A DNA stretch of 39,802 nt from the IMG/VR virus record IMGVR_UViG_3300027736_000097, positions 1 through 39,802 of that record. One strand, 5' to 3'. The notes beneath the pieces were generated by a model that worked only from the letters and a program-made list of their open reading frames with translations, had not been told where the DNA came from and did no database searches. A program made the translations under genes and the position numbers. Below, one piece after another: positions 1 to 39,802 of the stretch (positions are counted from its first letter, which is position 1; every line of letters begins with the position of its first letter). The stretch is from a virus.

Positions 1-127
1 CATATTTATACAGACACCTAAGTAAAGAACCTATCATTAATCTAGAACCATTAGGTAAGATTAAAGATGGGTCAAACTCTTCATCATCTTCTAGTAAGTG
101 GTCAGTTGCTTGGAATACATTATCAAA
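1..127. repeat. Left copy of terminal 127-bp direct repeat
   Basis: The first 127 bases are identical to the last 127 (39676-39802). A repeat of exactly 127 bp is the usual k-mer overlap of a circular assembly, so this marks a closed contig rather than a biological end. The repeat lies inside a coding frame that stays open across the join, which supports circularity. Confidence 0.95.
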
Positions 128-169
128 CTGCTCACCACATTCAGGGCAAGGAGGTACCTTGTTATCCAT
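1..169 (-). CDS. Conserved phage protein with CPxCG knuckle, N-terminal part (gene crosses contig join)
   Basis: The ATG lies at 169-167. The frame runs off the left edge of the window and continues at 39675 down to 39506, giving one 112-aa protein. The N-terminal part seen here has a single zinc-knuckle-like motif (C8-P-E-C11-G) and an acidic stretch around residues 27-33. The start overlaps the stop of the upstream primase gene by 8 nt (ATGGATAA), as expected for translational coupling. The function is not recognised. One CxxC pair is not enough for a full zinc site, so any metal binding would need dimerisation or other ligands. The gene is in the replication operon. Confidence 0.8.
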   Translation of the reverse strand, partial: MDNKVPPCPECGEQFDNVFQATDHLLEDDEEFDPSLILPNGSRLMIGSLLRCLYKY

Positions 170-785
170 TTAGCCCTGCCTTATCTCTTATATAATCAGC
201 ACCATACTTAACATATGCACTGTTCACATCTTCTCCGTCTGGCAACTGCACGATAGTGACGGGCAACTCCCTTGCCAAACTATTGGCAAACTCTTTTCCT
301 GGTTGGTCTCCATCTGCAAATACAAATACTCTTTCAAAGTCAGCGAGTAACCTGGTGTAATGTTTCTTCCAACTGTTAGCACCAGGTACACCGACACAAG
401 GTATACCAATGCAACTAGATAAAGTAACTGTATCAAGTTCACCCTCACACACTCCTATAAAATCTCCCGCTTTTTCTATGTCTAATACATTATACATCTT
501 AGTTTCGGCTCCAGTTAATCCCATGTACTTAGGTTCAACAGCAGGATTAAGAGAACGAAAACGAATATCGACTGTACCAGTCTTGGTAATATACGGTATC
601 GATAACCTTCCTTGGAATTGTTCATGTCCAATCTCAGCCTCCCCTACTACGCCGAATCGTGCCAGTCGTGCCGCTTCCATTGTTATACCTCTGCTTCTGA
701 GGTAATCCTCTGCCTGATAAATGTTTGCCCCGTACCGTAGTGCTGCTTGTCCCAACAATTCCCTCTGCAATTGACTTTGCTTCAC
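162..785 (-). CDS. DNA primase, TOPRIM (catalytic) part
   Basis: This 207-aa protein carries the catalytic TOPRIM fold of DnaG-type primases: the glutamate motif CEGELD at residues 113-118 and the DxD motif in FADGDQPG (D158, D160), preceded by a typical YLRSRGI linker (29-34). It would synthesise RNA primers on single-stranded DNA. The zinc-binding part is encoded upstream in a different frame (634-1023), with a 152-nt overlap. The recognisable zinc half ends, and the recognisable TOPRIM half begins, near position 750, so the two look like one ancestral gene now read in two frames. The GTG start at 785 has a plausible GAAAGG ribosome site about 10 nt upstream, so separate translation is possible. 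A +1 frameshift or a sequence error would also explain the arrangement. Confidence 0.85.
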   Translation of the reverse strand: MKQSQLQRELLGQAALRYGANIYQAEDYLRSRGITMEAARLARFGVVGEAEIGHEQFQGRLSIPYITKTGTVDIRFRSLNPAVEPKYMGLTGAETKMYNVLDIEKAGDFIGVCEGELDTVTLSSCIGIPCVGVPGANSWKKHYTRLLADFERVFVFADGDQPGKEFANSLARELPVTIVQLPDGEDVNSAYVKYGADYIRDKAGLNG

Positions 786-1023
786 GTATGTCTACCCTTT
801 CTTGTTGTGCGACAATTTGTAAACTATTACCTTGGACTCCACAGGCGAAGCATATGAATATGTTATCGTCGAGATTAGCGCTTCCTGATTGATGAGTGTC
901 CGAGTGGAAAGGGCATTTGATATTAGCCTGCCCGTGTTCTTGTCGTATACTCGCTCCATAGTGGATGAGTATTTCTCGTATGTTTGGTAAGTCATTTGCC
1001 TGCCCTCTTAGTCCATTGTTCAA
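634..1023 (-). CDS. DNA primase, zinc-binding (CHC2) part
   Basis: The protein has a CHC2 zinc ribbon: C37-x2-H40, then C58-x2-C61 (CPFH ... CFAC), the DNA-template-recognition domain of DnaG and phage primases. The following stretch, GNSLQIVAQ to about residue 90, is also primase-like. From there to residue 129 the frame becomes low-complexity and Gly/Thr/Arg-rich and does not look like protein; this tail overlaps the TOPRIM frame. The start taken is TTG at 1023 with GGAAG just upstream, since no ATG occurs in frame before the zinc ligands. It overlaps the upstream nuclease gene by 32 nt. The real product is probably about 90 useful residues, or a frameshift fusion with the TOPRIM part. Confidence 0.75.
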   Translation of the reverse strand: MNNGLRGQANDLPNIREILIHYGASIRQEHGQANIKCPFHSDTHQSGSANLDDNIFICFACGVQGNSLQIVAQQERVDIREAKSIAEGIVGTSSTTVRGKHLSGRGLPQKQRYNNGSGTTGTIRRSRGG

Positions 1024-1345
1024 AGTCTTCCACCACCCAAGCCTTGTCTATACCTGCTTGCCTACGTTTAACTACTACAAATTTATATGGTACTTCTTTT
1101 AATCCTCTAGCCTTAGCATAATTCTCTGCCTCTACCTCAGCCTCACGCCAGAACTGTGGTAAGTCTAACTTCTTTGTTGCCTTTAGTTCTAGTATGTTTG
1201 CTGCTCCATCTAAGAAAGCAACTACATCACCCTCATCTTTAGCACCAGCCTTAGTCAATCGTTCTGCTAATATATCTTTAAGACGTAGCCATTTAACTAC
1301 ACTAGTCTCAAAGGTAGCACCCTTGCGTTTACCATAACTACTCAT
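992..1345 (-). CDS. Holliday-junction-resolvase-like PD-(D/E)XK nuclease
   Basis: A 117-aa protein with the layout of archaeal Hjc-type and phage resolvases: an N-terminal RKGATFE segment (E13), GDVV (D40), then E53-L-K55 as the ExK metal site, followed by an aromatic helical region. Such enzymes cut four-way junctions during replication and recombination. The frame could start at ATG 1357, but ATG 1345 is preferred because the family begins just before the basic KRKG motif and because it gives an 8-nt overlap with the preceding stop (1338). It is coupled to the neighbouring replication genes. Confidence 0.75.
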   Translation of the reverse strand: MSSYGKRKGATFETSVVKWLRLKDILAERLTKAGAKDEGDVVAFLDGAANILELKATKKLDLPQFWREAEVEAENYAKARGLKEVPYKFVVVKRRQAGIDKAWVVEDFEQWTKRAGK

Positions 1346-1820
1346 GTGTGAACCCATCTATTGGTATACGCCAACCATTTATATACTTGTCATAGTATTC
1401 AGGCTTCATGAACTCTTCGGGATATGCAACACCAAATATTTCTACCTTAGAAAAATATTCTAGGTCTAAACATTTAGTTCCAACTATAACCTTCTCTTTA
1501 TCCTTACCCCAGAATGCTATACTATCTTGAGTTCTAATAGACCTTACCTCTAGGTTTTCTCCAACATCAGGTAGTGGGTAACGCTTCTTATGTAAAGCAT
1601 TTGGATACCAAGGATTGTTCCAAGCAAGATTGTAATGCTTAGCAACAGCCCACTCACATACATTAGCCCGTATGTTAGCGTTAATCTCAGGCTCTAGTCT
1701 GCCGTCTGCTTTACCTTGTGCATAGTTAGGTTGGTCAGTAGAACCAAACTTAGTTAGCCATCTCTCTACGGCAAGCATAGTGCATACTCTAACCTCATCT
1801 TTATTTAATTCTATTATCAT
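1338..1820 (-). CDS. Uncharacterised replication-operon protein, possible nuclease fold
   Basis: A 160-aa protein. The middle has a conserved-looking segment (NIRANVCEWAVAK, residues about 49-61), then PDVGENLEVRS (about 84-94), which resembles the core of a PD-(D/E)XK nuclease with an acidic residue, an E-V-R in place of ExK, and an upstream glutamate. It lies between the helicase and the resolvase with a 1-nt TAATG overlap on the helicase side and an 8-nt overlap on the other. The nuclease assignment is tentative because the catalytic lysine is replaced by arginine. Confidence 0.7.
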   Translation of the reverse strand: MIIELNKDEVRVCTMLAVERWLTKFGSTDQPNYAQGKADGRLEPEINANIRANVCEWAVAKHYNLAWNNPWYPNALHKKRYPLPDVGENLEVRSIRTQDSIAFWGKDKEKVIVGTKCLDLEYFSKVEIFGVAYPEEFMKPEYYDKYINGWRIPIDGFTHE

Positions 1821-2602
1821 TAATTATTTTCTGGTATATCATCAACGAACATATACTCAGGATTGAATGCAATCCAAGTCATCAATCCTCCACCTGCGTC
1901 TGCTCTTCCGTATCTGTTTTTGACTGGAGCAACACCCATTGAAGTTCCGACCACACCAAGTGTACATATAAGCGCTGGTAGTTGTGCCACCTTACCCTGG
2001 ATAGCAGAGCGTGGCTGACACGGTGTCCCAAGCACAGCCTCACTAGTGTGATGAAGAACGACAACAGCCGAATTAGTAGCACGAGCAAGATATTTTAACT
2101 CCTTCATTATCGCTCTCATTGAAGCGAACTCTTCACCACCATCGGTGGCTACATCCATTAGGTTATCTACTATAATAAGTGTAGGAGAACAACCCCATAG
2201 TTCTTCAAAGGCTTGGACTTCTTCATCAATATCTTGTAATGTCGGTGCTGATTCAAAGGACCAGACTATATGGCTACTCTTGGATAGAGTAGCCTTAGTC
2301 CAACCAACATCAGAATGTAGCATCCCTTCTACATCTGTTTGGTTTTTTCCAGAAATCATAGAGGCTAAACGCATAGCCATAGTATGTGCATTAGTATCAG
2401 CAGATATGTAAAGTGTTGGCACCTTCATCTTTAATGCTAATGCTAGTGCAAGTGTTGACTTTCCAACTCCTGGTGCTGCTGCAAACATAGAAACTTCAGA
2501 CCGACGGATGATAATCTTGTTTGATTCAAATGCTTTGAAGCACGATGGTAATGGTTCCCCACCAATACTGGCACGGCCAACGCTTCTGACAAGTGTACGC
2601 AT
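1820..2602 (-). CDS. RecA/DnaB-like replicative helicase ATPase
   Basis: A 260-aa, single-domain RecA-fold ATPase. Walker A is AAAPGVGKST (residues 41-50), Walker B is LIIVDN (D146), and a HHTSE segment follows at 184-188, where DnaB/RepA-like helicases have their motif H3 region. There is no DnaB N-terminal domain, as in RepA-like and AAA_25 phage helicases. Its position just upstream of a primase supports a helicase loader or helicase role at the fork. A clear AAAGGA ribosome site precedes the ATG at 2602. Confidence 0.85.
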   Translation of the reverse strand: MRTLVRSVGRASIGGEPLPSCFKAFESNKIIIRRSEVSMFAAAPGVGKSTLALALALKMKVPTLYISADTNAHTMAMRLASMISGKNQTDVEGMLHSDVGWTKATLSKSSHIVWSFESAPTLQDIDEEVQAFEELWGCSPTLIIVDNLMDVATDGGEEFASMRAIMKELKYLARATNSAVVVLHHTSEAVLGTPCQPRSAIQGKVAQLPALICTLGVVGTSMGVAPVKNRYGRADAGGGLMTWIAFNPEYMFVDDIPENN

Positions 2603-2645
2603 CCTGGTTCCTTTCTAGTTCCGTAAAAAGATTTATGCCAGTCTT

Positions 2646-3044
2646 TTAATTTACTGGCTTGCATTGGTCAGATGTTCCTTGTGGAGATGGACAAGCCCAG
2701 AAAGCATATGGTTTACCACTTGCCTTACTGATTCCTTCTCGCCATATACGGGCTCCGTGCTTGCACACTGGCGCTGCTGTACCTGATACTGCTGACACTG
2801 GGGTTGGTGCGGAGTAACTCGAGGGCCTTGTGCCTGTAGTGGAACTCGATGTCGATAAAGGGTTTAAGTTATATGAACCCACTATCTTCTGCTGAGTAGC
2901 AGCAATCTGTGTGGAGTAATCTCCTACGCCCTCTAACAATACTGATAGTTCATCAGCAGTATTAGCACGTACGTTTATCATATCACCTGATGGTGTCTTG
3001 TAGGAAACCTGTAGTTTCCAGTCTTCATTTGCCATTTTTCTCAT
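2646..3044 (-). CDS. Uncharacterised protein with C-terminal zinc-ribbon-like motif
   Basis: A 132-aa protein in three parts: an N-terminal folded region (residues 1-55), a Ser/Thr/Pro-rich linker (about 60-90), and a C-terminal region with C94-x-H96, C118-P and C128 in a KxSGKPYxFWxCP context typical of small zinc ribbons. The position between nuclease and helicase suggests a nucleic-acid-binding accessory role, but no family is recognised. The start chosen, ATG 3044, overlaps the previous stop as ATGA; a second ATG at 3035 is possible. Confidence 0.7.
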   Translation of the reverse strand: MRKMANEDWKLQVSYKTPSGDMINVRANTADELSVLLEGVGDYSTQIAATQQKIVGSYNLNPLSTSSSTTGTRPSSYSAPTPVSAVSGTAAPVCKHGARIWREGISKASGKPYAFWACPSPQGTSDQCKPVN

Positions 3045-3646
3045 TTCTTCGAGGTGAACTGACAGTGTTCTGTAAGTCCACAACGATTGCAGTTGTTTGT
3101 GTTAGGAATAAATATACCAGCCTTGCGTGCCTTATCAAAGGAGGCGACAAGGTATTCAAGTTTCTCTTCTGTATAAGTACTAAGGTCTACCATACTAGAG
3201 GTACCTTCTTGTCTTGCCATCCAGTAAGCACCGTACTTAATATCTATACCAAAGATTTGTTTGAGTCCTAGTTTATAGAAGCCAAGTTGTAAAGTACTAG
3301 TTGGGGTTTGTTGTGAAGTCTTGAGGTCAACCACGACCAACTCACCATTGACTTCAAACACTCTATCGAGAACCATCTTCACTGGTATGCCAGCAAAAAT
3401 AGGAGTTAACCCCAACTCTATGGCAGGTGCGCCTTCAGGAGTATACCAAATTTTCCAATCTGTATTAGCAATACGCCAATTAATATAAGACTGAACCCAT
3501 TCAGGTCCTGTCTGTTGCCAGAAATCTACATTCTCCCTATCAGGAAATGCTTTAGATGTTCTACCACCAACACGAGCAAATGTTAAGTCAACACCTTCTG
3601 CTTCTTTAAGCCAAGCACTATCCCATAAACTTTGAGCGGTGCTCAC
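3041..3646 (-). CDS. RecB/Cas4-like PD-(D/E)XK nuclease, catalytic C-terminal part
   Basis: A 201-aa protein with the nuclease core of Cas4/AddB-like exonucleases: D94 (MVLDRVFE), then VVVDLKTS with D107 and K109, then the QLGFY motif (Q120 to Y124). The end has C186-x2-C189-x5-C195, three of the four cysteines of the Fe-S staple in this family. The fourth cysteine and the N-terminal helix are missing here but are present in the 63-aa product of 3851-4042. The start is GTG 3646, inside the 3' end of the intervening 78-aa gene (29-nt overlap). It probably processes DNA ends during replication or recombination. Confidence 0.85.
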   Translation of the reverse strand: MSTAQSLWDSAWLKEAEGVDLTFARVGGRTSKAFPDRENVDFWQQTGPEWVQSYINWRIANTDWKIWYTPEGAPAIELGLTPIFAGIPVKMVLDRVFEVNGELVVVDLKTSQQTPTSTLQLGFYKLGLKQIFGIDIKYGAYWMARQEGTSSMVDLSTYTEEKLEYLVASFDKARKAGIFIPNTNNCNRCGLTEHCQFTSKK

Positions 3647-3854
3647 TTAGTGCCTCCTTAAGTGCTAGTTTAGCATGAAGTAATCCAGTAAGTTCTGTCT
3701 CATCTGTTGTCTTATCAATAAGAGAATTAATAGAACCAACAGCCACAACCCAAGTTTCTTTTAAGCCATCAATATATCGTTCACGCATAATAGTATTATA
3801 AGTTTCCCATTGCATGGTAGTAATGCCACCCTCTTCGTTAACTACACTAATCAT
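3618..3854 (-). CDS. Small protein encoded between the two nuclease pieces
   Basis: A 78-aa protein, mostly predicted helical, with no recognised motif. It starts at ATG 3854, overlapping the stop of the N-terminal nuclease piece as ATGA, and ends 29 nt inside the C-terminal nuclease piece. It therefore separates two parts that are usually one polypeptide. It could be an inserted gene or a degenerate central part of the nuclease; the tight overlaps favour a translated gene. Confidence 0.6.
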   Translation of the reverse strand: MISVVNEEGGITTMQWETYNTIMRERYIDGLKETWVVAVGSINSLIDKTTDETELTGLLHAKLALKEALSEHRSKFMG

Positions 3855-4042
3855 AGGTTCTCCCTATCCCACATCTCAGTGGCTGTATGAAATGATGACC
3901 CACCTACTGACCAAACAGAGGGGGCTTCAGGTAATTGTAGCAATCGACCTAGGTAATACTGATAACCACAGTCAATGTATGTAGTAAATGCAGAGTAAGA
4001 TATATGTTCAGGTAATATGTATTCATCTAGTTGTATAGTCAT
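3851..4042 (-). CDS. RecB/Cas4-like nuclease, N-terminal part
   Basis: A 63-aa protein that reads as the N-terminus of a Cas4/AddB-like nuclease: ISYSAFTTYIDCGYQYYL (C25 is the usual first Fe-S cysteine) and GGSSFHTATE (H52, E56), the segment that supplies the metal-binding histidine. It stops at 3851 just where the fold normally continues; the catalytic part lies downstream in 3041-3646. It is the first gene of the leftward replication operon. The ATG at 4042 lies 6 nt after a -10 element, so its message is probably leaderless. Confidence 0.8.
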   Translation of the reverse strand: MTIQLDEYILPEHISYSAFTTYIDCGYQYYLGRLLQLPEAPSVWSVGGSSFHTATEMWDRENL

Positions 4043-4056
4043 AGCAGTAGTATATC
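4043..4056 (-). promoter_or_regulatory. Extended -10 promoter of the replication operon, probably leaderless
   Basis: On the minus strand TATACT (4054-4049) is preceded by TGA, giving an extended -10 (TGnTATACT). Only 6 nt separate it from the ATG at 4042, so transcription should start at or next to the A of the ATG. Leaderless messages are common in actinobacteria. No good -35 was seen. Confidence 0.65.
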
Positions 4057-4065
4057 ACATCAGGT

Positions 4066-4074
4066 TGTGGATAA
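4066..4074 (-). promoter_or_regulatory. Perfect DnaA box
   Basis: TTATCCACA on the minus strand, the consensus DnaA box. It sits just upstream of the extended -10 of the replication operon, so host DnaA could either repress this promoter or open the DNA here. A single box is weak evidence for an origin. Confidence 0.5.
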
Positions 4075-4147
4075 AGGTAGGCAGTTAAAGTTTGCCTCCC
4101 TACATAGATTAATATTAAGTGTATACTTAGATATGTAATAATATATA

Positions 4148-4164
4148 AGACCCTGAAGGGGTCT
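4148..4164. other. Small hairpin AGACCC/GGGTCT
   Basis: A perfect 6-bp inverted repeat with a 5-nt loop (TGAAG on the plus strand). It lies between the late terminator and the replication promoter. Only AT-rich sequence follows on either side without a T run, so it may be a backup terminator or an operator. Confidence 0.4.
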
Positions 4165-4198
4165 ATAATAGAGATAATAAAACACGAGATAGAACGAC

Positions 4199-4241
4199 AA
4201 AAGACCCCCTTCCCAGTATATCTACTGGTCGGGGGGTTATT
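4199..4241 (-). terminator. Strong hairpin terminator at the end of the late operon
   Basis: ACCCCC (4204-4209) pairs with GGGGGT (4232-4237), and CCAGTA (4213-4218) pairs with TACTGG (4223-4228) above a short internal mismatch. In the minus direction the stem is followed by a CTTTTG stretch. It lies 44 nt after the holin stop, so it probably ends the 27-kb virion and lysis transcript and insulates the replication promoter. The other face has TTATTT, so it could act in both directions. Confidence 0.75.
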
Positions 4242-4284
4242 TGTGTCTCTAATTGGCCTTGTAGGCCCTATTAGGGGTACTTAA

Positions 4285-4476
4285 TTACTTACTGTTGACA
4301 CCAAATTCTGTTGCTGATGGGTCCAATGCCTTTAGGACTGGTCCTGCTACAGCAGCGACACCTGCTAATGCTAGTGTCTTTAGGTCAGTTGTACCAGCAA
4401 GGTACAAAGCAGTTACTGCTGCAACAGCAGCACGAACATAGGTAATTGCGATTGCTTTTAGTTTATCTGTATTCAT
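4285..4476 (-). CDS. Putative holin
   Basis: A 63-aa, Ala/Val/Leu-rich protein with two hydrophobic stretches (about residues 7-25 and 32-47) separated by a short polar turn. The ALAGVAAVAGPVLKALDP end resembles r1t-type phage holins. It would make holes in the cytoplasmic membrane to release the endolysin. It is the last gene of the late operon, 9 nt after the endolysin. Other small membrane genes lie in the same cassette, so which one is the true holin is not settled. Confidence 0.7.
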   Translation of the reverse strand: MNTDKLKAIAITYVRAAVAAVTALYLAGTTDLKTLALAGVAAVAGPVLKALDPSATEFGVNSK

Positions 4477-4485
4477 ATTCCATCC

Positions 4486-4944
4486 TTAAGGGCGAGCAAC
4501 GCCCATTACTAGGGAGTAGGCACGTTTTTTTAGATACACACCATCTCCGTTTGATTGACTGCCCTTATTATCCCCTGAGGTATTACCCTCATAGACCGTA
4601 AGGTATTTCTTTCCATCGTTACTAGCACAGATACCAACGTGGTCAGCCTCTGCATCCGCATCGAATTGAAAGAAAACTATATCTCCAGGCTGGGCTTTAC
4701 CCACTGGGACTATCTTGCCTTTACTTGTAAACCATTTAAGTCCTGCTTGACAAGAAGCAAATCCTTTTTTAGTTTGGGCTGCTATCTTTTCGGCTAGTCC
4801 TGCTTGGTCAAAGCACCAAGATACAAACATTGCACACCAAGGGTTGTAGTTAAGTCCATACCACTTACCATACATACTGTCATTTCTTGTACCTACTTCT
4901 TGATATCCAAGTTGAGACTTGGCTATGTCCACTACATTACTCAT
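4486..4944 (-). CDS. CHAP-domain endolysin
   Basis: A 152-aa protein that is almost entirely a CHAP cysteine peptidase/amidase domain: catalytic C37 in NPWCAMFVSW, H102 in DHVGIC, and E119/N121 in VYEGNTS. It has a typical AQPGDIVFF strand (84-92). CHAP lysins cut peptide bonds in peptidoglycan. There is no signal peptide and no clear wall-binding domain, so release depends on a holin. The start overlaps the upstream membrane-protein gene by 8 nt. Confidence 0.9.
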   Translation of the reverse strand: MSNVVDIAKSQLGYQEVGTRNDSMYGKWYGLNYNPWCAMFVSWCFDQAGLAEKIAAQTKKGFASCQAGLKWFTSKGKIVPVGKAQPGDIVFFQFDADAEADHVGICASNDGKKYLTVYEGNTSGDNKGSQSNGDGVYLKKRAYSLVMGVARP

Positions 4945-5110
4945 TGTCGTCCTTTGGGTTTCTTAGTCGGTAAGTAATTGCCCAAGCAATTAGTGTTCCG
5001 ATAATTGCGTAGCCAACTACAGTCTTTGCTGAACCATCAAGTACAACCCAGGCAATAAACATACCTAGTACTGTCCATAATTGTTCAATCATATCTTTTA
5101 ATATTTTCAA
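4937..5110 (-). CDS. Small two-helix membrane protein of the lysis cassette
   Basis: A 57-aa protein if started at TTG 5110, which has an ideal AAGGAG ribosome site 6 nt upstream and overlaps the previous stop as TTGA. From the first ATG (5092) it would be 51 aa. It has two membrane helices, around residues 12-25 and 31-46, and a charged tail (RLRNPKDDNE). It lies directly before the endolysin with an 8-nt overlap, so a holin or antiholin role is likely. No family is recognised with confidence. Confidence 0.75.
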   Translation of the reverse strand: MKILKDMIEQLWTVLGMFIAWVVLDGSAKTVVGYAIIGTLIAWAITYRLRNPKDDNE

Positions 5111-6345
5111 GGTTTTCTCCTTCTAGTTGACTTAGGCTTATCGTTACCAGCCATAGGTCCACCAGCAGGGGAACTTGGCGTTGGAATTCTAGTTGCCGTA
5201 CCTGCTGCCATACCTGCTGCATTTATAGCAGCCTGACTAGCGATAACAGATGCAACAATAATTTCTTCTGACTCTTCTCGTTCTTCATCGGACATATCAG
5301 CACCTATATTTGCTACGGCTGTTAAGACTTGTCCTGGGTTATCAAAGATTGCACTTACTAATTCAGCAGGTGAATCAAATACTTGTAATGCAATAGCAAC
5401 TTCTGCAGTAATTACAACTGCGTTACCATTGTCATCAGTACGAACTTCTACTGGAGTATCAGATGGTAAGTCTTCAAGAGTAAGACCTGCTTCTGCAATA
5501 GCCTCAACAGTAATGGCTTCACCATCTGCTGCTTCAATGATTGCTTCTACTGCCGCTTCTACTTCTTCAGGTGTAGATTGCTCAGTAATTACAGGAGGTG
5601 CTTCCTCAACTGGAACGGGTGGTTCCTCTACAGGTACAGGAGGTGCCTCTTCTATGGGTGTAGGAGGTTCTTCTACTACAACAGGAGGTGCTTCAGGCTC
5701 TATAGGAGGCTCTGGAGCCTCTATAACAGGCTCTTCTACGACTGGTGTAGGTGGTTCTTCAACAGGAACGGGAGGCTCAGGTACAGGCTCAGGTCCTACT
5801 GGTTGGTAATCAATAATTATAGGTGGTACCACAGTGGTACTAGGTTCAGGTGCAGGCTCAGGAGGAGGTACTGGCTCTGGTTCTGGAATAGGTGCTGGCT
5901 CTGGCACAGGTGCAACATTAATTAAATTACTACTTAAAGTATAAGTACCAATAGGTCTTTGATTTGCAACTATATAATCATATGATGTAGCACGAATTGT
6001 ATATGTGCCAGGTGCTGCATTACCAGTTAACCTTGATGCCCAATAATTAGTTTGACTATTATGATTACCATCATCATCTTGTCTTAAGACAGTATCGCCT
6101 TGGCGTAATTGTATCCAAGAATCTACCCAAGCAACTCGCTCTGTGGTTACACCAGCAGGTGATACTTCAAATCTAGGACCAGTAGTTGTTTCAATTACAT
6201 AATCAGTAGGAGTTGTTACCTCTACTACAGTATCTACATAAGCAATCTCTGGGGTTAATTCAATAAGTACTTCATCAGCATAGGCTAATTGTGGTATTAA
6301 AAGTAGGCTAATCCCTATCAGAAAGGAGTAGATAAATTTGGTCAA
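5107..6345 (-). CDS. Exported Pro/Glu-rich protein in the lysis cassette
   Basis: A 412-aa protein with a clear signal peptide (basic start, hydrophobic core, AYA cleavage near residue 23). An all-beta domain of about 120 residues follows (25-145; it contains LRQDDDGNHNS and APGTYTIRATSY, like bacterial pre-peptidase or Ig-like modules). Next comes a long linker rich in Pro, Glu and Val (about 148-255, EEPPVPVEE-type repeats), then an Ala/Glu-rich helical region and a basic tail (STRRRKP). The start is TTG 6345; only this start gives the signal peptide. The Pro/Glu rod could span the cell wall. Its place between a membrane protein and the lysin suggests a role in lysis or in altering the surface. 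No enzyme motif was seen. Confidence 0.8.
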   Translation of the reverse strand: MTKFIYSFLIGISLLLIPQLAYADEVLIELTPEIAYVDTVVEVTTPTDYVIETTTGPRFEVSPAGVTTERVAWVDSWIQLRQGDTVLRQDDDGNHNSQTNYWASRLTGNAAPGTYTIRATSYDYIVANQRPIGTYTLSSNLINVAPVPEPAPIPEPEPVPPPEPAPEPSTTVVPPIIIDYQPVGPEPVPEPPVPVEEPPTPVVEEPVIEAPEPPIEPEAPPVVVEEPPTPIEEAPPVPVEEPPVPVEEAPPVITEQSTPEEVEAAVEAIIEAADGEAITVEAIAEAGLTLEDLPSDTPVEVRTDDNGNAVVITAEVAIALQVFDSPAELVSAIFDNPGQVLTAVANIGADMSDEEREESEEIIVASVIASQAAINAAGMAAGTATRIPTPSSPAGGPMAGNDKPKSTRRRKP

Positions 6346-6505
6346 CGCGGGCTTCCAATCTATTGACTTGGTCTTTTACCGAACTGCCCCCGTTTGGTTT
6401 TAATTCTTCAAGATAATGTTTGACTAGCCACCTTACCATTAATGCAAAGGAACCAATCATAGTGCTTATTGCTAGCGCAAGACCAGCCCAGTCATTAGCA
6501 TTCAT
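6308..6505 (-). CDS. Small membrane protein with C-terminal coiled coil
   Basis: A 65-aa protein with one membrane helix (about residues 6-27) followed by a polar, heptad-like helix (VKDQVNRLEARVDQIYLLL, 43-61). The layout recalls XhlA-type or holin-associated proteins. The start overlaps the stop of the large tail protein as TAATG. It opens the lysis cassette. Confidence 0.7.
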   Translation of the reverse strand: MNANDWAGLALAISTMIGSFALMVRWLVKHYLEELKPNGGSSVKDQVNRLEARVDQIYLLLSDRD

Positions 6506-8460
6506 TATACTGTCCTAATCATAATTTCTATGATTCCTCCAAAGCCATCAAATCGTCTATCAGGTGGTGTCATACGAGTAAATGATATCTCTTCTATAAC
6601 TGCCTGTAATGATTCAGATGTAGTTAAGTCTTGCCAGGTGATAACATCACCAGTTTTCTCAATCTCTTCTAGTAATCTGATACGGTCAAATGCTCTGCCC
6701 TCATAGCCAACAATAGTGTTATATCTATCTGTCTCTATATCAAAGCAGTAAACAGGAAACTTAATAACTCTTACGCGAGGTGTAGCAATAGTAGCCTTAG
6801 CCTGATAACCTTTAAAGGTAGGGCCAAGGGTAGTAGTTGTAGCATCACGTGCTAATGTAAATTTATAGGCTAAGAATTCTTGTGCATCAGCAGGAACAGA
6901 GGTAGTTATCTCTACTGGATTAACATCTGTATTGTAAACAATATGGTCATACTCTGTCTCAGTACCATCATCGTTAGTTCCTACACTAGATAAGGTAGTT
7001 TCTCCTACATTAAATGTACCTCTACCAATTAAACGTTTAAAGTTTTTAGGTTCTAAAGTTCCGTAGCGAATCTTACCTGTCTTGATATAACCAGATGGGG
7101 CTAGAACTGTAGTTGATTGGATAGCAATACCATTGCTACCAGAGGTAGTAAATGCTATCTGGTCTGAGTTACCTACAAAGTCTACGCTAGTAGCATAGCC
7201 AGTTGCTCCGTCAAGGTAGGTATCATTAGCATAAGCAAAGCGTAATGTCTCAAGTTCGTTACCTAAATCAATTCTGTATAAGCCAGCATAGGTATTAATT
7301 GTGCCAGTTACATAAATAAATCTATCTCTAAATGCAAAGTCTAATCCTGTGTTTGCTGCTTCAATAATTAATGGACCATAACTTAGGTCTCCAGTTGTAT
7401 CTGATATAGATGCTACACGCACACCCTTGTTAGTTCCAATTACTAGGTAGCCTAGATAAGATTCAATCTTAAGTGGATACTCACCACTAGGTAGTTGTGC
7501 TGCAATAATACCTGAGGTAAGGGTTGGCATAACACCAGCAGTAGATAAAGTAAACTTATAGATAGCACCATTGGTGCCAAGATAACCAGCAGCATAGATG
7601 GCAGAGCCACCTTCTGATATAGATGTCCATATCCAATCAGAGTTAGGGTGTGTATATGTAGCAGTTGGTAAGGCTCTACTTGTTCCTTTAGTACCAGTTA
7701 ACTCATAGATACCTGCGCCTACACCAGCAACAAGACGTTGTTTGACCCAAGCAAGTACTACTCGCTCACTACCAGTAGCATAATATTCTGAGTAACCAGC
7801 AGTAGGAGTTGCAATCTCACCTGAATAAATGTGGTCATTATCTGCCACAAATAAATGTGCGCCATCTGTTGCAATAGCAAGAGTGGCAGTATCTAATCCA
7901 GCAGTAACTACGTGTGTATAAGTAACAGCAGTACCAGCAGGGGTATAGTTCTTAATAGTTGTATTTGCAGGAGTCCAGCCAATTATCTTATCTGTTCCAC
8001 CATCGACTATAGATATAAGTTTATAGACACCAGTAGTAACACCAGTAAGTGCTGCAGTCTCTTTAAGTAGAGTTACTTGTCCTTTAGTAAATACATCTAC
8101 ATTGGAAGAGTCAGCAAATCTGTGTGCTGTTGTCTCGCCACCGTCTGGGTCATAGAACTTAATACCTGTACCAGAATGGAATGATGATTGACTTCTAATC
8201 CACCAACCAGTAAGTGATTGCTCACCTGGTTCTTTGTTACTATCAAACTGGTCTTTCTTATAAGGAGCAGTCTGTCTGATGTATGGTCTAGCATCTGATA
8301 CTGCATAGATGAAAGGCATACCACCAAGGGCTACATCATAGGCTACATCTGTATTTGTCCAGACAGAACTGTCTGCTGTAATACCAAGGTCAACGGCAAT
8401 AGAACGACCAATGCTGGCAGTTGCCGAACCTCGGCCTTCGGTTATATCACGACTGACCAC
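6505..8460 (-). CDS. Large tail protein, probable beta-propeller (nozzle or tail hub candidate)
   Basis: A 651-aa protein, nearly all beta-rich, with repeated short segments such as VRVASISD and IYVTGTINTYAGLYRID that look like propeller blades. The N-terminus (GRSIAVDLG, ARPYIRQTAPYKKDQFD) and the C-terminus (DRRFDGFGGIIEIMIR) look like virion assembly regions. In short-tailed phages the tail nozzle is a propeller of similar size (T7 gp12), which fits the adaptor gene upstream and the lack of a tape measure, but this is inferred from layout. The start is GTG 8460 with AAGGAG 4 nt upstream. Confidence 0.7.
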   Translation of the reverse strand: MVSRDITEGRGSATASIGRSIAVDLGITADSSVWTNTDVAYDVALGGMPFIYAVSDARPYIRQTAPYKKDQFDSNKEPGEQSLTGWWIRSQSSFHSGTGIKFYDPDGGETTAHRFADSSNVDVFTKGQVTLLKETAALTGVTTGVYKLISIVDGGTDKIIGWTPANTTIKNYTPAGTAVTYTHVVTAGLDTATLAIATDGAHLFVADNDHIYSGEIATPTAGYSEYYATGSERVVLAWVKQRLVAGVGAGIYELTGTKGTSRALPTATYTHPNSDWIWTSISEGGSAIYAAGYLGTNGAIYKFTLSTAGVMPTLTSGIIAAQLPSGEYPLKIESYLGYLVIGTNKGVRVASISDTTGDLSYGPLIIEAANTGLDFAFRDRFIYVTGTINTYAGLYRIDLGNELETLRFAYANDTYLDGATGYATSVDFVGNSDQIAFTTSGSNGIAIQSTTVLAPSGYIKTGKIRYGTLEPKNFKRLIGRGTFNVGETTLSSVGTNDDGTETEYDHIVYNTDVNPVEITTSVPADAQEFLAYKFTLARDATTTTLGPTFKGYQAKATIATPRVRVIKFPVYCFDIETDRYNTIVGYEGRAFDRIRLLEEIEKTGDVITWQDLTTSESLQAVIEEISFTRMTPPDRRFDGFGGIIEIMIRTV

Positions 8461-8472
8461 AGTGCTCCTTAA

Positions 8473-8844
8473 TTAAGAATTATTTATTTCACGCCAAGAT
8501 AAGTCATCTTCTGACCAGCGATAAAACTTACCTTCTGTTGTAGGCACAGGAGTAGGTGCTTGCCAACGGCAAGTAGCCTCATCTAATGTCCAAGAGTTAA
8601 AAGGTTTTGGTGGAATAAAAGCATCTCTTGCTTCATCATAGGTAAAACCTATACCAGCATAATTCTTTCTAAATGCAGTTCCACCTTCTGTATGTACTCC
8701 ACCATAAGTATTGTATGAAGTACGCTTTGCATTATAATATTGTTCCCAAGAAGTATAACCTTCTAGCAACGGTTCATTTTCATTTTTTCCAACAAAAACA
8801 CTTTGGACTATATTGTTTTCGTCAAGGTATGCGTAATGTGCCAT
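8473..8844 (-). CDS. Small tail-associated protein of a type common in marine phages
   Basis: A 123-aa protein. The pattern GGxAFRKNYAGIGFTYDEARDAFIPP and the following W-LDE-C-W-AP and F-RW-DD-SW segments match a small structural protein I recognise from cyanophages and pelagiphages. Its exact role is unknown. It lies between the adhesin and the large tail protein, so it is probably part of the tail or fibre. Confidence 0.75.
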   Translation of the reverse strand: MAHYAYLDENNIVQSVFVGKNENEPLLEGYTSWEQYYNAKRTSYNTYGGVHTEGGTAFRKNYAGIGFTYDEARDAFIPPKPFNSWTLDEATCRWQAPTPVPTTEGKFYRWSEDDLSWREINNS

Positions 8845-8867
8845 AATTTATTATTCTCCTTATTCTA

Positions 8868-10010
8868 TTATACTGCGCTAAATGTAACTGTGTCTGATAT
8901 ACCAGCAGCAGTTACTGTGTAAAGTCTATATCCTGTAGGGGTAGTAGATGTTTGAGTTACTCCACCAGAGAATGTTGCGGTGTAGGTATTTAGTATACGA
9001 ATAATTACCACACCAGAACCACCTGCAGCATTTGGATTAAAAGCAGCAGCACCGCCACCACCACCACCACCTGTATTAGCAGTTCCAGCATTGGCAGAAA
9101 ATTCTCCATACCTAGCACCACGACCGCCACCATTGCCACCATCACCACCTCCACCATTGAAAGTGTTACCACCACCACCACCGCCTGCGTAACCAGTTGA
9201 TGTAATAGCAAATGACCTACCACTACCACCGCTGCCAGCATTATCACCAGCAGCCGCACTTCCAGCACCGCCAGCACCACCACCACCGCCGCCTTTAGCA
9301 TTAGGAGATGAACCACCTGAGTAACCTTCTACTGGTGAGTACGAACCTGCGTTACCAGCACCTGGATTAAAGTATTGTGTTCCACCACCACCAGAACCGC
9401 CCGCTGCACCATTTCTACTTTGTGCGGTGTTGCCACCTCTTCCACCACCAGTAGAAGAAATAGTTGCTAGTGTAGAATTTGAACCGTTAGCATCTGCTGC
9501 ACCTCCAGCACCAACTGTAATTGTATAAGCAGTTCCCGCTGTTAATGCTAAATTAGTGCTATCTTCACTAGTTCTATATCCACCAGCACCACCACCGCCA
9601 CCAGCATACCCACCCTCGGCTGCTGCACCTCCAGCACCTCCTGCTACAACTAGATAATTAACAGTAACTAATGGGACACCAGTTGTAATAGAACTACTTG
9701 CTGAAGATGCTAGAGAATCACCATTAGCGTTAGTTGCTTTTACGGTAAAAGTATACGAAGTACTACCAGTTAAACCAGAAACTGTTATTGGAGAAGCACC
9801 TGTTCCAGTTATAGAACCAGGGTTAGATGTTGCAGTAAATGTTGTAGCAGTAGCACCTTTAGTTGCAGCAGTATAGGCAACAGTTACCTGAGTACTTGGT
9901 GTTGGGCCAGCAGCGACAGCACCAATAGTAGGTTCAGTAGGTTTAGCAACACTAGTATTACCTACTGCTAAAGAGGTTGAAACACCAGTTTTAACACTTT
10001 TAACTGTCAT
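8868..10010 (-). CDS. Fibre tip or adhesin: FN3-like domain plus glycine-rich domain
   Basis: A 380-aa protein. Residues about 25-112 form a fibronectin type III-like domain (ends VSGLTGSTSYTFTVKATNANG). Then VNYLVVAGGAGG opens a very Gly-rich domain (about 118-340) with many GGGGG and GxGG runs, and a C-terminal beta region. Such Gly-rich domains in phage fibres can fold as packed polyglycine-II helices and carry receptor-contact loops between Gly strands. The loops here are varied (for example EDSTNLA, YSPVEGYS). The start overlaps the previous stop as TAATG. Confidence 0.75.
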   Translation of the reverse strand: MTVKSVKTGVSTSLAVGNTSVAKPTEPTIGAVAAGPTPSTQVTVAYTAATKGATATTFTATSNPGSITGTGASPITVSGLTGSTSYTFTVKATNANGDSLASSASSSITTGVPLVTVNYLVVAGGAGGAAAEGGYAGGGGGAGGYRTSEDSTNLALTAGTAYTITVGAGGAADANGSNSTLATISSTGGGRGGNTAQSRNGAAGGSGGGGTQYFNPGAGNAGSYSPVEGYSGGSSPNAKGGGGGGAGGAGSAAAGDNAGSGGSGRSFAITSTGYAGGGGGGNTFNGGGGDGGNGGGRGARYGEFSANAGTANTGGGGGGGAAAFNPNAAGGSGVVIIRILNTYTATFSGGVTQTSTTPTGYRLYTVTAAGISDTVTFSAV

Positions 10011-10339
10011 TAGGAAATCTCACTTCCGTATGCATTGAATGATAAAGTGGCTGTTGAAGCATAAACTGTAATAACATCAGTTGTTGCCAGCGTTAGCCCA
10101 ATAGTTAATGTTGTTGTATCAAGAGCACCTACTGTTACATCATAAGCAATATACATTGCGTTAGTTTGTACTCCTCCAGCAGGTCTAACAGAGATACGAA
10201 ATGTTGCAGCAGAACCAGCAAGGTTTGCTACTGTAATAGTAGACACTACCGTTGAGGTAGATGCAGGTACTGTGTATAGAGTTGTTGCTGTTGTTGCTGC
10301 TGGGTTAGATTGTCCCAACACTTTATAGGTTGTTGCCAT
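10010..10339 (-). CDS. Small beta-rich tail or fibre protein
   Basis: A 109-aa protein, Thr/Ala/Val-rich, with features (YTVPASTS, FRISVRPAGG, YIAYDVTVGALDTTTLTIGL, FNAYGSEIS) that I recognise from small fibre-associated proteins of marine phages. It probably forms a beta sandwich that attaches to or decorates the fibre. It sits between two fibre genes and shares a TAATG overlap with the next. Confidence 0.7.
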   Translation of the reverse strand: MATTYKVLGQSNPAATTATTLYTVPASTSTVVSTITVANLAGSAATFRISVRPAGGVQTNAMYIAYDVTVGALDTTTLTIGLTLATTDVITVYASTATLSFNAYGSEIS

Positions 10340-10362
10340 TTGTTTTTCTCCTTAGTTGTTGG

Positions 10363-12669
10363 TTACGCGCCCATTAGCATAAATACTGTGGGTGTTGAAT
10401 CTCCTGATGATGGGGTTGCGTATGTTGGTACCCCTCCAGCAATAGTTAAAACTTGTCCTGCGCTACCTGCTCCTAGACGAACTATAGCACCTGAACCAGT
10501 ACCATAAACTATATCTCCATTAGTTGTATAAGTGCTGATTGTAGGAGTTGTAAGTGCAGGACTTGTTAAAGTTTTATTGGTTAAAGTATCTGTTGTTGCC
10601 CTACCTACTAAAGTATCTGTTGATGTAGGTAAAGTTAAAGTTCCTGTATTAACAATGCTTGAAATTACAGGTGTTGTTAAAGTAGGACTTGTACCAAAAA
10701 CTAATGCACCTGAACCAGTCTCATCAGAGATAACACCTGCAAGTTCAGTAGAGGTAGTCGCAGCAAGAGCAGATAATTTATCTGTAGTTACTACTAAAGT
10801 CTTGGTATTTGGGATTGATGTTCCATTAATAGATGTAGCGGTAGCCACACCAAGTACAGGGGTGACAAGTGTTGGGCTCGTATCTACTACAAACTTAGTT
10901 CCAGTACCAGTTTGAGAAGCAATACTAGTTGCAGCACCTACAGATGTAATAGGACCAGTTAAGTTACCTGGTGCGCCAACAAGAATGCTATCAGCGTAAG
11001 CCTTAGTAACAGCGTCACCATTAGCGGTTGGTGTACCAAGTCCAGTAATTTTACTACTACCCATAGCAATAGCACCTGACATTGTTCCACCCGCAAGTGG
11101 AAGCATTGTATCAGCATAAGCCTTGGTTGATGCATCAGTTGATACTGTAGGAGTTCCAAGACCTGTAATCTTGTTTGTTCCCATTGCAATTGCACCAGTC
11201 ATAGTACCGCCTGCAAGAGGTAACTTAGTTGCAAGTGCAGTAGTTATTGTTGTTGAATAACTTGCATCATTAGCAAGAGCAGTAGCCAATTCATTAAGAG
11301 TATCTAATGCTCCAGGAGCACCACCAATAAGGTCGGTAAGTTCTGTTTGCACATAAGCAGTTGTAGCAATTTGAGTTGTATTAGTATTGGCTGCTGCAGT
11401 TGGAGCAAGTGGAACACCAGTTAGCGTTGGACTTGCCAATGGAGCATATGTGCTTGCTGCTGTTGTTGTTGCTAACTTAGAATCTATTTGAGTTTGAATT
11501 GCTGAAGTAACACCATCAACATATCCAATTTCAGTAGATGAAACAGTTGATGATATACCAAGTTTTGTCCAGTCAATTGCTGCTGATGCATTAATATCTG
11601 CATTAAGAATAGTTCCATCAGCAATCATTGTTGAAGTTACAGTACCAGTATCGGCTACTGTAACGGCAGTACCACTAATTTTTGTTTTATCAATTGCAGC
11701 AGCAGTATTAATTTTAGCATTTGTAATTGTATCGTTAGTAATATCGTTATTAACAATTGCACCAGTAAGGGCTAGTTTGCTATATGCTAAAGCAGCAGAA
11801 GCATTGACATCAGCATTAAGAATTGTGCCATCTAAAATCATTGTGCTTGTAACTGTGCCAGTATCGCTAGTCTTAACCAGAGTAGCACTTGATGGAATTG
11901 TTGTTCCGTTAATACTAGTTGCTGTTGCTACACCAAGAACTGGTGTAACAAGAGTAGGGCTAGTAGCAAATACATTTGCTCCTGTACCAGTCTCATCAGT
12001 TAAGGCTGCAGCAAGGTTGGCACTTGATGGAGTTCCAAGGAATGTAGCAACTCCAGTACCAAGTGAAGTAATACCTGTACCACCATTGGCTACTGGAAGA
12101 GTTCCAGTTACGCCAGTAGTTAAAGGTAATCCAGTTGCATTTGTTAATACTGCAGCAGATGGTGTACCAAGGGCTGGGGTAGTTAAGGTTGGGCTAGTTA
12201 AAGTTTTGTTAGTTAATGTTTGAGTTCCAGTAAGAGTTACAGCACCAGTAATTGTATTACTTGCTGTATCAATAGTCTTGTTAGTTAAAGTCTGTGTGTT
12301 AGTTGTACCAACTACAGCACCAGTTGCACCGTGTCCTGTGGTTGCTTCAATGTGGTCATTAGACTCTTGTAAGTCACGACCAATAACCATATGGCGAATT
12401 ACTGCGCCAGCAGAGTGGGCTACACCAGTAGAACCATCTCTACCTCTAGTGATAGTAAGAGTATTACCAGATGAGTAGTTACTTACATCTACAATTTCTT
12501 CAAGGGCGGTATCTGGGTCAATGACAACTGTATACGTTTCAGTTGCTGAGGGTGTCTTACCACCCATAAGGTTTGCGCCAGAGCCTACCGTCATAGTTAC
12601 ATCAACGGATGATATACCGCTAGATAGTGTGGTCTGTTGTGCTCGTGATGAGTATTTTCTAGTTGTCAT
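10363..12669 (-). CDS. Long repetitive tail fibre protein
   Basis: A 768-aa protein. The N-terminus (1-100) looks like a virion-attachment domain ([18 protein letters not shown]). The rest is built of repeats: [14 protein letters not shown], [20 protein letters not shown] (two copies), [25 protein letters not shown] (two copies) and [26 protein letters not shown] (two copies), typical of trimeric phage fibre shafts and the phage tail-repeat families. The C-terminal segment would carry the tip or bind the next fibre. The underlying DNA is repetitive, so recombination or assembly collapse is possible here. Confidence 0.85.
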
Positions 12670-12681
12670 TTATGTTCCTAT

Positions 12682-13644
12682 TTAGAGGGAGTAGTGGACA
12701 CGGATAGGATATTTATTTTCTTGCTTTTTAATTTCTTCGGCTAGTCGTTGACTATACAAAGCGTAAATATTTTTAGTAAGAGATTGAGATGAACCGTATG
12801 GGCGTTTAGCATCTGTCTCATCTGCTTGTGGACTAACCATTGAAGCACGTGCTGGGTCTAAGTTAGTAAGCAAACGATATGTAGCCCCAAGGATTGTTAA
12901 GTCTTTACAAGATTCAGGCAATCCAGTTTGTGTTGCAAAGTCTTGAGCGTTAGTAGTAAATACAGAAGGTTCTTTAGAATATACAATTTGAATAGTACGA
13001 CCAGAAGGAACTACATCATAGATAGAGATAGTTTGCCCACTTGTAAAGGCAGTAGTATTAGCGTTAGCATCAAGACGCCAGGAACGGATAGGAATCCACT
13101 CTTTGCTAGCACCAATTGATTGATAGGCAACAGATAAGATGTTACGAATTTTTAATGAGTCAGCAGTAGTGTCTAAAGTAACTAAGGTAGGTAATCTAAA
13201 GGCTGCAACAGCAGCATTAGAAGTAATAGTAGTTGTAGCAGCAGCAAAAATACTAGAGCCTAAAGCATTGATAGTATCATTGATTGCTCTCTTAATTGAA
13301 AATCTTGGAAAGGTTGGAGAGATGGTTACTTTAGTATCAGCATCGTGAGTTGTTCCAGTATTGGCTGATGGACCTGTACCTAAATATCCTCTACCATATG
13401 GAGCAACGGTTGCAGTATTACCAACTCGGTCATAGGTATCTATCCACATTAGTTCTTCATCAATCTCAACAATACCTTTACCTACGTTATCAGTTGAACC
13501 AAGGCTAAGAGTTGTTGGTGAAGCACTAGATGATGTGGTTGTAGTAACAGCAGTTCTAAGATAAGTAGAGCGGTCTTGAGTTAATGTGTATCCAGATAAG
13601 TTCATAGATACTTCATTAATCATATCAGTTAATGTGGTTGCCAT
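12682..13644 (-). CDS. Head-tail adaptor candidate
   Basis: A 320-aa protein. The N-terminal part is helical, followed by beta-rich insertions (WIDTYDRVGNTATVAPYGRGYLGT) and a C-terminal helical region (PESCKDLTILGATYRLLTNLDPAR and a final charged helix). This mixture of a helical bundle with an inserted beta domain, and its place before the fibre genes, fits tail adaptor or tubular-A proteins of short-tailed phages. The assignment rests on layout and general pattern. Confidence 0.6.
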   Translation of the reverse strand: MATTLTDMINEVSMNLSGYTLTQDRSTYLRTAVTTTTSSSASPTTLSLGSTDNVGKGIVEIDEELMWIDTYDRVGNTATVAPYGRGYLGTGPSANTGTTHDADTKVTISPTFPRFSIKRAINDTINALGSSIFAAATTTITSNAAVAAFRLPTLVTLDTTADSLKIRNILSVAYQSIGASKEWIPIRSWRLDANANTTAFTSGQTISIYDVVPSGRTIQIVYSKEPSVFTTNAQDFATQTGLPESCKDLTILGATYRLLTNLDPARASMVSPQADETDAKRPYGSSQSLTKNIYALYSQRLAEEIKKQENKYPIRVHYSL

Positions 13645-13898
13645 TATACGTTTATGCTCCTTAACGCAGCAATTGCTGATTTACCAGTTGTACTAGCAAG
13701 TTCATTACATACAGCATTTAAACTTTTATATGAAGTAGGTTGGCGAGTAGCATCTGCCTTCTTATTAAGGGCAGCATTAACTCCTAAGCCAGATGTACTA
13801 GCATATGTGTTAGCAGCACCTTGGTCTGCCTTACCAGTTGTACCAGCAAGACGATTAAGTTCTGCAGTTAAACTACTACCTTCTTTACCAGTTGCCAT
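13644..13898 (-). CDS. Small virion-module protein
   Basis: An 84-aa, Ala/Thr/Ser-rich protein with two similar halves (ELNRLAGTTGKADQGAAN at residues 13-30 and AVCNELASTTGKSAIAAL at about 63-80), which suggests an internal duplication of a helix-TTGK-helix unit. The function is unknown. It lies just before the adaptor gene, with a TAATG overlap, so it is probably structural. Confidence 0.65.
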   Translation of the reverse strand: MATGKEGSSLTAELNRLAGTTGKADQGAANTYASTSGLGVNAALNKKADATRQPTSYKSLNAVCNELASTTGKSAIAALRSINV

Positions 13899-13901
13899 TT
13901 G

Positions 13902-14477
13902 TTACTCCTTTTTCTTTAACCAAACCTGTGAGTTTGATACTAAAACTTCTGAATCATCTTTGACTATTCCTACGAAAGTATCTATTGACCAACCTGGTTG
14001 ATACTCAATACCTCTTGGGTCTGTCCATAGGTAATCATCAAAGGCTATAATCCCACCTGGCTTAAGTAATCTCCAAGCAAGTACTGCATCTTGTAGTACA
14101 CCTTCAGCAGTATGGTCACCATCAATATAGATAAAGTCAAAGGTGGGTTCTTCTACAGAACGTAGATACTCTCTACTATCCATCTTATATTTAATTACAT
14201 TAGGTCTGAAAGCGATACGTGAATCGTAAACTCTTTCAACATCTGCCCAGTCCATAGCCTTGTGCTCATCTTCATCTGAGCCAGTCCAGATATCTACATC
14301 TTCTAGTACTGAGTTAGCCTGAGTTAATATATTATCTACTAGCCATACAGTTGCATCGCCAGTAAAGGCACCTATCTGTAAGAATCTTAAATTAAACTTA
14401 CCAGCAAGTGGGGTTAACTGAGTCTTAAAGTTATTTTCTGCTGTCTGTTTAAACCAATTAGGATACTCAGTTGGCAT
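13902..14477 (-). CDS. Class I SAM-dependent methyltransferase
   Basis: A 191-aa protein when started at ATG 14477. Motif I is FLQIGAFTGD (32-41), and the IYIDGDHTAEGVLQD segment (117-130) and LLKPGGIIAFDDY (137-149) are typical of the Methyltransf_24-like family that acts on sugars or small acceptors. The longer frame begins at 14516, inside the glycosyltransferase; the later ATG is preferred because it overlaps that stop by only 11 nt and still leaves a full fold. It pairs with the upstream glycosyltransferase, so a glycan on the virion or host surface is the probable target. Confidence 0.8.
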   Translation of the reverse strand: MPTEYPNWFKQTAENNFKTQLTPLAGKFNLRFLQIGAFTGDATVWLVDNILTQANSVLEDVDIWTGSDEDEHKAMDWADVERVYDSRIAFRPNVIKYKMDSREYLRSVEEPTFDFIYIDGDHTAEGVLQDAVLAWRLLKPGGIIAFDDYLWTDPRGIEYQPGWSIDTFVGIVKDDSEVLVSNSQVWLKKKE

Positions 14478-15159
14478 AACCTTTGCCCCTACTAAATGCA
14501 TCATAATAGTTCTCATCCATATTAAAACGTTTCATATGTCCTACAGTTGCCCCTGTATCACACCATAGTGGAATCTCTGCTTTGTTAACTACTGCAAAGA
14601 AGTAGATATCTTCACCAGTAAATTGCTTATTAGCACCTACCTCTGTAAAGAATGGAACTCCAGGTAGTGCTTTCTTAATTCTAGTTATTACATTGCGGTG
14701 CATTAGGCAAAAGCCCATTCCTGCCGCACTTACCTTCATAAAGGTATCTTTAGGTAGAGGGTCTAAACGCCTAATACCTATACCAAACTCTGCCTCAGCA
14801 AACTCATATACTGTAGCAAGTGGCTTCATTAATGGTTGCTCTGGTTCATTACTTGTAAAGTAAACTCCAGTTAATAGTGGTATATCTTGCGCATCTCTGC
14901 GCTTCCACAGTTTAAGAAACTTCTCTGGCGTAATCATTATGTCTGAATCTAGCCATAGTAGCCAATCAGACTTATTGTTATCATACCAACGATTAACTAA
15001 CATCTCTCGCTGTTGTGCTATCTGATTACCGTGTGCTCTTAGTGAGCCACAGAATTCTACTCCTGAGTTTATAATGGTGTCTACTACACCTTCCATAAAC
15101 TTGCCATCAACATTGCCGTTATCACACCAAGCAACTGCTAATCTTTCTTTTTTAGCCAT
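14467..15159 (-). CDS. GT-A glycosyltransferase-like protein
   Basis: A 230-aa protein with the GT-A pattern: an N-terminal Rossmann strand (LAVAWCDNGNVD), then WLLWLDSDIM with the metal-binding D71-S-D73, and a later AAGMGFCLMHRNV and GEDIYFF region that would contact the acceptor. It probably transfers a sugar from a nucleotide donor in the cytoplasm. Located within the virion module next to a methyltransferase, it may modify capsid or tail proteins. It could also modify host surface precursors. Confidence 0.75.
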   Translation of the reverse strand: MAKKERLAVAWCDNGNVDGKFMEGVVDTIINSGVEFCGSLRAHGNQIAQQREMLVNRWYDNNKSDWLLWLDSDIMITPEKFLKLWKRRDAQDIPLLTGVYFTSNEPEQPLMKPLATVYEFAEAEFGIGIRRLDPLPKDTFMKVSAAGMGFCLMHRNVITRIKKALPGVPFFTEVGANKQFTGEDIYFFAVVNKAEIPLWCDTGATVGHMKRFNMDENYYDAFSRGKGYAN

Positions 15160-15173
15160 AGTCCCCCCAGACT

Positions 15174-15296
15174 TTATTTCTTTTTCTTTTTACGGCTTAC
15201 TACTAACTTGCCTTTTTTCTCAGTTACCTTCATACCAGCAGATTCAGTTTGCTTTTTAAGGTCTTTGTATTTTTGAGCAACAGTTAACTTTTTCAT
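15174..15296 (-). CDS. Tiny lysine-rich protein (40 aa)
   Basis: A 40-aa protein with 17 Lys residues, ending in a run of five. It starts at ATG 15296, overlapping the previous stop as ATGA, and is the last of the run of tiny basic genes. The function is unknown. A strongly basic peptide in the virion region could bind packaged DNA or RNA. Confidence 0.65.
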   Translation of the reverse strand: MKKLTVAQKYKDLKKQTESAGMKVTEKKGKLVVSRKKKKK

Positions 15297-15583
15297 TTCT
15301 TTCCCTTATTCCTAGCGGATATTGCTGCTGCTTTACGTTTAGCATCAGCCTTTGAACTAGCACCCCAGGCTTGCAGGGATAATAGTAATCTTGTTGGTTC
15401 ACCATTAGGCTTACGTTCAGGTCCTGGCATCCCGCCCATACGGGCTAAGAATGAGGCTCTACGGGGGTTATCCCCGCTCTTTACAGGTGCCTTGAGGGTT
15501 CCACCCTTATAGGATGCTCTACCCTTTGCATTTAGGCCACCCTTAGGGTTCTTGCCTTCTTTACGTGTCCACGCTGCGGTCAT
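15293..15583 (-). CDS. Small basic protein, DUF6321-like
   Basis: A 96-aa basic protein. The pattern W-RKEGKNPKGGLNAKGRASY, then PRRASFLARMGGMPGP and LLLSLQAWGASSKADAKRKAA is one I recognise as a small conserved phage protein family (DUF6321). The role is unknown. It overlaps both neighbours at start and stop, so it belongs to the run of tiny basic genes between capsid and tail modules. Confidence 0.75.
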   Translation of the reverse strand: MTAAWTRKEGKNPKGGLNAKGRASYKGGTLKAPVKSGDNPRRASFLARMGGMPGPERKPNGEPTRLLLSLQAWGASSKADAKRKAAAISARNKGKK

Positions 15584-15825
15584 TATTTGCCCCTATACTT
15601 TGCTGTTTTCTTTGCTATGTTCTTAGGTTGTTTAACGAATTGTTTACCTTTGGCATTACCAGCAGCCTTGGCTTTATTAGTTGCTGCCTTCTCTGCAGGA
15701 CTTAAAGAATCCCACGCTGCAGTAGGTAGATATCTCTTCTTACCTTTAGATGGTTTACCATCAGATGTTTTCCATTTTTCGGCAGACCACTTCTTAAGTG
15801 ACTGTTGAGATTTAGCAAGTGCCAT
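15583..15825 (-). CDS. Small basic protein, DUF5872-like
   Basis: An 80-aa, Lys-rich protein. The order WSAEKWKT-DG, KKRYLPTAAWDSLSPAEKAATNK, then a basic tail resembles small conserved phage proteins of the DUF5872 type. The start overlaps the stop of the preceding gene by one base (TAATG). The function is unknown. Confidence 0.7.
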   Translation of the reverse strand: MALAKSQQSLKKWSAEKWKTSDGKPSKGKKRYLPTAAWDSLSPAEKAATNKAKAAGNAKGKQFVKQPKNIAKKTAKYRGK

Positions 15826-16004
15826 TACTTGTAACCTCCGCCTGCTTTCTTATATTGAACTGCAAGTAGTTGTGCTTTACGGGCAGACCATTCTCCTGGG
15901 TCTCCACCCTTAGAGCCAGCCTTAATCTTTTTAAACAAGGATGCTCTCATACCAGGTTTGGTATAGTTGCCAGCCTCATTAACTTTAGACTTTGCCTTCT
16001 TCAT
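15825..16004 (-). CDS. Small basic protein (59 aa)
   Basis: A 59-aa protein with a conserved-looking pattern: AGNYTKPGMRASLFKKIKAG, then GEWSARKAQLLA and a GGGYK end. I recognise this as a recurring small phage protein, without known function. The start is ATG 16004, overlapping the previous stop as ATGA. It has a net positive charge and may bind nucleic acid. Confidence 0.7.
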   Translation of the reverse strand: MKKAKSKVNEAGNYTKPGMRASLFKKIKAGSKGGDPGEWSARKAQLLAVQYKKAGGGYK

Positions 16005-16144
16005 TTGCTCCCCTTAATTATATCCCCAGTCTTAGGGTCTCTTTGAACTTTGACAGTTCCATCCTTACGCAAGGTAAGGATGAGACCATCCCTCATAATA
16101 GTTTTATTAAAACTATCGTGACGTACAAATTGACCTGATGACAT
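16001..16144 (-). CDS. Small protein (47 aa)
   Basis: A 47-aa protein with a beta-like pattern (GLILTLRKDGTVKVQRDP) and a basic end. The stop overlaps the next start as ATGA. No family is recognised. Its frame, coupling and charge match the flanking genes, which supports a real gene. Confidence 0.6.
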   Translation of the reverse strand: MSSGQFVRHDSFNKTIMRDGLILTLRKDGTVKVQRDPKTGDIIKGSK

Positions 16145-16147
16145 TAT

Positions 16148-16312
16148 TTACTCTGTTCCTCGACCAAATTGAAATCCAGGAATTTTAGTAATATCGTGCT
16201 TTCCTTCTTTATTTAAATACGGGTCAAGAACTTTCATTCTAAATTGACGAGTTTCTGCCCGACTACGCTCTGCTTTTTGTTGAGCAGATAATTCGTTGGG
16301 TTTGGTAGCCAT
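16148..16312 (-). CDS. Small charged protein (54 aa)
   Basis: A 54-aa protein with a charged N-terminal helix (ELSAQQKAERSRAETRQFRMK) and a short C-terminal part ending in PGFQFGRGTE. No known family. It lies 1 nt after the preceding tiny gene's stop in the same chain. Confidence 0.6.
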   Translation of the reverse strand: MATKPNELSAQQKAERSRAETRQFRMKVLDPYLNKEGKHDITKIPGFQFGRGTE

Positions 16313-16313
16313 G

Positions 16314-16448
16314 TTACTTCTTCTTTCCCATTTTCTTCATTGTTGACTTACCCATAACCATTTTCTTACCAGTCTTTTTAGATTCTTTCTTGGCCATAGC
16401 CATACCCTTTGGACCGTATGAAAATTCTTTCATTCCTACTTTTGGCAT
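16314..16448 (-). CDS. Tiny Lys/Met-rich protein (44 aa)
   Basis: A 44-aa protein in which about one third of residues are Lys and one sixth Met, ending MGKKK. The start overlaps the previous stop as TAATG. It resembles the next tiny gene in composition, so the two may be duplicates. The function is unknown. Confidence 0.6.
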   Translation of the reverse strand: MPKVGMKEFSYGPKGMAMAKKESKKTGKKMVMGKSTMKKMGKKK

Positions 16449-16573
16449 TATTTCTTGCCTTTCTTCTTAAGTGACTTCATACCAGCCTTTGCTTCTTTCT
16501 TCTTCATTGCAGGTGATTCTTTTTTCTCATAGGCTTTGTAGCCTTTCATCATTTTACCTGACATCTTTGCCAT
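16448..16573 (-). CDS. Tiny Lys/Met-rich protein (41 aa)
   Basis: A 41-aa protein of mostly Lys, Met, Ala and Gly (pattern KMSGKMMKGYKAYEKKES, end LKKKGKK). The start overlaps the previous stop as TAATG. Together with the neighbours it forms a coupled series of very basic small proteins. Its function is unknown; nucleic-acid binding is a reasonable guess from charge. Confidence 0.6.
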   Translation of the reverse strand: MAKMSGKMMKGYKAYEKKESPAMKKKEAKAGMKSLKKKGKK

Positions 16574-17028
16574 TATTTTATTCCTGCTTCCTTTAGTTCT
16601 TTCATTACGTGGGCGGTTTTTTTGTCTAACTTTTTTGCTTGTACCATTGTGTTGCCATCATACGCTGACCCTAATCTTTCAGAGGCATCGTGTGCTGCTT
16701 CTATCTGTTTCCTATTTGTACCATTAGGTTGAATACCCTGTGCTCTAGCACTTCTATATGCTTCAAGTTCAGAGTTCCATTTCTTCTGGGTGGTGCCACT
16801 TGCTATTACATCGCCCCTGGCATCACCAGTTGCTAACTGTAAATTTTTGGCCTTACAACCAAAGCACTCATCACCACAATTACTATGGTCTATTTCTTCA
16901 GGTTCTGTATGTGGGAATGGTACCAAAGAAGTTTCATCACATCCGCTACATCCGTAAAGGGCTGCCTTGTAATTCATCTTCTCATCAAAACCAAATTCTA
17001 AAACTTTACTGCAGTGCTCGTGTCCCAT
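16573..17028 (-). CDS. Zinc-binding-like virion-module protein
   Basis: A 151-aa protein. The N-terminal half has several Cys and His residues in pairs (H3, H5, C6, C27-x2-C30, H48-x3-C51, C55-x2-C58) as in a double zinc knuckle. The C-terminal half is helical and charged (KKWNSELEAYRSARAQGI, then a long final helix). It looks like a small protein conserved in phages of actinobacteria, found between capsid and tail genes. The role is unknown; head completion or connector accessory is possible. Confidence 0.7.
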   Translation of the reverse strand: MGHEHCSKVLEFGFDEKMNYKAALYGCSGCDETSLVPFPHTEPEEIDHSNCGDECFGCKAKNLQLATGDARGDVIASGTTQKKWNSELEAYRSARAQGIQPNGTNRKQIEAAHDASERLGSAYDGNTMVQAKKLDKKTAHVMKELKEAGIK

Positions 17029-17034
17029 ATTTCC

Positions 17035-17310
17035 TTATTCCACCGTGAAGTTAGCCGAAGTAATGCCTATGCTTGCTGCAATCATTGCGGTTCTAATAGC
17101 CTCACTTATATTAGTATGTTCTCCACCACCAATGTAGTAGGCGGTATAACCTGCTAGGTCACTATCTAATGGATATTGTATTAGTGAGTATGTACCACTT
17201 TGATTAATAACTGTATAACTTTTAGTGCGTTGTTTAAAGTGTGAATGTAAACGGTGTCCACCTATTGGCCCTTGTTCTAGGGTTGGTGTTCTAAATAAAT
17301 ATGTTGCCAT
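17035..17310 (-). CDS. Small virion-module protein
   Basis: A 91-aa protein with a beta-rich N-terminal part (YTVINQSGTYSLIQYPL) and a C-terminal Ala/Ile-rich helix (SEAIRTAMIAASIG). It is the first gene after the major capsid protein. No family is recognised; a head decoration or completion role is possible from position only. Confidence 0.6.
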   Translation of the reverse strand: MATYLFRTPTLEQGPIGGHRLHSHFKQRTKSYTVINQSGTYSLIQYPLDSDLAGYTAYYIGGGEHTNISEAIRTAMIAASIGITSANFTVE

Positions 17311-17334
17311 TAGGCTCCTTAATGAACTTACTCC

Positions 17335-17362
17335 GTAGCAGGAATATTTCTACTCCTGCTAC
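17335..17362 (-). other. 9-bp hairpin just after the capsid gene
   Basis: GTAGCAGGA (17335-17343) and TCCTGCTAC (17354-17362) form a perfect 9-bp stem with a 10-nt loop, 13 nt after the capsid stop. No T run follows on the minus strand, so it is not a classic intrinsic terminator. It could protect the 3' end of the capsid message or reduce read-through into the next genes. Confidence 0.6.
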
Positions 17363-17374
17363 AGCGTCAGTCAA

Positions 17375-18319
17375 TTACGCTACTGATGAACCGTTTAGGA
17401 TTCGATACAGGGCTGCTTCGCGATAACGCTTGAAGCCAAGTACGCCGTACCAACCCATAGGTCGGAAACGCATCAATTGGTCAATAACTGGACCGATAAC
17501 AATATGTGGCTCTTCAGCAACGGCCTCAGCCAATGCTTCTTTTCCACAAAGAATTGTACGGTATACCTTGGCGCTTGAAGCACCGTCAGTATCATTGAAC
17601 ATACGAGCAGACTCTACGAAGTAGGCTCCCTCATATGCACCAATTTCTCCAGCCCAAATGTTTTCATTTGAGTTGTACTCGTGAGGCAAACGCCATCCAC
17701 CAGCACCAGTCTCAGCACGTAAATCGTGTGAGATTTCTGGGTGGATACCACACCAGTATAATGAACCCTTGCGAGGTACTGATAAACCAGAACGTAACTT
17801 AGCAACAGCCTTACGGATGTTAGCAGAAGTAATTGTATCTGTAGCAGCGATTGTTACAGTGTTAGTACGTGTACCACCGTAGATGACGTTTGTGCCACCA
17901 CGTAGTTCAGTCTGTGCAACTGTATCAATTGAGCCTGCAAGGTTGAAAGCGATAATGTTAGCGATTGCTGGGTCTACATCAGCAAGGCTGAATAGTTCCA
18001 ACGCACGTGTAACAAGTACAGAGTTACCATACTCAGCAAGAGTAATAGTAACTGATGTAGGAGCAGCAATCTGAACAGAGTCTTTCTCTGTAGATTCTGT
18101 CAGAGCAGTTGTTGACTCTGATAGGTCTGCGTATAATTGTAGAATTACGGTTGAGCCAGGATTTGCCAATTTAGCAGGGCGCTTGTCTGCGACACTACGA
18201 ATAAGGGGTTCTGAACGCAACGCGAAGTCTAATAGACGGTCATAAGCCTTTTGGACTAGACCTGCACCACCAGCGGTACCAGCAAGGTTACCATTTGACG
18301 CGGTATATGCATTAGCCAT
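17375..18319 (-). CDS. Major capsid protein, N4-gp56 family
   Basis: A 314-aa protein matching the N4-gp56 branch of HK97-fold capsid proteins: a helical N-arm, VTITLAEYGNSVLVTRALE (about 92-110), a long helix with DTVAQTELRGG, the P-domain IHPEISHDLRAETG, then GEIGAYEGAYFVES (227-240). It is preceded by GGAGGTGA, close to a perfect ribosome site, as expected for the most abundant virion protein, and followed by a stable hairpin. The scaffold gene is immediately upstream. The length is shorter than many members (usually 340-400 aa), so some surface loops are trimmed. Confidence 0.85.
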   Translation of the reverse strand: MANAYTASNGNLAGTAGGAGLVQKAYDRLLDFALRSEPLIRSVADKRPAKLANPGSTVILQLYADLSESTTALTESTEKDSVQIAAPTSVTITLAEYGNSVLVTRALELFSLADVDPAIANIIAFNLAGSIDTVAQTELRGGTNVIYGGTRTNTVTIAATDTITSANIRKAVAKLRSGLSVPRKGSLYWCGIHPEISHDLRAETGAGGWRLPHEYNSNENIWAGEIGAYEGAYFVESARMFNDTDGASSAKVYRTILCGKEALAEAVAEEPHIVIGPVIDQLMRFRPMGWYGVLGFKRYREAALYRILNGSSVA

Positions 18320-18356
18320 TGTTCACCTCCAAGGTGATTAAGAATTACTATGGATA

Positions 18357-18833
18357 TTAATTGCCTTGAATTAATGCAGTGAGTTCTTCTGCGGAAGCCG
18401 CATTCATAACTCTATTCATTAAATCTTGGGCTTTGTCAGGGGTCGTACCAAGTTGAGTAACTACATCCTGTTGCCGTAAGGCTGCACGATTTAGTTCTTG
18501 TTCCTCAGATACTTCTGGCGCTTTAGTTAATCCAAACAAGTCTCCATTATCGTCAAGCCAGTTATTAACTGACTCTTCGCTAACTTCATCCAAGTCTTTA
18601 AGGATTAAACGTTGTGCCTTAAGATTGACACCCTTCTTTTCTAGGACCTCTTTGACTACACGCTCACGCTGCACCTTGGATAATCCCTCAAGTTGCTCAG
18701 TGAGTTCTTTGATACGCTTCTCATCGTTACGCTTGGCTTTTCGCAATTTTTTAAGTAAATCGCTTCCATCCATTTGCGCCTCGTTGTCGGTATCTAGGTC
18801 GTCTTCGTCTTCATCCCAGTAGTTGTTGCTCAT
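18357..18833 (-). CDS. Scaffolding protein
   Basis: A 158-aa, highly charged protein: an acidic start (DEDEDDLDTDNE), a coiled-coil helix (LLKKLRKAKRNDEKRIKELTEQLEGL, about 26-51), then further helices. Size, charge and place directly upstream of the capsid gene are those of phage scaffolding proteins, which guide shell assembly and then leave. Nothing indicates a built-in protease, so removal may need the separate Ntn hydrolase. Confidence 0.8.
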   Translation of the reverse strand: MSNNYWDEDEDDLDTDNEAQMDGSDLLKKLRKAKRNDEKRIKELTEQLEGLSKVQRERVVKEVLEKKGVNLKAQRLILKDLDEVSEESVNNWLDDNGDLFGLTKAPEVSEEQELNRAALRQQDVVTQLGTTPDKAQDLMNRVMNAASAEELTALIQGN

Positions 18834-18956
18834 AGCAACCCACCCTTCTATTCGTTTAGTTTAGTCGCAAGCCACAGGTTCCAATCGGGGAATCGGTCTG
18901 GCTCTTGCTGCCAGTCTTTTACGCTGTGTGGGCTGGTGGATCACACAGGATTCTAT
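18834..18956 (-). other. GC-richer 123-nt spacer with possible gene remnant
   Basis: No complete ORF with a good start fits here, but two frames look protein-like. One begins at GTG and reads MIHQPTQRKRLAARARPIPR before a stop. The other, without a start codon, reads DWQQEPDRFPDWNLWLATKL. A 7-bp inverted repeat (CTGTGTG/CACACAG) is also present. The spacer is richer in G and C than its neighbours. It may hold a decayed gene or a regulatory leader for scaffold and capsid. Confidence 0.4.
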
Positions 18957-20279
18957 TTAGTACTGGCCTGCGCCAGTTCTTGGTGAGAGAGATGTTCTAG
19001 ATATTCCAGATTTAGTGGAGAACTGTCCTGTCTCTGCTTCAGATAATGCTTTACGTTTACGCTGTGCAGATGCTAGAGTATTAAATACTTCTTGCTCCGC
19101 TTCTGCTTGTCCGTATCCTGGAAGTTGAGTTCCATAGATAGAACTTAATTTTTCTGATGTAGGTAATATATCTGCAATAGTTGCATATCCCTTTTGTGCT
19201 TCTGCTTGAGTTACACCTTGTGATGCAAGTTGCTCTGATACAGATACCCCAGCCTCAAGTCCTTGAAGTCTTGCTGCTGAACCAATTTCTGCTGCTGCAA
19301 CCTGGCGTTGAATCTTAGGTAATTGTTGATTAGGGTCAAGAACATAAGCAACCATATCAAGGTCACCAATTCCATAGTAATCACGTAATGTTCTAGAAAT
19401 TAAAGGGTCAGCATTTTGAACTCTTTGAACTGCTGTAACTACACGTGATGATAGTTCTGATGGAGACATATCATTTTCTATAAATTGTTTTACATATGTA
19501 TCATTGTCAAATTGTTTTAATCCATAAGCACGTAATGTTTGGCGATATCCATCTTCAACACTTAAATACTCTGCTGGACTAAGAACTGATAAACCCTTTT
19601 TTTGTCTTTCAGTATTAGCAGAGAATCTTGCTTTGTATTCATCTGTTTTCTGTAACTCTAAAGTAATTGTAGCCTCAGTGTAGCCTAGACGAGCAAATTC
19701 TAAAACTTTATTTCCCAGTGAAGAAAGTCCATATTGAGCAAATCTATCTGCTACAATCTTACCAATAGACTCACGTTGTGCTGCAATCTTTTCAGCCTCG
19801 GCTGCCGCTGTTGCTGCTGTTGTTGCTACTGCATTTTGTGCTGCAGTTGCTGCCGTAGTTGCCGCTAAACTTGCCGCTGCATTTGCTGCTGCTTGAGCCG
19901 CTGCTAGTGCTGCTTGTGCCTTTGCTAGTGCTATTGCATTGTTTGCTGCTGCCGCTGCTTCCGCTTCTGCTTTGGCTTTTGCAAGTGCTTCTGCTGCTGC
20001 TTTGGCTGCAGCCTCTGCATTTGCTGCATCTATTTTGGCTTTTGCTGTTGCTGCTGAGTCTGTCATTCCTACATAATACTCAGATGGTTTTCCAGTATAT
20101 TCTCTACGTCTTTCACCCGCTATTTGGTCTGCAGTCATACCAGAATAGCCAGTTGAGCCTACTAGTTGTTGGCCAAGATTTGTAAAATAAGTTGAGTCTT
20201 TTGGCGCTGCTGCAGCCGCAGCCGCAGCCGCTTGTGCAGCCGCTATTTTTTGGTCATATAAATAATCTGCTGATGGCAT
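18957..20279 (-). CDS. Alanine-rich coiled-coil virion protein
   Basis: A 440-aa protein. Residues about 12-25 and 70-165 are extremely Ala-rich with Lys/Glu spacing (AEAAAKAAAEALAKAKAE type), a long helical rod. The C-terminal half is more complex and helical (TLRDYYGIGDLDMVAYVLDP). It lies in the block between portal and scaffold that also holds the 1564-aa protein. In short-tailed phages such a block usually encodes proteins carried inside the head and ejected with DNA, and a helical rod fits that. Inference only. Confidence 0.65.
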   Translation of the reverse strand: MPSADYLYDQKIAAAQAAAAAAAAAPKDSTYFTNLGQQLVGSTGYSGMTADQIAGERRREYTGKPSEYYVGMTDSAATAKAKIDAANAEAAAKAAAEALAKAKAEAEAAAAANNAIALAKAQAALAAAQAAANAAASLAATTAATAAQNAVATTAATAAAEAEKIAAQRESIGKIVADRFAQYGLSSLGNKVLEFARLGYTEATITLELQKTDEYKARFSANTERQKKGLSVLSPAEYLSVEDGYRQTLRAYGLKQFDNDTYVKQFIENDMSPSELSSRVVTAVQRVQNADPLISRTLRDYYGIGDLDMVAYVLDPNQQLPKIQRQVAAAEIGSAARLQGLEAGVSVSEQLASQGVTQAEAQKGYATIADILPTSEKLSSIYGTQLPGYGQAEAEQEVFNTLASAQRKRKALSEAETGQFSTKSGISRTSLSPRTGAGQY

Positions 20280-20281
20280 TT

Positions 20282-21115
20282 TTACACCTGTCCGTAATCT
20301 CTAAGAACCTTAAGTGATAATGAGTCAACTGTAGCCCTAGCATTGTTAGTTAAATCCCATCTAGGGTCTTGACGTAACTCTGCTTCAAATTGCCATATTG
20401 GTTTAAGTGCAGGCTTACCATCTGGACCAACATATTGTAATGCTCTACGAAATGTTGGGTCAGTATAAGATATGGTGTCTGCATCAATTTCTAATATGTT
20501 TGCCATAGAAGACTTATAGGCAGATGCAAGTGCATCAACACTAGTTCCTTTATTAATATCATCTGCAAAAACAGGATATGCGCTAGCAGAATCTCTACGA
20601 ATCTTTTCCTGAATATCTGCTAAGGTATTAGTTCCTGAGAATATACCTTGTGACCAGGAATCTAGGGTAGTTTTAGCATAAGACATACCAAAAGTATCAG
20701 CGTATTCTTCAAGTGATTGAACCTTACTTAAAGTATCTCCGCCTATAGTCCCTTTAAATTTTGAAAATGCTTGAAGGTCAATTTGATTATCATCTAAACC
20801 TTTATCATAAGCATCCTGTATTGTAGTATTAAAAGTTGCTTCATCTAAGTTAATGCCTTTAGCAATAAGACGTTGACGTTGTCTTACTTTAAATGCTTCC
20901 AACTCCTGTGTGTATACTCCAGGTTGACTAGCCTTAGTTGCTGTTCTATTCTTAGATGTTGTGGTAAGACCTTTGTAGTATGCAGTGTTAAAATACTCTA
21001 ACTGAGCCTGAGTTAAATCACCAGCAACAAATAAATCATAAACCTTTTTAAGTTCAGGAAATGCTTTGATTAAGTCAGCAGTAATGCCATATGCGGTTGC
21101 GTCTGTAACAGCCAA
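20282..21115 (-). CDS. Helical virion-block protein
   Basis: A 277-aa, mainly helical protein. Motifs include FPELKKVYDLFVAGDLTQAQLEYF, which resembles short repeated helical hairpins in ejected or injected virion proteins, and DDINKGTSVDALASAYKSSM. It is 2 nt from the next gene. No known family. Likely internal virion protein by position. Confidence 0.65.
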   Translation of the reverse strand: MAVTDATAYGITADLIKAFPELKKVYDLFVAGDLTQAQLEYFNTAYYKGLTTTSKNRTATKASQPGVYTQELEAFKVRQRQRLIAKGINLDEATFNTTIQDAYDKGLDDNQIDLQAFSKFKGTIGGDTLSKVQSLEEYADTFGMSYAKTTLDSWSQGIFSGTNTLADIQEKIRRDSASAYPVFADDINKGTSVDALASAYKSSMANILEIDADTISYTDPTFRRALQYVGPDGKPALKPIWQFEAELRQDPRWDLTNNARATVDSLSLKVLRDYGQV

Positions 21116-21116
21116 T

Positions 21117-21836
21117 TTATCTCTCCAACTTTCTCAAAAAGTCACCGAAATCTAAACTTGCTTTTTCTTGAAAGTCTTGAGGTGATTGTTCTTTTAACTT
21201 ACTTGTAATAACTGCCTGTGCTTTTTCTTTACTATAACCAGGTGTTGTTTCGGTTATGGTTTTTCCACCAACTTTTTTGGTAGTAGTCACTGTTCCTTGA
21301 TTAATCATATCCTGGATAGCAGTATAAAATTGTTTTGTTTCATCATCTGTAGCCTTGCGGTTTAATGTAGACCTTAAGGTATCGTCAATTATTGATTGGA
21401 TTTCTTCTGGTTGAAATAAATATTTTTGTACACTAACTTTAGGTCCACCAGAACCAGATATCCCAGTATCTTTAGAGTACCATTGTAGATATTTTTCTGG
21501 AGTTATCTTTTGAACGCCACCTGACTTTTGATAAAATTCACCAGCACCATCAACTGATAGTTCATATAATGCTCGGGCTTGGCGAGGACTTACATCTCCA
21601 TAGCCATTTTTCTTAAGAGTAATAAGCCATCCATCTTGTATTTTATTATCTGCAAAGTAACGTTTTTTAGCCTCTGCTATTGTAGTAGTATCAACTTCCT
21701 GCTCAACACTTATGTTAAGTCCAGGAACATTAACAGTTGCTTTCCTGCCAGGACCTATAAACACCTTACCGCCAACATTGGTTGAACCAGTATTATTTTT
21801 TAAATTATCTAAAGCACCACCGCTACCGTTACCCAT
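21117..21836 (-). CDS. Virion-block protein with peptidoglycan-binding-like middle
   Basis: A 239-aa protein. The N-terminus is Gly/Asn-rich and flexible; the middle has KNGYGDVSPRQARALYELSVDGAGEFY, then helices with DDTLRSTLNRKATDDETKQFYTAI and a C-terminal charged tail. No enzyme motif was seen. Its start shares TAATG with the 1564-aa gene's stop. It may assist that protein in the capsid. The peptidoglycan-binding idea is weak. Confidence 0.6.
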   Translation of the reverse strand: MGNGSGGALDNLKNNTGSTNVGGKVFIGPGRKATVNVPGLNISVEQEVDTTTIAEAKKRYFADNKIQDGWLITLKKNGYGDVSPRQARALYELSVDGAGEFYQKSGGVQKITPEKYLQWYSKDTGISGSGGPKVSVQKYLFQPEEIQSIIDDTLRSTLNRKATDDETKQFYTAIQDMINQGTVTTTKKVGGKTITETTPGYSKEKAQAVITSKLKEQSPQDFQEKASLDFGDFLRKLER

Positions 21837-24800
21837 TATAATCCCTTCGTAAGGTCATCTTTTTCAAGGACTCTTGTATATACTCTACTGAAAGAAATGT
21901 ATTCATCTAGCAATTGGCTAGTGAATGTATCCCACATTTCTTTCAAATCTGCATTACCAACAGCATCAATTGATTTACTGCTTCTAGACGCAAGAATCTC
22001 TCTAACATATTCTCTTCCATCTAAGTAATCAGCAATTGCCTTGATATCATTTCTATCTTTAGTTCTAGGGTCAGAGGTTAACTCTTTAGAAAACTTTAAA
22101 AAGTTAACAACTTTATTAGTGTCTAATTTTCCACGAACTTTAGCCCATTCAGGATTCTCTGCTTCAAGTTCAGAGATAAAACGTTGCTTGCGTTCCTTTA
22201 AATCTTCGGCTGCTACGCCGTTTAGATTAGGTAAGCCTCTTGCAATACGTTCTGACTCTATAATTTCAATACCTTGGTTGTAAACAATCCAACCCTTTTC
22301 CGCTTGAGTAGCGGCTACAGCCTTGTATGGGTCTTGTGACTCACGAAACTTCTCTGTGCTACCAGGAGCAACAGGAGTATTTCTTTGGCTCTGATATACG
22401 CTAGGTGAAAATTCACCAGCATTAACATCTCCTACTACAAACCATCCATACTCTGGATTCTTTGCAATTAAGTCAGAGAGTTCTCTAGAGCGTTTCTCTG
22501 CATCTATAGTTGCTGCTATGCCAGTATTGTTCTTTGATAGGCTAGTAGAGAATAAAAAGTATTCTTCTCCATATGCATCGTAGAATTTTTCTGATGCATT
22601 CTGTGGGTCTTCTTCACGTAATCTTTGGAACTCATCAATATAGAATTGGTAAGGGGAACGTAGGTTAGTAGCAAAAGGAAGAACTGCTCTTGCGGCAACT
22701 TCTAATGCAAGAATTCTTTTAACCTTATTGTCAATTTCTTTAGCACTTGGTTGAGAAGTTCTAAGTCCATTATCGAACTTATGGTTTTCTTCCATAGCAA
22801 TAAGAACTGTTAGGTTACGACGTGTTGGGTCATTCTCATCAAACCTAGCCCAGGCCTTGCGCAATGCTTGGTTCTGAATAAATAAATCTTTAGTAAATTC
22901 TGCAGGACTTGTACCAGTTGGGCCATAAGGTAATATAGTCTTAATCAAACTGTTACGTTCTAAATCAGGTATTGCCTTAATTAATTGAGACGCAGCAATC
23001 TGAACAAACCATCCAGAGCCTGGATTCCACCAAGCATTACCTTGGAATAATAAGTCAAGACTTGTTTTAGGAATTGATAATGGTCTATCAACTAAACCAA
23101 AAGAACCACGTTTTACCCATTCGCCAGGTACGTTGATGTATGTTCTTCCGTCACGTTCTTCTGTAAGTCCCACACGGTCAGGAGAATTATAAATCATTTC
23201 CATCTTGCGTACAACTGATGGGTCATTAATTACAATACGACTCCATTTTTCAGCAACATCTGTAAACGCACCAAAGAATGGAAAGATGTAGCGCATTGTA
23301 TATGCTGCATCTACACGCTCTGATGTATCGTAAAGAGAACGACGCAGTTCTGCTCTAGCCCATTGGCGAGCACTATACTCTAGTTTGCGAATATATTCTG
23401 GTGGAATTGTATCTCCAGGATATGTATCAATAGCATTTCTTATAGATGCATCCATGCGTTTGCGATATAAATCAACAAACATGGGATGGCGAACAAGATT
23501 TGATTCTGGTAATTCACCAAAGTTCTTATAGAATTTATCTCTTAATCCAGCAAAATATTTAACTGCTGCTGCTGTTCCGTTAGCAGCACCTACCTGAGCA
23601 GCATTAACTGCTGGGTAGTTTAATGTATCTGTACCAAAAGCCTTCTTAATATCATCGCCAGTAATCGTACGACCCTTAGCAATTTCCTTTAAGCCTGCCG
23701 CAAATGATGGAAATAATTCATCAATGTTATCCATGTTTGCTTCTGCTATAGCAAGAGCATCTCTACCCATGCCTAGGTCGCGCATAATAACGCGGCCTTC
23801 TTTTGTTGTTAAAAGAAATTTTTCTGCTTCGGCAATAAGTTCTTCTCTTGGTTTATTTTGCAAAAGAATTTGTGTAATTTTAGAATTACGAACTTGACGG
23901 TTTACAACTCTCTCATATGCCTGAACCCAGTTAGGGTCATCACCTTTGACTACTACAAAGTCACCAGTAGTTTCAAATGCGTTAGTTAATTTAGTCTTAG
24001 AGTTAGAAAAATGTGCATCTACAATACGTGCAGATTCTCTAATAAAACGATTCTTAATAAACTCAGCCTGCTCAGGTGTAGAACCTAATGCATCTTCATA
24101 TTTAATGCCATCTACTTCTCTTAAGCCAAGACCAAATTTATCTTCAACCTTAAGAGTGCCATCTAACATTGCATCAATTTCTTTTATTTGAGATTTAATA
24201 AGTTCAGGGTCATCAGCAATATCACGTATAGCACTTAATTCATCTCGATGAGTCTCAAGTTTCACATCATCTGACCAACGATATATATCATCTAGCGATG
24301 CGCCAGTAAATCTATTGGCAATCATATTCCTAGAAGATTCACGTATACCAGTAAGCACAGCCATAGGGCCAGCGGTTGTAAGGATACGCATTAATCCTTC
24401 AGTTACGTTACGAACAGGGTAACCAAGGCGAGCAAGTACCTCAAATTTAATTAAAGAATCTAGGCCGTCTATAACATCAGTAGTTCCAGCGCGGGCTTTG
24501 TAATATACTCCAACCGCATCAGACCTTCTAGCCCTAGATAAACGATTTAATGCTGAATACATTGTATCAATATCAAGAACTGGTAACTGTTTTACTAGTT
24601 GAGTTTCGTTTAATGGCAATGGAATAATATATTTTAAGTCTTCAGAGCCAAGAATTGGTGTAACTTTAGAACCAACTGGAACTATTCTACCATCTGGTAA
24701 AGTTTTTGTTGCTCCCGTATAGGCTCTCTCACGAATAATATTTTGTGCTTTGGCACGTCCACCAGAAAATAACTGCCAGCCTGCACGAACATCAGATTCA

Positions 24801-26530
24801 TCAAATCCAAATTGTTTTGCAACAGTATTAAACAATTCTTGTTCAATTTTTTGAAAAGCGTTAGCACGTTCTGCAGCATTTGTAGCACCAACGTATTCAT
24901 TAAACAATTCAGACTTACGTTCTACCGTAAATGAAGCCTTCTTAAGGTCATCTTCAATTGTTTTCATTTGGGTTTGTAAAGATTTAATTTCTTCTGGCTG
25001 TAAAGTTTTTGTATTTAATGTGTTTTTAATTACATTAATTTGTTTTAGATATAATTGCTCTTGTTTTCCAGCAATACCACGAACACGATTGAGCATGTTA
25101 TCTACGGTTTGAACTGATTGGTTGTCAGTGAAATCAATCCAACCACGAGGACGCTTATAAAAGAAACCTGTCATAAATCTAACCGAGGCACCAGCAGCAC
25201 CATTACGTAAGTCAGTAAATTTTACACCACTGAATGTTAAACCTCGTGCATCAATAAGTCTTTGATTACCAGATATTGCTTGGCGTGCTTTTGATAATTG
25301 ATTAAATTGAGGTATTCTTGTAGGGTCTAAAATTGCTTCGGCATTTAATTTTTGACTTAGTTCACGAAGTTCATCTTCGTATAAGGCTACGTTTTCAACA
25401 GCCTTTTCTAAATCAGTCCCTTTATTTACCAAATCAAATGTAAGTTGACCAGTTTGTTTATCTAATCCTGCGCCTAAATATTTAGCACCAGTAACTTCGT
25501 CCTGTAGGTTACCAACTTTTACGGCAAGTGCACGATTACTTGCTAGCAATCTACTTGCTGCGCCAGCATCACCCATTGCCATTTTAATAATATCTGCTTT
25601 AGCAGTATGACGGATTGTAATATCTTCAATTTTGTTTGCATCAGCAATTAAATCTGCAAAAGATGCTGGATTTGAAGATTCTCTTATAGCCTTAACTCTA
25701 AACAAATCAGCGGCATCTAGGTCATCTGTCTTTACAATAAAATCATTAAAGGTTGCTTTTACTTTACTGGCTCTGAATCCAGTTTTTTCTCCAGCAAGAA
25801 TAGCATTTAATTCATTAACGCCTTTGACGGTATAGTTAATAGCCTTATACCCTTTAACTATTTTACCACCAATAATAGTAGGGTCAAGCATAAATCTAGA
25901 TATTACATCTGTACCAAAAGATGAGAAACGTCCAATATTTTGTTCACGAAAAGCCTCCTCGGCTTGTTTCTTATCAAATATATCAAAGTCATTAGCGGCA
26001 AATAATACATGGTCCTGTAAAAATTTATCAGCACCAGATAGTTTACCAAAACTTACAGTCTTTGCTATACCGCTAAATATATCTTCCGCTACATCTAATG
26101 GTCTGCCTACCAGAGTTCTTTGAATAGAACGACCAGCAGATATATCTCTAGATTTATTCCAGGCTTCTTTAACTTTGTCTGCTGAAAAATCATCTTGCCA
26201 GATAGGATTATTTTTCTCAGGTAGTGTTAAACCAAAAGATACTGCTTGAGTTGTAAAGTTATAGGCTTTTTCTATTCCTATGAATGCTCTCTGCCAAAAA
26301 CTTTTTTTGTCTTCTGCTATTGGTGTTTGAGATTTATTAAACTGAGAAGTAGCGTCTATTCTATTTGCGGCAGGGATATATCTTCCCATATCTAATGCTA
26401 AAGACTTGGAAGAATCAATATTCCAGCCAGCATAATAATTATTAAATGAACCCATAGTATCAAAAGCAGAGGGATTGTTATTTCTCTGTCTATTTTGATA
26501 GGCTTTTTTTGCGTCTTCTTTTTCGCTCAT
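21836..26530 (-). CDS. Giant virion protein (1564 aa), probable ejected internal protein
   Basis: By far the largest gene. It is mostly helical with several charged coiled-coil stretches. Around residue 1079 it has RYIFPFFGAFTDVAEKWSR, a pattern that recurs in very large internal or ejected proteins of podoviruses, near which membrane-active segments are found. No tape-measure features (long regular repeats, hydrophobic tips, frameshifted chaperone gene before it) are present, and it lies upstream of the capsid gene rather than in the tail block. I saw no RNA polymerase or transglycosylase active site. It probably travels in the head and forms or guards the DNA path into the cell. The start overlaps the previous stop as ATGA. 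Confidence 0.7.
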   Translation of the reverse strand: MSEKEDAKKAYQNRQRNNNPSAFDTMGSFNNYYAGWNIDSSKSLALDMGRYIPAANRIDATSQFNKSQTPIAEDKKSFWQRAFIGIEKAYNFTTQAVSFGLTLPEKNNPIWQDDFSADKVKEAWNKSRDISAGRSIQRTLVGRPLDVAEDIFSGIAKTVSFGKLSGADKFLQDHVLFAANDFDIFDKKQAEEAFREQNIGRFSSFGTDVISRFMLDPTIIGGKIVKGYKAINYTVKGVNELNAILAGEKTGFRASKVKATFNDFIVKTDDLDAADLFRVKAIRESSNPASFADLIADANKIEDITIRHTAKADIIKMAMGDAGAASRLLASNRALAVKVGNLQDEVTGAKYLGAGLDKQTGQLTFDLVNKGTDLEKAVENVALYEDELRELSQKLNAEAILDPTRIPQFNQLSKARQAISGNQRLIDARGLTFSGVKFTDLRNGAAGASVRFMTGFFYKRPRGWIDFTDNQSVQTVDNMLNRVRGIAGKQEQLYLKQINVIKNTLNTKTLQPEEIKSLQTQMKTIEDDLKKASFTVERKSELFNEYVGATNAAERANAFQKIEQELFNTVAKQFGFDESDVRAGWQLFSGGRAKAQNIIRERAYTGATKTLPDGRIVPVGSKVTPILGSEDLKYIIPLPLNETQLVKQLPVLDIDTMYSALNRLSRARRSDAVGVYYKARAGTTDVIDGLDSLIKFEVLARLGYPVRNVTEGLMRILTTAGPMAVLTGIRESSRNMIANRFTGASLDDIYRWSDDVKLETHRDELSAIRDIADDPELIKSQIKEIDAMLDGTLKVEDKFGLGLREVDGIKYEDALGSTPEQAEFIKNRFIRESARIVDAHFSNSKTKLTNAFETTGDFVVVKGDDPNWVQAYERVVNRQVRNSKITQILLQNKPREELIAEAEKFLLTTKEGRVIMRDLGMGRDALAIAEANMDNIDELFPSFAAGLKEIAKGRTITGDDIKKAFGTDTLNYPAVNAAQVGAANGTAAAVKYFAGLRDKFYKNFGELPESNLVRHPMFVDLYRKRMDASIRNAIDTYPGDTIPPEYIRKLEYSARQWARAELRRSLYDTSERVDAAYTMRYIFPFFGAFTDVAEKWSRIVINDPSVVRKMEMIYNSPDRVGLTEERDGRTYINVPGEWVKRGSFGLVDRPLSIPKTSLDLLFQGNAWWNPGSGWFVQIAASQLIKAIPDLERNSLIKTILPYGPTGTSPAEFTKDLFIQNQALRKAWARFDENDPTRRNLTVLIAMEENHKFDNGLRTSQPSAKEIDNKVKRILALEVAARAVLPFATNLRSPYQFYIDEFQRLREEDPQNASEKFYDAYGEEYFLFSTSLSKNNTGIAATIDAEKRSRELSDLIAKNPEYGWFVVGDVNAGEFSPSVYQSQRNTPVAPGSTEKFRESQDPYKAVAATQAEKGWIVYNQGIEIIESERIARGLPNLNGVAAEDLKERKQRFISELEAENPEWAKVRGKLDTNKVVNFLKFSKELTSDPRTKDRNDIKAIADYLDGREYVREILASRSSKSIDAVGNADLKEMWDTFTSQLLDEYISFSRVYTRVLEKDDLTKGL

Positions 26531-26988
26531 AGAAGGTTAGCCCTTAGAATTCTCACATAATTACGGAATGCTTGTGAAGAATTTGGGCTTTGTGCTGCTA
26601 CCTCCAAGGCGGGCAAGTAAGATAATAGTCTTTGTTTTTCAACATCATTGTCTTGCTCTTTTGGTAACATCAATGCTTCCATGCCAGCACCAGCACCCAT
26701 CATCGCTCCATCAGTAACTGGGACATCTGGCATTGTTGATTGCTCAGTTAAGGGTGTTGCTTGAGGAAGAGAATCTATAGGATTCATTAGTGGTGCAGTA
26801 AAGTTTCCAGCCATAGGTACAGCACGTTGTTGTTCTAATGTTTCTTTACCTTGTCCATAAGGTAAGCCTGAATAATATTTTGCTGCTTGTGTTCCAGATT
26901 GTCCTTTACCACCAGTTCCAGAAACATTCATTGGGCTATATTGTGGTCCGCCATTAGCGCCACCACTTCTTCCCTTAACTCCAGCCAT
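26527..26988 (-). CDS. Gly/Pro-rich virion-module protein
   Basis: A 153-aa protein. The first 100 residues are low-complexity (Gly, Gln, Pro, Met) and probably disordered; the last 40 form a helical unit (KQRLLSYLPALEVAAQSPNSSQAFRNYVRILRANLL). The end overlaps the 1564-aa gene as ATGA. The disordered part followed by a helical tip resembles head-assembly linkers. Function unknown. Confidence 0.6.
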   Translation of the reverse strand: MAGVKGRSGGANGGPQYSPMNVSGTGGKGQSGTQAAKYYSGLPYGQGKETLEQQRAVPMAGNFTAPLMNPIDSLPQATPLTEQSTMPDVPVTDGAMMGAGAGMEALMLPKEQDNDVEKQRLLSYLPALEVAAQSPNSSQAFRNYVRILRANLL

Positions 26989-26996
26989 TGTTCCTC

Positions 26997-27566
26997 CTAC
27001 TTAGTAAATTGTGTTTTTGTGTGAACTGGTCCACCGCACCAAATATTATATTGAATTGCTACATGCACTGCTTTCTTAGCAGCACCTGATGCTTTAGCGT
27101 GTGTCTTTGTTTCTACTTCCATCATTGCTAGAGCGCCAAGGGCTAATCCTCCGCCTGCGCCTATTCCGTATAAACCTCTATCATCTCGCATATATCCATA
27201 GTCATCACTAACTTGATATAAATTTCCATTAAAACAAATTAATGCATCCCATCCAGCATCATCATCATTTTTATTCTTAGGTGCTGGGTCGTAACCTGCT
27301 TCAGTTAGAGTTTGTTTTATAGATGGTAATACTCTAATCATCATAAATCTATCTGGGTCTTGCGTCTTAATTACTTTAGGTGGTTGCCATAAGTTATTAA
27401 GTATATCTCCTGCTATAGCATCACCTGATACTGCAACTAGATACTCACCAACTTTAACTATCTTTTCGCAACCTTTGGCTACATATGGTTTATCTGTATA
27501 TGTAGTCATTGAGTCTGATGCTAAGACAGCCCAACCTTTTCCCTGTATACCAACAATTGCAGTCAT
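26997..27566 (-). CDS. Proteasome-beta/HslV-like Ntn hydrolase (putative head-maturation protease)
   Basis: A 189-aa protein with the N-terminal nucleophile layout of HslV and proteasome beta subunits. After Met removal it starts TAIVGI; counting from that Thr as 1, VLASD places Asp at 17 exactly as in HslV and the proteasome, and EKIVKV gives Lys at about 34 (33 in the family). LVAVSGDAIAGD and YGIGAGGGLALGALAMM match the later GG and GSGG segments. There is no propeptide, as in HslV. It sits between portal and scaffold/capsid genes, the place where other phages keep their prohead protease, and no such protease of another fold is present. It may therefore trim scaffold and head proteins. A role in degrading host proteins is the alternative. 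Confidence 0.8.
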   Translation of the reverse strand: MTAIVGIQGKGWAVLASDSMTTYTDKPYVAKGCEKIVKVGEYLVAVSGDAIAGDILNNLWQPPKVIKTQDPDRFMMIRVLPSIKQTLTEAGYDPAPKNKNDDDAGWDALICFNGNLYQVSDDYGYMRDDRGLYGIGAGGGLALGALAMMEVETKTHAKASGAAKKAVHVAIQYNIWCGGPVHTKTQFTK

Positions 27567-27580
27567 AGTCCCCTACTTAG

Positions 27581-29353
27581 TTAACGTCGTCTAATAGTTC
27601 TTACGCTTGCGTTTGCTCCACCTGCAGATGTTAAACTAGATAATAAACTTTGTACGTCAGGTACTTGTTGAGGTTGCTCATCAATTGGAGATGGACCTCC
27701 TACTGGAGCAGCAACGGGAGCAGGGGACATTTGCTCAACCTGAGATGGTGCGCCAGCAGGAGGAACTTGTTGCGGTTCAGGCGCAAAGGTAGCCTCAATA
27801 GCATCTTCTAACGCTTGTCCCTTTTGGCGAGCCTTTATAACTGCCGCAATTTTTCTTACGACATCAGATGCATCTTGTCCTTGTGTAGCCATCTGTGGTA
27901 TTGCTTGTGTATATGCAGTTAGAGAACCAAGTAAAGCGGTTCTCATATCTTCAATCTCAATTTTTTCTAACTCTTGAGTTACATTAACTGTAAATGGTAA
28001 CTCACGCATAGCCATATCTTTAGATATTAATTTGCCACCAAGAGCCTGTAACATAAAGATAAGACCTTGTGCTGGATTAAGACCAGCAAGCATACCGTAA
28101 CGAACATCGGCAGAATAGTCACCCTTAATATCTTTGGTTGGTTTGTAAGTAATTTCATATGGAGAACCAGAGTCTACGCCACGAATTGTTTTTTCCTCAG
28201 GGTAGATAACTTCATCAACCTCAAAGCAAATGCTAATTACATCACGAAGTGCTGCAGCAAAGATTGCTTGTGCTGATTTAACCTGTGTATCAAATGCTCC
28301 CATAAGAGCCTGTACACCTTGACCAGTAACAATAGAGGCATCAATGTTTCCAGTTCTTGATTCTGGATAACGAGTTCCTACTCTTAACTCTTGGTTAAGA
28401 ACGTTCTGTTCTGTAAATGCACCCTGTGGTAGGGTAAGTTCTACTCGACGAACACCTGCTGGGTTGGCTGTACGGATAACCGCATCGCCACCAAGTTGTA
28501 GTTCCTGCACATCTTGTGGAAGTACAATGGGGGCTTGTACAGATTTTTCTGCAGCCTCCATAGCAAGTAAAGCAAAACGATTACGAAGTAATTGAATTCC
28601 TAATACATCATCAAACTGTCCACGCAACTCTCCATCAATAGATGGTTTGCGTGCAACAACTACCATTAATTTACCTAATGGATTATTGGCTTGCGATAAA
28701 ACTAAATTTTGTTTTGATGGTATATAAATAACTGATTGGTCTTTATCGTAGTAACGAAGCATTTCTATTTGAGCATTTAAATCTTGTTCATAACCTCGTC
28801 CACCTAATAGTTCTCTTTCAAACTCTGGGAACTGACTTACTAACTCACCTAATGTAAGTGTGTATCTTTTAGCAAAAGCAACACAACGACCATAGCGGTC
28901 AAACTCTGGATAAGAACCAATTGGGTTTTCTAAACGAATACGAGGTAACTTTGCATCTTCATCTAATTCAATTATAAATGGAACGAAACCGTAAGTTAGA
29001 TACCAGTCTGCTCCTGAGTACATCTGTACCGCAAGGTCAGAGTTCGAGAAATAATTACTAGCAATACGAGTACGCTTATCGGCAAAAGTACGAGCACGGT
29101 CAGAGACCTGATTAGCGGCCGAGCAGTTAACCGCAGGAAGAGGCGCCATAACTTCTGAAAGGTCGCGGGCAACGATATCAATAAAATTTGCCACGACATT
29201 AGCGTCTACTCCTTCTGGGAAAAAGTTAGGATATACATCGGCAATCTTACCTCTACGAACAGCAAGTACATCAAGGTTGCGACCATCGCGTTCTGTATTG
29301 CGATATCGCAGGGATTGTACTCGTGCTGCTATTTGTTCAATTGTTAAAGCCAT
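27581..29353 (-). CDS. Portal protein
   Basis: A 590-aa protein directly downstream of the terminase, with the length and pattern of phage portals: an N-terminal wing region, aromatic and polar DWYLTYGFVPFIIELDED, the long stem and crown helices (LRNRFALLAMEAAEKSVQAPIVL; SKDMAMRELPF), and a Pro/Gln-rich C-terminal tail. Twelve copies form the DNA gate at the vertex where the terminase docks. Identification rests on position, size and general pattern; no single diagnostic motif exists for this family. It resembles SPP1-gp6-like portals. Confidence 0.8.
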   Translation of the reverse strand: MALTIEQIAARVQSLRYRNTERDGRNLDVLAVRRGKIADVYPNFFPEGVDANVVANFIDIVARDLSEVMAPLPAVNCSAANQVSDRARTFADKRTRIASNYFSNSDLAVQMYSGADWYLTYGFVPFIIELDEDAKLPRIRLENPIGSYPEFDRYGRCVAFAKRYTLTLGELVSQFPEFERELLGGRGYEQDLNAQIEMLRYYDKDQSVIYIPSKQNLVLSQANNPLGKLMVVVARKPSIDGELRGQFDDVLGIQLLRNRFALLAMEAAEKSVQAPIVLPQDVQELQLGGDAVIRTANPAGVRRVELTLPQGAFTEQNVLNQELRVGTRYPESRTGNIDASIVTGQGVQALMGAFDTQVKSAQAIFAAALRDVISICFEVDEVIYPEEKTIRGVDSGSPYEITYKPTKDIKGDYSADVRYGMLAGLNPAQGLIFMLQALGGKLISKDMAMRELPFTVNVTQELEKIEIEDMRTALLGSLTAYTQAIPQMATQGQDASDVVRKIAAVIKARQKGQALEDAIEATFAPEPQQVPPAGAPSQVEQMSPAPVAAPVGGPSPIDEQPQQVPDVQSLLSSLTSAGGANASVRTIRRR

Positions 29354-29361
29354 CTTATCCT

Positions 29362-31230
29362 TTAGTTATAAGTATCAGCCCATTGCTCTGCAAAGGCTTC
29401 GTCTAAATTGATTCCGTATCTTTTTTCTTTTTGTGCTCTAGTAGCCCAACGATTACTAGCAAACTTATTAGCATAAGATGACTTCTGCATAAGTTCACGG
29501 ACTTTGATAACAGCAAACCATAAAGCCATTACACAGTCAGTAGGGTTTTTGGTATCAGGTTTCCAGGTTATTAATTGCTGTACTAAGGACTTCAAGCCCT
29601 CAGAGCCTTCATTAGAAGGAAGTTCAATTAGATTATTGTCCTGGAAACGAGAATCTCTTACCGTCCCAAACAATGTAGCCATAGATGCTACACCAAAGCC
29701 TGTATCCCATTTGTTCTTACCCGTGAAGTGAGAGTTGAGGATACAGCCATATTGTGCTAACCAGTTACGTAAGTCATCGTCTAAGGCGTAAGCCTTCTGG
29801 TGAGCGTTAATTTCAATTCTTATCTCTTGGGGTTTGTATTTGATAACCCATTCTTCAATAAGGTCCCTAATTCTTTGTGGGGTAGTATCCGTCATATTGA
29901 CACAGTCTAATACATAGACTCTACCATCAGAACGGTTGTAAGTTATTACTACTGCTCCTGTGGCTCCTGCCATTGCGGGGTCGAGGCCGATAACTGTGTA
30001 AGCGCTATCAACATGCTTTGGATGGCCAGGGACTCCAGCCTTGAGTGGTCCACGCTTTCGCATACCATTGACGCATCCTGCGACTGTGGTAGGTGAGAAG
30101 ATTGAATCTTCCATGACGTCTTCTTGTTGGTAGACAAGCGCCCACACCGACGGAGCAACCTCAGACCTTCTAGTAAAGAGCGAGGGTCCATCCCATTTTG
30201 TATATAATCCATTTTCGTCCACCTCATCTTGCTCACCTTCAGGTCTATCTGTTCTAGGCCAAAGGGTTTTCCACTTCTTAGGGTCTTCATCAAACTCTAG
30301 TACTGCTGGTTGACTGAAGTAAGTGAATGGAGATTTACCACCAGTCCATTGACTAGGGTCTCTCATCATCTTGTAAAGGTCTATAGGCGCGACACGGGTT
30401 CCTACAATAAGTAATTTTCCGTGCCGCCCTAGGCGGGTGATAACTTCTTTTTGAAGCCATTCAATTTGCTTCTCCCACTCATGGGCATTTGCGTTCATCA
30501 CCACATCGTCAAGGATAATCAGGTCAGCGCGAGCACCGTAAATCTGAGAACCAAATCCTAATGCTTGAACAGTAGGGTCCTTCTCACCAGAGTCGCGACC
30601 AGTACCTAGGTAAATCATATCGGCAGACCAAGTGTTAGAGTCTGCTTTGTATCCACCTTGAGGTCCAAAGGAGACCTGTAGTTTAGTCCAGTTAGGATGG
30701 CTAAGGCGGGTCTTGATGGCTGAAAGAAACTTTCGTGCCATACCCTGGGTTTTAGAAACTATAATAATTCTAACGTTAGGGTCTATCGCTAGGCGGTAGG
30801 TAACGTAGTTGATTGTGATAACAGTTGACTTAGCGTGTTCAGGTGGTACGTTAATTAAGATACGGTTAGTAGCAGCCTGCTCGTAAGTCATAGATGGGTG
30901 TAAAGACCTAGGTGGCTTACCCTCGATTAAATCTATCCAGTCAAGGTGATGATTAAAAAGTTTTGTATCTAGGAACTCTTCACAAAAATTCTCAAAGGAG
31001 ATATCCTTTAGGGTAGCCATGTCAGACTTGACACCTTTACCAGCAAGCCTTGCTTTATCAGCCTCAGTCTTAAAGTCAGGGTCCTGCATGGACCACTGAC
31101 GGAAGGTAACTTCATTCCTACCTACGGCTAGCATAGCATCAGTGATGGTACTGCCTTGAGATAAGATTTCCAAAACTTGTTTTTGTGCTACATCTTTGGG
31201 TATCGATTGTACCCCTGGCTTGCGTCCCAT
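29362..31230 (-). CDS. Terminase large subunit with fused N-terminal HTH
   Basis: A 622-aa protein. The ATPase has a variant Walker A, NVPPEHAKST (128-136), and Walker B ADLIILDD (235-242). The RNase H-like nuclease begins at VIGLDPAMAG (D417) and has a late Asp in NPTDCVMALWF. The extra N-terminal 65 residues (QVLEILSQGSTITDAMLAVGRNEVTFRQW) are a helix-turn-helix of the small-terminase type. No separate small-terminase gene was found upstream, so site recognition may be built into this protein. It pumps DNA into the prohead and cuts it. A TAGGGGTG ribosome site precedes the ATG. Confidence 0.9.
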   Translation of the reverse strand: MGRKPGVQSIPKDVAQKQVLEILSQGSTITDAMLAVGRNEVTFRQWSMQDPDFKTEADKARLAGKGVKSDMATLKDISFENFCEEFLDTKLFNHHLDWIDLIEGKPPRSLHPSMTYEQAATNRILINVPPEHAKSTVITINYVTYRLAIDPNVRIIIVSKTQGMARKFLSAIKTRLSHPNWTKLQVSFGPQGGYKADSNTWSADMIYLGTGRDSGEKDPTVQALGFGSQIYGARADLIILDDVVMNANAHEWEKQIEWLQKEVITRLGRHGKLLIVGTRVAPIDLYKMMRDPSQWTGGKSPFTYFSQPAVLEFDEDPKKWKTLWPRTDRPEGEQDEVDENGLYTKWDGPSLFTRRSEVAPSVWALVYQQEDVMEDSIFSPTTVAGCVNGMRKRGPLKAGVPGHPKHVDSAYTVIGLDPAMAGATGAVVITYNRSDGRVYVLDCVNMTDTTPQRIRDLIEEWVIKYKPQEIRIEINAHQKAYALDDDLRNWLAQYGCILNSHFTGKNKWDTGFGVASMATLFGTVRDSRFQDNNLIELPSNEGSEGLKSLVQQLITWKPDTKNPTDCVMALWFAVIKVRELMQKSSYANKFASNRWATRAQKEKRYGINLDEAFAEQWADTYN

Positions 31231-31240
31231 AGCACCCCTA

Positions 31241-31271
31241 TAAACGGTTATTAAACGGTAAGGTTAAACGG
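31241..31271. repeat. Three TAAACGG direct repeats before the terminase gene
   Basis: TAAACGG occurs at 31241-31247, 31252-31258 and 31265-31271 (starts 11 and 13 bp apart), just upstream of the terminase ATG. Such short iterons can be an operator or a packaging (pac) recognition site; the terminase HTH is an obvious candidate binder. Confidence 0.6.
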
Positions 31272-31284
31272 ACAGAACTTACCC

Positions 31285-31290
31285 ATTATA
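31285..31290 (-). promoter_or_regulatory. Late-operon -10 candidate
   Basis: TATAAT on the minus strand in an AT-rich zone, about 55 nt before the terminase ATG. The -35 area (ATAACA at 17 nt spacing) is poor, so a phage factor such as the sigma-like protein or WhiB may be needed. Modest evidence. Confidence 0.4.
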
Positions 31291-31318
31291 TATATTATTA
31301 TAATAATTGTTATATTAT

Positions 31319-31350
31319 GAGTTGGCGGAATTAAAGGGAGCCAACTCCCT
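31319..31350. repeat. Overlapping inverted repeats (alternative hairpins)
   Basis: GAGTTGGC (31319-31326) pairs with GCCAACTC (31340-31347). AGGGAG (31335-31340) pairs with CTCCCT (31345-31350) with only 4 nt between. The second uses part of the first, so the two hairpins exclude each other, a layout seen in attenuators. On the minus strand the smaller hairpin is followed by TTTAATT. Confidence 0.5.
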
Positions 31351-31378
31351 ATATATGTATTTACTATTACATATATAG
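31349..31378. repeat. Perfect 11-bp-arm palindrome in AT-rich DNA
   Basis: CTATATATGTA (31349-31359) and TACATATATAG (31368-31378) are perfectly complementary with an 8-nt loop. It lies 6 bp from a DnaA-like box. It could be an operator or part of an origin unwinding element. Confidence 0.6.
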
Positions 31379-31384
31379 ATAACC

Positions 31385-31393
31385 TGTGAATAA
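31385..31393 (-). promoter_or_regulatory. DnaA-box-like site (TTATTCACA)
   Basis: TTATTCACA on the minus strand fits the relaxed DnaA box TTATNCACA. It is next to AT-rich palindromic DNA, the usual setting for a host-dependent phage origin. A single box gives only weak support. Confidence 0.45.
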
Positions 31394-31547
31394 CTGAAAA
31401 GCGAACAACTTAGGGTGATATATTTTTTATAATGTCCGATTTATACTAGTTTGTATATATATTACTGGGCTAATATAACAGAAAATTATTACCTAATACT
31501 ATGTATGCCCCCCGCAAGCGAATTAACACACCCCACCCCAAATGTAG

Positions 31548-31561
31548 ATTTGTCGACAAAT
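31548..31561. promoter_or_regulatory. 14-bp perfect palindrome (operator candidate)
   Basis: ATTTGTCGACAAAT is fully self-complementary, as expected for the operator of a symmetric repressor dimer. No repressor gene was identified in the genome, so the binder could be host-encoded. No promoter hexamers are obvious within it. Confidence 0.4.
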
Positions 31562-31750
31562 AGACTTATAGACCTATAATCCTACCTATACTATATGTCC
31601 GATTAGTCCTTATTGTGGTATGTGTTGTGTTTTATACCCTTATGAGTTAAATGTGCGGTTGCTGACTATCTGCCCTAATAAATACCAATAATCCTATTTG
31701 CCCCTATTGTCCTATTCCCCTCTCACCCTATACATTACTCACCAGTAATA

Positions 31751-31779
31751 GAACAAGTGTTCGTGTGATGTAGTTCACA
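31751..31779. promoter_or_regulatory. CRP/GlxR-like site with adjacent palindrome
   Basis: TGTGA-N6-TCACA lies at 31764-31779, the full CRP-family consensus (GlxR in actinobacteria). GAACA-AG-TGTTC (31751-31762) is directly upstream. The CRP-like centre is about 64 bp before the predicted start of the first early promoter, within range for activation. Confidence 0.55.
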
Positions 31780-31788
31780 TAATATAGT

Positions 31789-31829
31789 CGGCGTGTCGTA
31801 TTGACTTTATTCTTATGAGGGTGTAAAGT
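31789..31829 (+). promoter_or_regulatory. Early promoter P1 with upstream CGGCGTGTCG box
   Basis: -35 TTGACT (31801-31806), spacer of exactly 17, -10 TAAAGT (31824-31829). CGGCGTGTCG (31789-31798) lies 2 nt before the -35. The same box and spacing recur at P2, which supports both being real and co-regulated. Confidence 0.65.
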
Positions 31830-31896
31830 TATCTTTATCAGGTTAGTAATATCCTGATACAACTAAATAAAGAACTTAAAATATATTTATCACTTA

Positions 31897-31937
31897 CGGC
31901 GTGTCGGTTTGATATTACGGCGGTGATGGTGTAGAGT
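31897..31937 (+). promoter_or_regulatory. Early promoter P2 with upstream CGGCGTGTCG box
   Basis: -35 TTGATA (31909-31914), 17-nt spacer, -10 TAGAGT (31932-31937), with CGGCGTGTCG (31897-31906) again 2 nt upstream of the -35. It is 108 bp after P1 and would drive the rightward early operon from 32067 on. Confidence 0.65.
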
Positions 31938-32066
31938 AAGTTCTTACAAGGTTAGACTACTAGTAAGTAGCCTAGTGAGATACGCCCCTAGTAATCGGCG
32001 GTTGCGCTGATGGGATACTAACTAGACTACTCACTAGTAGCCTAACCCCTAGTGAAAGGTGAGATA

Positions 32067-32387
32067 GTGCCATATAACCCTTATGGGGTTAGTGGTAGCA
32101 TTATCACACCACCAAGAGATGTGCGTTCTGCCCCTGCGTGGTTAGGTTCACGCAGTAAGCGGTTTAGTAATCTAGTGGTGCGTGATAAGTCGGGGAATAT
32201 AATCGTAGCGGTAGAGGATAGCGTTGCGGTTAAGTTAGCAAGGCGGACAATTAAGAACGCCAAGCCTAAACCCCTACCTGCTACCCTTAGACCCTTAACT
32301 GAACTAGAACTACGCAATATGAAGGCGCAAGAACGCTTGGAAGTTATGGCTAAGTTATTGGCTAGACCTGCCGATAACTACCTATAA
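32067..32387 (+). CDS. Uncharacterised basic early protein
   Basis: A 106-aa protein from GTG 32067, chosen over GTG 32052 because AAAGGTGAG lies at the right distance before it. It is basic (SRSKRFSNLVVRDKSGN, ARRTIKNAKPKPLP), has a beta-hairpin-like middle (NIIVAVEDSVAVKLA) and a helical C-terminus. First gene of the rightward operon. No family is recognised; early takeover genes of this kind often bind nucleic acid or host enzymes. Confidence 0.7.
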   Translation: MPYNPYGVSGSIITPPRDVRSAPAWLGSRSKRFSNLVVRDKSGNIIVAVEDSVAVKLARRTIKNAKPKPLPATLRPLTELELRNMKAQERLEVMAKLLARPADNYL

Positions 32388-32398
32388 TTAGTTAGATA

Positions 32399-32449
32399 GT
32401 CCTAGCCCGTAGGTCGGGTGTGCATGGGGTTCGATACCCCACTAGGACA
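32399..32449 (+). ncRNA. 51-nt tRNA-like element without an anticodon arm
   Basis: GTCCTAG (32399-32405) pairs perfectly over 7 bp with CTAGGAC (32442-32448). Between them TGGGG-TTCGATA-CCCCA (32425-32441) is a canonical T arm with a TTCGATA loop. Only 19 nt (32406-32424) remain between acceptor 5' strand and T arm, enough for one small hairpin (CCCG-TAGGT-CGGG) but not for both D and anticodon arms. A discriminator A at 32449 follows; CCA is present at 32452-32454, two bases out of register. This could be a tRNA mimic or a decayed tRNA. An attachment site made from the 3' end of a host tRNA is possible, though no integrase is present. Confidence 0.6.
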
Positions 32450-32453
32450 CGCC

Positions 32454-32474
32454 ATAAGTCAGAACTTGACTTAT
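32454..32474 (+). promoter_or_regulatory. 8-bp inverted repeat overlapping a -35 box
   Basis: ATAAGTCA (32454-32461) and TGACTTAT (32467-32474) are perfect arms around 5 nt. The right arm contains most of the -35 TTGACT of the next promoter, so a bound protein here would block it. In RNA it would also be a hairpin after the tRNA-like element. Confidence 0.5.
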
Positions 32475-32494
32475 AGCCCTGAGTATGCTATACT
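32466..32494 (+). promoter_or_regulatory. Strong sigma-70-type promoter
   Basis: -35 TTGACT (32466-32471), 17-nt spacer, -10 TATACT (32489-32494) with a TG two bases upstream (extended -10). This is the best vegetative promoter seen in the window. It reads into the small zinc-finger gene at 32516. Confidence 0.8.
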
Positions 32495-32515
32495 TAGGTA
32501 TAACAAGGAGTGAAT

Positions 32516-32623
32516 ATGGGTTATTATACTAAAGTGTATGATAAAACTTGCGTGGAGTGTGGTGCTAAACTATACTCTGATATAGCGATTATCCTTCACA
32601 CTTGCGACAAGGACAAGGAGTAA
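32516..32623 (+). CDS. Tiny zinc-finger protein (35 aa)
   Basis: A 35-aa protein with C12-x2-C15-G and later H28-x-C30, a plausible mini zinc finger. AAGGAG lies 5 nt before the ATG, and the strong promoter is just upstream, so it should be highly made early in infection. The function is unknown. Confidence 0.7.
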   Translation: MGYYTKVYDKTCVECGAKLYSDIAIILHTCDKDKE

Positions 32624-32625
32624 AG

Positions 32626-32775
32626 ATGGATATAATTAACCTAGAGATAGATGGTAATTCCACCTATCTAATGACCTACTTAGGTGATTTATATTTACCA
32701 CATAGAACACTAATTCTATTACTGGTAATTGGTATCACCCTAAGAAGTATCAAGTTATTCAGAGAACGCAGATAG
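32626..32775 (+). CDS. Tiny single-helix membrane protein (49 aa)
   Basis: A 49-aa protein with one hydrophobic helix (LILLLVIGITL, about 29-39) followed by a basic tail (RSIKLFRERR). It has its own AAGGAG. Start is 2 nt after the previous stop. It probably sits in the host membrane with the basic end inside. Function unknown. Confidence 0.65.
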   Translation: MDIINLEIDGNSTYLMTYLGDLYLPHRTLILLLVIGITLRSIKLFRERR

Positions 32776-32776
32776 T

Positions 32777-32956
32777 ATGGAAGGTATAGTGATAGAACTT
32801 ACTAGAGATGAACTAGAACTTATTAGAACTTCTCTTAGAACGCAAGCAAATTGGTATGATAGAGGCGACTTTAAGGGTATGGCTATCACCACCGATTTGC
32901 TAAAGAATAAGATTAGTGATATAATAATCGAAGTGTCAGGTAAAGTAAGGAGTTGA
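32777..32956 (+). CDS. Small helical protein (59 aa)
   Basis: A 59-aa, charged, helical protein (ELTRDELELIRTSLRTQANWY; DLLKNKISDIIIEV). The ATG at 32777 is 1 nt after the previous stop; a GTG at 32791 with GGAAGG before it is possible. No family recognised. Confidence 0.6.
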   Translation: MEGIVIELTRDELELIRTSLRTQANWYDRGDFKGMAITTDLLKNKISDIIIEVSGKVRS

Positions 32957-32957
32957 T

Positions 32958-34151
32958 ATGTCTGATGAAGTAGAGTTGCTAGCATGTGCTAATTGCTCTA
33001 GTGATTATAGACCTGATGAGTTAGCCACCACCCCTAATGGTGATATGCTATGCTCTGACTGCCGTATTTATTGTGAAAGATGTGAGGAATATGGGTGGGA
33101 AGATGGGTCTAGGCATGTAGAGGGTGTCGGTATGTATTGTGAAAGATGTGCCGATAACTATACATTTTGGTGTGAGAGTTGCGAAAGCACCTACTCAGAT
33201 AACGAAAGTAGTTATCACTTAGAGGATATTGGTTCTTATTGGTGTGATGGGTGTTGCTCTGATAATGCTATTTGGTGCAATAGTTGTGAAGTGTATAACC
33301 GAGATAGTTGCGGTAGTTGTGAGAGTGGTGGACAAGTTTATCCATACTCTTACAAGCCTGTGCCACACTTCTATGGTGAGGATAAGAATAACCTACACTT
33401 TGGTATAGAATTAGAGATGGAGATTAGAGATGGTGAACTAGTAGATAGTTCAGAATATATTATGGAGATGATGGGCGACTTCGTCTATCTTAAAGAGGAT
33501 AGCAGTATAAATAGTGGCGGATACAAGGGGTTCGAGATGGTATCCCACCCCGCTACACTAGAATACTTTACTAACAATAGGAACTTATGGACTACCTTAG
33601 ATTATCTAAAGAGAGTTCACAATGCTAGGAGTTGGGACGCTAAGAGTTGCGGACTTCATATTCATATAAGTCGTAAGGGCTTTAAGAGTGGGGCGCATAC
33701 ACATAGGTTCTTATCTCTTATCTATAAGAACTCTGATAAGATGATGAAGTTAGGTGGTCGCAAGTCCACCTATGCTAAGTTTAATGATGTGTATATGTAT
33801 GATGAGTTCGATAGACCATACTTTACACTAGCGCACAAGGTTGCTCACCCTAGCAACAGTATGACCGAGAGATATTCTGCGGTGAATACGCAGAACGAGA
33901 ACACACTAGAACTCAGGTTCTTTAGAGGAACTATGAACCCTAGTGGTGTTCTTAGTGCTATACAATTAGCACATGCTACAGTAGAATACACAAGGGACTT
34001 AACCCTATCTGATGTAAAGATGGGTGCGCTAAGTTGGGAGTGGTTCTCTGACTGGATACAAGCCAATAATGGTATGTATCCTGAACTCTATATGCGTATG
34101 AGTAGAGTGGATAAGTTAGTAGTAGATAGTAAAGAGTTAGTCAATGCGTAA
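32958..34151 (+). CDS. Phage amidoligase (COOH-NH2 ligase) with N-terminal zinc-knuckle array
   Basis: A 397-aa protein. Residues 10-121 have eight CxxC-type pairs (C10-C13, C32-C35, C39-C42, C61-C64, C72-C75, C96-C99, C107-C110, C118-C121), which can bind about four zinc ions. Residues 145-397 are an amidoligase of the glutamine-synthetase/GCS fold: FGIELEME (148-155), ED-SS near 181, the FEMVSHP glutamate (193), CGLHIHIS (231-238) and TLELRFFRGT (317-325). The family uses ATP to join a carboxyl group to an amine. The next gene is a class II glutamine amidotransferase, so the amine may be ammonia from glutamine. The substrate is unknown; the zinc array may choose it. Confidence 0.85.
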   Translation: MSDEVELLACANCSSDYRPDELATTPNGDMLCSDCRIYCERCEEYGWEDGSRHVEGVGMYCERCADNYTFWCESCESTYSDNESSYHLEDIGSYWCDGCCSDNAIWCNSCEVYNRDSCGSCESGGQVYPYSYKPVPHFYGEDKNNLHFGIELEMEIRDGELVDSSEYIMEMMGDFVYLKEDSSINSGGYKGFEMVSHPATLEYFTNNRNLWTTLDYLKRVHNARSWDAKSCGLHIHISRKGFKSGAHTHRFLSLIYKNSDKMMKLGGRKSTYAKFNDVYMYDEFDRPYFTLAHKVAHPSNSMTERYSAVNTQNENTLELRFFRGTMNPSGVLSAIQLAHATVEYTRDLTLSDVKMGALSWEWFSDWIQANNGMYPELYMRMSRVDKLVVDSKELVNA

Positions 34152-34162
34152 GGGGGTAAGAT

Positions 34163-35014
34163 ATGTGTTTGCTAGTGGTGTGTAATCCTAATTCCACACC
34201 GAGTAAAGATGAACTTACTACTGGTGCTTGTAAGAACCCACATGGATTTGGGTTCGCTATAGATACTGGTAGTGGTATTATATCTGAGCGCAGTATGTCC
34301 GCTAAGAAGTCTATCAGCAGGTTCTTAGAACTTAGAGAGCAGTATCCCAATGGCTACGCTATGTGGCACGCTAGGTATGCTACTCATGGAGTTAAGAACG
34401 AACTTAATTGCCACCCGTTTAGGTTAGCAGGTGAGCACGATACTTACTTAGCACATAATGGTATGCTAGATATTCTAATACCTAAAGATGATAAGCGTAG
34501 CGATACTAGAATTATGGCAGAGGAATTACTGCCACGATTAGGTGGTGTGTCTGCGTTAGATGATGATTATCTATATGATATGATAGGTTCATGGGCTAGT
34601 GGTAGTAAGATAGCAGTTATGACCAATGACCCTAGCGCACAGTATAAGATTTATATTATCAACGAGAGTGCTGGTAGTTGGGACGACAATGGTATATGGT
34701 GGAGTAATACTTCATACAAGCCTACGCCTACCATTACCTATGCCGACGAACCTAGTGTGTATGATATAGTAGTAGCAGATAGACACTTCCAACCTACTGA
34801 CTATGAGGATAACAAGTTTGAGTGTCCTAATTGTGAGGCTTTGATAGACCTATGGGAGAGTGAACTCTACTGCTTGATGTGTGAGTGTTGCTTTGATTGT
34901 AGCGCACAGTTCTTAGACTGCCTATGCTACAACCCTAAGTCTAAAGATATGCTTAGAGATGAGTATGGATTTATAAATGAGAAGTGGTATAGTAAAGAGC
35001 CACTTGACTTCTAG
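34163..35014 (+). CDS. Class II glutamine amidotransferase with C-terminal zinc ribbon
   Basis: A 283-aa protein. Cys2 would be the N-terminal nucleophile after Met removal. MWHARYATHG (68-76), NCHPF (82-86) and LAHNGML (96-102) are the GAT-II signature segments, with an Asp in RSDTR (114). The last 65 residues hold many Cys pairs (CPNC, CLMCECC, CSAQ, CLC), a separate zinc ribbon. It releases ammonia from glutamine for use by the amidoligase encoded 12 nt upstream. The paired zinc modules on both proteins suggest they bind each other or the same target. Confidence 0.85.
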   Translation: MCLLVVCNPNSTPSKDELTTGACKNPHGFGFAIDTGSGIISERSMSAKKSISRFLELREQYPNGYAMWHARYATHGVKNELNCHPFRLAGEHDTYLAHNGMLDILIPKDDKRSDTRIMAEELLPRLGGVSALDDDYLYDMIGSWASGSKIAVMTNDPSAQYKIYIINESAGSWDDNGIWWSNTSYKPTPTITYADEPSVYDIVVADRHFQPTDYEDNKFECPNCEALIDLWESELYCLMCECCFDCSAQFLDCLCYNPKSKDMLRDEYGFINEKWYSKEPLDF

Positions 35015-35020
35015 AATTGG

Positions 35021-35060
35021 TAGTGAGTAATCACTATCATATGCTTGGTAAATTACCAAG
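35021..35060 (+). promoter_or_regulatory. Two adjacent palindromes in a 70-nt gap
   Basis: TAGTGA/TCACTA (35021-35036, 4-nt loop) and CTTGGTAA/TTACCAAG (35044-35060, 1-nt centre) lie between the amidotransferase and the next gene. They could be an operator pair or hairpins limiting read-through. No T run follows. Confidence 0.5.
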
Positions 35061-35084
35061 TAGATAATAACGAAAGGTAATACA

Positions 35085-35372
35085 ATGTCAACCACGACAA
35101 CACAAGTAGAGGATTACTTGGCTAGTATATCACTAACACTTGCTGACTTAGCAAACGAACTGGCAACAGTTCAGTTTGATGTGGCTAGTGTTAATGGCTA
35201 TGAGCCTAAGGGAACTATACTTAAAGCACTACCAACACAGACTAGGTTCAAGCCTAAGTCCGTATGGGTATCACTAGGTAATGGCAAGTATAAACACTTG
35301 ACTGGTGAGAAGGGCTTAATCGCCAAGCACTCACGCCTAGAAGGTTATACTTCAGTAGTATTCCGCCCATAA
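35085..35372 (+). CDS. Uncharacterised early protein (95 aa)
   Basis: A 95-aa protein with a helical N-terminus (VEDYLASISLTLADLANELATVQFD) and a basic beta-like C-terminal half (PKSVWVSLGNGKYKHLTG). GAAAGG precedes the ATG. It starts a second early subset after the palindromes. No family recognised. Confidence 0.65.
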   Translation: MSTTTTQVEDYLASISLTLADLANELATVQFDVASVNGYEPKGTILKALPTQTRFKPKSVWVSLGNGKYKHLTGEKGLIAKHSRLEGYTSVVFRP

Positions 35373-35434
35373 TAAACTAGTTAATTGTGGGTGGGGTAAC
35401 CGCCCCACCTACACCAACACAGAGAGGAACTACA

Positions 35435-35602
35435 ATGGAAGTAAGAACAGACCGCAGATTTTACAAGGACATTATGTTATGGGAAGCGTCATTAAAAAAG
35501 TCTGATGTTGCTGACCTAAGTGATGAGCAGGTAAAAGAGTTAACAACAGAACTAAGCGTAGCATTACAAGGTATATTATGGAACTATGGAATACATAACT
35601 AA
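35435..35602 (+). CDS. Uncharacterised small early protein (55 aa)
   Basis: ATG 35435 is preferred to the upstream in-frame start at 35387 because AGAGGA lies 7 nt before it and the extra N-terminus (PPTPTQRG) looks non-coding. The 55-aa product is charged and helical. Its end overlaps the WhiB gene by 17 nt, so the two are probably co-translated. Confidence 0.6.
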   Translation: MEVRTDRRFYKDIMLWEASLKKSDVADLSDEQVKELTTELSVALQGILWNYGIHN

Positions 35603-36002
35603 AAAACCATATACTGTATTCGATTATAAGTTTGATGACACAGACTTAGATTTAAGCAAGGGGTTATGCGTTGGAAGTGATGACCCTGATATGTGGTTCG
35701 CTGGTGAAGTAGACATAACTGACCCTAATAGTTCTGTTAATGGTAGTTCACAAGCAACTAAACTAGAAGTAGATAAGGCTATCAAAGCACTATCTGTATG
35801 TAAGAATTGTCCTGCTAAAGATGACTGCCTAGAACTAGGCAAGCATGGTCAGCAACTATACTTCGGTATATATGGTGGCACTATGGCAGGTGAAAGATTG
35901 GCTATGATGGGCAGAGTTACAAAGAACTCTCTTGTCAAGCAGAAGGTATCGTTTGCCCATAAGGTCAGACGCACTATAAAAGAGAGGGGATATAATGGAT
36001 AA
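35586..36002 (+). CDS. WhiB-like Fe-S transcription factor
   Basis: A 138-aa protein with the four WhiB cysteines: C28, C72-x2-C75-x5-C81. DPDMWF (33-38) follows the first, and GIYGGTMAGER (94-104) corresponds to the family G-[VIW]-GG turn that contacts sigma region 4. A basic tail follows (HKVRRTIKERGYNG). WhiB proteins carry a [4Fe-4S] cluster and act on the host RNA polymerase through the main sigma factor. An insertion of about 15 residues between C28 and C72 makes it longer than the typical 80-100 aa. It is the clearest marker of an actinobacterial host and probably a switch for phage transcription or against superinfection. Confidence 0.9.
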   Translation: MEYITKKPYTVFDYKFDDTDLDLSKGLCVGSDDPDMWFAGEVDITDPNSSVNGSSQATKLEVDKAIKALSVCKNCPAKDDCLELGKHGQQLYFGIYGGTMAGERLAMMGRVTKNSLVKQKVSFAHKVRRTIKERGYNG

Positions 36003-36168
36003 CGATGTAGTTTGGCAGGGAGTTATTACTGCTGATATGGTAAAGGGTTGGGATAGTGATAAGATAAGTTTTCTTATCAGAGAATTAGATGACCTTGTCT
36101 ATATCACCTACGAAGAGTTCTTTAGTGACACCAATGTAGAAGGGTTGTTTGATAATGAACTTGACTAA
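35995..36168 (+). CDS. Small acidic early protein (57 aa)
   Basis: A 57-aa, acidic protein (FLIRELDDLVYITYEEFFSD) starting 8 nt inside the end of the WhiB gene (ATGGATAA). No family is recognised. Acidic small early proteins often bind host enzymes; here that is only a guess. Confidence 0.6.
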   Translation: MDNDVVWQGVITADMVKGWDSDKISFLIRELDDLVYITYEEFFSDTNVEGLFDNELD

Positions 36169-36331
36169 CTATAAGATTACCATCAAGACTACGGCTACCT
36201 TAGTCTACCATATATCAGAGTATGATATAGACAGGGCAATAGAGTTAGCCATAGACGCACCATACAGAGAATGGGAAGTGTCTGAGTTTGATGCGCCAAC
36301 AGGGGCAGATGTAATAGCGGAAGAGGTTTAA
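36155..36331 (+). CDS. Small early protein (58 aa)
   Basis: From ATG 36155, overlapping the previous gene by 14 nt, a 58-aa protein with an alternating beta pattern (YKITIKTTATLVYHISEYD) and an acidic end. A TTG two codons upstream is a less likely start. No family. Confidence 0.6.
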   Translation: MNLTNYKITIKTTATLVYHISEYDIDRAIELAIDAPYREWEVSEFDAPTGADVIAEEV

Positions 36332-36332
36332 C

Positions 36333-36737
36333 TTGAGAAGAATATTTGTATTGTCACTTAGCGCGGGGCTAATACTTATCTTAGGTATCAGGCTTGCTAC
36401 TTCAACTGATGAACTAAAGCCATCTCACGGAGATGTAGCCGAAGGTTGGACAGTAATGGATAGTAAAGCCTATGCTCAGGATAAACTATACGAGTGGCAG
36501 TACAAAGAATGGTCTTGCCTTAATAAACTGTGGACTAAAGAAAGCAATTGGAGACCCAACGCATACAACAAAGTAAAAGTTATGGGTAAAAATGCTGGAG
36601 GTATTCCACAGTTATTAGGGCTTGACCCCAAAACTCCTGCGCCTAAGCAAATAGATAGAGGATTATCTTATATCTATAACAGGTATCACACACCTTGCCA
36701 AGCGTGGAAGTTCTTTAATAAGAAAGGATACTACTAA
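36333..36737 (+). CDS. Secreted lytic transglycosylase-like protein
   Basis: A 134-aa protein. Residues 1-24 form a signal peptide (MRRIF then a hydrophobic core). The mature part matches the actinobacterial SLT/Rpf-like lysozyme fold: CLNKLWTKESNWRPNA with the catalytic Glu at 70, GIPQ at 90-93, then GLSYIYNRYHTPCQAW. C62 and C122 can form a disulfide outside the cell. It cuts the glycan strand of peptidoglycan. The start is TTG. It is not in the lysis cassette but in the early operon, so it would act during infection rather than at lysis. Confidence 0.8.
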   Translation: MRRIFVLSLSAGLILILGIRLATSTDELKPSHGDVAEGWTVMDSKAYAQDKLYEWQYKEWSCLNKLWTKESNWRPNAYNKVKVMGKNAGGIPQLLGLDPKTPAPKQIDRGLSYIYNRYHTPCQAWKFFNKKGYY

Positions 36738-36787
36738 TCGACGAGCCGAAGCATATCACACAACTTAAACCTGATTACAAATCAGCG

Positions 36788-36961
36788 ATGGACATACGCG
36801 GTAGAGCCACTACTGTGTGTCCTTGTGGTTGTAACATATGGAATGTAAAGACTGTGTTTGATGACGAGACTGGCGAGATAGATATGTATTTCATAGATAT
36901 GGAGTGCGCTCTATGTGGCACTCTTGCAACAGCACCAACACCAGAAGATGAGGAAATGTAA
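36788..36961 (+). CDS. Small zinc-ribbon protein (57 aa or longer)
   Basis: From ATG 36788 a 57-aa protein with CPCGC (11-15) and C40-x2-C43 in a ribbon layout. The frame is open further upstream to about 36731 and there reads IDEPKHITQLKPDYKSA, which looks like real protein, but no ATG, GTG or TTG is available. A non-standard start is possible. Its end overlaps the next start as TAATG. Confidence 0.65.
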   Translation: MDIRGRATTVCPCGCNIWNVKTVFDDETGEIDMYFIDMECALCGTLATAPTPEDEEM

Positions 36962-37140
36962 TGCCAATATATGAAGTAAGAACTAAGATATCACTTAAAA
37001 CAGTAGGTGAATTCGAAACAGATACAAAAGAAGAAGCCATTGAAATGTTTAGACAAGAGTATAATAAAATAGATTACTCTGGTACTTCACTAGGCTGGTT
37101 GTACTCTGGTTGGAATCCGAAAGCAAAGAAGATAGGTTAA
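36961..37140 (+). CDS. Small early protein (59 aa)
   Basis: A 59-aa protein with a YEVRTKISLKTVGEFETD beta hairpin, then a helix and an aromatic tail. Coupled to both neighbours by TAATG overlaps. No family recognised. Confidence 0.65.
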   Translation: MPIYEVRTKISLKTVGEFETDTKEEAIEMFRQEYNKIDYSGTSLGWLYSGWNPKAKKIG

Positions 37141-37253
37141 TGCCATCAGTAATAAAGCCATTAAAAAAATGGAAACGCTCTAAGTTTAAGAAAAACTATA
37201 TGAGCACAAGTAAACGCTGGGGTAAGATAACAATTGCCCATAAGGATAAGTAA
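37140..37253 (+). CDS. Tiny basic protein (37 aa)
   Basis: A 37-aa protein with about 12 Lys/Arg (KPLKKWKRSKFKKNY), overlapping both neighbours as TAATG. Very likely translated; its role is unknown, perhaps RNA or DNA binding. Confidence 0.6.
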   Translation: MPSVIKPLKKWKRSKFKKNYMSTSKRWGKITIAHKDK

Positions 37254-37429
37254 TGCCTACCTATTCTTACAGATGTCAAGACGATAAGACACTACTAGAA
37301 CTAAGTCGTAGCGTTGATGAACGAGATGACTTAGCCGAGTGTCCGCAATGTAATAGAGAAATGATTAGAGAGTATCAAGCAAACCCAGTTCATTTCAAGG
37401 GGACTGGGTTCTATTCAACGGGAGGGTGA
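37253..37429 (+). CDS. FmdB-family zinc ribbon protein
   Basis: A 58-aa protein starting MPTYSYRCQDD and carrying C30-x2-C33, then VHFKGTGFYSTGG: the standard FmdB-like putative regulatory ribbon (MPTYxYxC ... CPxC ... FKGxGFY). The first cysteine pair is reduced to C8. Such proteins are common in phages and bacteria, with no settled role. It ends the recognised rightward operon. Confidence 0.8.
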   Translation: MPTYSYRCQDDKTLLELSRSVDERDDLAECPQCNREMIREYQANPVHFKGTGFYSTGG

Positions 37430-37551
37430 TGAGTAATATTCTATTTAGATTTTTATTCTTCATCGCTCCCGTTCTTATTCCCCTTATCTGTATCGGAATG
37501 TATGTCAGTTTGTTCTATATTATCTTCTTCACTCTCGTTTTTATCGGGTGA
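37429..37551 (+). CDS. Possible hydrophobic 40-aa protein antisense to the sigma-like gene
   Basis: ATG 37429 overlaps the FmdB stop (TGATGA), with GGGAGG just before it. The product is almost wholly hydrophobic. However, 99 nt of it lie antisense to the acidic 3' end of the sigma-like gene, and acidic codons read backwards give hydrophobic ones, so the hydrophobicity may be a by-product. Kept as a low-confidence call because of the good ribosome site and coupling. Confidence 0.3.
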   Translation: MSNILFRFLFFIAPVLIPLICIGMYVSLFYIIFFTLVFIG

Positions 37552-38163
37552 ATCTATATCACGGAAAGGTTTATACCCACCTATTTTATTTATCAGCCTA
37601 CTAATGGAACGCTTAAGTCTCATTCGTGCGGCACTATCAGTACCAAGTTCTAGTATGTTTGCCATCTCGCCGAAGTCTAGGTTCTCTGCGAAGCGTAAAG
37701 ATATAATATTTCTATCTTCTTTGTTTAACTTCCAGTAGCCTGAGTCAATCTCTAACATCATAATAGTTAGGTTGCCACCTTCGGCAGGGGCAGATGGCTT
37801 ACCAGTAAATCCAAGATTTAATTTGTGTGTAACACCATACTCACCACGCAATACGGGTGGTAGTAATGCTTCTATAATTTCAGAATCATAATAATGTAAG
37901 TCAGACATGTCGTAGCCAAGGCTCTTAGCCTTCCATCTCTGACAGTAATCTAATGCTTGGTTGCGAAGTGAACGATAGATTAAGTTCTTTGCATCCTTAT
38001 CCCCTATTGCTTCCCAATCTTTAAGTTTGTTTGGGTGCTCAGCAAACCATTGGTACAGCGATTGCTTTATATCTTCTCGTTCTACCATACTAAACTTCCT
38101 ATGATAGTCCGATGCAACCGCTGTTACAATGTAATCCCACTTCTCAATACTATTCCAATCCAA
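37453..38163 (-). CDS. Sigma-70-like transcription factor
   Basis: A 236-aa protein. Residues 1-80 resemble sigma region 2 (YIVTAVASDYHRKFSMVEREDIKQSL, then RNQALDYCQRW). Residues about 145-196 are a region 4 HTH (LNKEDRNIISLRFAENLDFGEMANILELG, then basic helix). The last 35 residues are an acidic tail (ESEEDNIEQTD). The start is TTG 38163 with GGAAG just before it. It could direct host polymerase to late phage promoters, which lack good -35 boxes. It is the last gene of the replication operon. Confidence 0.75.
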   Translation of the reverse strand: MDWNSIEKWDYIVTAVASDYHRKFSMVEREDIKQSLYQWFAEHPNKLKDWEAIGDKDAKNLIYRSLRNQALDYCQRWKAKSLGYDMSDLHYYDSEIIEALLPPVLRGEYGVTHKLNLGFTGKPSAPAEGGNLTIMMLEIDSGYWKLNKEDRNIISLRFAENLDFGEMANILELGTDSAARMRLKRSISRLINKIGGYKPFRDIDSPDKNESEEDNIEQTDIHSDTDKGNKNGSDEE

Positions 38164-38904
38164 TTACTTCCACACCTTCTTATCAAATACGAATGAACCA
38201 TCCATATTAACTGGAACTAATTGTGGGGTAATCTTATTCCCATCAACATATAAAACACCGAATCCTTTATGCCATGTAAACAATCCACCTCTGATATATT
38301 TAGCGAACTTAAAGTCCATTAAACAACCAGTCTCTAGACCCCATATAGTCTTAGGTGTGCCACCAAAGTATGACTGAGTGTAATGTGTCAAGCCAGCACG
38401 GTGCGTATGACCACACACAACGGACATACCAGCACGCTTGGCTAATCCAAGTGCAGTAGCACCAGCAGTAGGTTGCACATTACCTTCATCACCATGTAGT
38501 AACAACCAATTCGGTGCTAGTTCATATGGTCTCTCGTGATATGTAATACCTAAGTCATCAAGTTTTAAGAAGTTCTTTAACTCTAACTCAGGTAAACCAG
38601 CAAGACCAGGTGCTCTCATTCTAATTGTATTAAACAATCTATCTGTATGATTACTTCTAATCATATGTTTAATCTTTAATGATTCAAGCACACGATGAGT
38701 CTCATCTCTATCTCTAGCAATAGACTTCTCGTGTTCTAGGTCAGTACCCTTACTCCATTTTGAGATAGTCTGCATATCCATCTCATCCCCAACAGATACT
38801 ACCTCGTCAGGTTTATATTTCTTTATGAAATTAGACAGCGCTGAGACTGCCTTCCTGTCGTGGTATGGTACCTGTAAGTCAGACACGCAGACTATAACCT
38901 TCAT
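38164..38904 (-). CDS. Calcineurin-like metallophosphoesterase
   Basis: A 246-aa protein with the full metal-site set: SDLQVPYHD (D9), VGDEMD (D40), RSNHTD (N85, H86), LLHGDEG (H137) and CGHTHR (H166, H168). The family includes phosphatases, nucleases (SbcD-like) and nucleotidases; the phage substrate is unknown. Being in the replication operon it may act on nucleotides or DNA ends. Confidence 0.85.
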   Translation of the reverse strand: MKVIVCVSDLQVPYHDRKAVSALSNFIKKYKPDEVVSVGDEMDMQTISKWSKGTDLEHEKSIARDRDETHRVLESLKIKHMIRSNHTDRLFNTIRMRAPGLAGLPELELKNFLKLDDLGITYHERPYELAPNWLLLHGDEGNVQPTAGATALGLAKRAGMSVVCGHTHRAGLTHYTQSYFGGTPKTIWGLETGCLMDFKFAKYIRGGLFTWHKGFGVLYVDGNKITPQLVPVNMDGSFVFDKKVWK

Positions 38905-39047
38905 TATCCCACCATTCTAGAACGACTTAACCTCTGTATAATACGTGTGAGTTCTTTTATACTTTCCAGATTTTCTACTGGATTTTCTTGTAGTAAAGAA
39001 TATATTTTTTGATTAGTTAAATCTATTGATTCCTCTATTGTTTTCAT
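38904..39047 (-). CDS. Small helical protein (47 aa)
   Basis: A 47-aa, charged, helical protein (ESIDLTNQKIYSLLQENPVENL, then RIIQRLSRSRMVG). AAGGGG precedes the ATG; the stop overlaps the next start as TAATG. No family. Confidence 0.65.
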   Translation of the reverse strand: MKTIEESIDLTNQKIYSLLQENPVENLESIKELTRIIQRLSRSRMVG

Positions 39048-39056
39048 TAGTTCCCC

Positions 39057-39140
39057 TTAATTTATTCCCAGTAATGTTACAAGGAAAGATAGTAAAGATA
39101 AAAGTTCTAATTGAAACATCATTAACATTAATTCAATCAT
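39057..39140 (-). CDS. Tiny hydrophobic peptide (27 aa)
   Basis: ATG 39140 overlaps the stop of the Nmad1-like gene as ATGA. The 27-aa product is a single hydrophobic helix (LLSLLSFLVTLLG). Translational coupling supports it, but length alone gives no proof. Confidence 0.45.
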   Translation of the reverse strand: MIELMLMMFQLELLSLLSFLVTLLGIN

Positions 39141-39502
39141 TGGTCCCATTGCCCCCTTAGTACTAGCAATCCTATGATTGCATAGTTTGCCATGTCCTTG
39201 AAAGAATCTTCAAGAGACTCGTGTTCAGGATTAGATTGGCTATCATATAAGTTATTTATACGAGCCAACTTATCATGCATACGAACCCTGAGTCCATTCA
39301 ATGCACCACCTGGTGCTTCAGATATATTCTTTGGTCCGTAATCTTTATGTTTAGACAATAATAAATCTAATAGTTCTTGAAAGGTTTGTGCTACGGCTGA
39401 TTCAAAAGAGATACTGTCAGGGTAACTACGAGTTTCCCATCCATCTTCTTTGCCTGTGTTATATGGAAACCTTGATTTTCCAAGTGGGTTATAATCTGCC
39501 AT
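39137..39502 (-). CDS. Nmad1/DUF1599-like nucleotide-modification-associated protein
   Basis: A 121-aa protein. KHKDYGPKNISEAPGGALNGLRVRMHDKLARINNL and SLEDSFKDMANYAIIGLLVLRGQW match the Nmad1 (DUF1599) family, found near enzymes that modify phage DNA bases or nucleotides. It has a strong GGAGGAG ribosome site. No matching base-modifying enzyme was recognised elsewhere in the genome. Confidence 0.75.
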   Translation of the reverse strand: MADYNPLGKSRFPYNTGKEDGWETRSYPDSISFESAVAQTFQELLDLLLSKHKDYGPKNISEAPGGALNGLRVRMHDKLARINNLYDSQSNPEHESLEDSFKDMANYAIIGLLVLRGQWDQ

Positions 39503-39505
39503 TCT

Positions 39506-39802
39506 TCACTCTCCTCCTTCAAGTAGTTGTTTGATTTCGTCATCTATTTCCATCATCTGTGATTTTATTATCATCTCTTCTACTATATCTTTGATTGCTT
39601 CGGGCTGTGTTTCTGCCGTAAACAATGTCATATATGCAGACTGGGTTATAACCTTTACCTGTTCTGGTCGCTCTGCATATTTATACAGACACCTAAGTAA
39701 AGAACCTATCATTAATCTAGAACCATTAGGTAAGATTAAAGATGGGTCAAACTCTTCATCATCTTCTAGTAAGTGGTCAGTTGCTTGGAATACATTATCA
39801 AA
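39506..39802 (-). CDS. Conserved phage protein with CPxCG knuckle, C-terminal part (gene crosses contig join)
   Basis: This is the remaining part of the gene that begins at 169: 112 aa in all. The C-terminal 68 residues are helical (AEAQPEAIKDIVEEM-like, then DDEIKQLLEGGE). The final Gly-Gly-Glu is written by GGAGGAGAG, which is also the ribosome site of the next gene, so that ending is probably constrained by the DNA rather than by function. No family recognised. Confidence 0.8.
   Translation of the reverse strand, partial: FDNVFQATDHLLEDDEEFDPSLILPNGSRLMIGSLLRCLYKYAERPEQVKVITQSAYMTLFTAETQPEAIKDIVEEMIIKSQMMEIDDEIKQLLEGGE
39676..39802. repeat. Right copy of terminal 127-bp direct repeat
   Basis: Identical to 1-127. 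See the left copy: it marks the assembly join of a circular contig. Confidence 0.95.

Follow-up and report, generated by a model that had tools for sequence, protein, structure and literature searches.

A freshwater phage carries, side by side, the genes for an amidoligase and a class II glutamine amidotransferase (GAT-II), both with cysteine-rich modules. Do the two enzymes work together, and what would they modify? The DNA analyzed here (hereafter, the window) is IMG/VR record IMGVR_UViG_3300027736_000097, positions 1 to 39,802 (39.8 kb), and all coordinates follow that numbering.

A gene pair at an accessory site

The source of the window is a freshwater virus of actinobacteria. In profile scans of the window ORFs we find a WhiB protein, a sigma factor, a terminase, a portal protein, a major head protein, a CHAP endolysin, a primase, a DnaB-type helicase and an exonuclease. 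The terminase shares 77% identity with its counterpart in Planktophila phage LanE43AprE7 (OX376640; hereafter, E7), a cultured relative whose host is 'Ca. Planktophila' (PMC10202952), so the host of the window virus is probably a 'Ca. Nanopelagicales' bacterium. The E7 genome is broadly syntenic with the window but lacks the amidoligase-GAT-II pair; where the window has the two genes, the terminase-WhiB stretch of E7 is filled by an ArdA gene, which marks the pair as accessory. Among terminase-selected relatives with enough flanking sequence, amidoligase, GAT-II and WhiB stand at this place in 24, and other genes in 4. The pair is therefore common yet dispensable, and its accessory site keeps a fixed position within the rightward gene block, which is probably early.

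The terminase-WhiB interval itself is variable. It covers 31231-35585 in the window and 38377-39112 plus 1-3157 in locus L272. It holds the amidoligase pair in the window, ArdA and small ORFs in E7, and another gene block, including a 230-amino-acid HETAH protein (a possible metallopeptidase), in L316, L328, L332 and L346. In 92 of 110 related viral loci, the next gene after the two encodes a 95-amino-acid protein with no assigned function, which in this phage group may be a third component of the block. The window also encodes a metallophosphoesterase (PHROG 221), genes for which occur in OM43 phages related to MEP401/402 (PMC10580990), and a DUF1599 protein ("nucleotide modification associated domain 1"), a homologue of which is present in E7.

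Both genes of the pair are under purifying selection and functional, since dN/dS is about 0.1-0.25 for each against relatives at 75-90% protein identity. The two ORFs are separated by 11 nt, one fewer than the 12 originally given. Their best PHROG matches are phage families without a name (22302 for the amidoligase, 6e-35; 25883 for GAT-II). The PADLOC defence models gave no match for the pair, and no specific NCBIfam family was found for it.

Table 1. Positions in the window of the two genes, their motifs and other genes mentioned in the text
Feature	Position	Strand	Remarks
Amidoligase_2 / GS-superfamily carboxylate-amine ligase	32958..34151	+	397 aa, ATG; Pfam, PHROG 22302, Foldseek
Zinc module 1, C10-x2-C13-x18-C32-x2-C35	32985..33062	+	95-100% conserved, viral as well as cellular homologues
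Zinc module 2, C39-x2-C42-x18-C61-x2-C64	33072..33149	+	96-100% conserved in both groups
Zinc module 3, C72-x2-C75-x20-C96-x2-C99	33171..33254	+	97-100% conserved in both groups
Zinc module 4, C107-x2-C110-x7-C118-x2-C121	33276..33320	+	C107/C110 kept by 93-94% of viral and 5% of cellular homologues
Metal-binding strand G149-I-E151-L-E153	33402..33416	+	E151, E153 invariant; aligns with E. coli YbdK 'GIELEM'
HxH motif C231-G-L-H234-I-H236-I-S-R	33648..33674	+	H234/H236 invariant; aligns with YbdK 'GQHVHVG', GlnA 'GSGMHCHMS'
ExR motif T316-L-E318-L-R320-F-F-R	33903..33926	+	E318/R320 invariant; aligns with YbdK 'TVEVRV', GlnA 'RIEVRF'
Class II glutamine amidotransferase (GAT-II, Ntn)	34163..35014	+	283 aa, ATG; Pfam GATase_4, Foldseek
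Cys2, predicted N-terminal nucleophile after Met removal	34166..34168	+	98-100% conserved
Glutamine-binding motif R71-Y-A-T74-H75-G76	34373..34390	+	GlmS 'RWATHG' match; R71, T74, G76 invariant
Oxyanion-hole motif H98-N99-G100	34454..34462	+	Invariant; GlmS 'HNG' match
Cysteine cluster near the C-terminus (C221-C255), probably zinc ribbon(s)	34823..34927	+	93-94% conserved in viruses, lacking in most cellular homologues
95-aa protein	35085-35372	+	Follows the pair
WhiB	35586-36002		
Sigma factor	37453-38163		
Metallophosphoesterase	38164-38904	-	PHROG 221
DUF1599 protein	39137-39502	-	

The two enzymes and their cysteine modules

The product of the first gene matches the Pfam family Amidoligase_2 (PF12224; E-value 1.8e-8, 35 bits against a curated cut-off of 22). 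Its AlphaFold2 model (mean pLDDT 88) was compared with the PDB using Foldseek; the matches are YbdK (1.4e-5), plant glutamate-cysteine ligase (GCL; 1.8e-4), GmaS, Dop, PafA and glutamine synthetases, all with E-values of 1e-5 to 1e-3 and with modest TM-scores of 0.3-0.4 against structures of the GS family. In profile comparisons, the ExE, HxH and ExR motifs all align with E. coli YbdK (E-value 6.8e-5, probability 63%), and HxH and ExR align motif for motif with E. coli glutamine synthetase (GlnA), the latter at a probability of only 6%. We counted residue conservation over 102 viral and 79 cellular-contig homologues (n = 181). Eight residues (E151, E153, E193, H234, H236, N310, E318 and R320) are conserved in 100% of them, D181 in 99-100% and R305 in 98-100%. 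Since the ATP-site residues are near-invariant and the motifs align, the objection that the site might be missing falls away. Pfam, Foldseek, the motif alignments and the residue count agree with the original prediction of a GS/GCS-fold amidoligase behind eight CxxC pairs; its metal/ATP site is intact in sequence, and ligase activity is predicted.

The CxxC pairs number exactly eight, starting at residues 10, 32, 39, 61, 72, 96, 107 and 118, and form four modules (Table 1). The first six pairs, that is, the twelve zinc cysteines of modules 1-3, are 95-100% conserved in the same viral and cellular-contig homologues, so the array is not a matter of chance. Being common to phage and Firmicutes enzymes, these three modules are an integral part of the amidoligase subfamily. 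Module 4, by its conservation, is mainly a trait of the freshwater phage group. A sequence search of the PDB with the amidoligase profile returned only weak matches of LIM/FYVE type, and LIM and Prok-RING_2 match a Firmicutes homologue below the cut-off.

The product of the second gene matches GATase_4 (PF13230; E-value 2.9e-6, 26.9 bits against a curated cut-off of 23), while its GATase_6 match (PF13522) falls below the cut-off. For most of residues 1-180 the pLDDT of the model exceeds 90, and Foldseek places it in the Ntn fold (GlmS at 8e-7, PurF, EgtC). The class II signature is complete: an N-terminal Cys nucleophile, RxxTHG, HNG and SDT. Family, motifs and fold all bear out the GAT-II assignment made earlier, and we regard the protein as a genuine class II amidotransferase with predicted glutaminase activity. 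The zinc ribbon proposed for its C-terminus stands in part. Nine cysteines are there (221, 224, 237, 240, 242, 243, 246, 253 and 255), and their spacing points to one or more probable zinc ribbons in a region where the model is weaker (block pLDDT 50-86 over residues 221-270, and below 50 at 190-211 and 268-283). The tail occurs mainly in the freshwater phage group, with Marvin and some few others besides; MEP402, MW202733 and almost all of the cellular-contig partners lack it. Because it is mostly limited to the phage group, the zinc tail on GAT-II is optional.

Pairing in phages and mobile elements

How constant is the pairing? GAT-II lies directly downstream of 184 of 188 viral amidoligase ORFs, a count to be taken as an upper view because the set is redundant and partly chosen with GAT-II. 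With identical amidoligases removed, GAT-II follows directly in about 105 of the 110 distinct viral loci, so the objection that the two genes might not stay neighbours in relatives falls away as well. The named records with the pair are Marvin and its relatives, MEP401/402 and MW202733. In Clostridioides phage AR1086-1 we find the amidoligase and detect no GAT-II beside it. The pair is also adjacent in Firmicutes, Ignavibacteria and other contigs. In a scan of genome contigs selected by the amidoligase alone, GAT-II is adjacent to 75 amidoligases and not adjacent to 9, and 3 lie at contig ends. In four of the nine (L241, L242, L245, L267), a second amidoligase lies in tandem downstream; in three (L199, L247, L248), GAT-II is part of a fused or overlapping ORF; and in L266 a protein with a GATase_6 match comes next; only L259 is truly without GAT-II.

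The tandem cases are Ruminococcus-type contigs in which two amidoligases precede a single GAT-II, an arrangement that suggests heteromeric or dual-target versions. The fused ORFs of L199 (681 amino acids) and L248 (723 amino acids) were considered as proof of a complex and rejected, because an apparent frameshift separates L199 from the near-identical L195 and because the Cys2 of GAT-II has to be free. We likewise set aside the co-variation of zinc cysteines in the two proteins, which follows the phage/cellular split and perhaps reflects one historical event.

In Clostridia and other bacteria, the pair is found in mobile-element-like surroundings. Resolvase-family proteins are present in about 40 of 80 bacterial loci, mostly two to four genes downstream, and other neighbours include integrases, relaxase-like genes, DUF960 and DUF3846. 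The Firmicutes pairs (e.g., on Agathobaculum and Flavonifractor contigs) resemble the window in zinc modules 1-3, in all catalytic residues and in the adjoining GAT-II; they differ in that the GAT-II is of another type without the zinc tail, often with a resolvase after the pair and DUF960 before it. Two further contigs may be mentioned. In a Thermoproteota archaeon MAG (L256, 1-2799), a 129-amino-acid ORF lies between a zinc-array amidoligase and a GAT-II that has four CxxC pairs. Within a Rhodobacteraceae MAG, contig L190 (RFQY01000240.1) encodes a 78% identical amidoligase; we treat it as probably a mis-binned phage contig rather than a Rhodobacteraceae gene.

The difference in GAT-II type between phages and Firmicutes, where hits are weak and the tail CxxC pairs are lacking, suggests that selection acts on the pairing itself, and near-obligatory pairing even with a different type of GAT-II favours co-operation of the two enzymes. 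The further step from zinc on both enzymes to a joint complex is weakly founded, as the amidoligase array is shared with Firmicutes and the GAT-II tail is mostly missing elsewhere.

The locus had also been put forward as an undescribed system. The same gene pair has in fact been annotated or discussed in several phages. In Marvin (Marvinvirus), gp105 and gp106 are adjacent and in the same order, are about 31% and 33% identical to the window proteins, and have a Cys-rich N-terminus on the amidoligase and a Cys-rich tail on GAT-II; unlike the window enzyme, the Marvin amidoligase has only four CxxC pairs before the catalytic domain and a long C-terminal extension, and the phage is a different one. 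Pairs occur in the OM43 phages MEP401/402 and over 30 metagenomic genomes (PMC10580990), both genes are listed in LUZ24-like phages (PMC3517423, PMC3890496), and a seven-gene peptidoglycan modification cassette contains GGCT and ATP-grasp (PMC5498523). Amidoligase-GAT-II modules were noted by Iyer 2009, as quoted in later papers, and the amidoligase systems of Iyer, Aravind and co-workers are relevant here, as the neighbourhood of amidoligase and GAT-II is present; of their partners, ATP-grasp, a second COOH-NH2 ligase and GGCT were not found with the models used, and no Ntn peptidase, another link drawn originally, was seen beyond GAT-II itself. The "peptidoglycan modification" cassettes of phiEco32, LUZ24 and PSA-HP1 likewise have both enzymes in a phage non-structural region. 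In contrast to the window, these cassettes (and StenR_269) carry ATP-grasp, GGCT and a second amidoligase, and the zinc array is a feature of the window amidoligase. The 39.8-kb record has no match to PF14395, PF14243, PF18299 or PF06094 (GGACT, COOH-NH2_lig and two R2K ATP-grasp models). The pair is therefore a module of a kind already noticed in phages, here in a minimal, zinc-rich two-gene variant stripped of ATP-grasp and GGCT. Our literature search, whose coverage is incomplete, found no description of a zinc-array amidoligase subfamily, and it found neither biochemistry nor a demonstrated substrate for the phage amidoligase-GAT-II family.

What the pair may modify

Our leading reading is that the two genes form an accessory module, probably an early one, with which the phage converts a carboxylate of some host target, perhaps cell-wall peptide, into an amide; we give this reading a probability of about 0.45. 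GAT-II, with Met1 removed, would split glutamine at Cys2 and release ammonia, as its intact motifs suggest. The amidoligase would bind metal and ATP at E151/E153/E193/H234/H236/E318/R320 and, given its GS/GCS-type site, would phosphorylate the target carboxylate; ammonia passing over from GAT-II might then displace the phosphate and leave an amide. The zinc array may position a macromolecular target or the partner enzyme. By analogy with MurT/GatD, the most likely target would be a carboxylate of host cell-wall peptide (D-Glu or diaminopimelate), and its amidation might alter the wall during infection, e.g., to exclude other phages. MurT/GatD is a glutaminase with an ATP-dependent ligase that amidates wall peptide and has a zinc ribbon on the ligase MurT (PMC6113224), so zinc on such a ligase has precedent. 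It is an analogy of working and not a relative: MurT/GatD combines a Mur ligase with a GATase that has an internal Cys94-His189 site, and the window proteins fall into Amidoligase_2/GS and GAT-II instead, by both family and fold. PMC10580990 quotes ideas on the cell wall and superinfection for phiEco32 (Iyer 2009) and, for Marvin, on interaction with the host. The mobile-element distribution of the pair, its absence from E7 and the ArdA gene in the corresponding E7 interval fit a role in host conflict. Against amidation of the wall, nothing in the window points specifically to it, and a large multi-zinc array would be unexpected if the substrate were a small cell-wall precursor.

Two rivals are serious ones, tag-and-trim chemistry and modification of proteins. 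The sequence data also allow a gamma-glutamyl ligase with GAT-II as an EgtC-like gamma-glutamyl hydrolase. The amidoligase would then join an amino acid (e.g., gamma-Glu) or a peptide to a target amine, and GAT-II would remove or transfer the tag, as in EgtA/EgtC and BtrJ/BtrG. EgtC is among the GAT-II fold matches, YbdK and GCL are among the best amidoligase matches, and gamma-glutamyl cyclotransferase is added in related phage and mobile-element loci (PMC5498523, PMC3485107). However, GlmS and PurF, true ammonia donors, are better GAT-II matches, and with the models used the window is without GGCT, R2K ATP-grasp or a second COOH-NH2 ligase; we find such tagging rather unlikely. Modification of proteins, in which the zinc array would recognise a host or phage protein and the amidoligase would make isopeptide or amide bonds on it (cf. 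PafA-Pup), would account for Dop and PafA among the fold matches, for the conservation of the twelve cysteines from phages to Firmicutes, and for the LIM, FYVE and RING resemblances. These resemblances are sub-threshold and may rest on cysteines alone; GS, GCL and YbdK score equal to or above PafA; and an unsystematic look at the neighbourhood identified no Pup-like protein next to the pair. This explanation we consider unlikely. Its more specific form, in which the array recruits targets for a protein amidation or isopeptide-tagging machine of actinophages and Firmicutes mobile elements, ranks lower still; if true, as few as two genes would suffice for the post-translational modification of a defence or cell-wall protein of the host.

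Other authors have annotated such pairs as auxiliary metabolic genes (PMC10580990, PMC10945688), which would have them make a small amidated metabolite or move glutamine nitrogen for the phage. A strongly conserved multi-zinc array is not expected of a small-molecule enzyme, and the module is found in mobile-element-like loci too; we hold this salvage role to be improbable. An anti-restriction or DNA-modifying role, with the zinc modules binding DNA, draws on the ArdA gene of E7 and on the DUF1599 gene of the window. Yet E7 has the DUF1599 homologue without the pair, and the scanned window ORFs include no base-synthesis partner, so that we give this last possibility very little weight.

Amidoligase-GAT-II pairs are frequent in phages and mobile elements. 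Our analysis shows the module to belong to a widespread family of freshwater actinophages and to be absent from the cultured ones. The compact core of zinc array, amidoligase and GAT-II, conserved across phyla, makes the question of what phage amidoligases modify testable with two proteins.
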